Source of the DNA: an uncultured Desulfobulbus sp.
GTDB lineage: Bacteria > Desulfobacterota > Desulfobulbia > Desulfobulbales > Desulfobulbaceae
Direction of reading: 5' to 3'
Assembly (NCBI RefSeq): GCF_963665445.1
Contig: NZ_OY762276.1
Location: forward strand, 5,016,601-5,080,600
Length of the DNA stretch: 64,000 nucleotides
Below, one piece after another: positions 1 through 64,000 of the stretch (position 1 is the first letter of the stretch; each line of letters begins with the position of its first letter). A program made the position numbers and the translations under genes. The notes below the pieces were generated by a model that ran no database searches, had not been told where the DNA came from, and saw only the letters and a program-made list of their open reading frames with translations.

Positions 1-608
1 GCCGCCGGCATGGGAAAGCGCAGCCGCAGGTTGTCCAGCGTCCCGTTCATGGGTGGAGCTTTAAGAAAGATCTGCGCCAGGGCATGGGAACCCTGGCCCG
101 AACGGCCGTTGACCTGAATGATGCGCGCCCGCGGGGCCACGCTCTGTACCCGGTAGGCAAAGACCTCGCGCTCGGCCTGGGAGACGATGTCGCCTTTGGT
201 GATCACCACCACATCGGCCAACTTGAGCATGGGGCCGATCTTTTTCGGGGTGTGGAGTCCGCTGACGTTGTCGAGCACGCAGACCGCCAGCGATCCCTTG
301 ATATGGGGCGAGCAGCGGTTGCACAGCCCGGCGCTTTCGATCACGGTCATGCTCAGCTCCCGCTTGCCCGACCACTCCAGGACCCGGTCGATATTGGACA
401 CGAAATAGTGGTCCGGGCAGAGCACGCCGGAAAGCCCCTTCTGCACCGGAATGCCGGCCTGATGGTAAATGGCGTCGTCGTCGGTGACCAGGCAGTCGAA
501 CTTGATCACCCCGGCCTTGACGCCTTCGGCCATAACCGCCTCAAAGGTCTTGAGCAGGACCGAGGTCTTGCCGCTTGAAGGCGGGCCGGCCACGGTGATC
601 AAACGCAT
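1..608 (-). CDS. HypB/CooC-like P-loop GTPase, 3' end outside window
   Basis: The minus-strand reading frame begins at the ATG at 606-608 and stays open to the window edge (about 202 residues visible). It starts MRLITVAGPPSSGKTS, a Walker A P-loop at residues 8-16. Further on are VIESAGLCNRC, a switch-II-like strand followed by a CxxC pair, and VVVITKGD, an NKxD-type guanine box with T in place of N. This arrangement is known from the SIMIBI metallochaperone NTPases (HypB, UreG, CooC), which drive metal insertion into enzymes. The ATG overlaps the last codons of the upstream DUF1858/substrate-binding gene by 10 nt, so the two are translationally coupled. Proximity to nifENB suggests a role in metal handling for nitrogenase, which is inference. 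The exact substrate is unknown. Confidence 0.75.
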   Translation of the reverse strand, partial: MRLITVAGPPSSGKTSVLLKTFEAVMAEGVKAGVIKFDCLVTDDDAIYHQAGIPVQKGLSGVLCPDHYFVSNIDRVLEWSGKRELSMTVIESAGLCNRCSPHIKGSLAVCVLDNVSGLHTPKKIGPMLKLADVVVITKGDIVSQAEREVFAYRVQSVAPRARIIQVNGRSGQGSHALAQIFLKAPPMNGTLDNLRLRFPMPA

Positions 609-1828
609 GTCGCCTCTCCGGTGCGCCGATATTCGCTGGTGAAGGTCTCGCCGATATCCCGTTTGACCTGCTCAAGGTCATGGCGGTAGATGAAATCCCA
701 GCCGATCCAAAACAGTTTCTTGCCTTCGGGCAGGTTGGGGACCACCTCGGGATGGGGCGAGGGGAAGAAGTTGTCGCTGCAGTGCTGATGCAAGGACCGA
801 CTCATGAGAAAATCGATAATCGGGGAGAGTTCCTCGCGTTTGCTCTTCTTCACCAGCAACTGTACCGGGCTGATAAAGGCGCCTTCCTCGGGAAAGATGA
901 TCTCGATCCGCTCTTTGGCCTTGATTCTGTGGGCAAAGAACCAGGGCAGGATGAACAGCGGCGGACAGTTGTCGGCGTGGGTGTCGATCATCTTCACCAT
1001 CTGCGAGGGGTGCATGCCGTTGCAGACGTTGGCCGCCAGCTTGGGGATGGCCTCGCTGCCGAAGAGGCGGAAAAAGGGGACAAGAACGCCTGAGCAGAAA
1101 AAGCTGTCCTGGCCGCGCATGATGATGGATTTATTGTACCGGCTCTCCAGGAGATCGGCCCAACGCTCGGGCGGTGCCAGATCCGGGCGGATATCCTTGA
1201 CATGGACGCAGACCAGGGCGTTGCCGCAAAACATGGTGAGGTGCTGGTGCGGATCGGCAAAGCCGACATCCGCCATATGCGGGGCCATGGGACCGTTGAC
1301 GCTGACGAAGTGTCCGGGTTCGATGAATTTCTCCAGGAAGCGATGATGATAAAAGGCGTTGATGTCCGAGCTGAGAATCAGATCGGGCAACTCGTCGACC
1401 GATTCCACGGAGTCGATATAGGGGTAATAGGAGAGTTCGTGGTTGACGTTTCCCTCGGCCAGGTAGGCAAGGGGTGTGTCGTTTTTGGCCAGTTCCTCGG
1501 CAAAGCTCTGCAGGGCGTTGTTGAGCGAAACCTTGAGTCCGCAGGGGAGGAGTGCCAGCAGGGTGGGCTGGGCTCCGTGGATATCGGCTGCCGAGCTCGG
1601 AGCAGGTTCACTGGTTGCCGCGAGGGTGGTGCGGCAGCGCTGGAGAAAGGTTTCGCCATCGATGCCCTTGAACTTGAGCAGGGTGCGCAGCTTGAGAAAG
1701 GGGCCAAGTTTTTCCCGGACCTGGGGATTGTCGAAGTCGTGAAAACCAAAACCCTGGAAGACCGGCAGGGTCTGCGGGTAGGCATCCAAACATTCCTTGA
1801 CTGATAGATCGAGATGGAGCGGCTGCAT
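599..1828 (-). CDS. DUF1858-like domain plus periplasmic-binding-protein-fold protein
   Basis: A 409-residue protein. I chose the ATG at 1826-1828 because AGGAAA lies just upstream and because the longer in-frame extension is low-complexity and lacks homology-like sequence. Residues 1-70 (LDLSVKECLDAYPQTLPVF) resemble the DUF1858 helical domain. The remainder looks like an ABC-type substrate-binding protein (type II periplasmic-binding fold), with segments such as IMRGQDSFFCSGVLVPFF and GAFISPVQLLVKK. No clear signal peptide is visible, which is odd for a binding protein and may mean a cytoplasmic role. The gene sits downstream of the nifB terminator and overlaps the start of a HypB-like GTPase. 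The pair may act together in metal or cofactor supply; that is inference. Confidence 0.65.
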   Translation of the reverse strand: MQPLHLDLSVKECLDAYPQTLPVFQGFGFHDFDNPQVREKLGPFLKLRTLLKFKGIDGETFLQRCRTTLAATSEPAPSSAADIHGAQPTLLALLPCGLKVSLNNALQSFAEELAKNDTPLAYLAEGNVNHELSYYPYIDSVESVDELPDLILSSDINAFYHHRFLEKFIEPGHFVSVNGPMAPHMADVGFADPHQHLTMFCGNALVCVHVKDIRPDLAPPERWADLLESRYNKSIIMRGQDSFFCSGVLVPFFRLFGSEAIPKLAANVCNGMHPSQMVKMIDTHADNCPPLFILPWFFAHRIKAKERIEIIFPEEGAFISPVQLLVKKSKREELSPIIDFLMSRSLHQHCSDNFFPSPHPEVVPNLPEGKKLFWIGWDFIYRHDLEQVKRDIGETFTSEYRRTGEATCV

Positions 1829-1994
1829 GGTTCGTTTCCTGGTTATGGCCCGTGAGTTAAGGCAGTTATGCGTGGGACATCGTAACATGCCAAAATTTGT
1901 AAATGCATGCACCGAAACTCCAGCTTGTTCCGGTGCTCGAAACGTTCTCATTACGGTTGTTGTTGAAAATGACAATCCAAGGGAAAGCGCGCAA

Positions 1995-2055
1995 GAAAAA
2001 AAAGGGGGCACCGGTCGGCAGGGCCGGCATCTAGCCGGCCCGGACTCCGTGCCCC
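1995..2055 (-). terminator. Rho-independent terminator after nifB
   Basis: On the minus strand a long hairpin pairs GGGGCAC (2049-2055 side) with GTGCCCC (2004-2011 side). It contains an inner GGGCCGGC/GCCGGCCC stem and is followed by a run of eight U. It lies just after the nifB stop codon and should end the nifENB transcript, leaving the two downstream minus-strand genes with a separate promoter or dependent on read-through. Confidence 0.85.
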
Positions 2056-2089
2056 AGCGGCGGGTGGTGCGGCTGACGAGGGGGATCAA

Positions 2090-3367
2090 TCAGCCGCAAC
2101 CATTCCCGCCACCTGCACAGGCGCCCTTGGAAGAGCATTTTCGCATACGTCCCTGGAGCTGGGTCAGGCCACGCCCGGTATACACCGCCTCCAGTCCGCG
2201 TTCGATGAAACCGGCCATGGTCACCGGCTGGATACCTTTTTTCTTGAGGACCTCCTTGGGGGAGTCGCCCAGGTCGTTGACCAGGATGGCCCGGCAGTCG
2301 GAGAGCAGACGGCTTATGTTGTGCCAGCGCTGCGCTCCGCCGCCCGCGGGAGGCGCCGGACGTTCCTCGATCAGTTTGTAGCCGCCTTCACTGTCCTCAC
2401 CCCAGATCTGGAATCGGTTGGCCTCACCCAGATGCTGGTTGACCAACACACCTTCCAGGGTGGCAACCGCGACATAGGGGCGAACCGTGTCCACGGGTTT
2501 GGGCAGCTGCGAGCAGGCACTGAGGCAGCCGCGGAATTCCTCGGTCTTGTCGTTGTCGAGCAGGCCGACCGCATCGGCACGGCAGCGGGTGCAGTGGCGC
2601 ATCTGCGGCAGAAACTGCTCGGCCTCGTTACGGATGCGATCCATCATCTCCTTGCTCGGTTCCTCGAGATGTTCAAAGGCGGTGTCCGCATTGGGGATCA
2701 TGGCCATGCAGTTGAGCAGGTCAACCCCCATCTCCTTCATCTTGGCGGCCAGCACCGGAATGTGGTGGTCGTTGATGCCGGGCATGACGATGGTATTGAT
2801 CTTCACCGTGATGCCGTGCTTCTTGAGCAGCTCGATGGCCTGCAGCTGGCGGGCAAGGAGCAGTTCCGCACCCTGTTTGCCGCGATAGAGCACCTTGCCG
2901 TCGCGGACCCAGGCGTAGACGTGCTGGGTGATCTCCGGATCGACCGCGTTGATGGTGATGGTCACGTGGGAGATGCCGATTTCTGCAAGTTCCGGTACAT
3001 GCGGGGCCAGGTTCATGCCGTTTGACGAGAGGCAGAGGATGGTGTCTGGATGCTCTTTCTTGATCAGGCGCATGGTCTTCAGGGTCTCTTCGGGATTGGC
3101 GAAGGGGTCGCCGGGACCGGCAATGCCGGCTACGGAGATGCGCGGTTCCTTCTCCAGCACCTTGCCCATGTAGACCAGGGCCTGTTCCGGGCTGAGCAGG
3201 GTGGAGGTGACACCGGGACGCGACTCGTTGACGCAGTCGTATTTGCGGTTGCAGTAGTTGCACTGGATGTTGCATTTGGGGGCAACAGGCAGATGAACCC
3301 GGCCGTACTGACCTTTTGCTTTGACGTTGAAGCAGGGGTGACGGTTGAAATCTTTTTCGCTTAACAT
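2090..3367 (-). CDS. nifB: FeMo-cofactor biosynthesis radical SAM protein NifB with NifX-like C-terminus
   Basis: A 425-residue protein that makes NifB-co, the 8Fe-9S-C precursor of the nitrogenase cofactor. The start is the ATG at 3365-3367, preceded by AAAGGAG. Residues 1-60 carry HPCF and CNIQCNYC, the radical SAM CxxxCxxC cluster site, then NRKYDCVNESRPG as in known NifB. The SAM domain continues to about residue 290 with a CTRCRADAVG segment. From about residue 305 (RPYVAVATLEGVLVNQHLG) a NifX/NafY-like domain follows, so this is the long two-domain NifB rather than the stand-alone archaeal form. The C-terminus is rich in Gly and Cys. It lies 29 bp after nifN on the same strand and is followed by a strong terminator, so it is the last gene of nifENB. 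Confidence 0.97.
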   Translation of the reverse strand: MLSEKDFNRHPCFNVKAKGQYGRVHLPVAPKCNIQCNYCNRKYDCVNESRPGVTSTLLSPEQALVYMGKVLEKEPRISVAGIAGPGDPFANPEETLKTMRLIKKEHPDTILCLSSNGMNLAPHVPELAEIGISHVTITINAVDPEITQHVYAWVRDGKVLYRGKQGAELLLARQLQAIELLKKHGITVKINTIVMPGINDHHIPVLAAKMKEMGVDLLNCMAMIPNADTAFEHLEEPSKEMMDRIRNEAEQFLPQMRHCTRCRADAVGLLDNDKTEEFRGCLSACSQLPKPVDTVRPYVAVATLEGVLVNQHLGEANRFQIWGEDSEGGYKLIEERPAPPAGGGAQRWHNISRLLSDCRAILVNDLGDSPKEVLKKKGIQPVTMAGFIERGLEAVYTGRGLTQLQGRMRKCSSKGACAGGGNGCG

Positions 3368-3396
3368 ATCAGGGCTCCTTTGGCGGAAGAGAGAAA

Positions 3397-4782
3397 TCAC
3401 ATATAGAAATAGCCGACCGGGGAATCGTTCTGCTTTTTCTCGATCAGGGCGTTGGCCACGGTGTCGAAGAGCTGCTGGGCTCCGGCGTAGCCAAGGTGGA
3501 GAATGCGCTGGCCGCCGATACGATCGTGGATGGGGAAGCCGACGCGAATGATCGGGATGTTCAATTTTTTCGAGAGATTAAATCCCTTGGAGTGGCCAAC
3601 CACCAGATCGATGTTCAACTGCTCGGCCATCTCGTTGATCTCGTAGAAGTCCACGTCCTCGAAGACCTGGGGCTGCTCGACCAGGGTGTCGCCGGTGACG
3701 CTGGCAATGGCCTCTTTCAATCTCCCTGAGGCCCCACCCGTGGCACAGAGCACCGGCTGGATGCCGATCTCGGTGAGAAAGGAGCTCATGCCGACCACCA
3801 GATCCTCTTCGCCGTAGACAACCGCCCGCTTGCCGGAGACATACTTGTGGCCATCGACATAGGCATCGATCAGGCGGCCGCGTTGTTTCACGTATTTTTC
3901 CGGGGTGGGACGGCCGCTGAGTTGCTCGAGGATGTTGAAGAAGACATCGGTTTCGCGAATGCCGATCGGCATGCCAAGACGATGCTGGGGCACGGTGAAC
4001 TTCTCGCGAAGGACATCCCCGCCGGATTTCATCGCCCCGAGGGTCGGGCCGAATTCGATGGTGGCCTTGGCGCGGCCCATGGCCTTGATCTTGGCAAGCG
4101 GGGTGCCGCCGGCCTGGATCTTCTCGTATTCCAAGAGTGCAGGGCCGTCCATGGTCTCGGAGAGATCGGGCAAGAGGGCGTAATCGAGGCCGAAATCGCT
4201 CAGAATTTCATGGAGCAGGCGGTAGTCGGCCGAGCTGACGAAACCGGGCAGGACATTGACCGATTCGTTGCGCGGGCCGCCTTCGCTCAATTGGGCCACG
4301 ACCTCGCGGATCGCGGCATGAAATCCCTCCATGTGGGTCCCGGAGTAACTGGGGGTGGAAACATTGACAAAGGTGGGCAGGCCCACCGACCCCTTGGTAT
4401 CCTCGGCATACTCGCGCAAATACATGGCCACGTCGTCGCCGATGGTCTCGGTGAGACAGGTGGTGGCGATGCCGATGACCTCCGGGCGGTATTTTTCCGC
4501 CACATTGGTCAGGCCGAGTTTGAGGTTGGGGCCGCCGCCGTAGACCGCATGCTTCTCGGAGAGCGAGGAGGAGGCGATATCGATCGGCTCGTTGAAATGG
4601 CTGATAATATAGCGCCGCATGTAGGTGGCGCAGCCCTGGGAACCGTGGAGGTAGGGTACCGCGCCTTCAATACCTTTGAAGGCCAGGCAAGCGCCGAGAG
4701 GCTTGCACAGCTTGCAGGCGTTGGTGGTGGAAAGGTAATTGGGTTTCTTCGGTTTTTTAAAGGTGGGCGGATTTTTACTCAT
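3397..4782 (-). CDS. nifN: Nitrogenase cofactor scaffold subunit NifN
   Basis: A 461-residue protein of the nitrogenase component 1 superfamily. With NifE it forms the NifEN scaffold on which NifB-co matures to FeMo-co. The N-terminus has NACKLCKPLGACLAFKGI and GSQGCATYMRRY, the cluster-ligand Cys pattern of NifN/NifK-type subunits. TCLTETIGDD, typical of NifN/NifK, follows near residue 108. An AAGGAGA ribosome binding site precedes the ATG at 4780-4782. It is transcribed from the nifE promoter, with 30 bp between nifE and nifN. Length and motifs are ordinary for the family, and the separate nifE and nifN genes show that this is not a fused NifEN. Confidence 0.95.
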   Translation of the reverse strand: MSKNPPTFKKPKKPNYLSTTNACKLCKPLGACLAFKGIEGAVPYLHGSQGCATYMRRYIISHFNEPIDIASSSLSEKHAVYGGGPNLKLGLTNVAEKYRPEVIGIATTCLTETIGDDVAMYLREYAEDTKGSVGLPTFVNVSTPSYSGTHMEGFHAAIREVVAQLSEGGPRNESVNVLPGFVSSADYRLLHEILSDFGLDYALLPDLSETMDGPALLEYEKIQAGGTPLAKIKAMGRAKATIEFGPTLGAMKSGGDVLREKFTVPQHRLGMPIGIRETDVFFNILEQLSGRPTPEKYVKQRGRLIDAYVDGHKYVSGKRAVVYGEEDLVVGMSSFLTEIGIQPVLCATGGASGRLKEAIASVTGDTLVEQPQVFEDVDFYEINEMAEQLNIDLVVGHSKGFNLSKKLNIPIIRVGFPIHDRIGGQRILHLGYAGAQQLFDTVANALIEKKQNDSPVGYFYM

Positions 4783-4812
4783 GATCGTCTCCTTGCGCGT
4801 TCAAAGCTTGAT

Positions 4813-6171
4813 TCAACAGGAAGGTTTGGCGCTTTTATTGCGCGGGACAAACTGCCAGACCGGGCTCGTTACCGAGGCGTAGACCTCTTTGGCAAAGTTG
4901 AGCATGCCATCAAATCCGGCCAAGGCCTCCTTCCGTTCGTGGTTGTGATCACAGAAACCAATGCCAAGCTTGTAGGCAATGGGACGCTCCTTGACGCCGC
5001 CGACGAAGACGTCCACCTGTTTTTCTTTCAAGAAGCTGGTCAACTCCAGCGGGTTGGTGTCATCGACGATAACCGTACCGGGATCGACAATCGCAGCCAG
5101 CTCGATGTAGTCTTCCTTGGTGCCGGTCTGGGACCCGACCATGACCACCTGCATGTCGATCAGGCGGAAGGCTTTGACCAGGGAAAAGGCCTTGAACGAG
5201 CCGCCCACATAGATGGCCGCCTTTTTGCCGGCGAGGGCCTTGCGGTAGGGCTCCAGGGATGAGGCCAGCTTTTTGACCTCTTCCTCGACCAGCTTCTTGG
5301 TCCGTTCCATGATCTCCGGATCCTTGAAGAAACGGGCAATGTCGTACAGGGCCTCGGCCATGTCCTCGATACCGAAGTAGGAGACACGAAGCGATGGGAT
5401 GCCGAATTTCTCCTCCATCATGTTGGCGAGCTCCATGGTGGACCCGGAGCACTGGACAACGTTGAGGGCGGCGCCATGGGCCCGCTGAATATCGGCCACT
5501 CGGCCATCGCCGGTGATGTTGGCCACCACCTCGATGCCCATGCGCTCGTAGTACTCGCGGATCATCCAGATCTCGCCGGCCAGGTTGAAGTCGCCCAGGA
5601 TGTTGAGTGAATATTTGGAAATGCCGGAGGTGTCGCCGGTGCCGATCAGGCGGAACATGGCGTCACAGGCCGCTTTATAGCCAGCACGTTTGTTGCCCTT
5701 GAAGCCCTCCGATTTTACCGGAATCACCGGGATGCTGTATTCGGCTTCCACGGATTTGCACACCGCTTCCAGATCGTCGCCGATGATGCCGACGATGCAG
5801 GTCGAGTAGACAAAGGCGGCTTTGGGCTCGTGGCGTTCGATCAACTCGCGCAGGGCGGCGTCCAGTTTTTTCTCGCCGCCGAAGATGACGTCTTTTTCCT
5901 GGAGATCGGTGGAAAAGGAGAGGCGGTGTAACTCAGGGCCGGAGGACAGGGCGCCACGAATGTCCCAGGTGTAGACCGCGCAACCGATCGGGCCGTGCAC
6001 CAGGTGAATCGCATCGGCGATCGGGTAGAGTACAACGCGCGAGCCGCAGAATACGCAGGCCCGCTGACTGACTGCGCCAGCCAAACTGTCTTTGTTGCAA
6101 ACGATATCAAAGGGCTTGTCACCTTTGACGAATATTTGATTTTCTCTCTCTTTTAATGCTACTGCTTCCAT
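4813..6171 (-). CDS. nifE: Nitrogenase cofactor scaffold subunit NifE
   Basis: A 452-residue NifD-related subunit of the NifEN scaffold complex. I prefer the ATG at 6169-6171 (MEAVALKER) over upstream in-frame ATGs because AGGGGG lies seven bases upstream of it. Family hallmarks are SLAGAVSQRACVFCGSRV near residue 40, HLVHGPIGCAVYTWDIRG near 65, and FVYSTCIVGIIGDD near 130, which supply the conserved Cys ligands of the bridging cluster. The C-terminus is short (NKSAKPSC). It is the first gene of nifE-nifN-nifB, and a sigma-54 promoter starts about 46 bp upstream of the ATG. nifHDK are not in the window. Confidence 0.96.
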   Translation of the reverse strand: MEAVALKERENQIFVKGDKPFDIVCNKDSLAGAVSQRACVFCGSRVVLYPIADAIHLVHGPIGCAVYTWDIRGALSSGPELHRLSFSTDLQEKDVIFGGEKKLDAALRELIERHEPKAAFVYSTCIVGIIGDDLEAVCKSVEAEYSIPVIPVKSEGFKGNKRAGYKAACDAMFRLIGTGDTSGISKYSLNILGDFNLAGEIWMIREYYERMGIEVVANITGDGRVADIQRAHGAALNVVQCSGSTMELANMMEEKFGIPSLRVSYFGIEDMAEALYDIARFFKDPEIMERTKKLVEEEVKKLASSLEPYRKALAGKKAAIYVGGSFKAFSLVKAFRLIDMQVVMVGSQTGTKEDYIELAAIVDPGTVIVDDTNPLELTSFLKEKQVDVFVGGVKERPIAYKLGIGFCDHNHERKEALAGFDGMLNFAKEVYASVTSPVWQFVPRNKSAKPSC

Positions 6172-6216
6172 GAGTATCCCCCTCATTGTAAACATCTCTT
6201 TGATGCCTTAGGTATC

Positions 6217-6231
6217 GCAAACTATGTGCCA
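6217..6231 (-). promoter_or_regulatory. Sigma-54 (RpoN) promoter of nifENB
   Basis: On the minus strand the sequence reads TGGCAC-ATAGT-TTGC, matching the -24/-12 consensus TGGCAC-N5-TTGC with the correct spacing (6226-6231 and 6217-6220). Transcription would begin near 6205, about 34 nt before the nifE ATG. Sigma-54 promoters upstream of nif genes are normally activated by NifA. Confidence 0.88.
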
Positions 6232-6319
6232 GGAGTGGGGATTCAGTTTTTATTCTTTAAATTTAATGAGTTGCTGTTTTTTGCAGTGACATCTTCGCTG
6301 ACAATATCGAAAAGACGGA

Positions 6320-6335
6320 TGTTATCAATTATACA
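6320..6335 (-). promoter_or_regulatory. Candidate NifA upstream activating sequence
   Basis: The sequence TGT-TATCAATTAT-ACA is an exact TGT-N10-ACA site, the known NifA-binding consensus. It is centred about 120 bp upstream of the predicted nifE transcription start, the usual distance for an enhancer contacting sigma-54 polymerase through DNA looping. The region between is AT-rich, compatible with IHF bending. A second near-match at 6275-6291 has an 11-base spacer and is less convincing. Confidence 0.75.
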
Positions 6336-6631
6336 ATTTTGAATAAAATGTACCTTTTTGTTGGTGAAGCAGCCGGATATCGACAATTTCTACCGTTGGC
6401 AAAAAACAGCGCTGCGGATTAGCGAAGATCCTTGCGTCCCAAGGGCTTTAAGGGCAAGGAAAGGGTTGCGCAGACTATTGGGGCGCTTTTGTATGTAAAT
6501 TGCTGCAAATAAAGCAAAAATGAAGGGGGGAAACTCCTTGACCAAAGCCGCGAACTTTGCCAGAGTATGTTCTCCCTCAACAGATGGGGTGCGTCGTCTC
6601 CCCCCATCACACTTCAACTGGACACAGGTGC

Positions 6632-6994
6632 ATGGTCAAAAAAATTCTGATCGTCGAGGATGAACAGCTCATAGGACTCATGCTGGCGGAGAACGTCAAG
6701 GAATTGGGATGCCAGGTGACCCAGGTCGTCACCAACGGCAAAGCCGCCCTCCATGCCGTCCAGTCGGACCCGCCGGACGCCATCCTGATGGATATCAGTC
6801 TGGACGGGGTTATGAGCGGTATTGAGACAGCGCGTCGGATCAAATCTCTCCAGGATATTCCCATTCTCTTTTTTACCGGGTATCAGGACCCGCATCTGCT
6901 TTCCCAAGCTGACGCGGTCAAGCCGGTCGGCATCGTCGATAAGCTCGATACCACGGAGAATATACAACAGGCGATCTGCTCGCTGTTGCAGTAA
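6632..6994 (+). CDS. Stand-alone response-regulator receiver protein
   Basis: A 120-residue CheY-like protein consisting only of a REC domain. It begins MVKKILIVEDEQ, with acidic pocket residues E9-D10. D54 in ILMDISLDG is the expected phosphoacceptor, and FFTG then DKL supply the conserved Thr and Lys. I chose the ATG at 6632 over an upstream in-frame ATG because the receiver domain begins exactly there. No output domain follows. It is divergent from nifE and precedes pabBC, but neither neighbour points to a partner kinase. A role in a phosphorelay or in regulating a partner protein is likely from family knowledge; the pathway is unknown. Confidence 0.85.
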   Translation: MVKKILIVEDEQLIGLMLAENVKELGCQVTQVVTNGKAALHAVQSDPPDAILMDISLDGVMSGIETARRIKSLQDIPILFFTGYQDPHLLSQADAVKPVGIVDKLDTTENIQQAICSLLQ

Positions 6995-7078
6995 CTCCCG
7001 CTGGGCAGTAAAAGGGGCTGGATATTTTCCACGAGCATCCCTGATGGCGGAGGGACTGGTTGATTTCATCCACCTGCC

Positions 7079-8923
7079 ATGGGAGGATTTTTCTGCTTTT
7101 GCCCTCATGAGAGCCGACTTCTGCCCATGCCCCAAACAGCTGTCGCTCCCCGTTGTCGCGGGGAAAAACATTCGCATGAACATCTGGTCGTCCTTCGAGA
7201 TGGCCAAGCCGGCACATGGCGAATTCTGTCCAGGCCATGCCGGATCGTTACCACCAACCAGGCCTCGGAAGTTGCGTCCTGTCTGCGTGAGGTCGAACAT
7301 AGCGTCGCAACGCAGGGGCTCATTGCTGCAGGCTTTGTCGCTTACGAGGCTGCCTCGGCCTTTGATGCCGCCCTGGTCCATCACGATCCCGGTGATTTTC
7401 CCCTGCTCTGGTTTGCTCTCTATCCTGCGTGGTCGAATTATCACCTTAAAACTCCAAGAGAAAACGCGCCTGACCTTCACTGGCAGGCATCGCTGGGGCA
7501 GGAGGCGTACGGTCATTGTCTTCAACGTGTCCACCGCTATATCGCATCCGGCGATACCTATCAGGTGAACTACAGTTACCGGCTCTCGACCCCTTTTCAG
7601 GGGAGCGCCTTTTCACTCTTTTGCCAGCTGGCCACCGGCCACGATCCGGAATACGGGGCCTATCTCCACGCCGGTGATTGGGAGTTGGTGTCTCTGTCGC
7701 CGGAGCTCTTTTTTTGCCGTGAGGGCGACCTGCTCACCTCTATCCCTATGAAAGGCACTTTTCCGCGGGGATTGAGTGCCGAGGATGATCGCGCTCAGGG
7801 GAGGAGACTCCGCGAGAGCCTCAAAAATCGGGCTGAAAACGTGATGATCGTTGATATGGTCCGCAACGATCTCGGGCGGATAGCCGTGCCGGGATCGGTG
7901 CGTGTGGAATCCTTGTTCGCAACCCAGCGCCATCCCACGCTCTGGCAGATGACCTCATCCGTAAGCGGACAGGTGCGCTCTTCGCTTACAGACATTTTTA
8001 GCGCACTTTTTCCGGCCGCCTCCATTACCGGGGCGCCCAAGGCGCGCACCATGGAGCTGATCAGAGAGTTGGAATATGGGCCGCGCCGCATTTACACCGG
8101 CAGCATTGGCTTTCTGTTGCCGGACGGCCGGGCACAGTTCAATGTCGCCATTCGCACCCTGCTGCACGATCGGCGCCGGCGCCGGCTGGAGTATGGTGTG
8201 GGAGGTGGGATTGTGGCCGATTCATCCATCGATGGCGAATGGGAGGAGACCCGTACTAAAAGTTTGGCCGTCAAACCCTTGGTTGCGGAGTTCTCACTGC
8301 TTGAGACAATGCGATGGAGGCCTGGCGAAGGGATATTTCTCCTGGAAAGACATCTGCACCGATTGCGGAACTCGGCGGAGTATTTTTCCTATCCCTGCGA
8401 CCTGGGGGGGATCCGGGATCAGTTGGCTAAGGCTGTGGCCAATCTTCCTGCCAAGGGGTGCAAGCTGCGCCTGCTACTTGATCGTTTCGGCCGGGTCAGT
8501 GTTAAAGGGGAAGTCCTGCCCACCAGGACGGGATCTGCTTCGCTGCGACTTGTGGCGGCCAAGTCTCCGGTCGAGTCAAACGATCCCTTTTTGTACCACA
8601 AAACCACCAGGCGTCAGGTCTATGAGCAGGCTCGGGCCGCCGCGCCCCGTCAGGCCGATGATGTTATCCTGTACAATCACAAGGGAGAATTGACCGAAAC
8701 AACCATTGCCAATATCGTGCTTGTCCTTGGGGGGCGCCGCTGCACGCCGCCGGTTCGTTGCGGTCTCTTGGCCGGTACCCTGCGGCAGCAGTTGCTGGAG
8801 AGCGGCGACATCGAGGAGCGTTGCCTGAAGGTTGAGGATTTGGAGCACGCCGACTCCATAGTCCTGATCAACAGTGTGCGGGGTGAAATGGCTGCGGTGC
8901 TCTGGGGCAATGACCGGGCGTGA
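7079..8923 (+). CDS. pabBC: Aminodeoxychorismate synthase component I fused to aminodeoxychorismate lyase (PabB-PabC)
   Basis: A protein of about 600 residues for p-aminobenzoate (folate) synthesis. Residues about 120-385 form the chorismate-binding domain: SGDTYQVNYSYRL, IPMKGTFPRG, VMIVDMVRNDLGRIA, ITGAPKARTMELI and EYGVGGGIVADS are PabB/TrpE signatures. From about residue 395 (FSLLETMRWRPGEG) a class IV PLP-dependent lyase follows, with FLLERHLHRL and LTETTIANIVL. The start is uncertain. The frame opens only five codons before the ATG at 7079, and neither that ATG nor the ATG at 7127 has a good ribosome binding site. Because HLVVLRDGQAGTWR looks like the usual N-terminus, 7127 is equally possible. 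The gene is not obviously in an operon. Confidence 0.88.
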   Translation: MGGFFCFCPHESRLLPMPQTAVAPRCRGEKHSHEHLVVLRDGQAGTWRILSRPCRIVTTNQASEVASCLREVEHSVATQGLIAAGFVAYEAASAFDAALVHHDPGDFPLLWFALYPAWSNYHLKTPRENAPDLHWQASLGQEAYGHCLQRVHRYIASGDTYQVNYSYRLSTPFQGSAFSLFCQLATGHDPEYGAYLHAGDWELVSLSPELFFCREGDLLTSIPMKGTFPRGLSAEDDRAQGRRLRESLKNRAENVMIVDMVRNDLGRIAVPGSVRVESLFATQRHPTLWQMTSSVSGQVRSSLTDIFSALFPAASITGAPKARTMELIRELEYGPRRIYTGSIGFLLPDGRAQFNVAIRTLLHDRRRRRLEYGVGGGIVADSSIDGEWEETRTKSLAVKPLVAEFSLLETMRWRPGEGIFLLERHLHRLRNSAEYFSYPCDLGGIRDQLAKAVANLPAKGCKLRLLLDRFGRVSVKGEVLPTRTGSASLRLVAAKSPVESNDPFLYHKTTRRQVYEQARAAAPRQADDVILYNHKGELTETTIANIVLVLGGRRCTPPVRCGLLAGTLRQQLLESGDIEERCLKVEDLEHADSIVLINSVRGEMAAVLWGNDRA

Positions 8924-9058
8924 CTCTGCCGCCGGACGAATTTCTTTTTGCTCAGGCTTTGTTCATTTTGCCAAATAGCCGCAGGCTGCTTACACTCATG
9001 GAACATAGACAGGTCGGGAATGAGGCCAGCAGAGCCTTCACAACCAGGAGGTGCAGCG

Positions 9059-10180
9059 ATGATTGTCGGCGTACTCAAGGAAATCAAGACTGAGGAAAAT
9101 CGGGTCAGTGTGACGCCCGCCGGGGTGGAACAACTGGTGGCGGCCGGGCATCGCGTCCTGGTGGAAAGCGGTGCCGGAGTCGGCAGCGAACTGGGCGATA
9201 GCCTGTATCTCGATGCCGGAGCCGAGTTGGTCGAAGCTCCGGGCTCGATCTATGCCCAGGCCGGACTGGTGATGCACGTCAAGGAGCCGCTGCCCCAGGA
9301 GTACGCTCTCATTCGCCCGGGACAGATGGTGTTTACCTACTTTCATTTTGCCGCCTCAGAATCCCTGACCCGCGCCATGCTCGATCACCGGGCGGTCTGC
9401 ATCGCCTATGAGACCATCACCGACCCCGCGGGCAGGCTTCCCCTGTTGACCCCCATGAGCGAGGTCGCCGGAAGGATGGCGGCCCAGGAGGCGGCTAAAT
9501 ATCTGGAGCGAAGTCAGGGGGGCAGGGGGATTCTCATGGGCGGTGTGCCCGGAGTGGCTCCGGCAACTGTCCTCGTGCTCGGTGGTGGAACGGTCGGCAC
9601 CGAGGCGGCGCGTATTGCCAGCGGTCTCGGGGCCACGGTCTATCTGCTGGACACCAATGTCAACCGACTGCGGGCCTTGGCAGAGACCATGCCGAAAAAC
9701 TGCCTGGCGCTGATGTCTTCTCCGGCGACCATTCGCGATCTGTTGCCCCAGGCGGATGCGGTGATCGGTGCGGTCCTCATTCCCGGAGCCAAAGCGCCCA
9801 GATTGATTTCCCGCGAGATGCTGAGCGTCATGAAGCGGGGCGCGGTGTTGGTCGATGTGGCCATCGATCAGGGCGGCTGCTTTGCAACCTCCCGGCCGAC
9901 CACCCATGGCGATCCGGTCTATGAGGTGGACGGCGTGCTCCACTATTGCGTGGCCAATATGCCCGGAGCCGTGCCGCTCACCTCCACCCAGGCGCTGACC
10001 AATGCCACCTTGCCCTATGTCCTCACCCTTGCCGCCCAGGGCTGGCAACAGGCCGCCAAGGCCGATCCCGGCATCGCCGCCGGGGTGAATATGGTGGACG
10101 GCAAGTTGACCTGTGCCGCAGTGGCGCAGGCCTTCGGATTGCCGCACGTTCCCCTGGAGGAGATGCTTCGGTCTCTTTGA
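9059..10180 (+). CDS. ald: Alanine dehydrogenase
   Basis: A 373-residue NAD-dependent enzyme interconverting L-alanine with pyruvate and ammonia. The start is ATG 9059-9061 with AGGAGG eight bases upstream. The N-terminal half has the family signature [27 protein letters not shown] (catalytic Lys) and FTYFHFAAS (catalytic His). The Rossmann segment [18 protein letters not shown] lies near residues 170-187. Length matches the family (about 370). It stands alone, with a 135-bp gap from pabBC and a convergent rhodanese gene downstream. In a diazotroph it could serve ammonia or pyruvate metabolism, but the sequence shows no regulatory site. Confidence 0.95.
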
Positions 10181-10195
10181 CGGGCTGTCGATATC

Positions 10196-10245
10196 ACAAA
10201 AAAAGAGGCCCAGGGCCGATTTCCCGGTCCCGCGCCCCTTTGATT
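10196..10245 (-). terminator. Probable terminator after the rhodanese gene
   Basis: On the minus strand an imperfect GC-rich stem (GGGGCGCGGGACCG against CGGCCCTGGGCCTC) is followed by a U-rich tract near 10196-10204. It lies in the gap between the convergent ald and rhodanese genes. The stem contains two mismatches. Confidence 0.55.
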
Positions 10246-10276
10246 TCTCTTCCGATCTATTCCTGTTGCGGAATTC

Positions 10277-10858
10277 TTACAACTGGCGTACGCCTGCGTC
10301 GCTGAGATATTTTTTTGCCTTGCGTTTGAGTTTGGCGTTTGTCTTGACCTCCTGAAGCAGATGCGGGTAGCCGGCACGGAACCAGACGATCTTCTCTGGG
10401 CTGTATCCCCAATCGGTCACTGCGACAAAGGTGGCATTGTAACTGCGGTGACAGGCCGGGCCCTGGCAGAAAAAAGCGACAGTGGCCGTGTCCTTGGAGA
10501 GGCCTGCATCACTCAGGGCTTTGGCCAGAGATTCTTTCGTGAGCGTATCGGCCGCACTTCCCTTTTTATCGTAAATCAACAGAACTGCACCTTGCACAGT
10601 GCCTTGGTTGAAAAAGCTTTCCGGTCGCGTATCCACCCAAAGCACGTTATTGCCGTTGGACAAATGTCCAACCGCTTCCGGCACATCCCAGATGGCTACG
10701 CCCCAGGGGAGTTTTTTGTAGGTGGAGGCGAGTTGATCCTGGGGGATTTTGCCTTTTTCCACCTCCTGGGCCATTCCTGTCTGCAACCCGATAAAGCCGA
10801 CACACAAAACCAGACACATGGCGAATGTGAACAGTGAACCGAATGTCCGTCTCTTCAT
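10277..10858 (-). CDS. Exported rhodanese-like protein
   Basis: A 193-residue protein with a clear signal peptide (MKRRTFGSLFTFAMCLVLCV and onward to a MAQ-like cleavage region near residue 30), so it is probably periplasmic. The body resembles a rhodanese domain. WVDTRPESFFNQGTVQGAV matches the CH2A motif, and AFFCQGPACHRS is the active-site loop with the sulfur-carrying Cys. The second Cys in the loop (CQGPAC) could form a disulfide. Family members transfer sulfane sulfur or act as sulfur or redox carriers; the acceptor is unknown. It is preceded by a 97-bp gap from the chemotaxis receptor gene and ends at a hairpin. Confidence 0.82.
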   Translation of the reverse strand: MKRRTFGSLFTFAMCLVLCVGFIGLQTGMAQEVEKGKIPQDQLASTYKKLPWGVAIWDVPEAVGHLSNGNNVLWVDTRPESFFNQGTVQGAVLLIYDKKGSAADTLTKESLAKALSDAGLSKDTATVAFFCQGPACHRSYNATFVAVTDWGYSPEKIVWFRAGYPHLLQEVKTNAKLKRKAKKYLSDAGVRQL

Positions 10859-10955
10859 ATCTTCCTCCTTGGTTGTGGGGTTCTTGGTAGGGCGTTTGCG
10901 GTGTGGGGTTCATGCCGCGGGAAAAACCGTGTACGGATGCCTTGGTACCAATGAT

Positions 10956-12965
10956 TTAGGGGATCCTGCGCACCTTGAACGTATCGATGCTTTTTTTCAG
11001 AGTTTCGGCTAGTTGCGAGAGCTGGTCAGCCGAGGTGTTGAGCGCTTGAATCGTTCGCCCGGTTACAGCGGCCACTTCTTGTAAATTTTCTATATTGTTT
11101 GAAAAACCACTGGTGATTGTGTGGGCGTGGGCAATGTTTTGTGAAATGTCGTTGGCCACGGCGGCCTGTTCCTCCACGGCACTGGCGATACCGAAGGTTG
11201 CATCTTTTGAACGGATGACCGCCTCGCCGATGGTTGCACTGCTGCGGACCGCCTGTTGTGTACATTGCTCGATATTGGTCACGTCCCCATGGATGGCCTG
11301 AGCTGTGCCCATGCTCTTTTGCGCCAGATCTTTGACCTCGGCGGCAACTACGGCAAATCCACGGCCCGCTTCTCCGGCACGGGCCGCCTCTATGGTCGCA
11401 TTCAGGGCAAGGAGGTTGGTCTGGTCGGCAAAATCGGAGATGGCCTGATTCGCCACGGAAATACTGGCCACCACCTGGCTCAGTTCCTCCATCACCTGGC
11501 CGGTTTCAACGGAGAACTGCTGTGCCTGGTGGATGGTTTCAGTGTTCTCGCTGCTGGTTCGACTGATCTCCCGGATGGATGCCGACATTTCCTCGGTCGC
11601 ACTGGCCACCACCTGCAGCTTGTTGGATATCTGCTCAAAGGCTTCGGCCAGATTCTTGGTTTGGGATTCAATCATATTGAGGGAAACCTGCAGCTCGCCG
11701 GAAAGGCCGGTGACGCTGCCGGCAACCTCGAGCAGATGTGCGGCATTCTGACTGATCTGTTCGATCATTGCCCCCAGATTGCCGGTAATCGCAAGCAGGG
11801 CTTTGCCGAGCACGTCCTTTTCCGAAGCGGGGACGATATCCACCGTGAGATTGCCGTCGGCAATCCGTTGGGCAAGGTTGGCCTGGATGCGAATATGGTC
11901 CGCCATACGGTTTAGCGCATTGGACATCGTCAAAATTTCGTCCTTGGACGTCATGTTGAGCGAGCTTGAAACGTCACCGGTGGCCAGGTCGGTGGCAAAG
12001 GCAACGATGCGGCTGATGGGATCGGTGATGCCCTTGCTCACCATCAGGTAGGCGAGTGCCTGTGAAAAGGCAAGGATGACCACACCGACGATCAAGCCAT
12101 AGAGCTGCCGTTTTTTTTCCGCACTCACCAGGTGAGAGGCATCTTGGGCCACGAGGAGATAGTTGCAGACCTGCTTTTGCGGATCGTTAATCGGCAGAAT
12201 ATTGATCAGGCGGTGCTGGCCCGCGAAACCTGTCTGAAGGAAAGGGTGCCCCTGCAGGTTTTCGGGCAGCTGGCTTAACAGGTGTGCTGCCTGTTCTGCT
12301 GTGTCGGTGACGGGAATGGCCCGATGGGCTGGGTCGTAAAGAAAGACTTGAGCTGCGGTCAACTCCGCGATGCGGTTGACCCAGCGCAGGGGAAAAAGGC
12401 CCAATTCCACATAGCCGACCGTGGCGTCAGTATCGTCAAGGATGCTGGAGAGGATGCAATATTCAGCGCCACAGGCAGGCATGGAACCTTCGCTGCCGCG
12501 GAAATAGAGATGAAAGGCCGCTTCTTTTGCGGCCAAGGCAAAGGTGTCGAAATAGGTGCTCGGCAGTATCTCCTCCCGTTTGGGGGCATCCTTGACCTGC
12601 TGATAAATCAGATGTTTTTCTGCATTGTAAATGGAAAAACGGATGATCCCCTCTTCCTGCAGGGAGAGAAATTGGCCATCGAGAATCATGCGGACAGCGT
12701 TATTGTCGGGCTTGAGGGTGTACTCGAGGAGTTCGCTCATCATGAGTACGTTGGTCAGCATCTTTTCCAGATGTTTGGCCTGACTGTTGAGCACGCTGTC
12801 GAAGGCGATGGTGTTGGCCGTGGCGATGGCCCGGTTGCGTTCTTCTTTGAGCTGTCCGGTGCCCTGAAAGGAGAAGGTAAGCAGTGCCGGGACGAGCAGC
12901 ACTATGGGAATGAGCACCGCTCCCATAATTTTGATTTTGAGAGAAACCTTGCCTGCACTCTTCAT
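10956..12965 (-). CDS. Methyl-accepting chemotaxis protein
   Basis: A 669-residue transmembrane receptor. TM1 is at about residues 11-33 and TM2 at about 287-312, enclosing a periplasmic sensor of about 250 residues, the size and character of a double Cache domain ([20 protein letters not shown]). A HAMP linker follows TM2 ([19 protein letters not shown]). The cytoplasmic signalling helix hairpin contains the conserved tip [19 protein letters not shown]. The receptor would signal through CheA/CheW at a cell pole. The ligand is unknown; Cache sensors often bind small organic acids or amino acids. No che genes are adjacent, so it is an orphan receptor. Confidence 0.93.
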
Positions 12966-13129
12966 AGGAAATCCGCCTGGTTAGGATTTGACTGCTACTG
13001 GCAGGGTATCACATGAAAGGAAAAAGAAAAGGCAATGAGGTGGTTTTTTGGAAATTGTTCTCACTTGAAATGGCAAGTGTAAAAACAGGTGATTGGCGGA
13101 GTCGCTCTGCAGGGGGAAGGAGGATGGGG

Positions 13130-13984
13130 TCAGTGGATGAGCGCACGCAAGCGGTGCAGATTTTTGACATCCTCGGCGAGGTCGTCGCCCTTGTCGGTTT
13201 CCAGGGTCATGGGCAGGTGGCCGAATCGATCGTCATTGAGCAGGTGGCGAAATCCCTCCAGGCCGATGCAGCCGTCGCCGATGTGGGCATGGCGGTCCAC
13301 CCGGCTGCCGCAGTCCTTTTTCGAGTCGTTGAGATGAAAGAGGTGGATCCGCTCCAGGCCGACCTGGTCGGCCAGTTCGTCCATGGTGCGGCTGTAGGTT
13401 TCTGGGGTACGGATATCGTACCCGGCGGCAAAAATATGGCAGGTGTCGACACAGACGCCGAGGTGCTGCGGGGAGCGGCTTTTTTTGAGCAGATATCCCA
13501 GTTCGGCAAAGTCGCTGCCTAAAGAGGTTCCCTGTCCGGCGGTGGTTTCCAAGAGAATCGTCATCCCCGAGCCGAGGACGCCAGCGCGAAGCAGCACCTG
13601 CTCGAGGTTACGGTGAACCGTTTCAAGCCCTGCCTCCACACCGCGGCCGCCGTGACTGCCGGGATGGATCACCACCAGGGGGATGCCCAGCTGTCGGCAG
13701 CGAACAAGCTCCTCCCTGAAGGCGGCAACGGATTTTTCCGCCTTGTCCGGTTCCTCGGCGGCCAGGTTGATCAGGTAGGAGGCATGGGAGGCCACCGGCA
13801 TGGAACCGTGCTCCTGCCAGGCCTTTTGAAAGGCGAGGATGTCTGCCTCGCTTAAGGCCTTGGTCTTCCACTGGCGCTGGTTGGCGGTAAAGATCTGCAA
13901 GGACTCGCCGCCTACCCGGGCGATGCGGTCAAAGGCCAGGTGCAGTCCGCCGGCAATGGATTCATGGGCTCCGAGAAGCGGCAT
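13130..13984 (-). CDS. nfo: Endonuclease IV (AP endonuclease)
   Basis: A 284-residue TIM-barrel metal enzyme of base-excision repair that cuts at abasic sites. Family motifs in order: LGAHESIAGGL at the N-terminus, ASHASYLINLA, VVIHPGSHGG, ILLETTAGQGTSLG, VCVDTCHIFAAGYDI, FHLNDSKKDCGSRVDRHAHI and LETDKG. These supply the His, Asp and Glu ligands of the trinuclear zinc site. It lies 28 bp downstream of surE on the same strand and is probably the last gene of a DUF1499-surE-nfo operon. Length is typical. Confidence 0.95.
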   Translation of the reverse strand: MPLLGAHESIAGGLHLAFDRIARVGGESLQIFTANQRQWKTKALSEADILAFQKAWQEHGSMPVASHASYLINLAAEEPDKAEKSVAAFREELVRCRQLGIPLVVIHPGSHGGRGVEAGLETVHRNLEQVLLRAGVLGSGMTILLETTAGQGTSLGSDFAELGYLLKKSRSPQHLGVCVDTCHIFAAGYDIRTPETYSRTMDELADQVGLERIHLFHLNDSKKDCGSRVDRHAHIGDGCIGLEGFRHLLNDDRFGHLPMTLETDKGDDLAEDVKNLHRLRALIH

Positions 13985-14012
13985 TACAACAGCTCCCGGT
14001 GGAGAGAAGGTT

Positions 14013-14765
14013 TTACATTTGCCATTGTTGTTCCAAATACTTCAGGCCGGCATGATTGGTCAGGTCGAGTTGGATCGGAGTCACCGAAATATAGCCCTGG
14101 CGGACCGCCTGCTCGTCGGTGTTTTCGCCGCCGGACCAGTGCACCGTACCGCCGCCGATCCAGTAGTGGGTCCGCCCCCAGGGGTCAAGGGTTTCCTGGA
14201 TGGCATCCCGGTAGCGGCGCCGTCCTTGGCTGGTGAAACGGATGCCGTGAATTTTTCCGGAGGGCAGCGGCGGGATGTTGATGTTCAGCAGCGACTTGGG
14301 GGGCAGGTGCATGTTCAGGGCCATGGAGGCCAGTTTCCAGGCCACCGCCGCCGCGACCTCAAAATCAAAGGGATGGGTTCCGCCCAGGGAAAAGGCCAAC
14401 GACGGAATGCCGTACATGGTGCCCTCGATGGCCGCAGACACGGTGCCCGAATAGCTGATGTCATCCCCAAGGTTGGGGCCAGGGTTGATCCCGGAGACCA
14501 GCAGGTCGGGTTTGCGGGGGAGAATCTTGTTGGTGGCGATGGTGACGCAATCCGTCGGGGTGCCGTCGATGGTGTAGATTTCGTCCGTCAGTTGCACCAC
14601 TTTGAGCGGACGATTCATGGTCAGTGAATGGCTGACCGCGGAATTATCCCGTTCCGGGGCGACGATGATAGCCTCTCCGAGAGGGCTGACCGCCTCGTGA
14701 AGGGCGCGAATGCCGGGTGCATATACGCCGTCGTCATTGGTGACCAGGATGAGCGGATTGTCCAT
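14013..14765 (-). CDS. surE: 5'/3'-nucleotidase SurE
   Basis: A 250-residue divalent-metal phosphatase acting on nucleoside monophosphates, a stress or stationary-phase survival protein. The start has the signature LILVTNDDGVYAPGI (metal-binding Asp pair), followed by APERDNSAVSHSLT and LLVSGINPGPNLGDDISYSGT, the conserved Asn region. The fold and length are standard. The start ATG follows a GGAGG-type site, 12 bp after the DUF1499 gene. Downstream nfo begins 28 bp away. Grouping surE with a repair nuclease suggests shared stress expression, which is inference. Confidence 0.95.
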   Translation of the reverse strand: MDNPLILVTNDDGVYAPGIRALHEAVSPLGEAIIVAPERDNSAVSHSLTMNRPLKVVQLTDEIYTIDGTPTDCVTIATNKILPRKPDLLVSGINPGPNLGDDISYSGTVSAAIEGTMYGIPSLAFSLGGTHPFDFEVAAAVAWKLASMALNMHLPPKSLLNINIPPLPSGKIHGIRFTSQGRRRYRDAIQETLDPWGRTHYWIGGGTVHWSGGENTDEQAVRQGYISVTPIQLDLTNHAGLKYLEQQWQM

Positions 14766-14777
14766 GGAGACACCTCC

Positions 14778-15512
14778 TTAGGCCGAGGGTTTGTTGAACT
14801 GCTGAATAAACTTTCCAATCCGTTTGGCGTTCACTCCCAGGTCGCTGACGCCTGCCCGGGAGGCGGAACGGAGATCGATCCGACTTCCGTCGGCGGTCGC
14901 GGTGATGCGAATGGCGATATCGTCAATGAAGCCGAAGATCGGGGATTTTTCGCTGGCCTCGATGGTTCCCTGGGTTGCATTTGGGGCGATGATCCGCCAG
15001 CCGAGTTCCTGGGCTGTGGCCAGGGCCTTGGCAAAGGCCTGGGCCGGCGACAGGGAGCTCTCTATCGGCTTGATGTCCCGGTAGGTCTGCTGCTGTTGCG
15101 CAAAGAGATCCGGCCCCTGGTAGGCGGGGGAATTGTCCGCCGGAGTTCGCTCGCCAGCGGCCACGATAAACATGGGCGGATGTACGGCGTCGGTGGTGAT
15201 GTCATGGATTGGGGGCACTTTGGCTCCCCGCATTCCCAGGATCAAAAAACCGATCAGCACCGGCAGGGAAAAGAGGGCGGCCAACAGGCAGTGGCCGCTT
15301 GCCCCCTGGTGCCGGCCGGAGCGGAGCTTGGCGAACAGGACCAGCAGGCTGAGAAATCCGATCAGGATCACCGCGGCAAGGGCGGCGGCCATCAGCAACA
15401 GGGCCGGTCGCCAGGTGAGCCACTGCAGGCGAAAGGCCAGTATTGCCAAAAGGCTGAGGCCGAATGCAACCAATTCACCCTTCCAGAACCATGAGCTTCG
15501 GTTGTGTTTCAA
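14778..15512 (-). CDS. DUF1499 membrane protein
   Basis: A 244-residue protein. Three hydrophobic segments occupy about residues 10-30, 35-62 and 78-95, followed by a soluble domain of about 140 residues. That domain (LGWRIIAPNATQGTIEASEKS, then FIDDIAIRI and RIDLRSASRAGVSDLGVN) carries the recognisable pattern of the DUF1499 family. Function of the family is not established. It is the first gene of the cluster with surE and nfo and is divergent from the HD-domain gene, so the promoter lies in 15513-15637. Confidence 0.8.
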   Translation of the reverse strand: MKHNRSSWFWKGELVAFGLSLLAILAFRLQWLTWRPALLLMAAALAAVILIGFLSLLVLFAKLRSGRHQGASGHCLLAALFSLPVLIGFLILGMRGAKVPPIHDITTDAVHPPMFIVAAGERTPADNSPAYQGPDLFAQQQQTYRDIKPIESSLSPAQAFAKALATAQELGWRIIAPNATQGTIEASEKSPIFGFIDDIAIRITATADGSRIDLRSASRAGVSDLGVNAKRIGKFIQQFNKPSA

Positions 15513-15637
15513 AGGAAATTTCTCCGCAAGAAAAGATGGGTCCTATCTTGAATCGTCCAGAGCCATTCCGTATACTGCCTAGAGTAATGATTTCATTTGG
15601 CGGCATGGCTTTACTTTAGATGTGGTAGACAGCAACC

Positions 15638-16885
15638 ATGGATAATAACAAAGGCTCGCTCATCCTCAAAGCACTTTCCCCGGACGCCGATGCGGCAGAG
15701 GTTGTCGCCTATCTGGAAAAGCGGGCCAAGAGTATTCCCCCGGACAAGATTCCCCTGTTGCTTGACAACCTGCCGGTGGTTTTGAGCCGGAACGTGGCCG
15801 AGGAAACAGGGCGGGTGGTGATTCATCGGCTGCAGGAGTTGGGCGCGATTGCGGTGTTTCTTCCGGCCCTGGAGGCGGAGCGCAGGGAAGGGGGGCTGGG
15901 GGACGATTGCGAGGCCGCCCCGATAAAGGGCCGCCTGTCCCGTCCCAGTCCCAGGCTGCAGCAGATCAAGCAGGTCAACAAAGAGCTGTGGATCGTCCTT
16001 TCCATGCTCGGCATTGCCTGGATGCTCAACTATTCCATCGCCTCCCAGTATCTGCTTTTGGGCTTTTACACCCTGCCTGCGGTGGTCTCAGCCTATCTTT
16101 TCGGCCGCCGTCAGGCCGTGTTGACCGCCTTTGCCGCCATCCTCCTGGTGGGGGTGGTCAACTATTACAATCCCGGTCGTTTCGACAGCATCCAGTGCGC
16201 TGGAATCGGCGGCAATAACCAGTGGTACCATATCATCTCCTGGGGCTGCATTCTTCTGGTGACCGCGTACACCATGGGAACCCTGTACGAACGCAATAAG
16301 ATGAAGGTGGAGGAGCTGCGCCAGACCTACCAGGGCTTGTTGCTCATCCTGCGCCACTTCATCGCCCAGGACGAGGACAAGGAGAATCACTGTTTCCGCG
16401 TCTCCATCTACGCCACCCGCATTGCCTCGGCCATGGGGCTGGAAAAGGAGGAGATCGAGGATATCCGCTCCGCCGCCCTGCTGCATGACATCGGTCACCT
16501 GAAGATCAGCCGATCCATCCTCTCAAAGGCGGCCCGGATCAACCGGCTGCCCGCCTCGTTGCTTGGCGAGCAGGTGGTGGACGCCCACCCCCTCAGTGGG
16601 CCCATGGGGCGGATTCTGCCCATGCTCATCGGTCAGCATCCTCGGCCGGAACAAGCCGACAAAGAAGAACCCGTCCTGCCGCCCATGGGGGCCCGCATTC
16701 TTGCGGTGGCCGATGCCTTTGATCTGTTGACCGTCGGCACCGAGCACCAGGCCCCGCTTTCGCCCAAGGAGGCCAAGGCGCGAATCCTCGCTGATCAGGA
16801 GAGCGGGTTTGATCCGGATGTGGTGAAGACCTTCGCCGCAGCTGTTGATCGCATGGATCTGGATTTGCCCAGCATGCTCCTTTAG
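15638..16885 (+). CDS. Membrane-anchored HD-domain phosphohydrolase-like protein
   Basis: A 415-residue protein. Residues 1-115 are soluble and unrecognised. About 115-215 hold four hydrophobic segments (LWIVLSMLGIAWMLNYSI onward). After a coiled linker (NKMKVEELRQTYQGLLLIL) an HD domain starts near residue 245, with HCFRVSIYATRIA and LLHDIGHLKI (metal-binding H283-D284). The spacing resembles HD-GYP proteins that hydrolyse cyclic di-GMP, but the GYP triplet is not evident: the region after HPLSGPMGRILPMLIGQH is divergent. It may therefore act on another nucleotide or be regulatory. It converges with the M48 gene across 7 bp. Confidence 0.75.
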   Translation: MDNNKGSLILKALSPDADAAEVVAYLEKRAKSIPPDKIPLLLDNLPVVLSRNVAEETGRVVIHRLQELGAIAVFLPALEAERREGGLGDDCEAAPIKGRLSRPSPRLQQIKQVNKELWIVLSMLGIAWMLNYSIASQYLLLGFYTLPAVVSAYLFGRRQAVLTAFAAILLVGVVNYYNPGRFDSIQCAGIGGNNQWYHIISWGCILLVTAYTMGTLYERNKMKVEELRQTYQGLLLILRHFIAQDEDKENHCFRVSIYATRIASAMGLEKEEIEDIRSAALLHDIGHLKISRSILSKAARINRLPASLLGEQVVDAHPLSGPMGRILPMLIGQHPRPEQADKEEPVLPPMGARILAVADAFDLLTVGTEHQAPLSPKEAKARILADQESGFDPDVVKTFAAAVDRMDLDLPSMLL

Positions 16886-16892
16886 GACGCAT

Positions 16893-18719
16893 TCATTGTT
16901 GAGGCTGTATCTCCTCTCCCCAACGTTGGTTCTTGAATTTTTCTAACTGTTCCAGATAATACGGCTGGTTTTTCGGGTCCAGGCCAAAGGCGCGTTTTTC
17001 GGTCTCCACGGCCTCCCGGATCATGTCGTTTGCCCAATAGGCGGTGGCCAAGGTGTCGAGGATGTGGCCCCGTTCTCTGATCATGGCCGCGGTCAGGGCC
17101 AAGGTCAGAGCGCGGTCCTTGTTGCGAATGGAGGTATCCTTGGCGGTCAGAAGCAGCCAGGCGAGGTTGTTGTTGAGTTCGGCGTTCATCGGGGCAAGTT
17201 TCAGGGCCTGTTCGTAGGCATCAACCGCCTTTTTCTCCATCTGTTTGCTCTGGAGAAAATCTCCCAGATAAATGAGCCAGAGACTGTTTTTCGGCTCCTG
17301 ACGGACCTTCTGCATCAGTACCGCCTCGGCGTATTTGGTCTCGTACTCCTCGGGGAGTTTGCCGGTGTTGATCTGGTGCAGCCCCAAGACCAGAAGGCCG
17401 ATAATGGCAAAATAAGTCAAGAGGCTGCTGCGCAGTTTGCGTTCATGGCGGGTGATCAGGCTACGATCGGACTCGCAGAGGCGAAGGAAATCGATGCGTT
17501 CACCGATCCCGTAATGGTGCCAGTTTTTTTCGTCCCGGTTGCCGCCGCTCAAATGGGCGATCTTCTCGAAGGAACGGATTAGGGGCCAACTGGTGCCGAT
17601 GGCGCGAAAAACGTAGGCATCGGCCTGGCGTTCGAAGTTGCGGATGAAATAGCCGAAGACGAAACGAAAATAGACCAGCATCAAGATCAGCAAGGGAGCG
17701 GTGGCCAGGACGCCGAGCACGTTCTCCGGGCTGAAGGGGAGATGCGGCAGCAGGGTGTAAAAGAGGTCATTGGAGAGAACCAGGTGCGGCAGGGGCGTTG
17801 CCACTGCACCAGCCAGAAGGCTGAACCCGAGAAACAGCACCATGTAAAGAACAAGATGGAGATGCCTCACATGGCCTATCTCATGGGCGAGGACACTGTC
17901 AAGTTCGTCCTGGTCAAGTGTTTCCAAAAGCGCTGGGGTGATGAGCAGATAGCGCAACCTGGGCACGATCCCCATGATGCCCGCGGTCAGGACCTGCCCT
18001 TCAAACAGTGGCCAGGTATAGATTTCCGAATGAAATCCCTGCGACTCGCAGAATGCCACCAGGCGATCGCGCTGGGGGCTTGCAGGAAGTGGCGTGCAGC
18101 CCCAGAGAGTGCGGACCAGAGGGGGGAAGGCCAGGGTAAGAAAAACCAGGAAAAGGATAAAGAGGACCAGGTCGCCCCAGGGGGAGCGCAGCAACTGTCG
18201 CAGTTGAGGGATGGGCAACATCTGCAGACCGTCGAACACCAGCGAGAGGCTTATCCAGGGGAGGACGATGGGCAGATTGACCGTGAAATTTGAGCGGATA
18301 AAGGCCAACGGACTGTACACGCGCTGGAAATTCTGTTCATACCGTTTTCGGGCCGCCTGCCACATCAGGGCCAGGAGCAGGAAGAAGCCGCCAAGTCCGG
18401 CCAGATCGGTGAGGACCGGCAATCGTCCCCCTAAGGAGAGCGGGGTGAGGAAATGCTTGATGTCGAGCAGGTAGACCAATCCAATAAAGACCAGCACCGC
18501 CAGGATGGAGAGCTTTTTCTCCGCCGCGAAGTACCCGTTGGGACCAGAGCTCGAGCGGGCAAAGAGACGGGCGGCAATCTGGGCGTACAGCCAATAGACG
18601 GCCCCGACCGCAACCAGTGTCCAGAGCGGTGAGAGTGTGGGCTTGGCCGCCGGCGTATTGGTGGAAAAGACAAAAATAACCACCAGGAAATAGAGCAAGT
18701 TACTGTAGAGCATAACCAC
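16893..18719 (-). CDS. Integral-membrane M48 metalloprotease with C-terminal TPR
   Basis: A 608-residue protein. It has at least eight hydrophobic segments between residues 1 and 420. The zinc site HEIGH is at residues 279-283 in DSVLAHEIGHVRHLH, with a downstream RQADAYVF (third ligand region) near residue 370. This is the Ste24/HtpX-type M48 architecture. Residues about 470-600 form tetratricopeptide-like repeats (LWLIYLGDFLQSKQMEKKAV, then AELNNNLAWLLLTAKD), probably for protein contacts. Such proteases take part in membrane protein quality control; the substrate is unknown. It is convergent with the HD gene, and its promoter lies upstream of 18719 near the tRNA. Confidence 0.87.
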   Translation of the reverse strand: MVMLYSNLLYFLVVIFVFSTNTPAAKPTLSPLWTLVAVGAVYWLYAQIAARLFARSSSGPNGYFAAEKKLSILAVLVFIGLVYLLDIKHFLTPLSLGGRLPVLTDLAGLGGFFLLLALMWQAARKRYEQNFQRVYSPLAFIRSNFTVNLPIVLPWISLSLVFDGLQMLPIPQLRQLLRSPWGDLVLFILFLVFLTLAFPPLVRTLWGCTPLPASPQRDRLVAFCESQGFHSEIYTWPLFEGQVLTAGIMGIVPRLRYLLITPALLETLDQDELDSVLAHEIGHVRHLHLVLYMVLFLGFSLLAGAVATPLPHLVLSNDLFYTLLPHLPFSPENVLGVLATAPLLILMLVYFRFVFGYFIRNFERQADAYVFRAIGTSWPLIRSFEKIAHLSGGNRDEKNWHHYGIGERIDFLRLCESDRSLITRHERKLRSSLLTYFAIIGLLVLGLHQINTGKLPEEYETKYAEAVLMQKVRQEPKNSLWLIYLGDFLQSKQMEKKAVDAYEQALKLAPMNAELNNNLAWLLLTAKDTSIRNKDRALTLALTAAMIRERGHILDTLATAYWANDMIREAVETEKRAFGLDPKNQPYYLEQLEKFKNQRWGEEIQPQQ

Positions 18720-18877
18720 CTGCCTGTATTGGAAGGGCCGCCTGTTCTCCTCTGTTCAGCAGGCCGCGGATTGCTGCTAATGCTATGCATGTTTGTTGCA
18801 GTATGCCAGAATCGTTTGCCGATTTTTAAGGCTTTTTCGAACAGTGCCCTGATTTTCGGGGAAAATATGAAAAAATG

Positions 18878-18905
18878 TTGACCTTTACCGATTTCCTGGT
18901 ATTAT
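18878..18905 (+). promoter_or_regulatory. Sigma-70-type promoter of the tRNA
   Basis: TTGACC (18878-18883), 16 bases, TATTAT (18900-18905). The predicted start near 18912 is about 15 nt before the tRNA 5' end. Confidence 0.65.
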
Positions 18906-18926
18906 ATTCAGTTTACTGTAGCTTTC

Positions 18927-19003
18927 GGGCCTATAGCTCAGTTGGCTAGAGCCACCGGCTCATAACCGGTCGGTCCCTGGTTCGAGTCCAGGTGGGCCCA
19001 CCA
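18927..19003 (+). tRNA. tRNA with CAU anticodon, probably tRNA-Ile2 (lysidine)
   Basis: A 77-nt cloverleaf including an encoded CCA. The acceptor arm GGGCCTA pairs with TGGGCCC. The D arm is GCTC/GAGC, the anticodon stem is ACCGG/CCGGT with CAT at 18961-18963, and the T arm is CCTGG/CCAGG. CAU can denote elongator Met, initiator Met or Ile2. The acceptor has C4-G69 and C5-G68, base pairs known to be recognised by the tRNA-Ile lysidine synthetase TilS. The other CAU tRNA in the window (36087) lacks them. I therefore favour Ile2, decoding AUA; that assignment is inference. Confidence 0.8.
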
Positions 19004-19141
19004 TATTTTCGCTTGAGTGGTTGTATATTTTTTTGACTCACTCCAATTTGAGCTACCAGATGTGATTACGTTTTTGAGCACGTTGACATGCGACCAGCAA
19101 CCATGGCTGATAGATCAGCGGGGCATTGAAAAAAATGTCTG

Positions 19142-19180
19142 AAAAGAGGTACATCTTCAAGGATGTGCCTCTTTTTCTTT
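19142..19180 (+). terminator. Intrinsic terminator just upstream of the Nif3-like gene
   Basis: A 14-bp stem (AAAAGAGGTACATC against GATGTGCCTCTTTT, one G-U pair) with a six-base loop, followed by TTTTTCTTT. It sits 139 bp after the tRNA and 16 bp before the Nif3-like GTG start. It may terminate tRNA transcription or act as a leader terminator for the next genes. Confidence 0.75.
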
Positions 19181-19195
19181 ACTGAGTACGAAAGA

Positions 19196-20011
19196 GTGCC
19201 TACCGTCCAACACTTTCTCGAAATACTGCACGAAATAACTCCGGAACACCTGGCCGAGGATTGGGATAACGTTGGCCTGCTGGTGGGTGAGCCGCGGCAA
19301 CCGGTGCACCGGATACTCCTCGCGCTGGACCCCGCCTGTTCCCTGGTCGAGGAGGCTGCCCGAGGCCGATACGATCTCCTCCTGACCCACCACCCCATCA
19401 TTTTCCGGCCGCTCAAAGCACTTCGTACCGATACCCCCACCGGCAGATTCCTCGCCCTCGCCACCCGGCATCAGATCAGCGTCATTGCCTGCCACACCAA
19501 TTTCGACAGCGTCCCCGACGGGGTCAGTGGCCATCTGGCGCGCATTGTAGGCCTGCAGCAGCTGCGGCCTTTGGTCCCCTCCAAAAACGGTTGTCCGGAG
19601 ACCTGCGGTCTCGGACAGATCGGCACCTACCCCCAGCCCCTTTCTCCGGAACAGTTTGTCCGTCGCCTCGAAGAGGCCCTTGACCCGCCATGGCTGCTCG
19701 AGGCTGGACCTCGTCCGGACCAGGTGCGTCAGGTGGCGGTTTGCGGCGGATCCTGTTCCGATTTCGCCGAAGTTGCCAAGCGAAGCGGCGTTGATGCCTT
19801 TCTCACCGCCGAGGTAAAGCATTCCGTGGCGCGCTGGGCTGAGGAGGCCGGTCTGTGGCTGCTTGATGGCGGCCACTTTGCCACGGAAAATCCGGCCATG
19901 CAGCCCTTGCGGGAGCGCCTGGAGCTGGCGGCCGAACAACGGGGCTGGGAAGTACATATTGAAGTCGCCCGCCAGGAGCCGCCGCTGCGGCTCGCGGGAA
20001 CTCGTTTTTAA
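19196..20011 (+). CDS. Nif3/YbgI-family dinuclear metal-centre protein
   Basis: About 271 residues if started at the GTG at 19196 (VPTVQHFLEILHEITP). An upstream ATG in frame lies inside a terminator hairpin and is unlikely. Family motifs are LAEDWDNVGLLVGEP at the N-terminus, DLLLTHHPIIF (paired His metal ligands), ISVIACHTNFDSV, VAVCGGSC and a C-terminal DGGHFATENPAM with a His and Glu at the metal site. Nif3-like proteins form hexameric toroids with a two-metal centre. Some have been assigned GTP cyclohydrolase activity, but the cellular role is unsettled. It is followed by a zinc-ribbon protein and RNase HI, as often seen in Deltaproteobacteria. Confidence 0.9.
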   Translation: MPTVQHFLEILHEITPEHLAEDWDNVGLLVGEPRQPVHRILLALDPACSLVEEAARGRYDLLLTHHPIIFRPLKALRTDTPTGRFLALATRHQISVIACHTNFDSVPDGVSGHLARIVGLQQLRPLVPSKNGCPETCGLGQIGTYPQPLSPEQFVRRLEEALDPPWLLEAGPRPDQVRQVAVCGGSCSDFAEVAKRSGVDAFLTAEVKHSVARWAEEAGLWLLDGGHFATENPAMQPLRERLELAAEQRGWEVHIEVARQEPPLRLAGTRF

Positions 20012-20100
20012 AAAGGGGAGCGTGTGAGCCGACGGCATCATGCCTCCCCTGATTTATCTCTATGAGTAACCTTTAGACAGACCGATTGAGGAGTTCATCA

Positions 20101-20826
20101 TTGAAAGAAGAAATATTCAAGCTGATCAAGCTGCAGGCCATTGATAGCGAAATAGCCGGGTTTGATAAAGCCATTGCCAAAAATCAGGCGATCATTGCCG
20201 GTCGTGAGCAGGCTATCGCGAAAAAACAGGAATCCATCGCCGCCCACCGGGCTAAAATCGAACTGCTCAATCAGAAGCAGCGCGAAACCAAGGTTGAGCA
20301 CGATGATGCCGGCGCCAGGGTCAAAGATCGGCAGAATAAGATGATGCAGGTTCAGACCAGTCGGGAGCATCAGGCGCTCCTGAAGGAGATCGAGGAGAAC
20401 AAGAAAACCCTCAAGGATACCGAGGATCGTATTCTCCAGTTCATCGAACAGATTGAACAGCTGGAACAGGAGGTGGCCACCCTTGAGAACCTCTGTTCCG
20501 GCGAGCAGGAACTGCTGACCGAAGAAGTCGCCAATGTCGAAAAGGAAGTCCAGCGGATCGAGCAGTCGAAAAAAAACGTGGTCAGTCAACGTGCGACCGA
20601 GGCTGCCGAACTGGAAGGTCCCTATCTGAAACGCTACACCATGCTGCTCACCAAGCGCGACGGGCTGGCGGTTGTGCCGATCAACGGCAGCGTCTGCCAG
20701 GGCTGCTTCATGTCGTTGCCGCCGCAGCAGGTCAATGAGGTACGTAAGGCCGACAAGCTCAATCTCTGCCCCACCTGTCAGCGGATTTTGTATTATCGCG
20801 AGGAAGAGGAAGCCGCTGTTGAGTGA
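20101..20826 (+). CDS. Coiled-coil C4-type zinc ribbon protein (DUF164 family)
   Basis: About 241 residues. I favour TTG at 20101 (KEEIFKLIKLQAID) because GAGGAG lies seven bases upstream; an upstream TTG at 20086 overlaps that site. Residues 1-175 are almost entirely coiled coil, rich in Gln, Glu and Lys. The C-terminus holds a four-Cys zinc ribbon, SVCQGCFMSLPPQQ then NLCPTCQRILYY. This pattern is the DUF164/YbeQ-like zinc ribbon family, with a possible role in nucleic acid binding. It overlaps the RNase HI start, so the two are coupled. Confidence 0.88.
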   Translation: MKEEIFKLIKLQAIDSEIAGFDKAIAKNQAIIAGREQAIAKKQESIAAHRAKIELLNQKQRETKVEHDDAGARVKDRQNKMMQVQTSREHQALLKEIEENKKTLKDTEDRILQFIEQIEQLEQEVATLENLCSGEQELLTEEVANVEKEVQRIEQSKKNVVSQRATEAAELEGPYLKRYTMLLTKRDGLAVVPINGSVCQGCFMSLPPQQVNEVRKADKLNLCPTCQRILYYREEEEAAVE

Positions 20827-21415
20827 GGCAGGGGTGTTGAAACGGGATGTGATTCTTGCGCGCCTTGCCGAGCAACTCGACGATACGATCCTGGAACGGC
20901 TGTTTCCCGGGGAGGATCTGCCAGCGTTGCGGCAACTGATTGCCGGTAGCCTCAAACCACCGGCAGAAAAAGCGGTTTCTGCGGCTCCGGTTGCGACGGT
21001 GGCTGCCGCCGGTTGCTACCGATTGTTCACCGATGGCGCATCCCGGGGGAATCCCGGACAGGCTGGTGCCGGTGCGGTGTTGCTTTCCCCGCAAGGTGAT
21101 GAGTTGATTGCGCGCTCGGCCTATCTGGGAAGCTGCACCAACAATGTTGCCGAATACCGTGCGCTGATTCTGGGGCTGGACGAGGCTTTGCAACTCGGCT
21201 GCGAGGAGCTTGCCATCTCCCTTGACTCGGAGTTGATTGTGCGGCAGATTCAGGGGCGTTATAAAGTGAAAAATGAAGTGCTTTTGCCGCTGTTTCAGCA
21301 GGTGCAACAGCGGCTTGCCCGTTTGCGCCGATGGTCGATCAACCATGTGCCCAGAGCACAGAACAGCCGGGCCGATCAACTGGCCAACCGGGGCATAGAT
21401 AACAAAGACGATTGA
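20819..21415 (+). CDS. RNase HI-family protein
   Basis: About 198 residues if started at TTG 20819, which has AGAGGAAG upstream and overlaps the preceding gene. A GTG at 20834 is an alternative. After an N-terminal helical extension of about 65 residues, an RNase H fold begins with YRLFTDGASRGNPG (first catalytic Asp). TNNVAEYRALILGLDEAL supplies the catalytic Glu, LDSELIVRQIQGRYKVKN the second Asp, and HVPRAQNSRADQLAN the last. It would cleave RNA in RNA-DNA hybrids. The extension differs from E. coli RnhA and resembles the YpdQ/archaeal-type short RNases H. It precedes rnpB. Confidence 0.88.
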   Translation: MSEAGVLKRDVILARLAEQLDDTILERLFPGEDLPALRQLIAGSLKPPAEKAVSAAPVATVAAAGCYRLFTDGASRGNPGQAGAGAVLLSPQGDELIARSAYLGSCTNNVAEYRALILGLDEALQLGCEELAISLDSELIVRQIQGRYKVKNEVLLPLFQQVQQRLARLRRWSINHVPRAQNSRADQLANRGIDNKDD

Positions 21416-21449
21416 TCCGGCTCCAGCCGGTCACTCGTTTGCACGATTG

Positions 21450-21818
21450 AAGGGGTGGACGCATGATCGCTCCGGCCGTCAGGCCGGGGAGGAAAGTCCG
21501 AACACCATAGGGCACGGTGGTTCGTAACGCGAACTTCGGGCAACCGAGGGAAAGTGCCACAGAAAAGACACCGCCGATGGGGCGCTTGCGCTCACAGGTA
21601 AGGTTGAAATGGCGAGGTAAGAGCTCACCGCCTCCATGGCGACATGGGGGGCAGGGTAAACCCCACCGGGTGCAAGACCAAATAGGGAGACGTTTGAGGG
21701 CGGCCCGCCTGAAGTCTCCGGGTAGGTTGCAGGAGGCACCGGGCGACCGGTGTCCAAGTTAAATGATCATGGTCCGCCTTCGGGCGGAAACAGAATTCGG
21801 CTTACAGTTCACCCCTTT
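21450..21818 (+). ncRNA. rnpB: RNase P RNA, bacterial class A
   Basis: The universally conserved core is present: GAGGAAAGTCCGAACACC near 21490, ACAGAAAAGACACCGCC near 21560, and ACAGAATTCGGCTTACA near 21790. The 5' AAGGGGTGGA pairs with the 3' TTCACCCCTT, closing helix P1. That helix is followed by TTTTTT and doubles as a terminator. The RNA is the catalytic subunit that matures tRNA 5' ends. It lies 35 bp after the RNase HI gene, a convenient arrangement of two RNA-processing genes. Confidence 0.95.
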
Positions 21819-21823
21819 TTTTC

Positions 21824-23029
21824 GTGCATACGCAGATCTCTTCATATCCTACCGTTGGCGTCGTCCTGCCCGCCGGCGGAATCGGTTCCCGTTTCGGCCA
21901 CGCGCAGCCCAAGCAGTTTCTTGAGCTGGCCGGCCTGCCCATTATGGTGCGCGCCTGCCGCGCCTTTTTGCAACTCCCGCAAATAGCGGTGGTGGCCATG
22001 GCTTTGCCAAGCGATCACTACCAGGCGAGCATTGAGCTGCTTGCGCGGCATTTGCAGGTGGGGGAGTTCGAGCGATTGCTGTTCACGGTCGGCGGCGCAA
22101 CCCGTCAGGATTCGGTTCGGGCCGGGCTGAGCCTGCTGCCCGAGGAGATCGAGCTGGTGCTGGTGCACGATGCGGCTAGGCCGCTCATTGACCGGGCCAC
22201 CATCATGCGGTGCATCGAGGGCGCCCGGCAGCACGGGGCTGTGATCGCGGCCATTCCGGTCAAGGATACCCTGAAAAAAGTGGGGCAAGAGCAGCTGATC
22301 AGTGACACGGTCGATCGCGCATCACTGTGGCAGGCACAGACCCCTCAGGCCGCCCGGCGCGACCTTCTGCAGCAGGCTTTTCTCCGGGCCGCAGACAGCG
22401 GATTCCTCGGCACCGACGAGGCCTCCCTCCTGGAGGCTGCCGGCATTGCGGTGCGGGTGGTCGAGGGCAGCGAGCGCAATCTCAAGGTGACCCGGCCGGA
22501 GGATCTGCAGGTGGCCTCCGCCCTATTGCACGAGCAGGCAACAATGAAGATAGGACATGGCTTTGATGCCCACCGGCTGGTCAGCGGACGCAAGCTGATC
22601 CTCGGCGGGGTGACGATAGATTTTGAGCTCGGCCTGGACGGGCACTCCGATGCCGATGTCGTGGCCCATGCCCTGACCGATGCCTTGCTCGGAGCACTGG
22701 GGCTGGGCGATATCGGCCGCCATTTCCCGGACAGCGATCAGCGGTACAAGGGGATCGACAGCCTGCTGTTGCTTGCGCAGGTGCAGCAGCTCGCCGAACA
22801 GCAGGGCTTTGTCCTGGGCAACGCCGATATCACCATTGTCTGTCAGCGGCCGAAGCTGGCCCCGCACCTGGCGCAGATGCAGGCCAATCTGGCCAAATGC
22901 TGCAAGGTCGCTCCGGCGGCCATCAATATCAAGGCAACAACCACAGAAAAAATGGGGTACACGGGACGGGGCGAGGGCATTGCCGCCCATGCCGTCGTTT
23001 TGATGAGGTCAGCGAATGGACGTCAATAG
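21824..23029 (+). CDS. ispDF: Bifunctional IspD-IspF (MEP pathway)
   Basis: A 401-residue fusion of 2-C-methyl-D-erythritol 4-phosphate cytidylyltransferase and 2,4-cyclodiphosphate synthase, two non-adjacent steps of isoprenoid synthesis. The IspD part (1-235) begins VVLPAGGIGSRFGHAQPKQF and contains VHDAARPLI. The IspF part starts at M241 with GHGFDAHRL, then GLDGHSDADVVAHAL and KATTTEKMGYTGRGEG. The only plausible start is GTG 21824, six bases after the rnpB terminator U-tract and without a clear Shine-Dalgarno, which is odd. The last 14 nt overlap the next gene. Confidence 0.93.
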   Translation: MHTQISSYPTVGVVLPAGGIGSRFGHAQPKQFLELAGLPIMVRACRAFLQLPQIAVVAMALPSDHYQASIELLARHLQVGEFERLLFTVGGATRQDSVRAGLSLLPEEIELVLVHDAARPLIDRATIMRCIEGARQHGAVIAAIPVKDTLKKVGQEQLISDTVDRASLWQAQTPQAARRDLLQQAFLRAADSGFLGTDEASLLEAAGIAVRVVEGSERNLKVTRPEDLQVASALLHEQATMKIGHGFDAHRLVSGRKLILGGVTIDFELGLDGHSDADVVAHALTDALLGALGLGDIGRHFPDSDQRYKGIDSLLLLAQVQQLAEQQGFVLGNADITIVCQRPKLAPHLAQMQANLAKCCKVAPAAINIKATTTEKMGYTGRGEGIAAHAVVLMRSANGRQ

Positions 23030-24161
23030 AGAGAGACTGGCAGCAAACTTTACCGAGCTTTGTGAGATCGACAGCCCCTCGAGGCAAGAGCGGCGGATGT
23101 TGGAGCGTCTGCGAGCCCTTTTCAGCGAGCTGGGAGCGGCGGAGATTATCGAAGACGACTCTGCACCACAAACCGGATCCGATTGCGGCAATCTGATTGT
23201 CCGTTTTAACGGCAGCCTGGATCTCGCCCCGATCTTTTTCAGCTGCCACATGGATACGGTGCAGCCGGCAGTGGGGGTCAAGGTCAAGCGGATCGGAGAC
23301 CTGTTTACCAGCGCCGGTGAAACCATTCTCGGCAGCGACGACAAATCCGGTCTTGCCGCCTGTGTCGAGGCCCTGCGTCTGGTGCGGGAGGGCAACATTC
23401 CCGTTCGGCCGCTTGAGTTGGTGATCACCACCTGCGAAGAGATCGGCCTGATCGGGGCCAAGGCCCTGGATCCTGCCCTGGTCAGGGCCAGAGAGGGGTA
23501 TGCCCTTGATTCTACAGGATTTGCCAAGGTGGTGACCCACGCGCCCGCACTCAACCGGATCACCATCACCATTCAGGGTGTGGCTGCCCATGCGGGCCTC
23601 CATCCGGAGTGGGGTGTCAACGCACTGGTGCTTGCCGGTCAGGCCCTGGCCAAGGTACCCACCGGCAGGATTGATGAGGAGACCACGGCCAACTTCGGGA
23701 CTATCCAGGGCGGTGCGGCCTCCAACATCGTTCCGGAAAAGGTGGTGATCGAGGCCGAGGTGCGCAGCCATTCCATGGAAAAGCTTGCCCAGGTGACCGA
23801 AGAGATTGAGGGGATATTCAAGGCGGCGGTGGCCCAGTGGTCGGATCCCACCGGCTCGGCCAAAGGAACGCCCGGGGTGGAGATCGAGGTGCGTCAGGAT
23901 TTCACCGCCATGCAGCTCAACCAGGAAGACCCGGTCCTGCGGCGTATAGCGGCTGCCGCCCGCTCCATCGGTATGGAGCTGACCTACGAGAAGGCCGGAG
24001 GCGGCAGCGATGCCAACATCTTCAACGACCATGGTCTGGCAACGGCCATTGTGGCCACCGGCATGACCAATGTCCATTCCACCAATGAGCAGGTGGAGCT
24101 CCAGGACATGGTCGGCCTGACCCAGCTGTTGCTCGCCCTGCTCACGGAAGAGTCCTGCTAG
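23016..24161 (+). CDS. M20-family metallopeptidase (PepT-like)
   Basis: A 381-residue zinc aminopeptidase/deacylase. Signature segments are FFSCHMDTVQPAVGV (first metal His), ILGSDDKSGLAACVEAL (bridging Asp), VITTCEEIGLIGAKAL (catalytic Glu pair) and the dimerisation-domain QGVAAHAGLHPEWGVNA. A C-terminal TNVHSTNEQVEL supplies the last His ligand. It resembles the PepT-related group often annotated M20/M25/M40 tripeptidase-like. The start overlaps the end of ispDF by 14 nt, so expression is coupled, although no pathway link is apparent. It converges with selD. Confidence 0.9.
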   Translation: MDVNRERLAANFTELCEIDSPSRQERRMLERLRALFSELGAAEIIEDDSAPQTGSDCGNLIVRFNGSLDLAPIFFSCHMDTVQPAVGVKVKRIGDLFTSAGETILGSDDKSGLAACVEALRLVREGNIPVRPLELVITTCEEIGLIGAKALDPALVRAREGYALDSTGFAKVVTHAPALNRITITIQGVAAHAGLHPEWGVNALVLAGQALAKVPTGRIDEETTANFGTIQGGAASNIVPEKVVIEAEVRSHSMEKLAQVTEEIEGIFKAAVAQWSDPTGSAKGTPGVEIEVRQDFTAMQLNQEDPVLRRIAAAARSIGMELTYEKAGGGSDANIFNDHGLATAIVATGMTNVHSTNEQVELQDMVGLTQLLLALLTEESC

Positions 24162-24169
24162 AAAGGTGC

Positions 24170-25234
24170 TCAGGAAAAGAAGATGATGCCGGGATCGCCG
24201 GAGCGGACCTCGCCGATGATGCGGCATTCTGGCTGGTAGCCGGCCGGGCCGAGTAGGGTGAGCAGTTGCCGGGCGGTATCGGGCCTCAGCGCCAACAAGA
24301 GCCCACCGGAGGTCTGCGGGTCATAGCCGATCAATTCCAGGGAATCCATCTCAGGCAGGGACGAGCGGACCCACTGGCTGTAATAGGTGCGATTGCGGTA
24401 GGCCCCCTCGGGGATGATGCCCATGTCGGCGAGGTCGCGGGCATTGAGAAAAAGCGGTATCTGCTCGGCATGTACCAGGATCGAGGCCTTTGCGGCCTCG
24501 GCCATCTCGTGCAGATGACCAAAGAGGCCGAACCCGGTGATGTCGGTGCAGCCGTGGACGCCGGCGCGCAGATCGGGATCGCGGTTGAGCAGTTCCATGG
24601 GCAACCGGTTGAGGGTGGCGAGCAGTTCCACCAGTTGCCGCTCGCCCGTGGCATCGGTCAGGCCGCCCTTGATCGCGGTGGACAGGATACCGCTGCCGAG
24701 CGGCTTGGTCAACAGGAGCACGTCGCCGGGCAGGGCACCGCCGTTTTGCAGCACCTGATCGGGATGGACAAATCCGGTGACCGACAGGCCGTATTTGAGC
24801 TCCGGATCCTCGATGGAATGACCACCGACGAGCAGTGCCCCGGCCTCGCGTATTTTTGCCAGACCGCCTTCGATCACCTGGCGGAAGACGCTCTGATCCA
24901 TGGTCTTTGCGGGGCAGGCGAGGATGTTCATGCACAGCTTCGGCACCCCGCCCATGGCGTAGACGTCTGAGAGGGCATTGGCCGCAGCGATCCGGCCGAA
25001 GTCAAAAGGATCGTCGACGATGGGGGTGAAGAAATCCACCGTCTGGATCAGGGCCGTGGTGTCGTTGAGACGGTACACCCCTGCGTCGTCGCAGGTTTGG
25101 CTGCCCACGAGAAGGTCGGGATCCTGCGGCAGTTCGAGTCCGCACAGTATTCGGCCCAGGTCCCCTGGGCCCAATTTGGCAGCTCAGCCTGCGGCCTTGA
25201 CGGTGCTGGTGAGTTTGATCGGTGTGTTCGCCAT
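24170..25234 (-). CDS. selD: Selenide, water dikinase, a selenocysteine protein
   Basis: The gene makes selenophosphate from selenide and ATP for selenocysteine tRNA and selenouridine. The full frame starts at ATG 25232-25234, MANTPIKLTSTVKAAG, then an in-frame TGA at 25184-25186 (residue 17). It continues AAKLGPGDLGRIL for a total of 354 residues. In SelD this position is the catalytic Cys or Sec, so TGA is best read as Sec. A hairpin follows at once. Other motifs are IQTVDFFTPIVDDPFDFGRI (metal/ATP site), SDVYAMGGVP and GYDPQTSGGLLL. An annotation that treats TGA as stop would begin at TTG 25174 and lose the active site. Confidence 0.95.
25153..25186 (-). promoter_or_regulatory. Candidate bacterial SECIS hairpin in selD
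   Basis: Directly after the UGA (25184-25186) the mRNA folds into GGCCCAGG, loop GGA, CCTGGGCC (8 perfect pairs, 25153-25171), beginning 13 nt past the UGA. Bacterial SelB requires such a short stem-loop with guanines in the apical loop immediately downstream of UGA. Loop identity is only suggestive, since SECIS loops vary. Confidence 0.75.
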
Positions 25235-25556
25235 TGATGGAATCATTCTGACAAAAGTGAAATGTTTTCGGACCAATATCAATATTTATTGAAGATACCC
25301 GATATTTTCTTGAAAAAAAACGTGTAATCTGGTTGTAGATAATCTTCTTTGCAAGAATTGAATCGACAAAAGTACGGGCACAAGGAGCTGTTCTTTGTGC
25401 CTTTCGATTTTTTGTCGTTCTCGCAAAAAGCCGCGCAAACGGGCGTGTTGGTATGTAAGTTCCCGTTTTCGTGATAAAGACTTCGTGTATATTTTAGGTT
25501 TTATGCGAGCTTGTCATCATCATTCAAGCATCCTCACCATATCGTAGGCTGTAGCT
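25235..25556. other. selD-purF divergent intergenic region with a hairpin
   Basis: A 322-bp AT-rich gap that must hold the promoters of divergent selD and purF. At 25377-25401 a stem GGCACAA/TTGTGCC with an internal loop is followed by TTTCGATTTTTT, resembling an intrinsic terminator or attenuator 155 bp before purF. I see no PurR box or purine riboswitch core. Confidence 0.45.
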
Positions 25557-26987
25557 ATGAATACGTACGTACCTGAACATGAAATTTCGGCCAAGCCCAA
25601 GCACGAATGCGGCATCTGTGGGGTTTTTGGCCACCAGGATGCCGCGAAACTGGTCTATTTCGGATTGTATGCCCTGCAGCACCGTGGGCAGGAGAGTGCG
25701 GGCATTGTGGCCGGAGACGGCAAAAGGGTCGTGATCCACAAAGCCATGGGCCTGGTTGCCGACGTGTTCAGTGAACAGACCCTGCAGCGTCTCACCGGTC
25801 ACCTGGCCTCCGGCCATGTACGGTACTCCACCACCGGTGAGTCCAGTATCGTCAACACCCAGCCCTTCCTCGCCACCCACAAGGGGTTGCCGCTTAGTGT
25901 TGCCCATAACGGCAATCTGGTCAACTCCATTGCCCTCCGCCGCCATCTCGAGCAGCAGGGGTCGATCTTCCAGACCACCATGGACTCTGAGATCGTGATT
26001 CATCTCATGGCCCGTCATATGGATCGTGGCCTGCAAGAGGCGATCAAGACCACCTTCTCCTGTATTCAGGGGGCCTATTCGCTGTTGCTGATGACCCCGG
26101 ATACCATGATCGCCATCCGCGACCCCAACGGGTTCCGTCCGCTCTGTCTCGGCGTGCTCGACAATGGCGCCTATGTGGTTGCCTCGGAAACCTGTGCCCT
26201 GGACCTGATCGAGGCCGAATACATCCGCGATATCGAACCCGGCGAGGCACTGATCATCAACGACCAGGGACTGACCTCACTCTTTCCCTGGGCGCCGGCG
26301 AAAAAGAGCTACTGCATTTTCGAGCACGTTTACTTTGCCCGCCCCGACAGCGACGTATTCGGATTTAACGTTTATGCCTCCCGGAAGCGCATGGGCGAGA
26401 TCCTGGCGCGCGAGGCCAAGATCGATGCCGATTTCGTCATGCCCTTCCCCGACTCCGGCAACTACGCCGCCATCGGCTACTCCAACGCCTCGGGCATTCC
26501 CCTGGAAATGGGCATGATCCGCAACCACTATGTCGGCCGAACCTTTATCCAGCCCACCCAGTCCATGCGTGACTTCTCGGTACGGGTCAAACTCAACCCG
26601 GTACGCAAACTCCTCACCGGTAAGCGGGTGATCATTGTCGAGGATTCCATCGTTCGCGGCACCACCGGCCGCAGCCGGGTGCAGTCCCTGCGCCGGGCCG
26701 GAGCGGCCGAGGTCCACATGGTGGTCAGCTGCCCCCCCACCCGCTACGCCTGCTATTACGGCATCGATTTCCCCTCGAGTTCCCAACTGATCGCCGCCGG
26801 CAATACAGTCGATGGCATCCGCGAGTATCTCGGGCTCGATTCCCTCCATTACTTGAGCGTTGAGGGGTTGGTCGAGGCCACCGGGCTGCCCCGGGAAGAT
26901 TTCTGCCTTGCCTGCTTCACCGCGGAATATCCGATTGAGCCTGACAGGGAATTCACCAAGGAAGCTTTCTCAGGCTGCGGCTGCTGA
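25557..26987 (+). CDS. purF: Amidophosphoribosyltransferase
   Basis: A 476-residue enzyme for the first committed step of purine synthesis (PRPP plus glutamine to phosphoribosylamine). A 17-residue propeptide precedes Cys18 in HECGICGVFG, the expected N-terminal nucleophile after self-cleavage. Glutaminase motifs include LQHRGQESAGI and HNGNLVN. The PRTase part has the PRPP loop VIIVEDSIVRGTTGR. Cysteines in KSYCIFEHVY, YACYYGID and DFCLACFTAEYP match the [4Fe-4S] ligands of the Bacillus-type, oxygen-sensitive PurF, in keeping with an anaerobe. The ATG at 25557 has only a weak ribosome binding site. Confidence 0.95.
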   Translation: MNTYVPEHEISAKPKHECGICGVFGHQDAAKLVYFGLYALQHRGQESAGIVAGDGKRVVIHKAMGLVADVFSEQTLQRLTGHLASGHVRYSTTGESSIVNTQPFLATHKGLPLSVAHNGNLVNSIALRRHLEQQGSIFQTTMDSEIVIHLMARHMDRGLQEAIKTTFSCIQGAYSLLLMTPDTMIAIRDPNGFRPLCLGVLDNGAYVVASETCALDLIEAEYIRDIEPGEALIINDQGLTSLFPWAPAKKSYCIFEHVYFARPDSDVFGFNVYASRKRMGEILAREAKIDADFVMPFPDSGNYAAIGYSNASGIPLEMGMIRNHYVGRTFIQPTQSMRDFSVRVKLNPVRKLLTGKRVIIVEDSIVRGTTGRSRVQSLRRAGAAEVHMVVSCPPTRYACYYGIDFPSSSQLIAAGNTVDGIREYLGLDSLHYLSVEGLVEATGLPREDFCLACFTAEYPIEPDREFTKEAFSGCGC

Positions 26988-26996
26988 ACAACTCCA

Positions 26997-27031
26997 GGCG
27001 CGGCATCATTGACCGTGGTCAACGCTGCGCC
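26997..27031 (+). terminator. Hairpin downstream of purF, possible terminator
   Basis: The sequence from GGCGCGGC to GCTGCGCC folds into a long imperfect stem about 10 bp after the purF stop. A T-rich tract (GATTTTTTCC) follows 12 bases later rather than immediately, so efficiency is uncertain. Confidence 0.5.
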
Positions 27032-27257
27032 GGATTCATGAGTGATTTTTTCCTCAGGAACGCTGCTCGATCCTGATATACACAGCTTGTGCAGTCATTG
27101 CTCAGGCTGCGGCTTTTTGTCCAAGGATACATTCGTACAGGGGGAAGAGTGGGGCTGTCGCTCCCGCTCTCCCTTGTTTCCGTCACTGCGGTCCGGTTGT
27201 TTGCCGGGGTGAAGCCGGCGCCGGAATCGGTGACCCAACCCGCACCGGAGGATTTGT

Positions 27258-28337
27258 ATGGATCCCGCCGCACTTCTGCCGACCCCTGATTCAATCCCCG
27301 CTCCCTGGGGTTGGTTTCAAGCTTTGCTGCTGCTGACCTTCCTGCTCCATATCGTGTTGATGAACGCCATGTTCGGTTCGGCCTTCATCGCCCTTGTCAG
27401 TCATTTCCGCCGCGGCGGGACGAGCTCGCCCTGCAGCGAATCCGTTTCCCAAACACTCCCCTTTATCATCGCCTTTACGGTCAACCTCGGGGTGGCCCCC
27501 TTGCTCTTTGTTCAGGTGCTCTATGGCCATCTGATCTATACCAGCTCGATTCTCATGGCCGTGTACTGGTTGTCAGTGATCGGTCTGTTGATCGGAGCCT
27601 ACGCCCTGGCCTACCTCTACAAGTACCGCTTTGCCAGGTTGGGATTTTTTCGTTCTCCCCTCCTCTTGGTGATTGTTTTCTCCTTTGCCGCCATTGCCTT
27701 TGCCTTTGTCAACAACATCGGCTTGATGCAGGCACCCGATTCCTGGATCCGCTATTTTGCCGAGCCGCGTGGATTGCTCTTGAACCTGGAGGATCCCATG
27801 CAGCTGCCGCGCTATCTCCATTTCCTTTGTGCCTCGGTGGCGATCGGTGGGCTGGCCATTGCCGGATATTTTCATCGACAGCAACAGCGCGGCGACTGGG
27901 GCGGAGTGGAGTGGATCGGGATCGGCTGCCGTTGGTTTGCCTTTGCCACCATGGGCAATATCCTTATCGGTGGCTGGTTTTTATGGAGCCTACCGCAGGG
28001 AATGCTCAACCTGGGTGCCTCGGGAGGACAGGTCTTGGCGGGAACCGTTGCTGGCGGCCTGATCCTAGCCTGGCCGGCCATCCGTGCCGGACTTGCCGGC
28101 CGCGTGGTTGCGGCGATCTGGTGGACCCTGGGGACGGTCGTCCTCATGGTGCTGGCACGGGATCAGCTGCGTCGATCCCTGCTCGCCCCCTGGTTCTCGC
28201 CGGCTGATCTGCAGGTCGTTCCGAGCTTTCTTCCCCTGATCCTCTTTTTGGTTCTCTTTGTTCTCGGCCTGGGGCTTATCGCCTGGATGGTGCCCTTCAC
28301 CCTCAAGAACTGCGGACCCAGAGGAGGGCAGCGATGA
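27258..28337 (+). CDS. Polytopic membrane protein, cytochrome bd-superfamily-like subunit
   Basis: A 359-residue protein with about nine hydrophobic helices and little soluble sequence. The first helix reads WGWFQALLLLTFLLHIVLMN, with a His in a position reminiscent of the haem-ligand helix of CydA. The neighbour encoded by the overlapping gene starts in the same style. I read it as the smaller partner of a two-subunit quinol-interacting complex related to cytochrome bd. Its stop TGA overlaps the next ATG (ATGA at 28334-28337), so the two are stoichiometrically coupled. No CXXCH motif is present. The family assignment rests on helix patterns, not on conserved catalytic residues. Confidence 0.6.
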   Translation: MDPAALLPTPDSIPAPWGWFQALLLLTFLLHIVLMNAMFGSAFIALVSHFRRGGTSSPCSESVSQTLPFIIAFTVNLGVAPLLFVQVLYGHLIYTSSILMAVYWLSVIGLLIGAYALAYLYKYRFARLGFFRSPLLLVIVFSFAAIAFAFVNNIGLMQAPDSWIRYFAEPRGLLLNLEDPMQLPRYLHFLCASVAIGGLAIAGYFHRQQQRGDWGGVEWIGIGCRWFAFATMGNILIGGWFLWSLPQGMLNLGASGGQVLAGTVAGGLILAWPAIRAGLAGRVVAAIWWTLGTVVLMVLARDQLRRSLLAPWFSPADLQVVPSFLPLILFLVLFVLGLGLIAWMVPFTLKNCGPRGGQR

Positions 28338-30892
28338 ATTATCCCGTCTGGCAACTGGAGAGTTTCGGCGGCGGATTGTGGATTATCCTGATCGCCGTCT
28401 TTCATGTCTATATTTCCCACTTCGCGGTGGGCGGCGGCCTCTTTCTCGTTTTGGCGGAGCGGAAGGCCGAGCGGGAACAGAATCCCTCCATGCTCGATTA
28501 TGTGCGGGCCCATGCTAAATTCTTCCTCCTGATCACCATGGTGGCGGGATCCATCACCGGGGTGGGCATCTGGTTCATCATTGCCCTGCTCAATCCCGGA
28601 GCGACCTCGATCCTTATTCATACCTTTGTCTTTGCCTGGGCCATGGAGTGGGTCTTCTTTCTCCTGGAGATCGTCTCCCTCTTTCTCTACGCCTATACTT
28701 TTAGGCGCATAGAGGGATGGAGACACCGTCTTCTTGGCTGGATCTATTTTTGTTCCGCCTGGATGTCACTTTTTTTGATCAACGGGATCATTGATTTCAT
28801 GCTCACCCCCGGGACCTGGCCCCAGGACGGCAACTTCTGGGCCGGTTTCTTCAACCCCAGCTTCTGGCCATCGCTCTTTTTTCGCACCTTTCTCAGTCTG
28901 ATCATTGCCGGACTTTTTGGTCTGGTGACCGCAACCTGGGTCAGGAATCGGGCCCTGCGCACCTCCATGGTCCGCTTCTGCGCCCGCTGGCTGTTGCTGC
29001 CCTTTGCCTGCTTTGTCGCCTCGGCCTGGTGGTATCGTCTGGCCCTGCCATCGGAGTTGCAGTCGATGATTTTTGAGCGGATGCCCTCCATGCAGCCATT
29101 TTTTGACGGGATGCTCATCGGCTCGCCGATTCTGGTGGTTGCCGGGCTCTTGTGCATATTCCGTCTGCCTGCAGGGTTGAGCCGTTTGCTGGCCCTGGTG
29201 CTTTTGCTGGTGGGCCAGCTCTATATCGGCTGTTTTGAATTCATTCGGGAAGGCGGGCGGCGACCCTTCATCATCCGTGATGTGATGTACTCCACCTCGA
29301 TCCTCAAAAAGGATATGGATCGCATTCAGGAACAGGGCATTCTTTCTTTGGCCAGATGGGTCAAGCACCGTGAAACCACCCCTGAGAACCGCATGCAGGC
29401 CGGGAGGGAACTCTACAACCTGCTCTGCCTTTCCTGCCACGCCATCGACGGCCCGGTGCGGGATATCAAAAAACTGACCACAGCCTACACCCCCAGTGGT
29501 CTTGAGGCGATGATGAGCGGCATGCACATCTTTCATCCCGCCATGCCACCCTTTGCCGGTAGTGCCGAGGAGCGGGCAACGCTTGCGACCTTTATAGCCG
29601 AAGGGCTCAACGGCCGCCGCGATCCGGTTCCGGCGCAGCTGCCGAGCAAGGAGGTTGCGCTCCCTGCCTTTGACGCCGACAACGATCCCTACCTCCTTCT
29701 CGCCTGGAGTCCCCTGGGGATGCAGCAGGTGGCCGAGGTCACGGGTGTGCTTTCCCTGCTGCCGCCGGGCAGTGAGCTGCGGGCCCAGCTGATCAAGCGT
29801 GGCGATACGCCGGAGATCGTCAATCAGGGCGTGGTCTTGCACTATAGGGCGGATGGGAAGGTTTCCGGGAGCAAGGTCGACCTCACTTCTGGGGAGATGC
29901 TGGCAGACGATGATTGGTTTGTGGCCGAGCATGTTGCCTTTACACCCGCAGACGGTGAGACCTTTGATCCCTACCCGGTGGTTCAACTCATTGCCCGTGA
30001 TGAAAACGGCAACCATCTGGCCGCCACCAAGCTCGTGCTGCCGGTCTCGACCGAGATCGGTTGCTCCAACTGCCATGGCACCTCACCCGAGCTTGGCGAC
30101 CGTCCCGGCCTTGGCCGCGACACAGCCTTCAATATCCTGGCGAGCCATGATCGCTTGAGCCGCACCGCTCTTCGCAAGCAGGCGCAATCGGGCCAGATGA
30201 TCCGCTGCAGCGACTGCCATGCCGACAGCCAATTCAATGCCAAGGGCAAGACAGGGCGGCTCAATCTTTCCGCGTCCATTCATGGGTTCCATGTCAACTC
30301 TCTGCAGAATCGGGGGGCCGATGCCTGCGGCTTCTGCCACCCCTCCGCCCCCAGGGGGAGCACACGCATGCTCCGCGATTTTCACGCCTCCATCGCCATG
30401 GATTGCACCAGTTGCCACGGAGTTCTCGAAGATCAGGCCCTGAGCCTGTTGAAACAGGAGCAGTTGGACGGCAAGGACAAGGCCCAGGCACTGATGATGC
30501 GATTGACGCCGCGCGCGGTCAATTCCATTGATGCGATCAAGCCCCGCAAGCCCTGGAGCCAACAGCCCGACTGCCTCCACTGTCATGTGGATTTCCAGGC
30601 CCCGGATAGCGATACCCTGCTGCAGTCCTGGACGGCCGATGGGCAGGGACTCTACCGGAATCGGACCGATGACAGTGGTCGTCTGTTCTGTGCGGCCTGC
30701 CATTCCAGCGCCCATGCGATCTATCCGGCGGACAACCCCTATGGGGCGCAGCTCGACGTGCTGCAGCCGATGCAGTACCAGGGGAATCGTCTGCCCATGG
30801 GGGCAAACCGAAACTGTGCGCTCTGTCACATGATGGAGATGGAAGACGAGATGCATCATGCCAACAGCCTGCGCCATTTTCGCAATGAGTAA
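28334..30892 (+). CDS. Cytochrome bd-like membrane subunit fused to an octahaem c tail
   Basis: An 852-residue protein. Residues 1-330 are eight or nine membrane helices resembling CydA of the bd superfamily: IAVFHVYISHFAVGGG (His near the first helix) and AWAMEWVFFLLEIVSLFLYA (Glu-containing helix). From about residue 350 the chain is extracytoplasmic and carries eight CXXCH haem-c sites: CLSCH (C365), CSNCH (C577), CSDCH, CGFCH, CTSCH, CLHCH, CAACH and CALCH. The first lies in a mono-haem cytochrome c-like domain and the rest in a multihaem domain. Such bd-like proteins with c haems are known in the superfamily, probably passing electrons between quinol and periplasmic carriers rather than reducing oxygen. 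Which direction electrons flow here is unknown. Confidence 0.8.
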   Translation: MNYPVWQLESFGGGLWIILIAVFHVYISHFAVGGGLFLVLAERKAEREQNPSMLDYVRAHAKFFLLITMVAGSITGVGIWFIIALLNPGATSILIHTFVFAWAMEWVFFLLEIVSLFLYAYTFRRIEGWRHRLLGWIYFCSAWMSLFLINGIIDFMLTPGTWPQDGNFWAGFFNPSFWPSLFFRTFLSLIIAGLFGLVTATWVRNRALRTSMVRFCARWLLLPFACFVASAWWYRLALPSELQSMIFERMPSMQPFFDGMLIGSPILVVAGLLCIFRLPAGLSRLLALVLLLVGQLYIGCFEFIREGGRRPFIIRDVMYSTSILKKDMDRIQEQGILSLARWVKHRETTPENRMQAGRELYNLLCLSCHAIDGPVRDIKKLTTAYTPSGLEAMMSGMHIFHPAMPPFAGSAEERATLATFIAEGLNGRRDPVPAQLPSKEVALPAFDADNDPYLLLAWSPLGMQQVAEVTGVLSLLPPGSELRAQLIKRGDTPEIVNQGVVLHYRADGKVSGSKVDLTSGEMLADDDWFVAEHVAFTPADGETFDPYPVVQLIARDENGNHLAATKLVLPVSTEIGCSNCHGTSPELGDRPGLGRDTAFNILASHDRLSRTALRKQAQSGQMIRCSDCHADSQFNAKGKTGRLNLSASIHGFHVNSLQNRGADACGFCHPSAPRGSTRMLRDFHASIAMDCTSCHGVLEDQALSLLKQEQLDGKDKAQALMMRLTPRAVNSIDAIKPRKPWSQQPDCLHCHVDFQAPDSDTLLQSWTADGQGLYRNRTDDSGRLFCAACHSSAHAIYPADNPYGAQLDVLQPMQYQGNRLPMGANRNCALCHMMEMEDEMHHANSLRHFRNE

Positions 30893-30936
30893 GGGGAGGG
30901 AGGGGCGCTGATGCGGAAAGGGAGGCTGGATCTGCC

Positions 30937-31545
30937 GTGGTGAAACTGGTCGTTCTCTGGTGCGCGTGGTGCGCGTTGCACAGCCTGTTGATCACCACCT
31001 TCGTGCGGCGATGGATCGAGAAGAAAGGAGGACTCTGGCTGGCACTTTATCGACCGGTGTATATCGGGGTGGCCTGCCTGAGCCTTGGTGCGGTGATGTG
31101 GTATACCGCCACCGTGCCGCAACGGCTCTTCACGCCGCTGCCCTGGTGGGGCCAGGCGCTGCGCTGCGCTCTTCTGGTCTACGCCGCAGTGCTTTTTGTC
31201 GGCGGCCTGCGCGCCCATGACATGCAGGCCTTTTTCGGTCTGCGGCAGTGGCGTGCCCATAGGCAGGGAAGGGCAACGGACGCTCCGCCTGCGCTCAACA
31301 CCGGCGGCATCCTTGCCTACCTCCGCCATCCTTGGTACAGCGGCGGTGTCGCTCTGTTGTGGGGGCTGCCGGGTTTGAGCGATGTCAGCCTCATCACCCG
31401 GCTTGTCTTGAGTCTGTATCTGGTGCTTGGCGCTTTTCTCGAAGAGCGGAAGATGCGTTCCCGCTTTGGAAACGAATACCTCGCCTATTGCCGCAGGACG
31501 CCGATGTTCATTCCCTGGCGGCTCGGCCGTGGTGCTCAGCCCTGA
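30937..31545 (+). CDS. Isoprenylcysteine methyltransferase/NnrU-like membrane protein
   Basis: A 202-residue protein starting at GTG 30937 with GGAGG about 11 bases upstream. It has five hydrophobic segments. The C-terminal pattern, YLRHPWYSGGVALLWGLP followed by EERKMRSRFGNEYLAYC, is the SAM-binding and catalytic signature of the ICMT/PEMT-type membrane methyltransferases. Related proteins methylate lipids, isoprenylcysteine or volatile thiols. The substrate here cannot be told. It begins 44 bp after the octahaem gene and probably shares its transcript. It overlaps the end of the opposite-strand gene by 10 bp. Confidence 0.7.
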   Translation: MVKLVVLWCAWCALHSLLITTFVRRWIEKKGGLWLALYRPVYIGVACLSLGAVMWYTATVPQRLFTPLPWWGQALRCALLVYAAVLFVGGLRAHDMQAFFGLRQWRAHRQGRATDAPPALNTGGILAYLRHPWYSGGVALLWGLPGLSDVSLITRLVLSLYLVLGAFLEERKMRSRFGNEYLAYCRRTPMFIPWRLGRGAQP

Positions 31546-32180
31546 CTGCGGACAAAGGCGCGCCAACGGGAAAAATTTTCTTCGTTGAGTTCCTGCTCTT
31601 CCTTTTCGTTGAGCCTGCGCTGCAGGGGCTTGAGTCCTTGGGGATCACTGATGATGCCGAAGGCCATGCTCGCTCCGGTGTGCATCCAGACGTCGCGGAA
31701 GGGGAAGATACGAAAGGCGGCCAGCAGGCCGACCACTTCCTGCTGCGGTAGGGACTGGTCGAGGACGAACAGTTCCTCGCCGGTGATCACATCCAAGACC
31801 ACCATGCCGCCGGTCGGGTGCAGTTCCTTTACCCAGAACAGGGAAAATCGGGCTTGGTGCATGCCCTCCAAAAGCATCTGCTCGTCACTGCCTTCGGGAT
31901 AGGGGTTGCGGTTGCGCATCTTGCGCACCAGGCTGAAGCCCCGCGGACGGTACATATAGATCATGTAATCCTGGAAAAGTTCTGTCTCATATTCGTTTTC
32001 AAAGCTCATGCCGAGTTTTCGGCCGTTTTTGGTGTAAATCCCCAGACGTTTGGCGCAGGCCTTGAGGGTGTCCTTGTCGGCCATTTTGGCGATACTGCGA
32101 TGGAGTTTGGGCATGAGCTGCCAGAGTCGATTGTACTCGGCGGCGAGTTCTTCGATGTTTTTCGGAACGAGTGCGGACAC
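31536..32180 (-). CDS. Conserved-looking hypothetical protein
   Basis: A 214-residue soluble protein. I start it at GTG 32178-32180 (VSALVPKNIEELAAEY) because AGGAGAT lies eight bases upstream; the longer frame upstream is Cys-rich and not gene-like. The sequence has an N-terminal helical part with KMADKDTLKACAKRLG. A mixed region follows (SFENEYETELFQDYMIYMYR, then GGMVVLDVITGEELFVLDQ) with alternating strand patterns. I do not recognise the family. It converges with the methyltransferase-like gene and is divergent from ilvE across a structured gap. Confidence 0.65.
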   Translation of the reverse strand: MSALVPKNIEELAAEYNRLWQLMPKLHRSIAKMADKDTLKACAKRLGIYTKNGRKLGMSFENEYETELFQDYMIYMYRPRGFSLVRKMRNRNPYPEGSDEQMLLEGMHQARFSLFWVKELHPTGGMVVLDVITGEELFVLDQSLPQQEVVGLLAAFRIFPFRDVWMHTGASMAFGIISDPQGLKPLQRRLNEKEEQELNEENFSRWRAFVRSQG

Positions 32181-32575
32181 GGTGGATCTCCTGTTTGTCT
32201 TAAAGCTACATGTACGGGGCACGGCCTCGCCAAAGGCGGTATTCGAGCAGGTTTTGTAGCATGAAGCTGGGCAGAGTTCAAAGACCTTCCGTAGCACTTT
32301 GCAGAGCAGCGGCCGAATTTTTCGCTACGGTGCTTGGCCCGCACGGAATCCCCCCCTCCTTGCAGAGTGGAGAGGCTTGGCAAAATTCCCCGAAATTTTT
32401 GAGTACTGCTTGTGCCGACGAGGGCAATAGATTATTGTCCCCGAATTGTTTAGACAGGTCTGGCGGTCGTGTTGCCCGCAAAGGGGCAACCAGGAGTGCT
32501 CTTTTTTGCCGCTGGCCTGCACTCCTATCATCAACGGAAACCGGTTGAGCGAACCGGCGAGCTCAGGGTGGAAAG
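32181..32575. other. Structured intergenic region upstream of ilvE
   Basis: A 395-bp non-coding gap. Inverted repeats are CCGTAGC/GCTACGG (32289-32295, 32324-32330), GTTGCCC/GGGCAAC (32471-32477, 32484-32490) and AGGAGTGC/GCACTCCT (32492-32499, 32519-32526). The last two are stacked 50-100 bp before the ilvE ATG. No T-box (no AGGGTGG plus specifier pattern that I can support) and no known riboswitch core is recognised. Confidence 0.45.
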
Positions 32576-33661
32576 ATGTTCAACAAGGAACTCGAAGTAA
32601 CGCTGCACAAGGCATCGGCTGATCAGATGAAAGCGAAACCGGATCAGTCCCAACTGGGATTCGGGCAAATTTTCACCGATCACATGTTCATCATGCGCTG
32701 GAATCGGCAAGACGGCTGGCACGATGCCGCCATCGAGCCCTATAGTTCTTTTTCCATGGATCCGGCGGCCATGGTGTTTCATTACGGCCAGGCAATTTTC
32801 GAGGGCATGAAGGCCTACCGCGGTAAGGACGATCAAATTTTCCTTTTTCGTCCCTCCGACAACCTTGCCCGAATGAACCAGTCCGCCATGCGCATCTGCA
32901 TGCCGCGTTTCCCCCAGGACCGAGTTCTACAGGCCCTGCGCGCCATGGTCTACCTTGATCAGGAGTGGGTGCCCAGCGCACCAGGGGCAAGCCTCTATAT
33001 TCGTCCGACCATGATCGCCTCCGAACCCGCACTCGGCTTGCGACCGGCCGAGGAATACCTGTTCTTTATCATCTGCTGCCCGGTGGGTGCCTACTACACC
33101 GGTGGCTTCAGCCCCACCAGAATCTTTGTCGAAAGTCATTTCGTCCGTTCCGTGCCCGGCGGCGTGGGGAGTGCCAAGACCGCCGGCAACTACGCCGCCA
33201 GCCTCAAGGCGCAGGTCGATGCGCATGACAAGGGATACACCCAGGTGCTGTGGCTGGATGCGGTCGAGCATCGCTATGTGGAAGAGGTCGGTACCTCCAA
33301 TATCTTTTTCCTCATTGACGATGAACTTATCACCCCGCCGCTCGAAGGCTCCATTCTCCCCGGTATCACCCGTGATTCGGTCATTCAACTGGCCCGGGAC
33401 TGGGGCTATCAGGTGAGCGAGCGACGCATCACCATCGATGAGGTGGTTGCCGCCGGAAAGAGTGGCGCGCTCAAGGAGAGCTTCGGTACCGGAACCGCCG
33501 CGGTGATCTCGCCGGTGGGAGAATTCTGCTATCAGGAGCAGCATATTCAGGTCAATGGCGGCGAGGCCGGTGAACTGGCCAAGCGCCTCTATGACGAGTT
33601 GCAGGCAATCCAGTTCGGCTTCCAAGACGACCCCCACAAATGGCGGGTCCGGGTCGGTTGA
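32576..33661 (+). CDS. ilvE: Branched-chain amino acid aminotransferase
   Basis: A 361-residue fold-type IV PLP enzyme that catalyses the last step of Val, Leu and Ile synthesis. Motifs are YGQAIFEGMKAYRG, FRPSDNLARMNQSA, and SAKTAGNYAASLKAQ (PLP Schiff-base Lys). The signature YVEEVGTSNIFFLIDDELI and ESFGTGTAAVISPVG complete the class IV pattern. Length and motifs fit the eukaryote-like long IlvE group (about 360). It stands alone, with a structured leader upstream and groESL downstream. Confidence 0.93.
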   Translation: MFNKELEVTLHKASADQMKAKPDQSQLGFGQIFTDHMFIMRWNRQDGWHDAAIEPYSSFSMDPAAMVFHYGQAIFEGMKAYRGKDDQIFLFRPSDNLARMNQSAMRICMPRFPQDRVLQALRAMVYLDQEWVPSAPGASLYIRPTMIASEPALGLRPAEEYLFFIICCPVGAYYTGGFSPTRIFVESHFVRSVPGGVGSAKTAGNYAASLKAQVDAHDKGYTQVLWLDAVEHRYVEEVGTSNIFFLIDDELITPPLEGSILPGITRDSVIQLARDWGYQVSERRITIDEVVAAGKSGALKESFGTGTAAVISPVGEFCYQEQHIQVNGGEAGELAKRLYDELQAIQFGFQDDPHKWRVRVG

Positions 33662-33824
33662 TTTCCTGCCGAAAAAAAACCTCTCCCTTTAAAATTTCCT
33701 TTCATATTAACGGGTTGGGTGGATATTTTTTTCACTCGACCCGCCCTTGATTTTTCATAAACCGAACCTATTGTTTTGCGCAGTCGAAAGGCTGCAGCTT
33801 CCTTTCATTTCTACAAGAAACAAG

Positions 33825-33877
33825 GTTTGAGTCGTGCGAGGACCAACCGGGCTTCCCTTCGACTCAAACATTTTTTT
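33825..33877 (+). promoter_or_regulatory. Terminator-like hairpin in the groESL leader
   Basis: Ten perfect base pairs GTTTGAGTCG (33825-33834) with CGACTCAAAC (33860-33869), a 25-nt loop region, then ATTTTTTT (33870-33877). It sits 40 bp before the groES ATG, in the untranslated leader. It has the form of an intrinsic terminator or attenuator, or a thermosensitive leader element. No CIRCE repeat is present. A weak sigma-32-like CTTGAT (33746) and CCTATT (33767) pair lies upstream. Confidence 0.6.
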
Positions 33878-33916
33878 ATCATCTCACATCCAGAAACACA
33901 CACAGGAGGAATGTAC

Positions 33917-34207
33917 ATGAAAATTCGTCCATTGAATGACCGTATCCTGGTCAAACGATTGGAAGGAGAGGAGAAAACCGCTGGCGGTATCATTATCCCC
34001 GATTCTGCAAAGGAGAAACCGGCAGAGGGCGAGATCGTAGCCGTTGGCCCCGGCAAGCTCAATGATGCTGGCGAGCGTGTTGCCATGGATGTAGCGGTCG
34101 GAGATCGTATCCTGTTCTCCAAATACGGCGGAACCGAAGTTAAACTGGACGGCGAAGATTTCCTCATCATGCGCGAGGACGACATCCTCGGCGTAGTTCA
34201 GGCTTAA
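33917..34207 (+). CDS. groES: Co-chaperonin GroES
   Basis: A 96-residue co-chaperonin forming the heptameric lid of GroEL. The start ATG 33917 has AGGAGGA upstream. Family features are [20 protein letters not shown], the mobile loop around [16 protein letters not shown], and [19 protein letters not shown]. Codon use is highly biased, as expected for a highly expressed gene. The gap to groEL is 33 bp with a GGAG-type site, giving a groES-groEL operon. Confidence 0.97.
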
Positions 34208-35896
<1,689 letters not shown>

Positions 35897-35932
35897 TGCC
35901 TCCTGCCTGAGCCCAAACGGCTTAGCTGCTGC

Positions 35933-35974
35933 GGCCCTCTTTCGTGATTGCATCTCGAAAGAGGGCCTTTTTTT
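35933..35974 (+). terminator. Terminator of groESL
   Basis: GGCCCTCTTTCG pairs perfectly with CGAAAGAGGGCC around an 11-base loop and is followed by TTTTTTTATT. Confidence 0.93.
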
Positions 35975-36022
35975 ATTCTGTGGGAAAACAGCTTGTTTTG
36001 AGAAAGAGATGATGAAAAGTTC

Positions 36023-36051
36023 TTGACAATAAGCCTTAAATCAAGCATTAT
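36023..36051 (+). promoter_or_regulatory. Promoter of tRNA-Met
   Basis: TTGACA (36023-36028), 17 bases, CATTAT (36046-36051). A start near 36058 lies about 29 nt before the tRNA. Confidence 0.75.
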
Positions 36052-36086
36052 CTTCCGACTCAAGCCTGGTGGCTTTTCCAAATATT

Positions 36087-36163
36087 GGCGATGTAGCTCA
36101 GCCGGTTAGAGCATACGGCTCATATCCGTAGTGTCCGGGGTTCAAGTCCCTGCATCGCCACCA
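36087..36163 (+). tRNA. tRNA-Met(CAU), integration target of two elements
   Basis: A 77-nt cloverleaf with an encoded CCA. The acceptor is GGCGATG/CATCGCC, perfectly paired, and the anticodon is CAT at 36121-36123. Acceptor positions 4-5 are G-A, not the C-C of the other CAU tRNA, so elongator Met is the likely identity. The 3' 17 nt are repeated at 55916-55932, and the tRNA stays intact after integration because the element supplies the 3' end. Confidence 0.93.
36147..36163 (+). repeat. attL core, 3' end of tRNA-Met
   Basis: TCCCTGCATCGCCACCA, the last 17 nt of the tRNA, is repeated exactly at 55916-55932. Including the bases before it, 22 nt match with one mismatch. Confidence 0.92.
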
Positions 36164-36171
36164 TATTAAAT

Positions 36172-36196
36172 GTAATTCCTCGGAATTACTTTATAT
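36172..36196 (+). terminator. Terminator supplied by element 1 behind the tRNA
   Basis: GTAATTC-CTCG-GAATTAC followed by TTTATAT. It lies inside the element, nine bases after the tRNA CCA, and replaces the tRNA's own terminator after integration. Confidence 0.75.
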
Positions 36197-36216
36197 AGAC
36201 CCGAATTGTTTGCCTC

Positions 36217-36252
36217 TGGTACAAAACTCTTGTACAAAACGGTGGTACAATG
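36217..36252 (+). repeat. Arm-type repeats before integrase 1
   Basis: Three direct repeats: TGGTACAAAAC (36217-36227), TTGTACAAAAC (36230-36240) and TGGTACAATG (36243-36252). The last overlaps the integrase ATG, so integrase binding could repress its own gene. Confidence 0.7.
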
Positions 36253-37668
36253 ATTCGGGTTTTTTCTTGTCTTCAACGGCACCCCTCAAGCGGCATTTTG
36301 TATTTCCGCCGTTCCGTTCCTGCGCGTTTACGTCCAGTTTTTGGCCGAACAGAGATCAAGCGTTCTCTAAATACCTGTGATAAAAAAGTTGCACTTCCAC
36401 TTGCCATGCGGCTCAATGTGGAGGTTGACAAATTGTTTTTAAATCTAGAGAAAAATGGACCAATGGCAAAACAAAAATTGGGTTTAATCACCATAAATGG
36501 ATTGACCTTGCCAAGCGGGGCAAAGGCGGAGAGTGTTGTTGTTGATACTGGGGATGATGAGAAAGACGTCGAAGCAGCTGGGAAACTGCTTGGAATTGAT
36601 TCCGCAACCTCACCACCTGAGAAATCCACAAACCTCGATGATTCAGCAAAACTCGATGAAGTGGCTAAGAAGTACCGGGATGAAAAAGTTCAAGAAGGGT
36701 CATGGCGTTCAAAAACGGCAGCAGAGCATGAAGCTCTTCATGAGTTGCTCATTCAGGTTTTAGGAAACATTGATGTTTCTACTATTGGTCACAAAGAAGC
36801 GCGTCAGTTCAAGGAAACCTTGCTGAAATTACCTGCGAACATGGGGAAAGGTACCTATGCAGGTAAAACAGCTCGGCAGATCCTTCGAGAGGATATTCCC
36901 GAAAGCGCAAGGATGAGTACGAAAACGATTAATGAAAAGATACAGAGAGTGTCCAGTCTGTTTGGTTGGGCTGTGCGCCAAGGATATGCACAGTTGAATC
37001 CTTTTGGTGGACTGAAGATGCGGAATCAGCGCAAGGCATCAGAAGAGCGGGCAGTCTTCGATTCGGGTGACTTAAAGAAAATATTTGATCCTGAACGATT
37101 CAGTTTGGAAAAATTGCGAAAGCCGTTCAAGTACTGGTGTCCTTTGCTTGCTCTGTATACCGGTGCTCGTGCTAAGGAGATTGCTCAACTTCGAGTAGAG
37201 GATGTTTTTGAGCAGGATGGAATATGGGGTATTTTTATAACGCCTGATGCCGGAGATCTCAAAACTATTGGCTCCAAGCGAAAGGTGCCTCTTCACCCGA
37301 CCATTCTCGATCGTGGTTTTCTAGAGTATGTCGAGCAGACTAGGGTAGGTGGGCATGAAAAACTGTTTCCTGAAGCGTGGGATACGGAAAATGGTCCTGG
37401 AGATAAACTCTCACGATATTTTGCTGTATACCGCAAGAAACTGAATATTGGCCAACTAAAAAAGGGTGATGGTATGCCGGTTAAATGCTTCCATTCATTC
37501 CGGCATAGTTTTGTTGATGGGTTAAAGCAGGCTGGGGCTGATCCTCTGAAGATTAAGCAGCTCACCGGTCACAAGGACTCAGACATCACCACAGGCAGAT
37601 ATGGTAAAGACTACCCGTTAAATGAACTTTATGATGTGGTGTGCTTGTTGAATTTCGATATTCCCTGA
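36250..37668 (+). CDS. Tyrosine site-specific integrase of element 1
   Basis: A 472-residue phage-type integrase. The N-terminal arm-binding part (residues 1-65, FRRSVPARLRPVFGRTEIKR) resembles the short DUF6538-like domain. A SAM-like core-binding domain spans about residues 135-265. The catalytic domain has R307 (TGARAKEIAQL), K345 (KRKVPLH), H415 and R418 (HSFRHSF), H441 (LTGHKDS) and the nucleophile Y451 (GRYGKDYP), a complete set. The ATG overlaps an arm-type repeat and no strong ribosome binding site is seen. It sits 87 bp inside attL and would catalyse integration into tRNA-Met. Confidence 0.95.
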   Translation: MIRVFSCLQRHPSSGILYFRRSVPARLRPVFGRTEIKRSLNTCDKKVALPLAMRLNVEVDKLFLNLEKNGPMAKQKLGLITINGLTLPSGAKAESVVVDTGDDEKDVEAAGKLLGIDSATSPPEKSTNLDDSAKLDEVAKKYRDEKVQEGSWRSKTAAEHEALHELLIQVLGNIDVSTIGHKEARQFKETLLKLPANMGKGTYAGKTARQILREDIPESARMSTKTINEKIQRVSSLFGWAVRQGYAQLNPFGGLKMRNQRKASEERAVFDSGDLKKIFDPERFSLEKLRKPFKYWCPLLALYTGARAKEIAQLRVEDVFEQDGIWGIFITPDAGDLKTIGSKRKVPLHPTILDRGFLEYVEQTRVGGHEKLFPEAWDTENGPGDKLSRYFAVYRKKLNIGQLKKGDGMPVKCFHSFRHSFVDGLKQAGADPLKIKQLTGHKDSDITTGRYGKDYPLNELYDVVCLLNFDIP

Positions 37669-37852
37669 ACTTTAACTGGAATAGTTCATGAATAAGTGAA
37701 TCTGGATACTGATTCATTAATAACGTTTTAGCTAAATAAGTGAGCGCAATAAGTAGGGCATCCTTTACACACCTGAATACAGTCTGATTAAAAAAAAATT
37801 GATTTCATCTTTAATCATCCTATATTGTGGTTGATCCATCAAATGAGCACAT

Positions 37853-37927
37853 GGGCGATTAACTCAGCGGGAGAGTGCCACCTTCACACGGTGGAAGTCA
37901 CAGGTTCAAATCCTGTATCGCCCACCA
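37853..37927 (+). tRNA. tRNA-Val(CAC) carried by the island
   Basis: A 75-nt cloverleaf with an encoded CCA. The acceptor is GGGCGAT/ATCGCCC, the D arm ACTC/GAGT, the anticodon stem CCACC/GGTGG with loop TTCACAC (anticodon CAC), and the T arm ACAGG/CCTGT. All stems pair perfectly, so it looks functional. It decodes GTG. I find no second copy of its 3' end in the window, so it does not appear to be a nested integration site here. Confidence 0.9.
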
Positions 37928-37988
37928 AACACTTTCTCCATGATGGTAAAGTGAGTACCCCACAAACCAATCTGAAATTCATTTCTTC

Positions 37989-38654
37989 ATGTGCGGACGA
38001 TTCGCTTACTTTGGCAATGGATTCTTTGGTTATGAATCTCTCAACTATCCCAAGCCCCCGCCATTCGAAAGCTACAACATAGCTCCGTCCCAAAACATCC
38101 TTGCGCTGCTGCACGATCAGGAATCACAAAATCTTGAATGGGCACTGCTTCGGTGGGGATTGATACCATTCTGGTCAAAAGATAAGCAGACCAAGTTCAA
38201 CCTGATCAATGCCAGGGCAGAAGGTATTGAGAATAAGCCCTCATTCAGGGGGCCGTTCAAATACCGCCGATGCATCATCCCGGCCAGTGGGTTCTATGAA
38301 TGGCAAAAGAAGGATGGAGCAAAGCAGCCGTTCTTTATTCATCCGGCTGACGGAGGGTATTTTGCCTTTGCAGGGATCTGGGACCATTGGGAAGGTGAGC
38401 ATGGAGAGGTGATCGAATCATGCTCTATCATCACTACCGGTGCAAAGAACACCATGGCCTCTATCCATGACCGAATCCCGGTTATCCTGCAGGAGAAGGA
38501 ATGTTTGACATGGTTGGATAAGGCAGCAAAGAAGGAGCAACTTCTCAAACTTTTGCAGCCATCCCCTGATAACATGATAAATACTTACCCGGTCAGCTCC
38601 CGTGTGAATAGCCATCGGAACGATGATCCGGAATGTATTGCCAAAAATGATTAA
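37989..38654 (+). CDS. SRAP-family abasic-site processing protein (YedK/HMCES-like)
   Basis: A 221-residue protein that crosslinks to abasic sites in single-stranded DNA through Cys2 after removal of Met1. The sequence starts MCGRFAYF and has NIAPSQNILALL, LRWGLIPFWSKD, NARAEGI, RRCIIPASGFYEWQ and ASIHDRIPVIL (active-site His), all SRAP hallmarks. GC content and codon use differ from the backbone. It lies 61 bp after tRNA-Val. SRAP genes are frequent passengers on mobile elements, where they may protect replicating or transferred single-stranded DNA. Confidence 0.93.
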   Translation: MCGRFAYFGNGFFGYESLNYPKPPPFESYNIAPSQNILALLHDQESQNLEWALLRWGLIPFWSKDKQTKFNLINARAEGIENKPSFRGPFKYRRCIIPASGFYEWQKKDGAKQPFFIHPADGGYFAFAGIWDHWEGEHGEVIESCSIITTGAKNTMASIHDRIPVILQEKECLTWLDKAAKKEQLLKLLQPSPDNMINTYPVSSRVNSHRNDDPECIAKND

Positions 38655-38789
38655 ATCCGCATCATCAATAGGTAAATCTACCCACAAATAATATCATTTC
38701 AAACAGTTGCTCATCGACTCATTGGGTGCTAAACATGGAAGGACAGTTTTCAACAATCTGCCCTCCATCACCACCAACCGGTTCCAATA

Positions 38790-39530
38790 ATGAGCAAATC
38801 TCCTCTGCGCCTGATCATAGCTTCTCTTTCCCTCATCCTCTTCTTTGTTTCCGGTGTATTTGCTGGCAACACCACGATTGACTCATTTTCCAATGCAAAG
38901 AAGATCCTGCAGTACCAGATATATCCAGACCACCGAATTACCGTCTATTGCGGAGCTGAATTTGACGCCAAGAAGAATGTTTCGCTTCCCCCAGGGTTTG
39001 TGACCACGAAACACGTAAAGCGCTCTGAGATGGTGGAATGGGAGCACATTGTACCTGCAGAAAACTTTGGGCAGACCTTCACGGAATGGCGTGATGGTGA
39101 TCCTGGATGTGTCGACAGCAAAGGAAAGAGTTTCAAGGGCCGGAACTGTGCCAGGAAGATGAACAAGGAGTTCCGTTACATGGAGGCTGACCTATACAAC
39201 CTATACCCGGCCATCGGTGCGGTTAATGCCTCCCGCAGCAATTACAACTTCACCATGATCCCTGGTTCTCAATCGTCTTTTGGATCATGCGACATGAGAA
39301 TAGAGGGGAGCAAGGCCCAGCCACCAGAGGCAGCAAGGGGACGCATTGCCAGAACCTATTTGTACATGGATGACGCTTACTCAAGATACAAGATGAGTTC
39401 GCAGCAGAGGAAGCTCATGCAGGCGTGGGATAAGATGTACCCTGTATCAGCTTGGGAGTGTGAAAGGGCTTCACGGATTGAACAAGTTCAGGGGAATGAG
39501 AATCGGTTTGTGGCGGATCATTGCCGGTAA
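38790..39530 (+). CDS. Secreted endonuclease I family nuclease
   Basis: A 246-residue protein with a signal peptide (hydrophobic residues 8-24, cleavage near FAG). The catalytic beta-beta-alpha-metal motif is EWEHIVPAENFG (catalytic His), followed by a Cys-containing region GDPGCVDSKGKSF, a DLYNLYPAIGAVNASRSN segment with metal-binding Asn, and DMRIEGSK. This is the EndA/Vvn-type periplasmic or extracellular non-specific nuclease pattern. Cysteines could form disulfides as in that family. Possible roles are degrading incoming DNA or nutrient scavenging. It starts at ATG 38790 downstream of SRAP. Confidence 0.9.
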   Translation: MSKSPLRLIIASLSLILFFVSGVFAGNTTIDSFSNAKKILQYQIYPDHRITVYCGAEFDAKKNVSLPPGFVTTKHVKRSEMVEWEHIVPAENFGQTFTEWRDGDPGCVDSKGKSFKGRNCARKMNKEFRYMEADLYNLYPAIGAVNASRSNYNFTMIPGSQSSFGSCDMRIEGSKAQPPEAARGRIARTYLYMDDAYSRYKMSSQQRKLMQAWDKMYPVSAWECERASRIEQVQGNENRFVADHCR

Positions 39531-39763
39531 AATTATCATGGTATTATGCCGCCTCCCCTTGGGGGAGCGGTACATATAAATTGGAATTATCTTTACCGGG
39601 CCCATCCCCAAAAAATGAATCAGGAATAACCTCAAATTTTGCCCATGCAAACCAGATTGAGACTGCCAGTGATCACCTATTTTTATCGTGCCCCCTGGTA
39701 ACAGTTGTAAAATCTACTAAAAGATGCAAAATCAGCTTATTAATAGACATATTATATATTTAT

Positions 39764-40438
39764 ATGAAACAAAAAATAACATTAGCTATGATTATTGTTC
39801 TTCTATTTGCAAACAGTTCTTTTGCTGGTAGCAAAGAAGAAAGGCTTAATAATTGCCGACATACAATAAAAGCATTCAAAAAGACCAGTTCAATGGCAGA
39901 AGTAATTTTATGGGAAATAAGCTGGTATGATGGAAACAGGCATGAAGAGACACATTCATTCAAAGAATTGAACGAATTTGAGAAATTCTTTGTTGACCAG
40001 AATTTTCCTAAAAGTACTAGAATAACAATTTATGGAATATGGAAGAAAGAGTCAAATAGTGACAGGATTGACGATGATATTAACAATAATATATTATCTT
40101 TTATAAGAAGTAATGGATATGAAGAATCAATGTTTGCATTAATAAAAAGAAAGTATCCAAATGGTATTTATAATTGCTATCGGTTCCCTAGGGATAATAC
40201 GATACATTGGAATGGATCATTAATAGTAAACAACAGGATAAAAACAATCGAAAGGAGACGAGCAAATTTTGAAGAATTTAAACAATATTTCAACCCTGCA
40301 ACGGTAAATATTAATGCAGAATTAATTGTGGGCTACGATGGACCAGCAGAGCAAATTGAAAAAGAAATGTATCAATACCTTAAAGGTCAGGGATTCAAGT
40401 CTGTGTTGTTAGATGAATATTCGGACCCAGATCCATAA
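39764..40438 (+). CDS. Secreted hypothetical protein
   Basis: A 224-residue protein starting at ATG 39764, where a classic signal peptide begins (MKQKITLAMIIVLLFANSS, cleavage after FAG). The longer in-frame extension to 39521 overlaps the previous gene and lacks gene-like sequence. The mature part is charged, rich in Asn, Lys and Glu, with two Cys (NNCRHTIKAF and IYNCYRFP). No domain is recognised. Strongly AT-rich, unlike the backbone. Confidence 0.7.
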   Translation: MKQKITLAMIIVLLFANSSFAGSKEERLNNCRHTIKAFKKTSSMAEVILWEISWYDGNRHEETHSFKELNEFEKFFVDQNFPKSTRITIYGIWKKESNSDRIDDDINNNILSFIRSNGYEESMFALIKRKYPNGIYNCYRFPRDNTIHWNGSLIVNNRIKTIERRRANFEEFKQYFNPATVNINAELIVGYDGPAEQIEKEMYQYLKGQGFKSVLLDEYSDPDP

Positions 40439-40629
40439 CTATTCAATAATCAGCTATCAGGTCGTTTCGCCGGACTCGCTGAAGCCCTTCGGTGAACTTC
40501 ACAATAATCTTACCATTTCAAAGGTCTTTTCATCCTGGCAACGTCCCAATTTTAGGCTACTACCGTGAATGTCAGATTTCCGAGTCAAGGTTTCTCCTGT
40601 TTATATGGACCAACCATTGACCTGTAAAA

Positions 40630-40920
40630 ATGATTAAAATGAACGTTACACGAAAAGAACTAGCGACCTCAGTTACCGACAAACTTGGCATCTCGAACCG
40701 AAACGCAGCTGAGATTGTTGATACCTTTTTTGCGACTCTGAAAAACACCTTGATCAGCGGTGAATCCATCAAGTTGGTCAACTTCGGCAGCTTCCTAGTA
40801 CACGAAAAATCACCACGTCGTGGTCGTAATCCAAAGACAGGTGAATCAATGATGATTACTAAACGGCACATGATTACTTTCCGGCCTAGTCGACAGTTGC
40901 GAGAAGGTCTGAACGTATAA
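40630..40920 (+). CDS. IHF/HU-family DNA-bending protein
   Basis: A 96-residue nucleoid protein. It has the typical start TRKELATSVTDKLGISNRNA, the dimer core LVNFGSFLVHEKSPRRGRNP and the DNA-intercalating arm GRNPKTGESMMITKR, closest in style to IHF alpha. The ATG at 40630 is used here; MNVTRKEL at 40639 is an alternative, and neither has a clear ribosome binding site. Island-borne IHF-like proteins can assist site-specific recombination or transfer. It precedes the MucR-like regulator by 27 bp, probably as an operon. Confidence 0.93.
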   Translation: MIKMNVTRKELATSVTDKLGISNRNAAEIVDTFFATLKNTLISGESIKLVNFGSFLVHEKSPRRGRNPKTGESMMITKRHMITFRPSRQLREGLNV

Positions 40921-40947
40921 ATTCAAGATTACCGAAAAAGGAAACCG

Positions 40948-41412
40948 ATGAGTAAATCACTTGTTGAGATGACTGCCGAGATCATTCAATCTCAGATTGG
41001 CAGCAAGCAAATGACCACCGATGAGATTAAGGTAGCACTTAACGACACTTTCCAAGCCCTGAAATCTCTTCAGGATGCTGAGTCATGCGGTGTCATTGTG
41101 GAAGTTGAGGCAGAAGGGGCAACGGCAGCACCTGTTCTCGATCCTAAGAAATCCATCCAGAAAAATAAGGTCGTGTGCCTGGAGTGTGGCCAAGAGTTCA
41201 AAATGCTCTCACCGAAGCATTTAAAGTCTCATGGACTGACGGGGAAAGAGTATCGCAAGAAATATGGTTTCTCAGCTCGGCAGCCACTATGTGCAAAGTC
41301 TCTTTCTGAAAAACGATCTGCATCAGGTAAAGAGCGGGGTATCCCTGAGAATCTCCAGAAAGCTATCGTTGCCCGGACTAAAAAGAAACCGGCCAGTAAA
41401 GAATCAGCTTAA
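40948..41412 (+). CDS. MucR/Ros-family zinc-finger regulator
   Basis: A 154-residue protein starting at ATG 40948 with AAGGAAA upstream. Residues 1-45 are a helical oligomerisation region (TAEIIQSQIGSKQMTTDEIK). The Ros-type zinc finger follows at about 72-105: VVCLECGQEFKMLSPKHLKSH, then LTGKEYRKKYGF. The family contains transcription regulators and nucleoid-structuring proteins that prefer AT-rich, horizontally acquired DNA. It follows the IHF-like gene, so the two may package or silence the island. Confidence 0.92.
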   Translation: MSKSLVEMTAEIIQSQIGSKQMTTDEIKVALNDTFQALKSLQDAESCGVIVEVEAEGATAAPVLDPKKSIQKNKVVCLECGQEFKMLSPKHLKSHGLTGKEYRKKYGFSARQPLCAKSLSEKRSASGKERGIPENLQKAIVARTKKKPASKESA

Positions 41413-41636
41413 CTGGGTGCAATCTGAGAGGCGTATCCCGTATACGTCTCTCAGTTCAGCATGATCAGTGCACAATGACCAACTTTGTGTTTTTTCACCA
41501 ACGCGATGAAACATAAACATGCACCTTCTCGCGCATTCCGGTAGCCAGCCTGCATTTGGTACAGGTTTCATCAAAGGTTACGATTGCACGCATTCAGCAT
41601 TTTCCTAGAGCATCAAACAAAAAGAGGACTTTAATC

Positions 41637-42443
41637 ATGTCTACTCCGATACTGATAAATGACCTTCTAGGATTTAGTGATTTCAGCAATCTAAAAGTAA
41701 GGTTTGTCAAATCACATGAATCTTCTGACCCTTTAGATTTGTTCAAACTGCAACGTGACGAATTATACAGTTGGTTACTATGGAACTATCATAAGAAGAA
41801 ATCTTTCAAAGAAGGAGACTTCGTAATTGGATTCGTAAAAATAGGCGCAGACAAATGGATTTTGTTTGATGTATGCAAGATAACTAAAGATTTAGATATT
41901 CTAGACAATGTTGGTTATGAACGAATCGCACTTAATGAATATGATAAATATATCGGCAGAGTCATTATAAAATATAAAAATAAATCACAAAATTTAGTAC
42001 GAAATGCTTCATCTGTTATAAATGATTGCATTGTTCATCAAATATTAGATGAAGAATTTGACGATGATATATTTCCTGGGTACGAAAACGTAAATGTAAC
42101 CTGGGTAAAACTTGCTCGTCTAATTGAAAGCAATGTTTGGAAAACAGCGTTAGAAAACCAGAAAGGTGTGTATTTAATTACAGATAAAAGTAACGGAAAG
42201 ATGTACGTCGGCTCTGCCTATGGAAAAGACATGATACATGGTAGATGGATGAGCTATATAATAAATGGTCATGGCGGGAATGTTGACTTAAAAGCGCTTA
42301 GTTTTGATCATATTAAGGAAAATTTTAGCTATTCAATTTTAGAAATATACAAATCTACTGTCGATGATGAAATCATTCTAAAACGAGAATCGTGGTGGAA
42401 GAGTACTTTACTCACAAGGACATACGGATATAACAAAAATTAG
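41637..42443 (+). CDS. GIY-YIG nuclease family protein
   Basis: A 268-residue protein starting at ATG 41637 with GAGG upstream. Residues about 175-260 hold a GIY-YIG domain: KGVYLITDKSNGKMYVGSAY has the two paired strand motifs, followed by RWMSYIINGHGG and an Arg-containing helix. FSYSILEIY and a Glu-rich IILKRESWWKSTL complete the fold. The N-terminal 170 residues have alternating strands and helices and are unrecognised; they may determine target specificity. AT-rich, island-type codon use. Confidence 0.85.
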   Translation: MSTPILINDLLGFSDFSNLKVRFVKSHESSDPLDLFKLQRDELYSWLLWNYHKKKSFKEGDFVIGFVKIGADKWILFDVCKITKDLDILDNVGYERIALNEYDKYIGRVIIKYKNKSQNLVRNASSVINDCIVHQILDEEFDDDIFPGYENVNVTWVKLARLIESNVWKTALENQKGVYLITDKSNGKMYVGSAYGKDMIHGRWMSYIINGHGGNVDLKALSFDHIKENFSYSILEIYKSTVDDEIILKRESWWKSTLLTRTYGYNKN

Positions 42444-42597
42444 AACTAGCACATCAGTTACATTGCGAATGGCCAACTTGCAAATGCAACAAAACTACAG
42501 AAAAAAGTCAATCAGAGCGAGTTCATCTATCCTCCGCCACGAAAATTTGCAAGCGATTCACGATTATGCATGCCTCGCAACCGGAAATCCAGGGATA

Positions 42598-43674
42598 TTA
42601 AACAATGATTTGTAACATTCCTGTTCCGACATAGGCCATCTGTCCAGGAGCCACACAACTCAGCCCTCCCCACGAGCTACCATGTACGTTTGTGGAAAAG
42701 ATAATCTCTCCATCTCCGGAAAGGCACAGAAGTTTACTGTCGTCAATTAAGTAAATTCGCCCCAGGTTATCAACAATAGGCTGACTGTGTCCCCAATTTG
42801 TTTCATCGCTCAGTGGGTGCTTCCAGCACTCATTTCCCTCGACAGTTACCTTCGTTACCCATTTATTTGAACGAGCGATCCACGAATCTGGAGAATATTC
42901 TGCAAAAACAGAAGCCCTGTCGTACGTGCCAAGAAGCGTTCCCTGTGGAGAGAAAAATGCCGACTTGTTTTCATTTTTTGAGCCAACCGCAGTGAAATCT
43001 TCCTGATTAATCGTTGGCAACATATCAGCTTCTTTGAAATCTGTTTTCCACACTATTTGGCCGTCAAGGCTGACGCGGTAAAATCCATCTCCATAATAGC
43101 CAGCGATAGCTAATGAATTGTCGGAATAGATCGCAGGTGGCAGAACATCGTAACCAAAGCATCCAACATCACGTGCTGACATCGCATCAATACACCATAT
43201 CTCTCCATTGAGACTTGAATGAAGAATCTGTCCAGCGTCTGTAATGTTTGGGGCACAGCCAGAGTCATCAGCAAGAGGAATATGTTCTTGAAATACAAGG
43301 TTCCCGTTGCAGTCATACACACAAACACTGTCAGAAAGTGCGATTAAACACATGCCATTTTCAAGTGCCACTGGGAGCGAACAATACTGAGGCCGTTCAT
43401 TACCTGGGTTGCGCAATTTAACGGACCATAAAATTTTCCCATCCATCGTGATCGCCGACAATCTGTCATCATACGCAACCCTTAAACTCATAGTGTCGGT
43501 CACCACGCATCCACCTTGAAGGTCTGATTTTCTTCCATGTTGTGAACTCGGAAGTGAAACCTGACGAACAATTTTACCACATTCGGGTCCAGGGAACGGG
43601 ACGCGCGATCTATTCTTTTGATCATAACCAGGGCGTGGCCAATAGGATTGAGCCAATAAAATGTTGATTACCAT
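42598..43674 (-). CDS. PQQ-like beta-propeller protein
   Basis: A 358-residue protein built of repeated blades with recurring tryptophan-containing motifs such as LSAITMDGKILWSVKLRNPG, VSLDGQIVWKTDFKEAD and LCLSGDGEIIFSTNVHGSS. This is the PQQ-binding-like or quinoprotein-like beta-propeller pattern. No signal peptide is evident, so it may be cytoplasmic. Ligand and function are unknown. It lies alone on the minus strand between two plus-strand genes. Confidence 0.75.
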   Translation of the reverse strand: MVINILLAQSYWPRPGYDQKNRSRVPFPGPECGKIVRQVSLPSSQHGRKSDLQGGCVVTDTMSLRVAYDDRLSAITMDGKILWSVKLRNPGNERPQYCSLPVALENGMCLIALSDSVCVYDCNGNLVFQEHIPLADDSGCAPNITDAGQILHSSLNGEIWCIDAMSARDVGCFGYDVLPPAIYSDNSLAIAGYYGDGFYRVSLDGQIVWKTDFKEADMLPTINQEDFTAVGSKNENKSAFFSPQGTLLGTYDRASVFAEYSPDSWIARSNKWVTKVTVEGNECWKHPLSDETNWGHSQPIVDNLGRIYLIDDSKLLCLSGDGEIIFSTNVHGSSWGGLSCVAPGQMAYVGTGMLQIIV

Positions 43675-43878
43675 TACATCTTCCTGTTGGTAGCTAGAGG
43701 TGAAGTCTTATGGATTCTACATACGAGACTTCATGAAAATAACTTTTGATTAAGAATTGGCGAACAGCAGTCTCCTAAGGCTAAACAATTTAAATCGAGA
43801 ATCCTTTTTTTATTTTTAGAGGCTCTTTGGGAAGCTGATATGGGATCATTTTTTAAAGCAGATTGACAGGAATATCAC

Positions 43879-44277
43879 ATGAAAGTAAGAAAACGAGGGT
43901 TCACCACAAAAGAAGCTACTTGGGTCCAAGGGTATATAGAACGTAAATTTGGATTGCACAAAAACTGGCCGAATGAAGAACTGCGGGACAGTGCTCTGGA
44001 AGCATTCAAGGCCATTGGCAATGGGCAGGGAATAGAGCGAGAAATTTACCTATGGTGTCGGTCATGGTTGTCAACTGACCAGAGACGTCGCCTGAAAAGT
44101 ACTCTTGGCACATGGCGGCATCATCAATCTAAATCCAGTGCAATAAAGAAAAGGATATCTCTTGAAGAGAAAGCATGGCTCTATTTAACTACGCTTGCAA
44201 AATATCATGGAATTACTGTTTCAGAGCTTATAATTGATAGATTTGAAGAGGATTATAGAAGTGTGAATAATCCTTGA
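43879..44277 (+). CDS. MatP-like ribbon-helix-helix protein
   Basis: A 132-residue basic protein. The C-terminal half (AIKKRISLEEKAWLYLTTLA, then KYHGITVSELIIDRFEED) matches the pattern of the ribbon-helix-helix of MatP ([20 protein letters not shown], then SETIVQLIED in E. coli). The preceding segment (CRSWLSTDQRRRLKSTLGTW) aligns in style with the MatP four-helix bundle end. MatP organises the Ter macrodomain in enterobacteria and relatives. A homologue on an island in this kind of organism is unexpected and might bind a specific site on the element. The call is by eye. Confidence 0.55.
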   Translation: MKVRKRGFTTKEATWVQGYIERKFGLHKNWPNEELRDSALEAFKAIGNGQGIEREIYLWCRSWLSTDQRRRLKSTLGTWRHHQSKSSAIKKRISLEEKAWLYLTTLAKYHGITVSELIIDRFEEDYRSVNNP

Positions 44278-44439
44278 GATCCATTGATATATACAAGAGG
44301 AATATGAACTCAGGATGTCTGTTGAAAAAAATTGTATCATCAATAAAAATAAATATTATATCCATATGGATGGTATTTCAATTATATATTCTTGTAGCAA
44401 TTTTATTTTTTATACATTAGGTCATCCCTGTCTATGTTG

Positions 44440-45303
44440 TCAATTAGCGGGAGAATCTGTCGGCTGCAACCGCAGGAGATCTACCTTTTTTGACAAATCA
44501 TCCAAAGAATTTAATGGAATTCTTAATCTTGAGCAAAGCGTTTGGTCAGCATCAACTTTAGCCCTCAAAATATCAAGAGCATTCTGCGCTTCGTCTGCAC
44601 AATTTCGCTGTATTTCCCAAAGAATTTTCTGATAAATATATTTACTACTAAACAGATCTACTTCTGGATCTTTGAGTTTATCAATTGTAATTTTTTCGTT
44701 ATCGAAAAACCTTTTGTATTGATAAAAGTTTGAAATCAGATTGGCAAGTATTTTTTCTGATTTGTTGCATTGATCAACAAATCTTGTTGTGCAACTGTTA
44801 TAATACGCACTTGCCAAGTTGTAATTAAAGTACACCCAGAATTGAGTGACATTTTTTAGGGTATCCCCTGCTTCGCGTTCCATTCGGTCCAAGAGAGCGA
44901 CTGCTCTGTCACCTTGGGTCCTATCGCCTATGTACTTGGAAGCGTCATACACGTTCCCGCGGCTGTAGATCCTTTTTTCATGCGACCGTTTTGCAAGATA
45001 AATATAGAATATTGGACGACGATCAAGACCGGCGAGAAATATAGTCATCTCTCGCGAGTAATATTCGTTTCCTGCATCAGCGTGGACTCGCATAACTACA
45101 CTGCTTTCTTCCTCCCGAGACACCAGGTACTTCCTGCCCGTGAGTACCGTATCGTTAACTGTTATTCGTGCTGAGACCATTTCGCCACTGTCCGCGTCAA
45201 AAACCGAAAATCGTAGCATTTCCACAGATGCAATCGCAGTTGAGCAAAACAATTGCAAGCATACATATACTTGAACCACCAGAAGGCGCGTGTATTTATT
45301 CAT
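44440..45303 (-). CDS. Secreted hypothetical protein
   Basis: A 287-residue protein with a signal peptide (LLVVQVYVCLQLFCSTAIAS). The first mature domain (about 25-110) looks like a carboxypeptidase-regulatory or Ig-like beta fold (FSVFDADSGEMVSARITVND). The rest is helical with Cys pairs (NSCTTRFVDQCNKS). Not recognised. It overlaps the stop of the upstream membrane gene by ATGA (45300-45303), so the two form an operon. Confidence 0.65.
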   Translation of the reverse strand: MNKYTRLLVVQVYVCLQLFCSTAIASVEMLRFSVFDADSGEMVSARITVNDTVLTGRKYLVSREEESSVVMRVHADAGNEYYSREMTIFLAGLDRRPIFYIYLAKRSHEKRIYSRGNVYDASKYIGDRTQGDRAVALLDRMEREAGDTLKNVTQFWVYFNYNLASAYYNSCTTRFVDQCNKSEKILANLISNFYQYKRFFDNEKITIDKLKDPEVDLFSSKYIYQKILWEIQRNCADEAQNALDILRAKVDADQTLCSRLRIPLNSLDDLSKKVDLLRLQPTDSPAN

Positions 45304-45770
45304 GGTTCCTTTCTCTTTGTTCCAGTTATCCCAAGTAGGAGAGAAATATAAACGAGAAGTTCTTTAACGTAAGCGCTTGAGATACCAAGCAATCGCTCTT
45401 TAGATTTTTCTAATTTATCGGCGCTCCCTTCCATCAGCTGCGAAAGCAAGGTAGATACGCGCATATCCGTTACGCAATAGGTCACTATTGCGACAACCAG
45501 CAACAACACCAGCGTGTAGAATAGACGTAATGTGGCGGGAGCTATGGATGCGTCCTTATGTACAGTAGTGACGGCGTATGCTGTAATGAAAGGGACGGCG
45601 AAAGTCCCAAGTGTGTCCCTCAACGGTGACAAGTAAATCCCACTTAGCGAAATGGCAAACTCAGACCACACGCTTGCTTCCGTGAAACCTGCTGTAACAA
45701 TAAATGTGACGAGCAAGACGAACAAGGGCAGTGAATAGAGCCCTAATATCGTAAAGACAATCGCGTTCAT
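45300..45770 (-). CDS. Membrane hypothetical protein
   Basis: A 156-residue protein with three hydrophobic segments (residues about 5-27, 35-70 and 80-105) and a charged C-terminal part (SADKLEKSKERLLGISS) ending in a further hydrophobic stretch. It is translationally coupled to a downstream secreted protein. No family is recognised. Confidence 0.65.
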   Translation of the reverse strand: MNAIVFTILGLYSLPLFVLLVTFIVTAGFTEASVWSEFAISLSGIYLSPLRDTLGTFAVPFITAYAVTTVHKDASIAPATLRLFYTLVLLLVVAIVTYCVTDMRVSTLLSQLMEGSADKLEKSKERLLGISSAYVKELLVYISLLLGITGTKRKEP

Positions 45771-46058
45771 AGAATGACTTTCCTGGGGTTAATTATCGCT
45801 TTTGATATAACCAACAAATAACCAGCGGGTTTCAGGTTATCATTAATGATTCTAGTTAATCAGATTTCGAAGCAAAAAGTTAAGTCTTGCCTAATTGAAT
45901 ATTTTGAAGTTCTGAAGGATACCATGAAACCGAATACACTGGACTTTTCTCGTAAAATGGGGAGTTAAACTATTTTCAAACAATAATTAATTGTAACCTT
46001 AAAATTTCAAAATTGAAAATATGAAGATAAAAAGTGGTAGAGTAAAAGGAGATATTAA

Positions 46059-46996
46059 ATGGATAGAGAAAATATCATCATGAGCGTGATGATTGACATG
46101 ATCAATGCAGCAAACATTTCCTCGGCAATGGGCTATAGTCAACAGTCGAGTTGCCCAGGGGGAATCGCACTCCCAGGCCCTCACAGATCCGGACGTGAAC
46201 CTCTCAGCTCATCCGACTCCTCATGCCCACCTCGCATTTGATCGAGGCGTAAATCACTTTGAGGTTCCTCCCATCTCTGGTTGACCCAAAAGTAATTCTG
46301 GACACGTTACCCCCTTCGCTCCACCTCCATTACAGAGACTTCAACACTACTACGAGGTAATCTGCCCCTGTGCTCCGCATCGGTACTCTCATCCTCGTGG
46401 GGCCTCCACTTGAATTTCTCCCTTGTCATCGGAACGACAGGTTCCCACGTTCCACACGAAAGCCCGGATCATGTTCACGCCACCTTTATGCCGGCTGCCG
46501 CTCGGACAGTAAACAGGCTCCCTCCGAGCTTATCCCGGGGTGGAAATAGTTCCCGGTTTTGACAGCAACTTAAATTTTCGACACCTCATCAGTGGTTCAG
46601 GGTTATTCGTCTCCATGATCCATACCTGACCCGATCCTAAGCCGGGCCTTTTCCCTTAACGCTCACCACCATGGCTCTTTACCACAGCAGCTTAAGGTGG
46701 TTTGGAGCCAGCTCCTGCAAGCCGACCCCGAGGGGCCTACCCTCATCTTTCGTGCAGCCTCGTGGCGCACTTCTTCCAATTTACCGAAACCGAGAATTGC
46801 ACCCGTAGCTATCCTCACAAATAAAGACATCATTGGGCTAATAGGATGCTGTTTTGGCAAAAATCATAGTCTGATTCCAATTTTTTTCGGCAATCTTCCA
46901 GGTCGCGTGTGGCCCAGAGTTAATGCTTTGATATCCTTGCCATTCATTGCTTTGTCATTATATGATGCAATTTTTTCAATTTACTCATTGGATTAA
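46059..46996 (+). pseudogene. Small membrane-protein gene split by an antisense group II intron
   Basis: An ATG at 46059 follows a strong AAAGGAGA ribosome binding site and encodes MDRENIIMSVMIDMINAANI and eight more residues to 46144. Deleting 46145-46770 joins codon CA/T across the break (H29) and restores an open frame to TAA at 46994-46996, giving 103 residues: HSSNLPKPRIAPVAILTNKD, then GLIGCCFGKNHSLIPIFFGN and a hydrophobic C-terminus. The insertion is a group II intron in the opposite orientation, so it cannot be spliced from the sense mRNA and the gene is disrupted. The restored protein is short, with two hydrophobic segments. Its function is unknown. Confidence 0.85.
46145..46770 (-). 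mobile_element. ORF-less group II intron
   Basis: On the minus strand the sequence begins GTGCGCCACGAGG at 46770, the conserved group II 5' end. Near the 3' end it has a domain V hairpin (GAGTCGGATGAGCT, GAGA tetraloop, GGTTCACGTCCGGATC), then a domain VI-like stem ending ACTCGAC at 46145. Between them lies a domain I-IV-like region with no reverse transcriptase reading frame. At 626 nt it is a ribozyme core without its intron-encoded protein and depends on a protein in trans for mobility. Exact ends are supported by the restored frame of the host gene. Confidence 0.9.
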
Positions 46997-47452
46997 TTAT
47001 TCTGATATTGGGGTTATCCTATTGCGTTCGAGCTCGGTATAATCATTAACCATACGTCGGTGACGTCTAGGCTCAAGTCTTTTTTTAATAAAAATATAAT
47101 CTTGAACACCACCCCATAAATGGCCTAAAAATGCTCCAAAATGGATCAAGAATGACATTATAAACAAAAGAATAATTGCAGGTTTGCTCAACAATCCATT
47201 TTGCATGACACTAAAAAAGATAATAACTATAAATACAGTCATGAACAGCATTGCTGATACCATTCCTATCTGCAATGGAATCCAATCGCTCCTAAAAGAA
47301 TTTATTCGTGCGGCCAAATCCTTTCCGCTTTTAGGGTCTACTAATTCATCTCGACGTTCATTAATTACCTTAAAATGAGCCAACAAAAGAGTAAATGTCC
47401 CGTAAATTGATCCAATAAATAAAATTATCACTTCAATTTCTTGCATATCCAC
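46997..47452 (-). CDS. Small membrane hypothetical protein
   Basis: A 151-residue protein with an N-terminal membrane segment, a charged loop (NERRDELVDPKSGKDLAARI), two central membrane segments (VSAMLFMTVFIVIIFF and KPAIILLFIMSFLIHFGAFL) and a basic C-terminal tail. No family is recognised. It abuts the stop of the convergent disrupted gene (46996/46997). Confidence 0.6.
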   Translation of the reverse strand: MDMQEIEVIILFIGSIYGTFTLLLAHFKVINERRDELVDPKSGKDLAARINSFRSDWIPLQIGMVSAMLFMTVFIVIIFFSVMQNGLLSKPAIILLFIMSFLIHFGAFLGHLWGGVQDYIFIKKRLEPRRHRRMVNDYTELERNRITPISE

Positions 47453-47498
47453 CTCTACATATATTCCAGAAATTAAAATTTAATAATGGATTATTAAT

Positions 47499-47999
47499 TC
47501 ATAATTTGTAAAATGAGTAAATAAGTAATCCAAGCCATGCAAAAGAGAATGTAATTCCTGTGTAAATAGGAATTCTGCTAACAGAATATTTATTAATTAT
47601 AAAATTATTTTCTGTGCTATTATTATCATCTTCATTTCTACTTAACCGACCTATCACTATATTTTTATAATAATTATTGTCAGCATGAAATAGTGTTTGC
47701 TCAACATTTTCATTCCTATATAACTCATTCTCATATTGTGATACTTTTTCTTCCCAATATTCTTGCCAAAATTTAGCGCCACCTGCCATCATAACTTGCA
47801 ATATTGAAACAATAAGTCCAGTAATGCATAACACGATAATAGGTACATAATCAGCATGTACAGATAAAATAGCATTAGCGCTTCCTGCCAACAAAACGCC
47901 TTGAAATATCATAAAAAAATTATTTCGCTGATAAAGTTGAGTGATTTCAAAATTTCTTAATTGCAGCGCTAGTCGGAAATTTACAATAGGTGAAGCCAT
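47499..47999 (-). CDS. RipA-like membrane protein
   Basis: A 166-residue protein. The start FRLALQLRNFEITQLYQRNNF is followed by two adjacent membrane helices, a long cytoplasmic helix (FWQEYWEEKVSQYENELYRN) and a C-terminal membrane helix (TFSFAWLGLLIYSFYKL). This resembles the small RipA-like octameric membrane protein family, but the call rests on topology and the opening motif only. It lies 46 bp upstream of the other membrane protein on the same strand, so an operon is likely. Confidence 0.5.
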   Translation of the reverse strand: MASPIVNFRLALQLRNFEITQLYQRNNFFMIFQGVLLAGSANAILSVHADYVPIIVLCITGLIVSILQVMMAGGAKFWQEYWEEKVSQYENELYRNENVEQTLFHADNNYYKNIVIGRLSRNEDDNNSTENNFIINKYSVSRIPIYTGITFSFAWLGLLIYSFYKL

Positions 48000-48069
48000 A
48001 TATCCTCCTTGTTATATAGAATATTTATATTAAAAAATTGATTTATAGAAGGTGTTTAAAAGTATTAAT

Positions 48070-48091
48070 ATGTTCATAAATCAGTGAACAT
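48070..48091. promoter_or_regulatory. Operator-like inverted repeat
   Basis: ATGTTCA-N8-TGAACAT, seven-bp arms, 71 bp upstream of the RipA-like gene start on the minus strand. It has the look of a dimeric repressor site. A longer inverted pair, CCGTTAATT (48109-48117) and AATTAACGG (48201-48209), flanks the gap further on. Confidence 0.45.
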
Positions 48092-48219
48092 AATGTATTC
48101 TATGAATAACCGTTAATTAGTGAGTTGGATACATTCTGAATGTCCGGCAGAAAATGAACTTATTAATATCATATTACGCAATTACTACTATAAAAGTGCC
48201 AATTAACGGGTCTCAAGAA

Positions 48220-48888
48220 TCATCTGCACCACTGTTTTTCGCAAGGAACCCCATCATTATCGCCATCCATCTTGGTACCAGGACAGTTTTGGATGAACCA
48301 TGTTGCTTCAGCGCATGAAGTCATCTGGGAACAATAGGTTCTGCCATCACACCTGAATCCTGAACTGTTTCCCTCTTTGGGCAAGGTGCGAGGAGTGGCT
48401 GGTGTTTCCTTCCTGGATGCTTGTGCGTACTTTCGAAAATCCCAAGGTTTCACAATATTTGAACCAGCCCATAAACCTTTCTTCAACTGGCGAGCATTTG
48501 CTTCCAATCTGAGCCAATCCGAACAGAATTGTTTTTTGCAGTATTGGGGATAGACCCAGGCATACCCATTTCTGATAATCAACTCATTCAGGCTCTGGCC
48601 ATCCACTGAGACCAGGGCAACTGTTCTGCCATACTGATCAGCTGTTATGGTTTGGACATCAACTTGTCTTCCGGTGATCAATGAACCTGTTATAGATTTT
48701 GCCTGTTGTCCGTAATCTTGGTTTTTCTCAGGGCAATCTATCCCGTAGAGTCGGATTCTTTCCTCAGCACCAGAGTGGAGAACAGTGATTGTGTCACCAT
48801 CAGATATGGAAACGACCTTAGCAGGCCAGGAGAGGCAGGTGGCAGGGACAGAGAGAAGGAAGAGTAGAATAAAGCAGGAGGGGCGCAT
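48220..48888 (-). CDS. Secreted thermonuclease-like protein with excalibur domain
   Basis: A 222-residue protein with a signal peptide (CFILLFLLSVPATCLSW). A staphylococcal-nuclease fold follows: VVSISDGDTITVLHSG and RIRLYGIDCPEKNQDYGQQA (catalytic Arg and Asp), QYGRTVALVSVDGQSLNE, and NGYAWVYPQYC. The C-terminus (GFRCDGRTYCSQMTSCAEA and DGDNDGVPCEKQWC) is an excalibur calcium-binding domain with conserved Cys and a DxDxDG loop. It would cut DNA or RNA outside the cytoplasm. It is the second exported nuclease in the element. Confidence 0.92.
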   Translation of the reverse strand: MRPSCFILLFLLSVPATCLSWPAKVVSISDGDTITVLHSGAEERIRLYGIDCPEKNQDYGQQAKSITGSLITGRQVDVQTITADQYGRTVALVSVDGQSLNELIIRNGYAWVYPQYCKKQFCSDWLRLEANARQLKKGLWAGSNIVKPWDFRKYAQASRKETPATPRTLPKEGNSSGFRCDGRTYCSQMTSCAEATWFIQNCPGTKMDGDNDGVPCEKQWCR

Positions 48889-49151
48889 GCAAGTCTCCTT
48901 GAAAATGTGGTACTTGCATGTTTACCTGATCAATTTGAATATGGCAATTATAACAGACTGAATCTTAATCAAAAAATTACTACGCACTGATCACCTGGCA
49001 GCATTGGTCCTGAGTGTTCAAGTTTAAGAATAACTTAATCAGAGTGGCATCCTCTGGGTGATTTACCCAAGGAGGGCTATGGTGCTTTGACGTTAACCAA
49101 ACCCATCAAAACAGGAACCATAGCCACAAGCATTAAAATAATGTGTTAAAA
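48889..49151. other. Non-coding gap with nested inverted repeats
   Basis: A hairpin CCTCTGGGTGATTTACCCAA (49051-49070, closing to GGAGG) is joined directly to a wider inverted repeat GGCTATGGT (49075-49083) and ACCATAGCC (49117-49125). No T-run follows on either strand. It may be a structured RNA, a recombination site or a short transposon-end remnant. Confidence 0.4.
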
Positions 49152-50645
49152 TCAATACACTTTTTTTGAAAAAAGTATAATCATACGTAATTCTTCATAT
49201 ATAAATCTCATCAATTCTTTCACTTCAACATCTCCTTTAAATATAACACAATCATGAAGCTGATAATGTTCGTTAATATTTTTAGATTCTAAAAATTGAA
49301 TCATCTTATTCCTTATTTGACATTCAACTAATTGATAAATCCTGAATAAAATTCTATCTTCTAAAGATTTGCCTTTTCCGTACCCTTTTATTTTTTGTCT
49401 TTTTATGATGTTATCTGTTTCAATATCTTCATCAATCAATTTTTTAAAATTCTTAATAAATATATTACCTATCTTAATGCCTGTATTAAAATCATTATTT
49501 TGATAGTAGAATTTCTCTAAAACTTTCTCACGCAATTTTTTTGTTTCTTCTACAAGTGGATCAATTAATTTTCTGCATTCAAGTATTCTCTTTTTAGGAA
49601 AATCAAAATATCTCGTGCCGTTCTCCATTACAATTGGATATTTTCTTTTTTCGCAATATTCATAAATAATACGTCTGTTTGGTGAATAGCTTATTGATGT
49701 AATAATTTGTTTGGCCATTGGTAATTCACATTTAAATTTAAAACAGACACTATCTCTAAAACGATTTTTGTCAGCCATCATTTTATGATGTGATGGATAG
49801 TCATTTTTCAATTCTTTGAAATCAACTTTTATCCAAGGTTTTAATGTATTGTAATAGTATAGATTAACCAGTATTGATTGAATAGCACAATCAATATCAA
49901 TTTCTGTATAACCTTTAAGTATAAATTTTCTGAAATCTTTTGATAAATTACCAATTGTTGTATATTCTCTTCCAAAACCATCTAGAGATGAACTTATTGC
50001 ATTATTGTCGAAATAAACATATTCATCATCGCAAAATAATGATTTTTTAAGGATTTTAATAAAATCATTACAGATACCTTTTCTAAATTGTGAATATAAA
50101 TATAGAAATATTCTTTTATTTATCTTGCACAATCCATTTGTATTGTTTGTTTCATCAGTTTTATTAAAGACAGACTTAATTTTATTCTGATGATACTTCT
50201 CATGAACTTTATAAGTTCTATTATAAAGTATTTGTCTTTTTGTTAAGTACAATGCGATGTTGAAACAATTAATTGTAAAATCTGAATATCTATACCAATG
50301 AGAATATCCATTTTTCTCAGAACATTTCCCGTTGTTCTTGTGATATGTAGAGTTTGGCGACTTTTCAAAAAAAATAATATTTTTATACAATTTATTATTC
50401 TTCAATATAATTAAATCACTTGAATAAATATGATATCCATCAAAAAAATTATTTACATATTTAGGATTTTCAATTGAATATAATATTACGTAAGATAATT
50501 TATTTGCCAAACCATCAATTGTATGGTGATGGTATTTTATTTCTCGTTTGCAATTTTTACTAATTTGTTCTAATTTTTTTTTAATTTCTCTTTTCAACAT
50601 TTTTGTTAGTATTTTATATAAAATTGAATCTTTATCATTTTTCAT
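49152..50645 (-). CDS. Polymerase-like protein (family A/T7 RNAP-type motifs), otherwise unknown
   Basis: A 497-residue, very AT-rich, Lys- and Asn-rich protein. I do not recognise a named family, but three segments match the order of single-subunit polymerase motifs. Motif A-like is GYTEIDIDCAIQSILVNLY (D250, D252). Motif B-like is K312-x7-Y320 in AKQIITSISYSPNRR, as in T7 RNA polymerase KRSVMTLAYGS. Motif C-like is YQLHDCVIF (H464, D465), as in HDS/HDE of T7 RNAP and Pol I. Spacings of 62 and 145 residues fall between those of Klenow and T7 RNAP. The Arg four residues before K312 is missing. GREYT at 225-229 precedes motif A. No exonuclease or primase domain is visible. It sits near a serine recombinase and iteron-like repeats. 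Confidence 0.5.
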   Translation of the reverse strand: MKNDKDSILYKILTKMLKREIKKKLEQISKNCKREIKYHHHTIDGLANKLSYVILYSIENPKYVNNFFDGYHIYSSDLIILKNNKLYKNIIFFEKSPNSTYHKNNGKCSEKNGYSHWYRYSDFTINCFNIALYLTKRQILYNRTYKVHEKYHQNKIKSVFNKTDETNNTNGLCKINKRIFLYLYSQFRKGICNDFIKILKKSLFCDDEYVYFDNNAISSSLDGFGREYTTIGNLSKDFRKFILKGYTEIDIDCAIQSILVNLYYYNTLKPWIKVDFKELKNDYPSHHKMMADKNRFRDSVCFKFKCELPMAKQIITSISYSPNRRIIYEYCEKRKYPIVMENGTRYFDFPKKRILECRKLIDPLVEETKKLREKVLEKFYYQNNDFNTGIKIGNIFIKNFKKLIDEDIETDNIIKRQKIKGYGKGKSLEDRILFRIYQLVECQIRNKMIQFLESKNINEHYQLHDCVIFKGDVEVKELMRFIYEELRMIILFSKKVY

Positions 50646-50999
50646 AATATAGTTGTATTTCTCCTTTTATTGTTTACTTATATATCATATTATTTATGTA
50701 ATTATGGTATTTATAAAAAACGGAACTTGCAGTTGTAATATATGAATAATTTTAATATTAAAAACCCAAAAAAAAGAAAACAACTTTTACCACAGGTAAT
50801 GCTAGTTCTTCTTTTTTCTTTTATTTTTATTTATATATTTTTATAAACTTAATCTTTACATTACTCAACTTTTATTCATTTATTGTTTATTTCATTTTCC
50901 CTTATTATGTTATATAGGTAAATTTGATTTTATAGATAGAAAGTGATTTTGTGTTATATAGGTAAGTTTTCATGCATCCAAATAACAAATATTGTTAAT
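50646..50999. other. AT-rich gap with 13-bp direct repeats
   Basis: A 354-bp non-coding stretch, roughly 80 percent AT. GTTATATAGGTAA occurs at 50909-50921 and 50953-50965, 44 bp apart. The gap must contain the promoter of the polymerase-like gene (minus strand). Nothing else is recognised. Confidence 0.5.
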
Positions 51000-51701
51000 T
51001 CATTTCTTATCATATCTCTGCACGAAGTTCTGGATCATTTGTCCCGACCAAGGCTTCCCGGTAATAGTGGTGTACTGGTTATCCTCCAGGGCTCTCTCAT
51101 TCAATCTCTTAGCTACTTCAACATAGGTCATTCGGTCCTGTTTCTTGGGTTTTCTCCGAAGTCTCCTGATTTCCCCAAGGATCAGATCTCGTTTCTCAGA
51201 TTGCTCGGTCCATCCTTTCCTTCCCTCACATTTCCCCTCTGTCCTTCGTTTGGCCTCCCGAGCAATCCTCAGCTTTTTAACAAGAAGGTTCTTTTCCAGT
51301 TCAGCGAAGATTCCTTGGATCTGAACCATAGCTTTCTTCATTGGGTCAGAACTGATGGCCTCTGTTACATTTTCCCCAGTCCGGCAATCAATCAATGTGA
51401 TCTCTTTGGATACCAGATAAATCAAGAGCTGTTCCTGGACCCGGTATTCCCGAGCTAACCGATCCAGCCCTTCAACCACTATTGTCCGAACTCCATTTTT
51501 AAGTATCTCAGCTATCATCTCCTGAAACACTTCCCGGAACTCTTCATCCTTGGTGCCTGATACCTGTTCCCGGTAAATCTTGGTTATCTCAATGTTGGCT
51601 GATTTTCCAAATTCTGAGATTGCTGCTTCCTGCCGCTCAAACCCATTGCCATCAATCTGGCCAACACCGGAAACCCGGCAATATCCATAGGCTTTTACCA
51701 T
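51000..51701 (-). CDS. Serine recombinase (resolvase family)
   Basis: A 233-residue recombinase. The resolvase catalytic domain starts AYGYCRVSGVGQIDGNGFER with nucleophile Ser11. TIVVEGLDRLAREYRVQEQL (conserved Arg pair) and a QIQGIFAELEKNLLVKKLRI long helix follow. The C-terminus has a helix-turn-helix-like segment (MTYVEVAKRLNERALE, then GKPWSGQMIQNFVQRY). It would cut and rejoin DNA at paired sites, for example to resolve dimers or invert a segment. The 84-bp repeat units 0.4-0.9 kb upstream of its start are candidate substrates. Confidence 0.9.
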   Translation of the reverse strand: MVKAYGYCRVSGVGQIDGNGFERQEAAISEFGKSANIEITKIYREQVSGTKDEEFREVFQEMIAEILKNGVRTIVVEGLDRLAREYRVQEQLLIYLVSKEITLIDCRTGENVTEAISSDPMKKAMVQIQGIFAELEKNLLVKKLRIAREAKRRTEGKCEGRKGWTEQSEKRDLILGEIRRLRRKPKKQDRMTYVEVAKRLNERALEDNQYTTITGKPWSGQMIQNFVQRYDKK

Positions 51702-52097
51702 AGAATTTAAGTCCCGAATTAAATTTATTTTGTTTTATATAACTAATTATACATAAAAATATAGATAAATGCATTTAAATTCTACAGAAACAGATATACA
51801 AATAGGTCTCAATTAAATTCATTTTCATAAAAATAAAATTTAAAATGGGAAAAGATCTAGGACAGTTCAGAAGGTCTAGGAATGTAAGATGCCCCTCAGG
51901 TAGCTTGAAGGGCGACATCATGGCAAAGGGAGGTATCCGATCTGGTCTAGTCCGATTCCTACAACGACCAAATGAAATTGAATATTATTCTTTTACTATA
52001 TAGAGAAATCAGATTTTATAAACTTTGACCTGATCCAAGATGGATCGGAACTGTTCCGGAGTAGTGGGATTCATCCGAGCCTCTCCCAGTGGTGACC
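51702..52097. other. Non-coding AT-rich stretch upstream of the recombinase
   Basis: About 400 bp with no convincing gene. It precedes the first 84-bp repeat unit and should contain the recombinase promoter. A GC-richer island near 51880-51965 (GGCGACATCATGGCAAAGGG) is unexplained. Confidence 0.4.
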
Positions 52098-52181
52098 AAA
52101 ATCAAATCAGATATTTTTTGAAAAAACTGATTTGGTTTTGAAATCAAACCAAGAATAATTTGAAAAAACTGATTTGGTTTT
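52098..52181. repeat. 84-bp iteron-like unit, copy 1
   Basis: It contains TTTGAAAAAACTGATTTGGTTTT twice (52117-52139 and 52159-52181), plus the inverted partners AAAATCAAATCAG and AAATCAAACCAAG, so it can form alternative hairpins. Very AT-rich. Confidence 0.85.
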
Positions 52182-52481
52182 ACTCCTCTTGTGATCACCA
52201 ACCTGTCATCTGCTTCCCTATCTGCCGATTGGCACAAATCCAGGAAATAATGAAAATCTGTCATTCAGCTACAATATATTGATATTATTAAATAAGCATG
52301 CCAAAAGGCCATTGCTTCAGGGGAAGTGCCTAAGGAAGAGATTGAGGTTGTTATATCAATAAAATCAATAACATCCACGTTTTGTAAAGCCTGAGATCTG
52401 TTTGGGAAAATGCTCAATAAACAGCACATTTTCTCCATGTATACATCAGGGAAATTGGCAGTTTTGGACCCATTCAGGAGT

Positions 52482-52565
52482 AAAATCAAATCAAATAATT
52501 TTTTGAAAAACTGATTTGATTTTGAAATCAAACCAAGATTTATTTGAAAAAACTGATTTGGTTTT
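52482..52565. repeat. 84-bp iteron-like unit, copy 2
   Basis: Same length and layout as the unit at 52098. The 23-mer occurs at 52543-52565 exactly and at 52502-52523 with two differences. The units are in direct orientation, 384 bp apart. A rep-protein or recombinase-binding site is plausible. Short reading frames across both units are not convincing genes. Confidence 0.85.
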
Positions 52566-54064
52566 GGTAGCAGAACCATTCCAAGGGATTCTTGGTTTCC
52601 TGGTGAACTTGACCGACCCTATGGATTACCTGGTTACCGATTATGGTTGAGTGACTTTCCAGCTCAACACTATAAAAGAGAACTTCTCCAAATTGCTCTA
52701 AGCGATACCTGAAAACAAGAGCTCAGGCCATAATTAAAGATAAATTTGCATTTATTTTCAAAATATGTTATTATATAAATAATTGAGAAGTCTTTAAATC
52801 GTATGTGGCAGGGCGAGTTGTGTCCGGATACTCCCTGGGCAAACACTGGTGCATGAATACTAACTAACTGACAAATTTAAATGTTATATATTCAAACAAT
52901 AAGTAACAAAATGAAAATAGAAAATAATGTTTTAAATAGATTATACATGTTCAAGGTTCCGTGGCTGTAGGTTGCTATATTCTTATTTCTTTGAGATAGG
53001 TTGTTATTGATTGCCGAACATTTAGTTACTTTGATTTCCTTAATGTTCTGTTCTTAACAATTGTAAATTTTAACTATTTCTTAGAGTAAATAATCATTTT
53101 ATTTTTGAATTTAATTATAGAAAAATAAATGCAAGTTATATTTTCAACGGATACTTGCATTTAAATTTCGCTAAAAAGCAGTATTTTGAATAAAATTTAG
53201 TTCATATTTTTATTTTAAATTACTTTTTTCTTTTACTAAAAATTAAATTTTAAAAATTAATATCTCAAACACAATGAACATGAATCATATGTGTTTATTG
53301 TTCTCGTTTGTCCATTCTGTGGCCGATATCCACCAGTGGTCTATCTTTCCATCTCCCAATCTCTCAATCTCCCAATCGATTGAATTTTAAATTTCAATTA
53401 AACTCAATTTTAAAAAAATTGAATTCTGTATATAGAAAAACAATAATAATTAAATCTGGTCACAATCATCATAATTATAAAGCTGATTCTAATCAGAATA
53501 CATTCATTTCAGATGGGGCTCAGGATATAAGATCTCAACTTTTTTGGAATGGTTGACTCAGGTATGCGTGGAACAGTTTTGAATGGTACTTCTCGGTGGA
53601 TGGAATGCTGGCAAGCAGGGGATGTGTGTTGCTTGATTGGGTAGGGTGATGTATGAAGCTAGATTGAACATGGATATTAATGATAATTATTATTATACCC
53701 TATCTCTGGTTGATACACAATGATGTACACAGCTGGGAAATTGCATAAATTATCTCGTTGATTATATGTAATAATATTTGCCGAAATGGAATCTCTCTTT
53801 ACAGGTATATTAAATACAACTTATTGTGGAGCATTCAACAAATATTTTAAACTTACTAATGCAATTTAAGAACACTTAGAAATAACACACGCCAATAATT
53901 CCGCACTGCCAGCAAGTAAATTCCCTCTGAGCCTATCTCTATCTTTCTTCTCCGGAACCTGTTGATAACAATTCACAGATGCTTAATATTAGGTACCAAA
54001 GCCGTCGATAAGCAGTAGCAAGGAAAATTACCTTATCATTTGGTTTATTTAGCTTATTAGCGGT
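52566..54064. other. 1.5-kb AT-rich region without recognisable genes
   Basis: No reading frame with a ribosome binding site or protein-like composition. It contains a short CTCCCAATCT-type tandem run (53343-53378) and clustered ATTGAATT/AATTCAAT-like palindromes just after it (53385-53427). Composition is like that of a replication origin or spacer DNA, but no DnaA boxes are clear. Confidence 0.5.
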
Positions 54065-54096
54065 GATAAAAAAGGCAGAACAAAAATGCTCTGCCT
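54065..54096 (-). terminator. Terminator of the PEP-CTERM gene
   Basis: On the minus strand AGGCAGA, loop, TCTGCCT, then TTTTTTATC, 29 bp after the stop codon. Confidence 0.85.
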
Positions 54097-54124
54097 GTTA
54101 ATTCCAGTTTGTTGGTAAAAATGA

Positions 54125-54709
54125 TTAATTCATCTTTCTGCGTGCTATGCCTGTGAGGCCGACAATCCCGGCGCCAAAAAGTAGTATTGTGGTCGGCTCG
54201 GGAACTGGATTTTGTGATATCACATCTGGCGCCCAGTTGCCCGGTGTATTATAATTTCCCGCGTAGTTCGCTCCCCACCATGAGTACTCTTTTTGGTCGT
54301 ATACTTCTGTCCCCCAATTTTTTGTTATCGCATAACCAGAATCGCTTGGAGATGCAGACCATCCACCTGCTTCGAGATCCCAGTTTGTAATTTTACCATT
54401 TTGCATTATGAATTTGGCATACACCCAAGCGCCATTGACATTGTTGGCGGTGAAGTAATGGGTAGCAGTGCCTATACCATAAAATAATATATCGCTAGCA
54501 GGAACTTCGCCGGTAAAGCTGGCGTCAATATTGTCGCTAAATGTAACTGTTGCAATAATGCTGTCACCCAATTGACAGCCCCATGAACTTTGGTTGTACG
54601 TGAAAGGGTTACCAGTGTAGTTGTAAATGAGTGATGCACATGCAACGCGCGAGAGCATCACTAGCATCACCACCCCGCATGCTAACCCAACCCCAAACTT
54701 CTTCTTCAT
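54125..54709 (-). CDS. PEP-CTERM sorting-domain protein
   Basis: A 194-residue exported protein with a signal peptide (VGLACGVVMLVMLSRVACAS). The mature body of about 140 residues is rich in Asn, Tyr and Trp. The C-terminal sorting signal is PVPEPTTILLFGAGIVGLTG, then IARRKMN: PEP motif, hydrophobic helix and basic end. Exosortase would cleave it for surface or exopolysaccharide association. The exosortase is not in the window. The gene has its own terminator. Confidence 0.92.
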   Translation of the reverse strand: MKKKFGVGLACGVVMLVMLSRVACASLIYNYTGNPFTYNQSSWGCQLGDSIIATVTFSDNIDASFTGEVPASDILFYGIGTATHYFTANNVNGAWVYAKFIMQNGKITNWDLEAGGWSASPSDSGYAITKNWGTEVYDQKEYSWWGANYAGNYNTPGNWAPDVISQNPVPEPTTILLFGAGIVGLTGIARRKMN

Positions 54710-55252
54710 TTAACATCCTCCTTTTATGATTGTGCCCAGCAGGCCCACCCTGCTGAATGTTAAGCTGACCAGTCTGCGAACAAAATAATGTAAAGAACTG
54801 GCTGAGCTTAGACTTGCTTGAATCTTCTGGAGTGCGAGTGTTAGATATTGAATCGTTTCCTTTCAAATGTACCCGGAATGGTTGCCCAAGATTATTTAGA
54901 ATGAGTTCTCCACCTAAATGTTGTAAGTCAAGACACCTGATCATATCAATAAACTCAACAATTCAGTAAGTTGCCCTAACGTTCTGTGTTTATGCTTAAA
55001 TTCCACACGGCTCTAGCCATTCAAATTGATTGCAGATGACTCATCTTGTTTTTTTGATTTAAAATCAAAACTCACGGATCTGAACAGCTCACAGTTAAAA
55101 AATGTATCTATTTGAAACATATCGATAATTTATCTTTAGTTATGTTGGTTCCCTGTCGCTAAGCAATTAGTATTCCATTATTAAATAAATAAAATATTTG
55201 CAGATAATTATCTGATTTTTTTTAAATAAAAATTTTAGTTCAATATATTTAT

Positions 55253-55455
55253 CGTAAATCAATTCCGGGATTTCGGATTAAATAAGAAAAATTAGGCTGA
55301 CGGGATTGGTAAAATTGTAGTCGTCAGAATGCCTCTACGGGAATATTCCTTGTCGTAGATCAATTCCGGAATTTTTGAATTGAACCCGAAAAAATTAGGT
55401 TGGTAGGTTGATGGAATTGTAGTAGCCAGAATGCCTCTGCGGTAATATTCGAACT
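55253..55455. repeat. Two imperfect tandem copies of a 101-bp repeat
   Basis: Both copies begin CGTA(A/G)ATCAATTCCGG (55253 and 55354) and share AAAATTAGG, AATTGTAGT and CAGAATGCCTCT in order. A further CGTAAACC at 55462 may be the start of a third, truncated copy. The repeat lies about 460 bp inside attR. Confidence 0.8.
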
Positions 55456-55794
55456 GCATAATCGTAAACCCTATTTTTTCAATTTTTCGAAAAAATGAGT
55501 TGTTCTGAATGCACCACACTTGTTAGTGCAGTTGCTCTGTTTTATTCAGGATAGTAAAGCCCGGGATTCCCGGCTTTCTCATTATATCGGGAAGGAATAA
55601 ACTCAGATTTTATACCGCTTAGAAGTGCCTTAGATTTTTTGGGCTGAATAGAGTACGCGCGTGGGGGATAAGATTGATGCTAGCAGTCTCGAGCTGTTTT
55701 GCGCAAACAGGATTTGTTACGTATACTTCCTGAGTCTTGCCAATGCTGGCCGTGTTGTGGTACTAGGTTACTGGCACCATTTCTTTTGTCCTGA

Positions 55795-55844
55795 TGGTAC
55801 AGTAAATTAGGTCGGATTTATGGTACAGAAGGGTGGTACAAAAC
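55795..55844. repeat. Right-end arm-type repeats of element 1
   Basis: TGGTACAG (55795-55802 and 55821-55828) and TGGTACAAAAC (55834-55844). The last is identical to the left-end site at 36217-36227. They fit integrase arm sites on the attR side. Confidence 0.65.
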
Positions 55845-55915
55845 AATCGAACCCTTTTTATTTTTGCAAACAATTTCGGTAATATTGGCGGTTCGTCAAG
55901 GGGGGGTAACTCAAT

Positions 55916-55932
55916 TCCCTGCATCGCCACCA
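55916..55932 (+). repeat. attR of element 1 and left junction of element 2
   Basis: An exact 17-bp copy of the tRNA-Met 3' end, TCCCTGCATCGCCACCA. It separates element 1 from the next integrase-bearing element, which means two elements are stacked in the same tRNA gene. Confidence 0.92.
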
Positions 55933-55973
55933 GTTGCACTGTGTTCTTAGCATTGCTGGAACATTTCATATAT

Positions 55974-56009
55974 AACCCACTAATTCTAACGAGTTAGTGG
56001 GTTTTTTTA
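55974..56009 (+). terminator. Terminator at the left end of element 2
   Basis: AACCCACTAA, loop, TTAGTGGGTT, then TTTTTTA. It sits 41 bp past the att copy, the same relative position as the hairpin at 36172. It would have terminated the tRNA transcript before element 1 was inserted. Confidence 0.9.
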
Positions 56010-56037
56010 TTGGTGCCATCCCTCCGCATATTTCCCC

Positions 56038-56061
56038 ACTTGTACATTCACTTGTACATTC
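56038..56061 (+). repeat. Tandem 12-bp repeat before integrase 2
   Basis: ACTTGTACATTC occurs twice in perfect tandem (56038-56049 and 56050-56061), ending 16 bp before the integrase ATG. Candidate arm-type or autoregulatory sites. They share the core TTGTACA with the sites of element 1. Confidence 0.7.
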
Positions 56062-56077
56062 TGCCGTGGAGAAACCT

Positions 56078-58006
56078 ATGCGTCTGCCTTCCTATCTGCA
56101 AAGAAATCAGTACGGCAAATATTATTTTCGGATTGTTTTTCCTCAAGAAATCCGGTTACGTATTCACAAACAGGAGTTTAAACGGTCACTCCGCACTTCG
56201 ATATGCAGTCATGCCGTATCGATATCACGCATTTTAAAAGTAAAGATCGATCAGGTATTTAGAATCATACTTCTCTATAATATGGATTGGACAGCGACTA
56301 AAAAGCTTCTCGACAAGGTATCAATGGAGATTCTTGAAGGATATAAAGACTACCTCTTTGTGCATGGTCTGTACCCTGACGTTGCACGTAATTACCCTGA
56401 TCGGAAAGCGGAAGAGGACGCACAATACTTTCTGGAGATGAAACGGTTCCCTGATACGTATTTTGAACAGGAAGGCAGTATCAATGACATCCACCAAGGT
56501 TATGGTGAAGATGCTGATATCGTCCAGCACATCCTCTGGAGACGTGAGGGGGGCGGCAAGTTGGCAAACATTGAATCGGTCAAGAACTTTGCCGACAGGA
56601 TCATTGCCGATAAAGCACTGGTGGTTGCTGACACCGACTATGAACTCTTTTGCCAGAAGGTTGCGGAAATGTTGTGGCAGTTGAAGGATGATCGGGAAGC
56701 ATTGTTTCAGCAGCTTGACTCTGGACAGCAGCAGGACGTAATTACCAACACGCCAGCGGTTGATTTGGGGCAAGAAGAGGTTGAGGCTGTCAACACCTGC
56801 CAAGCAAAGGCGTGCACCTCAATCACCTTTGATCAGCTTATTGAGAAGTACATTGAATACAAAGTCAGCAGACAGAGTTGGAGCGCAATGACCTTGCGGG
56901 GGAAGAAACTTGCCCTCGGGGCTTTGCTGGAGATTTTTCAGTATATTAAAAATAGTGAAACTGTTTATCTGCACGATCTCAACGCAGAGGATGTAGGTTT
57001 GTTTGAAAGAACGTTGAGGCAAATGCCAAGTAACAGGAAAAAAATCTATAAGGATTGCTCAATTGCTGATCTGATGAGGAATGTGAATCGTCGTGAAATA
57101 TCAGAAAGCGAGTTCATAACAGACAAGACCTATAATGATTACTGCATCCTGCTTACTGGCATGATGAACTTTGCGGTTGAACCACGACAGGGATTTATTC
57201 CCTGCAATTACTTTACTGATCTTAAGGTCAAGGTCAGAGATGCTGTCAAAAAAATTCCATTCACCAGTCGTGAACTTGAACTTTTTTTTAATACGGACTT
57301 GTTCGTATTAAAAAAAGTGTCGTTGCAGTTTGCGTGGAGATATTGGATTCCAGTACTGATGTTGTACCACGGCACCAGACTCGAAGAAGTTTCACAGCCT
57401 TTTTTATCGGATATTGAGCAAGTGGAAGGCATTTGGTGTTTAAAAATTGAACAGGAAAAAAAGAAACCGAGATACAGGGCAAAAGATCAAAAGGAGAAGA
57501 TTGTCAAGAACCCAAGTTCCGTTAGGTATGTGCCGCTGCATGACAAGCTTCTTCAACTCGGCTTTATGGAATATGTTACATTTCTTCAGGGTAAAGGTGA
57601 GAAAAAGTTATTTCCCGATTTATCGAAGCAGACCCCGAATGGTCAGTATATCAAGCATGGGGCGAAGGTGACCGCTTTTTTCACAGAGGACAGTGAAAAG
57701 CAGAGCAAAACATCATATCTGACCAAATGTGGCGTTAAAACTCCTGACACACCGCCAAGGACCAAAGCCCTTATCTGTTTCAGGCACACCGTTCAGAAGG
57801 TGCTCAATGACCATCCAAGTAATGTCATTTCCGGTAAAATTGATCAACTGGTAGGGCACTCACCTCAGTCGATTGGCATCAAACACTACAGCGGGTATTC
57901 GGAAGCGACTATTAAGGCTGTTGTAGATTTGATAGATTTCCCTGATGCGAATCTACCTTGGGATAAGGACCCTGATTATGGGAAAATAAAATTTTCTTGG
58001 GAATGA
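56078..58006 (+). CDS. Large tyrosine integrase of element 2
   Basis: A 642-residue integrase starting at ATG 56078 (MRLPSYLQRNQYGKYYFRIV) with GGAG upstream. The N-terminus resembles that of integrase 1, but the protein is about 170 residues longer, with a long helical insert. The catalytic domain near the C-terminus has HGTRLEEVSQ (Arg), RYVPLHDKL, FRHTVQKVL (Arg), LVGHSPQSIG (His) and KHYSGYSE (nucleophile Tyr). In the HxxR box the first His seems replaced by Ile (ICFRHT), which is unusual. It probably catalyses integration at the same tRNA-Met site. Confidence 0.9.
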   Translation: MRLPSYLQRNQYGKYYFRIVFPQEIRLRIHKQEFKRSLRTSICSHAVSISRILKVKIDQVFRIILLYNMDWTATKKLLDKVSMEILEGYKDYLFVHGLYPDVARNYPDRKAEEDAQYFLEMKRFPDTYFEQEGSINDIHQGYGEDADIVQHILWRREGGGKLANIESVKNFADRIIADKALVVADTDYELFCQKVAEMLWQLKDDREALFQQLDSGQQQDVITNTPAVDLGQEEVEAVNTCQAKACTSITFDQLIEKYIEYKVSRQSWSAMTLRGKKLALGALLEIFQYIKNSETVYLHDLNAEDVGLFERTLRQMPSNRKKIYKDCSIADLMRNVNRREISESEFITDKTYNDYCILLTGMMNFAVEPRQGFIPCNYFTDLKVKVRDAVKKIPFTSRELELFFNTDLFVLKKVSLQFAWRYWIPVLMLYHGTRLEEVSQPFLSDIEQVEGIWCLKIEQEKKKPRYRAKDQKEKIVKNPSSVRYVPLHDKLLQLGFMEYVTFLQGKGEKKLFPDLSKQTPNGQYIKHGAKVTAFFTEDSEKQSKTSYLTKCGVKTPDTPPRTKALICFRHTVQKVLNDHPSNVISGKIDQLVGHSPQSIGIKHYSGYSEATIKAVVDLIDFPDANLPWDKDPDYGKIKFSWE

Positions 58007-58115
58007 AGGTGTATTAAAGGATGACCAGTGGAATTCTTATTGGATGACTTTAAGGTTCAAACCTTGCCTTGCTTGGTCAATGAAAAAACATCGAATATCT
58101 GAAGCTGAACAGCGC

Positions 58116-59093
58116 CTATTGTTCGATAGATGTTGATTCTTCAACAAGGGACATACCAAGATCGTCTTGAAGGTACCCTTTGCCATCAGGCAGTTGTTTG
58201 CATATGTAAAGTTGGTTTTTAGTATCCTTTTCAATCCAGTACTCTGGATTCATGCGAAATAAAACAGTCTGATTATTTTCGCCGATTGATTTTATATCAA
58301 AGACTGCTAAGTTTTCGACAATCCTTTTGATTGATCTCGTCTTGTGCTTAATCTTACATTGTTCTAGTGCAGATGGGCATTGCCGATTAAGAAAACTCCC
58401 CGTATCAGCTAAATTCGTCCAGCCATTTGTTTTTCTATATTGCCGTCGTGATTCAGCATAATACTGCATCATTACAATCAGTTCCTTTTCGAATTGCGAA
58501 TCGTAAGGATTCTTTAAAACGAAAAGATGTGGCAAGCTAGAGAAACTGGTTTTTAAAAATTCGGGTATTGATTTTGCCAGTTGGGACAATTCACCATATA
58601 AGATTGAAGCCTCATTGTGCGTATCATCAAGATATGATACAGCATTCGCAAAGTCTTCGGGTTTATTGAAATCAAATGTAGTGAATAGTTGGTGAACTAT
58701 TTTGTTTCTCTCTAAAATTATTGCTTCAATTTTACTTTTCCATACGATTTGTTGTTCATTCGTTCCAAATTTTATATTAACGCTAAATCTTATCTCATCT
58801 TTCGACAGGTCTCCATCTTCAGATGTAGAGGAATTATCTGATAGTATTTTGTCGCAAAAAAGTCTTCCTACACAACCCATCGTTTTTTGCGAGAGGTGAT
58901 TGGCGTTCTTCTTAAGTTGATCAATCGGGGGAGTACTTTCGGGATTGGTGCTAACAACCAAAGAGAAACATCCTCTTGAAACAGCATATTTAAATAATAA
59001 TTCAATCCTCTGGAATAGGACGAGACACTTGCCCACCTTTTGATGCACGTCACCCCATAGTTCATTATTGTTACCGAATTGATCGTTACTCAT
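58116..59093 (-). CDS. Hypothetical protein with HEPN-like RX4H motif
   Basis: A 325-residue soluble protein, last gene of a three-gene minus-strand operon (11 bp after the GIY-YIG gene). Residues 1-160 are mostly helical and contain LERNKIVHQLF, an R129-x4-H134 motif like that of HEPN ribonucleases. C-terminal residues 235-325 form a separate domain (SIKRIVENLAVFDIKSIGEN, then RMNPEYWIEKD). No named family is recognised. The context with a nuclease-like partner and an R-M system suggests defence, which is inference. Confidence 0.55.
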   Translation of the reverse strand: MSNDQFGNNNELWGDVHQKVGKCLVLFQRIELLFKYAVSRGCFSLVVSTNPESTPPIDQLKKNANHLSQKTMGCVGRLFCDKILSDNSSTSEDGDLSKDEIRFSVNIKFGTNEQQIVWKSKIEAIILERNKIVHQLFTTFDFNKPEDFANAVSYLDDTHNEASILYGELSQLAKSIPEFLKTSFSSLPHLFVLKNPYDSQFEKELIVMMQYYAESRRQYRKTNGWTNLADTGSFLNRQCPSALEQCKIKHKTRSIKRIVENLAVFDIKSIGENNQTVLFRMNPEYWIEKDTKNQLYICKQLPDGKGYLQDDLGMSLVEESTSIEQ

Positions 59094-59104
59094 TGAAATA
59101 TTAA

Positions 59105-59959
59105 CTATTCACCTGTTTGCCGTTTAACCTCATCCAAGGTCTTGCCGTCCTGATATTTCCATTCGATCCAACCATTGGCATTTCTACCAAGTACGGTACC
59201 AGCAGCCCCGCTAGGCGAACTGAATATATAATTTGATGTAAATTTCAGTACATCACCATCTTCTTGTAAAATATTCTGATCAAGTAGTTTCTTTCGGGTT
59301 GTGGTAATCCAGTTCTGTATACTCTTGCTCTCAGATTTGTTGCAGGTGCTACCAGCAAAGACTACTAACCCATCCTCAGCATATTCACCCTGTGCCAAGG
59401 CATCCTTACCCTTGCATGTCAGTATATCTTTTTTCTGTTTAGACTTGACGATACTATCAAAAATTGGATAACCCAACGTTGATACAAGGATTTTTATGGT
59501 ATCGAAGTTATCCATTAAATCAACTTCAACGGGTTCCGGAATATACGGCTTTGTGGGTACCTGATTGTTTTCAAGTGAATACCGATCAGCATTCAAAGCC
59601 TCAGCATGGCAGTACCATTCAAGAAATTTCACATGAGATTTGGTAAAGAACTGTGTTTTTGAAACTGCTATAATTGCAACATTCCAGAAATCCTTGGTCT
59701 TGTTGTGCTGCTTCAGTCTTGAAAAGCAGTTTTCCGCCTCACCAATATATAAGATTGGTTTCGCTCCTTCATCTGATGAACCTATCAGGAAATACACGCC
59801 TACACTTTGAACCTCACTGCGTGTTGCCACATCCTCAAGGCTTGAACGTGGTATAAGCATTGTTTGAACAGTTCTGCTGGTGATATCGGCAATTTTCACA
59901 CCACGTGGATTGCCATCTGGTAGAAATATCTGAATTGTTTTACCTTTAGCCTTGGTCAT
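59105..59959 (-). CDS. GIY-YIG nuclease with DUF4357-like C-terminus
   Basis: A 284-residue protein. Residues about 50-150 have a GIY-YIG domain (VQSVGVYFLIGSS, then ILYIGEAENCFSRLKQHN). A Glu-containing helix (VKFLEWYCHAEALN) completes the site. The C-terminal 50 residues (SSPSGAAGTVLGRNANGWIE, then WKYQDGKTLDEV) match the DUF4357 pattern. The combination is known from a widely distributed family of predicted nucleases with no settled role. The start overlaps the stop of the upstream gene by 14 nt, so expression is coupled. Confidence 0.85.
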   Translation of the reverse strand: MTKAKGKTIQIFLPDGNPRGVKIADITSRTVQTMLIPRSSLEDVATRSEVQSVGVYFLIGSSDEGAKPILYIGEAENCFSRLKQHNKTKDFWNVAIIAVSKTQFFTKSHVKFLEWYCHAEALNADRYSLENNQVPTKPYIPEPVEVDLMDNFDTIKILVSTLGYPIFDSIVKSKQKKDILTCKGKDALAQGEYAEDGLVVFAGSTCNKSESKSIQNWITTTRKKLLDQNILQEDGDVLKFTSNYIFSSPSGAAGTVLGRNANGWIEWKYQDGKTLDEVKRQTGE

Positions 59960-60596
59960 TGGGCAGAATCCTTAGCATACACGTTCTATTATTGTTGTTG
60001 ATTGCCGTCATTTCATATCTGTATGGTTTGGTATTCCACTTTCGATGCTTTGACACAAGCGCACTCGCAAATTCTTCTGACGTGGCAATAAACCGTTCTA
60101 CATTGTCAACAGGAACTTCCTTGTCGATACCTAAATTTTTTATATCTTTGTTCTCCTTGTTGTTTTGACCGGCATTACTGGAAGCAACATCACATACTTC
60201 GCAGCGAACACAAACACGACGGTTACTGTCAATTAAGACAAGGTCATTTCCTCCATCATTGTCACTTGTCGAAGGGTGGCAGATAAGAACAGAGAACTTG
60301 TTATACTGATCATGTGAAACAAACCATTCCAGAGCATCTATCAACCTTTCCATCGTTGCAGTGATATTAACAACTTCTGTCAGTATTTCCGTTGTTTTAT
60401 CAACAAGGTATGGTTTCTGCGGTTGATTTAAGGAAACTTTTAACCGTTTTGTGTTAATCCCCCAATTGTCATTATTCGATGACAGTTCTTCAAGCGATTT
60501 TATGGCGCATTCAACAAGAAACCTGTGTGCAACACGTAAATCGTCAACCGTCTTCCTGATGCTTTGGTTTTCGATAGGCTTCACTAAATGTGGCAT
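59946..60596 (-). CDS. Hypothetical protein, first gene of the three-gene operon
   Basis: A 216-residue soluble protein. The N-terminal 100 residues are helical (SIRKTVDDLRVAHRFLVECA, then IKSLEEL). The middle holds a strand-rich patch (NDLVLIDSNRRVCVRCEVCD) that might be a degenerate nuclease fold. A basic C-terminus follows (SKHRKWNTKPYRYEM). No family is recognised. It overlaps the GIY-YIG gene and is divergent from hsdM, with the shared promoter region at 60597-60813. Confidence 0.6.
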   Translation of the reverse strand: MPHLVKPIENQSIRKTVDDLRVAHRFLVECAIKSLEELSSNNDNWGINTKRLKVSLNQPQKPYLVDKTTEILTEVVNITATMERLIDALEWFVSHDQYNKFSVLICHPSTSDNDGGNDLVLIDSNRRVCVRCEVCDVASSNAGQNNKENKDIKNLGIDKEVPVDNVERFIATSEEFASALVSKHRKWNTKPYRYEMTAINNNNRTCMLRILPNDQG

Positions 60597-60813
60597 AGGG
60601 AAGGATTTCTTGTCATTTACAAGGTTCAGGGCTATACTAACCAGCGTTGCGTATAAAATACTATTTTAACATGGTTTTTATAACATGAAGCTTTGGCGAT
60701 AGGAAATGTTTTTTCCCAAAACGGGCAAACCTTTCCTGTCATGGGCTTACTTCGTGCAGTGTTGCATTGTGATACCATTTAACGTAAATGTTTACTTATA
60801 ACGCATTAGGATT

Positions 60814-61611
60814 ATGACTAATTTTAACGAAAGTATCGGGTTTATCTGGAGTATCGCAGAAATTTTGAGGGGTAGTTTCAAGCAATCAGAGTACGGCAGA
60901 GTGGTATTACCTTTCACAGTATTGCGCCGTCTTGACTGTGTGCTCGAACCCACCAAGGATGCTGTTCAGGAACAGTTAAAATCCTTACCTGCAAAGATTG
61001 ATGATGCAATGAAGGAAACGATGCTCAACATGGCATCAGGGCATAATTTCCATAATATATCACCATTTACCTTTGAAAAATTGCTTGATGATCCTGATAA
61101 CATTGCTGCCAATCTGAACAATTTCATCAATAATTTCAGTGCAGATGCTCGTGAGATTTTCATAGACCGTTTCAAATTGCCTGAACAGATTACACGATTG
61201 GACAAAGACAACCTGCTTTACATGGTCGTTAGCCGATTTGCTCAAGCTGATCTGCACCCTGATACGGTCAGCAACATTCAGATGGGTTACATCTTTGAGG
61301 AACTGATTAGAAGGTTCTCGGAACAATCAAATGAAACCGCTGGTGAGCACTTCACGCCACGTGAGGTAATTCGGTTGATGGTCAATGTACTCTTCCAAGA
61401 GGACAACGATATACTAACTAAACAAGGCATCATTCGGAAACTTTATGATCCGGCAGCAGGCACAGGCGGGATGCTTTCAGTTGCCGAAGAATACCTTCGT
61501 GAGTTGAACCCTGATGCGCATTTGGAGGTATACGGGCAGGAACTCAATGATGAGAGTTACGGTACATGTAAATCTGACATGATGATTAAAGGTCAGAATG
61601 CAAAAAATATC
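60814..61611 (+). pseudogene. hsdM: hsdM, type I methyltransferase subunit truncated by an IS
   Basis: 266 native residues remain. The N-terminal HsdM helical domain (FIWSIAEILRGSFKQSEYGR, then LPFTVLRRLDCVLEPT) is followed by the start of the SAM-binding domain: EHFTPREVIRLM and motif I DPAAGTGGML. The reading frame then enters the insertion sequence (CLVRRICG, stop). The catalytic NPPF/Y motif and the C-terminus are missing, so no active methyltransferase can be made from this gene. Confidence 0.93.
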
Positions 61612-63171
61612 TGCCTCGTCCGCAGAATTTGTGGGTAGCTCTTTGAAAATAAGCCCCAGAACCTGAGCCCCTCCGGAGGTGAGAGGGGTGGGCACCTGCC
61701 GCCCCGTCACCCTTGCCACTTTCAGGATGAGCAGGGAGGTTCGTCTCTGTCAAGGCTGTGCGCGCAGCGCGCACCCGCAGGGCTTGGCCTTGATAGAGGC
61801 GGACCTCCCTGCTATTGCCAATGTCCTTTTGTGGGGGTTTCATAAAATGCATCCTGCCTTACTTTGCCGGGGGAATGTTTCTTCCAAAAACTCCTCAGCT
61901 TAGATCAGACAGGATGCACGTTAAAACTATCTTGAACCGTATTGAAAAACAACCGGGTTTTATCTATGACACTTGCAAATGGCGTGATTCCGGACCGCCG
62001 GCATTGGTGATAACGTTGCGGCCCCAGGCCGGCCGCAAACCCATCTGTTCCAAGTGCGGCCAGAGGGGGCCGGGGTACGACACCCTGCGTGTCAGATCTT
62101 TTGCCTTTGTGCCCTTGTGGGGCATTCCGGTATTTTTCCTCTATGCTCCACGGCGGCTGCAGTGTCCAACCTGTGGCGTCAAAGTCGAAAAGCTGCCATG
62201 GGTTGTAGGAAAGAGCCATCTTACGATCTCTTACGCATGGTTCCTGGCCACATGGTGTAAACGCTTGAGCTGGAAGGAAGTGGCCGAAATCTTTAAAACC
62301 AGTTGGGACACGGTCTTCAGGTCGGTGGAAATGGCGGTCAACTGGGGGCTCGCCTATCGTAATATCGATGGGATCACTGCCATTGGCATCGACGAAATCT
62401 GCTGGCGCAAACGCAAGGATAAGTTTGTCACCCTGGTGTATCAGCTTGACCAGGGAAAAAGGCGCCTGCTTTGGATCGGCCCCGACAGGACCGCCAAAAC
62501 TTTCAGAGAGTTTTTCGACTGGCTCGGCACGGCAAGGTCTCGGCAATTGCGGTTTATTTGCAGTGACATGTGGAAACCCTATCTGGCCGTCATTGCCGAA
62601 AAAGCAGCGGGCGCCGTCAATATCCTCGACCGGTTTCATATCATGAGTCACATGAGCAAGGCTATCGACGAGGTCAGAGCCGATGAGGCCAAGGAGCTCA
62701 AGAAGAAGGGGAAAGAACCCCTCCTTGCAAAGAGCCGTTGGTGCCTCTTAAAACGACCTGAAAATCTGACCGAAAAACAGGTGGACAGGCTCAAGGATCT
62801 GCTCGCATGCAACCTCAGAACTATCCGCGCCTACTTGCTCAAGGAAGATTTTCAGCGATTCTGGGGCTACAGTTCACCGGCTTGGGCTGGAAAGTTTCTT
62901 GATGCCTGGTGCACAAGAACCATGCGATCCAAAATCAAACCGATGAAGAAGGTTGCCAAAATGTTGAGAGCTCACCGCCCCCTCCTGCTCAACTGGTTTC
63001 GTGCAAAAAATACGATTGCCCTGGGTTGTGTGGAGGGCTTTAACAACAAGGCAAAGGTGGTTACCAAGCGATCCTATGGATTTCGCACGTACGATGGGCT
63101 GAAAATAGCTTTATATCATGGGCTTGGTGACCTGCCGATACCCCAGGGTGCCCACAGATTCTGCTGAGGAA
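61612..63171 (+). mobile_element. ISL3-family insertion sequence, about 1.56 kb
   Basis: It is flanked by imperfect inverted repeats. GCAGAATTTGTGGGTAGC (61622-61639) matches, with three differences, the complement of 63147-63164. It holds one transposase gene and a GC-rich composition unlike the surrounding element. I see no target-site duplication, and the flanks come from two different genes, which indicates a deletion at the insertion. Confidence 0.85.
61914..63167 (+). CDS. ISL3-family transposase
   Basis: A 417-residue transposase starting at ATG 61914 (MHVKTILNRIEKQPGFIYDT). It has an N-terminal Cys4 zinc finger (CSKCGQRG and CPTCGVKV), a helix-turn-helix-like region (LSWKEVAEIFKTSWDTVFRS), and a DDE catalytic domain: IGIDEICWRK, FICSDMWKPYLAVI and GCVEGFNNKAK supply the acidic residues. 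Length and motifs are complete, so the element may be active. Confidence 0.93.
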   Translation: MHVKTILNRIEKQPGFIYDTCKWRDSGPPALVITLRPQAGRKPICSKCGQRGPGYDTLRVRSFAFVPLWGIPVFFLYAPRRLQCPTCGVKVEKLPWVVGKSHLTISYAWFLATWCKRLSWKEVAEIFKTSWDTVFRSVEMAVNWGLAYRNIDGITAIGIDEICWRKRKDKFVTLVYQLDQGKRRLLWIGPDRTAKTFREFFDWLGTARSRQLRFICSDMWKPYLAVIAEKAAGAVNILDRFHIMSHMSKAIDEVRADEAKELKKKGKEPLLAKSRWCLLKRPENLTEKQVDRLKDLLACNLRTIRAYLLKEDFQRFWGYSSPAWAGKFLDAWCTRTMRSKIKPMKKVAKMLRAHRPLLLNWFRAKNTIALGCVEGFNNKAKVVTKRSYGFRTYDGLKIALYHGLGDLPIPQGAHRFC

Positions 63172-63824
63172 CCGGAATTGAATGGTTGGGTGAGGTTCCT
63201 GAACATTGGGACTTGACAAAATTATTTTTTGTTGCAGAAAAAATTGGCGATGGTCTCCATTCCACACCAAATTATGTTGATTCTTCAGACTATTACTTTG
63301 TAAATGGAAACAATTTAGAGAATGGAAAAATAGTAATTAGAAACACAACAAAGTGTGTCGATGAAGTCGAATACAATAAATACAAAATAAATATTAACGA
63401 TAGAACAATTTTACTGTCAATCAACGGAACTATTGGAAAGATTGCCTTTTATAATGATGAAAATGTAATTTTGGGAAAAAGTGCTGCATACATTGTATGC
63501 ACTAAAAAATTATCAAAGAATTATCTATTTTACTTGTTACAATCAAATGCTATAACAAATTATTTTACAGACGAGGTAACGGGTACAGGAACCACAATAC
63601 AAAACTTATCTTTACATTCGATAAAGAATACACCCGTACTGCTACCACCTCTCAATGCTCAAAAAAACATCGCCAGTTATCTTGATAATATACTAACAAA
63701 ACATGATTTTTTAATAGACAAGACAAATCATGCCGTGAATCTATTGCAAGAGCGCCGAACAGCACTGATATCAGCAGCAGTCACCGGGAAAATTGATGTA
63801 CGCAATGCATACTACCGAAGATAA
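63171..63824 (+). pseudogene. hsdS: hsdS remnant, C-terminal half of a specificity subunit
   Basis: The open frame resumes right after the IS with GIEWLGEVPEHWDLTKLFFV, the usual start of a target-recognition domain in HsdS. It continues through ILLSINGTIGKIAFYND and PVLLPPLNAQKNIASYLDNI to the coiled C-terminal spacer (LLQERRTALISAAVTGKIDV). The first target-recognition domain and the gene start are absent, so only about half of the subunit is left. Translation from an internal TTG at 63186 is possible in principle; half-subunits can sometimes dimerise. Confidence 0.88.
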
Positions 63825-63837
63825 GGACTCACCAATC

Positions 63838-64000
63838 ATGAGTACCAAAACCACCGCTGAGCATGACTTTGAAACTGCAATAGAAGCATGGCTTGTTGAC
63901 CATGCAGGGTATGAGAAGGTTCCTTCTAAGCAGTTTGACGCTGAATTGGCACTTGATCAGGTCACCCTTCTAACGTTCATCAAAGACACTCAGGAAGATA
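63838..64000 (+). CDS. hsdR: hsdR, type I restriction subunit, N-terminus only
   Basis: ATG 63838 begins MSTKTTAEHDFETAIEAWLV, a typical HsdR opening, 13 bp after the hsdS remnant, with AAGGA upstream. Only 54 codons are in the window. A restriction subunit without functional HsdM and HsdS should be inactive. Confidence 0.8.
   Translation, partial: MSTKTTAEHDFETAIEAWLVDHAGYEKVPSKQFDAELALDQVTLLTFIKDTQED

Follow-up and report, generated by a model that had tools for sequence, protein, structure and literature searches.

The exchanged cassette of a recombinase-bearing element

The stretch of DNA analyzed here (the window) comprises 64,000 nucleotides from the genome of an uncultured Desulfobulbus sp. 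On its reverse strand, positions 49152..50645 hold an open reading frame (ORF) of 497 codons with an ATG start, and we refer to its product as P0001. D250 and D252 of P0001 lie within EIDIDCAIQSIL, K312-x7-Y320 lies within AKQIITSISYSP, and H464-D465 is found within YQLHDCVIF. The GC content of the P0001 gene is 23.8%, compared with 46.3% for the gene at 51000..51701, which encodes a small serine recombinase of 233 residues (Pfam Resolvase, 1.3e-26) on the same strand; 354 bp separate the end of this gene from the start codon of P0001 downstream. A thermonuclease-like gene (SNase plus Excalibur) is located at 48220..48888, also on the reverse strand. On the recombinase's far side from P0001, at 52.1-52.6 kb, there are two palindromic repeat blocks, the first (52085..52181) with two imperfect 42-bp units and the second at 52469..52565. 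An earlier note on this DNA had described the ORF with the motif residues named above, its AT-rich setting and the serine recombinase neighbor, and all of these descriptions hold. The note had also called the repeats iteron-like; two blocks of 42-bp units are indeed present, but the units are nearly palindromic and of inverted type, unlike classical iterons.

The same genome carries two further copies of this element, each with the nuclease gene, the recombinase gene and both palindromic repeat blocks. These sister copies are mutually inverted: a stretch of 7562 bp in one recurs in the other, in reverse orientation, with 99.987% identity. By blastn identity to them, the element in the window spans 48217..53784 (cassette excepted), matching at 95% over 48217-49064 and at 94.4% over 51000-53784 with no match between. 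The identity extends to 49064, a point 176 bp upstream of the nuclease gene, and is found again from 51000 on, where the recombinase ORF ends. The nuclease gene shows 95% DNA identity with the other copies, and the two further recombinase copies are 97% identical to the one in the window. The segment between the identity breaks, 49065..50999, is an exchanged cassette that holds P0001 here and a gene for an 829-residue protein in the other two copies. P0001 is encoded on the recombinase's strand, whereas the 829-residue gene faces the recombinase gene in the sister copies. Besides P0001, the cassette contains ORFs of 25-46 residues and the start of a 171-residue frame antisense to the recombinase, and its ORF listing includes no helicase or SSB-like candidate. 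By the same listing, the cassette lacks the OB-fold SSB ORF that is placed between polymerase and helicase in PolA-SSB elements. When the element DNA was searched against the plasmid collection, only a 101-bp match was obtained.

The 829-residue protein (L086) has no match among families, PDB entries or plasmids, and only its own two copies were found at E 1e-5 in 257 genomes of the class. Inspection by eye identified the segments FLDFD, KLH and VD, which resemble the three motifs of AEP primases, and NEGLGKST, which resembles a P-loop. The protein therefore looks like a primase-helicase unrelated to P0001, a function suggested by these by-eye motifs.

Relatives of the recombinase were found in three other genomes. 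One of these (G110) has a D5-like helicase ORF about 2 kb away, and no polymerase or helicase was recognized in the stretches around the relatives in the other two (G068 and G040), all by eye. Sinorhizobium relatives of the recombinase (35%) have, within 6 kb, one 239-residue ORF containing the letters HDG, with ORFs listed by their ends.

The island around the window copy appears to be bounded by 17 bp of the 3' end of tRNA-Met, with the tRNA-Met at 36087-36163 and the 17-bp repeat at 55916-55932. An ORF at 36250, after the tRNA, is integrase-like by eye, and the repeat at 55916 has as its neighbor an integrase-like gene (55997-58006) whose product carries a DUF6538 domain; possibly two islands lie in tandem around the tRNA-Met repeat. 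The ORF at 47499-47999 matches the Pfam 8xMP family of octameric membrane proteins (2.8e-24). Farther along the window, by eye, is a type I restriction-modification-like region (60814-63824) with a transposase-like ORF (61815-63167) between the apparent methylase and specificity genes. Elsewhere in the genome, near 1.514 and 1.543 Mb (L086:4651-6039 and L087:12887-13381), an island of about 29 kb apparently interrupts a comM/yifB-like gene recognized by eye. This island bears the two inverted element copies, and at one of its ends lies an ORF for a large serine recombinase (Pfam Resolvase, Recombinase and Zn ribbon).

Ordinary searches and structure prediction

P0001 is an orphan by ordinary search. 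As a single sequence it found no relative in Pfam, PHROGs, NCBIfam, PDB, plasmids, phages, or genome and viral contigs, and among 95 genomes near the host only its own genome gave a match at E 0.001. No close homologue was detected in these 95 genomes, 257 genomes of the class, 297 of the phylum, plasmids, phages or viral contigs. The class and phylum samples yielded 13 and 2 weak matches, respectively, and six of these fifteen were inspected by eye. None is a polymerase: L014, L015 and L017 are response regulators, L038 is a CBS/haemolysin-like protein, and L016 and L039 are frames without the motifs. The remaining nine class matches are open frames of 46-130 residues in eight cases and 1271 residues in one.

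Plain HMMER searches with profiles of TV-Pols and of the viral clade described below did not separate P0001 significantly from its shuffled versions. With bias correction turned off, between 25 and 94 shuffles of about 3000 scored at least as high as P0001 in five of the six measures used, and 580 of 3000 did so in the sixth. With bias correction on, many shuffles outscored the full-length protein; in one run of 3002 entries, the P0001 core ranked 18 and full-length P0001 ranked 2768. AlphaFold2 models were of low confidence, with a mean pLDDT of 34.2 from the single sequence and of 41.9 from a five-row alignment, too poor to confirm a palm fold.

Motif comparison with TV-Pol-like polymerases

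TV-Pols are polymerases resembling family A that occur in transposons and viruses (Iyer, Abhiman and Aravind 2008, PMC2579912). The available portions of that study describe proteins of 400-600 residues, some of them stand-alone and many encoded in mobile elements beside gamma-delta resolvases. Their conserved features are an Arg in a hairpin, two Asp residues in the palm and an RxxxK motif in the fingers. We gathered a set of TV-Pols by motif and profile that includes a Microcystis phage protein, ORFs from Polaromonas and Calothrix plasmids, Erwinia phage proteins, two proteins from the host's own order and two from viral contigs. On two Polaromonas plasmids and one Calothrix plasmid, the TV-Pol ORF lies about 0.7-1.4 kb from a serine recombinase gene. 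P0001 has the same mobile context, with a serine recombinase beside it and three recombinase copies in the genome. Profile A3 matched 7 of 257 genomes of the class at E ≤0.1, and two of these matches are TV-Pols; the other five are those in G239 and G113 and L066-L068, the three that were inspected and rejected by eye.

On a Synechocystis plasmid (L071:2695-4231), a TV-Pol-like gene is annotated as two hypothetical ORFs, with the motif C stretch over the second. In two other genomes of the order (L064:4041-4577 and L065:1664-2188), look-alike small ORFs share the neighborhood of the TV-Pol genes by eye; one is integrase-like and one has a QGxLDxLCG start.

When P0001 was aligned with four TV-Pols (alignment A5), the only invariant columns were R226, D250, K312, E441, H464 and D465. 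All six catalytic positions aligned with the TV-Pols in three MAFFT modes. In localpair mode none of 500 shuffles reached six positions and four reached five, and none of 100 unrelated ORFs reached five. In default mode four of the six positions aligned, which was equaled by 33 of 400 shuffles, one of them with six. The spacing from K to E (129 residues) and from E to D (24) in P0001 agrees with the 127-145 and 24-26 residues seen in the five TV-Pols with a long insert. The R-to-D (24) and D-to-K (62) spacings fall outside the ranges of 11 TV-Pols (27-31 and 43-49, respectively). In a block model of these 11 TV-Pols, with anchors placed by hand, P0001 scored -15, whereas true members, each omitted once from the model, scored between 71 and 168; a score as high as that of P0001 was obtained by 15 of 3000 shuffles.

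A DNA-pattern scan of IMG/VR viral contigs revealed a second, shorter TV-Pol-like clade, in which IDIKNSQP is encoded at 51 of 75 loci. Thirty-nine of the 51 loci were long enough, 30 remained after near-duplicates were removed, and 22 entered the block model because the other 8 had no recognized anchor. The R-to-D and D-to-K spacings of P0001 fall inside the range of this clade. In 15 clade rows (alignment A6), chosen by the author from 45 listed ORFs, the R, D, K, Q, E and motif C D residues are invariant in all 15 and the motif C His is present in 13; the invariance of the motif A D is fixed by the way the clade was found.

We then scored P0001 in an ordered block scan built on the clade, with wide spacing limits and with block limits, weights and a 160-residue upper bound on K-to-E spacing that were set by hand. 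P0001 scored 19.0 along a best path through R226, D250, K312 and D465, whereas the maximum for shuffles was 12.0 and none of 3000 reached P0001 (z 6.0). The R and D blocks alone, which are free of the hand-set limit, gave P0001 18.1 compared with a maximum of 11.9, again with no shuffle in 3000 at that level. Eight of 370 control ORFs from the collected loci outscored P0001 (L129, L103, L112, L135, L101, L056, L069 and L072), all with the family motifs. The top control lacking these motifs scored 5.1, and five TV-Pol rows scored lower than P0001; the 370 controls include one fragment of P0001 (L080).

The blocks were also run over the whole protein. The R block chose R226 (13.7 bits; next best, 1.6), encoded at 49968..49970 on the reverse strand. 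This residue, in the sequence GREY, lies 24 residues ahead of D250 and would be the counterpart of the conserved β-hairpin Arg of TV-Pols. The D block chose D250 (4.4 bits; next best, 3.4; D252, -6.8; codon 49896..49898), the candidate motif A Asp, and the K block chose K312 (7.5 bits; next best, 2.1; codon 49710..49712), the candidate motif B Lys of K-x7-Y320. For the HD block the best position was D465 (2.8 bits; next best, -1.1), with the codons of H464-D465 at 49251..49256 forming the putative motif C. Alignment and blocks thus make D250 and D465 the likely pair of metal-binding palm Asp residues. Alignment A7 differs, placing D252 in the motif A column and K312 outside the motif B column. 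The motif B Lys suggested by A7, K373, was rejected because its block score was -4.6 compared with 7.5 for K312. The Q..E block scored poorly at 438-441 by PSSM, and the block path runs elsewhere there. By hhalign, the 15-row clade alignment matched residues 429-489 of P0001 (E 3.9e-5, probability 71%) in a register that includes Q438, E441 and the HD of the motif C region. The TV-Pol set and the viral clade themselves gave a weak core match (E 0.0035, probability 9%).

The viral clade with the IDIKN[SC]QP motif A comprises the closest detectable relatives of P0001. Both have in common, in order, GR..T....L...R, EIDI, K-x7-[FY] and HD, and clade member L153 reads KEIFITILYSSNR where P0001 reads KQIITSISYSPNR. 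They differ at motif A, which is EIDIDCAIQS in P0001 and IDIKNSQP in the clade, and in the K-to-E distance, 129 residues compared with 51-56 in the 22 members measured. Among the several relatedness tests tried, the block test and hhalign gave the clearest support. Together, these tests support statistically a relationship between P0001 and TV-Pol-like polymerases that appears to exceed chance, but only when judged by methods designed for divergent motifs.

These comparisons also bear on the earlier note, which had recognized right-hand polymerase motifs of the family-A/T7 type and had named their conservation in relatives as a check. The block test and hhalign support the motifs, and the clade rows show the conservation, with the motif A D preset. 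The proposal of an uncharacterised family does not stand because TV-Pols were described in 2008 (PMC2579912). Residue 308 of P0001 is Leu, so the fingers RxxxK is incomplete although K312 is present. The note had considered this missing Arg unusual, yet only 1 of the 11 aligned TV-Pols has Arg at this position and the other 10 lack it as P0001 does; among the 22 viral-clade members, 16 have Arg there and 6 have Lys. Nor is the lack of any other domain exceptional, being normal for TV-Pols in the available account (PMC2579912).

A predicted replication enzyme and its known counterparts

We propose that P0001 is probably a highly divergent, stand-alone TV-Pol-like DNA polymerase that forms the replication cassette in a small mobile element carrying a recombinase. 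Judged from its motifs, the protein most likely has a variable N-terminal region followed by some 280 residues of right-hand core of the family-A/T7 kind, with a predicted palm fold. Its most likely role in replicating the element is to prime and/or extend DNA. The serine recombinase would cut and join the element or its excised form, and DNA synthesis would begin at an AT-rich origin, perhaps at the palindromic repeats. To lay down and/or extend the first strand, P0001 would bind two metal ions through D250 and D465; K312 would belong to the fingers, and R226 would be positioned close to template or primer. We infer that P0001 may prime alone and that the palindromes may act as the origin. 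In the sister copies, the equivalent job would be done by the unrelated primase/helicase-like protein of 829 residues. The most economical reading is that P0001 would be the element's replication enzyme, replaced elsewhere by the 829-residue protein.

Three other readings were weighed against this proposal. P0001 could be a decayed or catalytically dead TV-Pol relative, either retained for a structural or regulatory part in replication or left as a drifting relic within an AT-rich island. The extreme AT bias of the gene, the lack of close homologues in our searches, and Leu308 in place of the RxxxK Arg would fit such a history, and some Pol-like ORFs in elements of this kind have lost catalytic residues according to the available text of PMC10061031. 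Under drift, an AT-rich frame should lose motif residues and acquire stops; instead, the 497-codon ORF is unbroken and R226, D250, K312 and H464-D465 are all kept, and we consider decay unlikely. A right-hand polymerase with another job, such as an RNA polymerase or a defense-linked enzyme that synthesizes DNA, seems more improbable still. The nearest relatives that could be detected belong to the TV-Pol-like proteins of mobile elements and viruses, the gene sits in a recombinase element, and the sister copies carry a primase/helicase-like gene at the cassette site. A role in defense, which the earlier note had also raised, found no support, with no defense-associated domain in P0001 according to Pfam, PHROGs and NCBIfam.

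It is least probable of all that the motif match arose by chance and that P0001 is unrelated to polymerases. Such a coincidence would agree with the failure of single-sequence searches of Pfam, PHROGs, NCBIfam, PDB, plasmids and phages to find a relative and of plain HMMER profiles to separate P0001 from shuffles. The block test, in which no shuffle reached P0001 and controls outside the family stayed at or below 5.1, and the hhalign match already make it very unlikely.

We raise tentatively, as something we hold doubtful, the broader idea of one serine-recombinase element family with interchangeable cassettes that work from the same palindromic repeats: either a single-protein TV-Pol-like primase-polymerase without helicase or SSB, or a primase-helicase-like protein. 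In that case, the genome would contain a swap experiment made by nature, demonstrating the functional equivalence of two unrelated enzymes. On the main proposal, P0001 would extend the TV-Pol-like polymerases to sequences invisible to standard searches, and therefore more of them may hide among the orphan ORFs of islands.

The kind of protein is already known from TV-Pols; what is new is a very divergent variant with an unusually clean cassette exchange. Like P0001, members of that family can stand alone at 400-600 residues and neighbor a resolvase-type recombinase of a mobile element, and they have the hairpin Arg, two Asp residues and fingers Lys in the same order (PMC2579912, as far as available). 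Unlike them, P0001 lies far outside the sampled family by profile score, and its cassette has no D5-like helicase. The same source describes exchange between TV-Pol and AEP prim-pol modules that are fused to D5 helicases or lie beside them, and TV-Pols were therefore predicted to be functionally equivalent primase-polymerases. The exchange seen here resembles this pattern. Occurring in elements that are otherwise 94-95% identical, it looks like a direct case of the replacement behind that prediction, and P0001 and the 829-residue protein would form a clean pair for testing it.

CCPol-MP and PolA-SSB systems likewise pair a family-A polymerase with a serine-recombinase element, and DNA priming by CCPol with its partner MP of SCCmec has been shown (PMC7581432; also PMC10061031, both in their available portions). 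By comparison, no SSB/MP-like or helicase candidate ORF adjoins P0001, and CcPol is close to the housekeeping Pol I (PMC10061031, available text) whereas P0001 is not. Neither P0001 nor a comparable cassette exchange is described in the available portions of the TV-Pol literature (PMC2579912, PMC10061031, PMC7581432 and PMC11348598). In-place swapping of DNA polymerases is known in Caudoviricetes (from the available part of PMC11348598), where, as here, a replication gene is exchanged and the surrounding genes are unchanged. The present exchange differs in that it involves a recombinase element that has integrated into a bacterial genome, and in that a TV-Pol-like protein alternates with a primase/helicase-like protein, both alternatives being carried in one genome.
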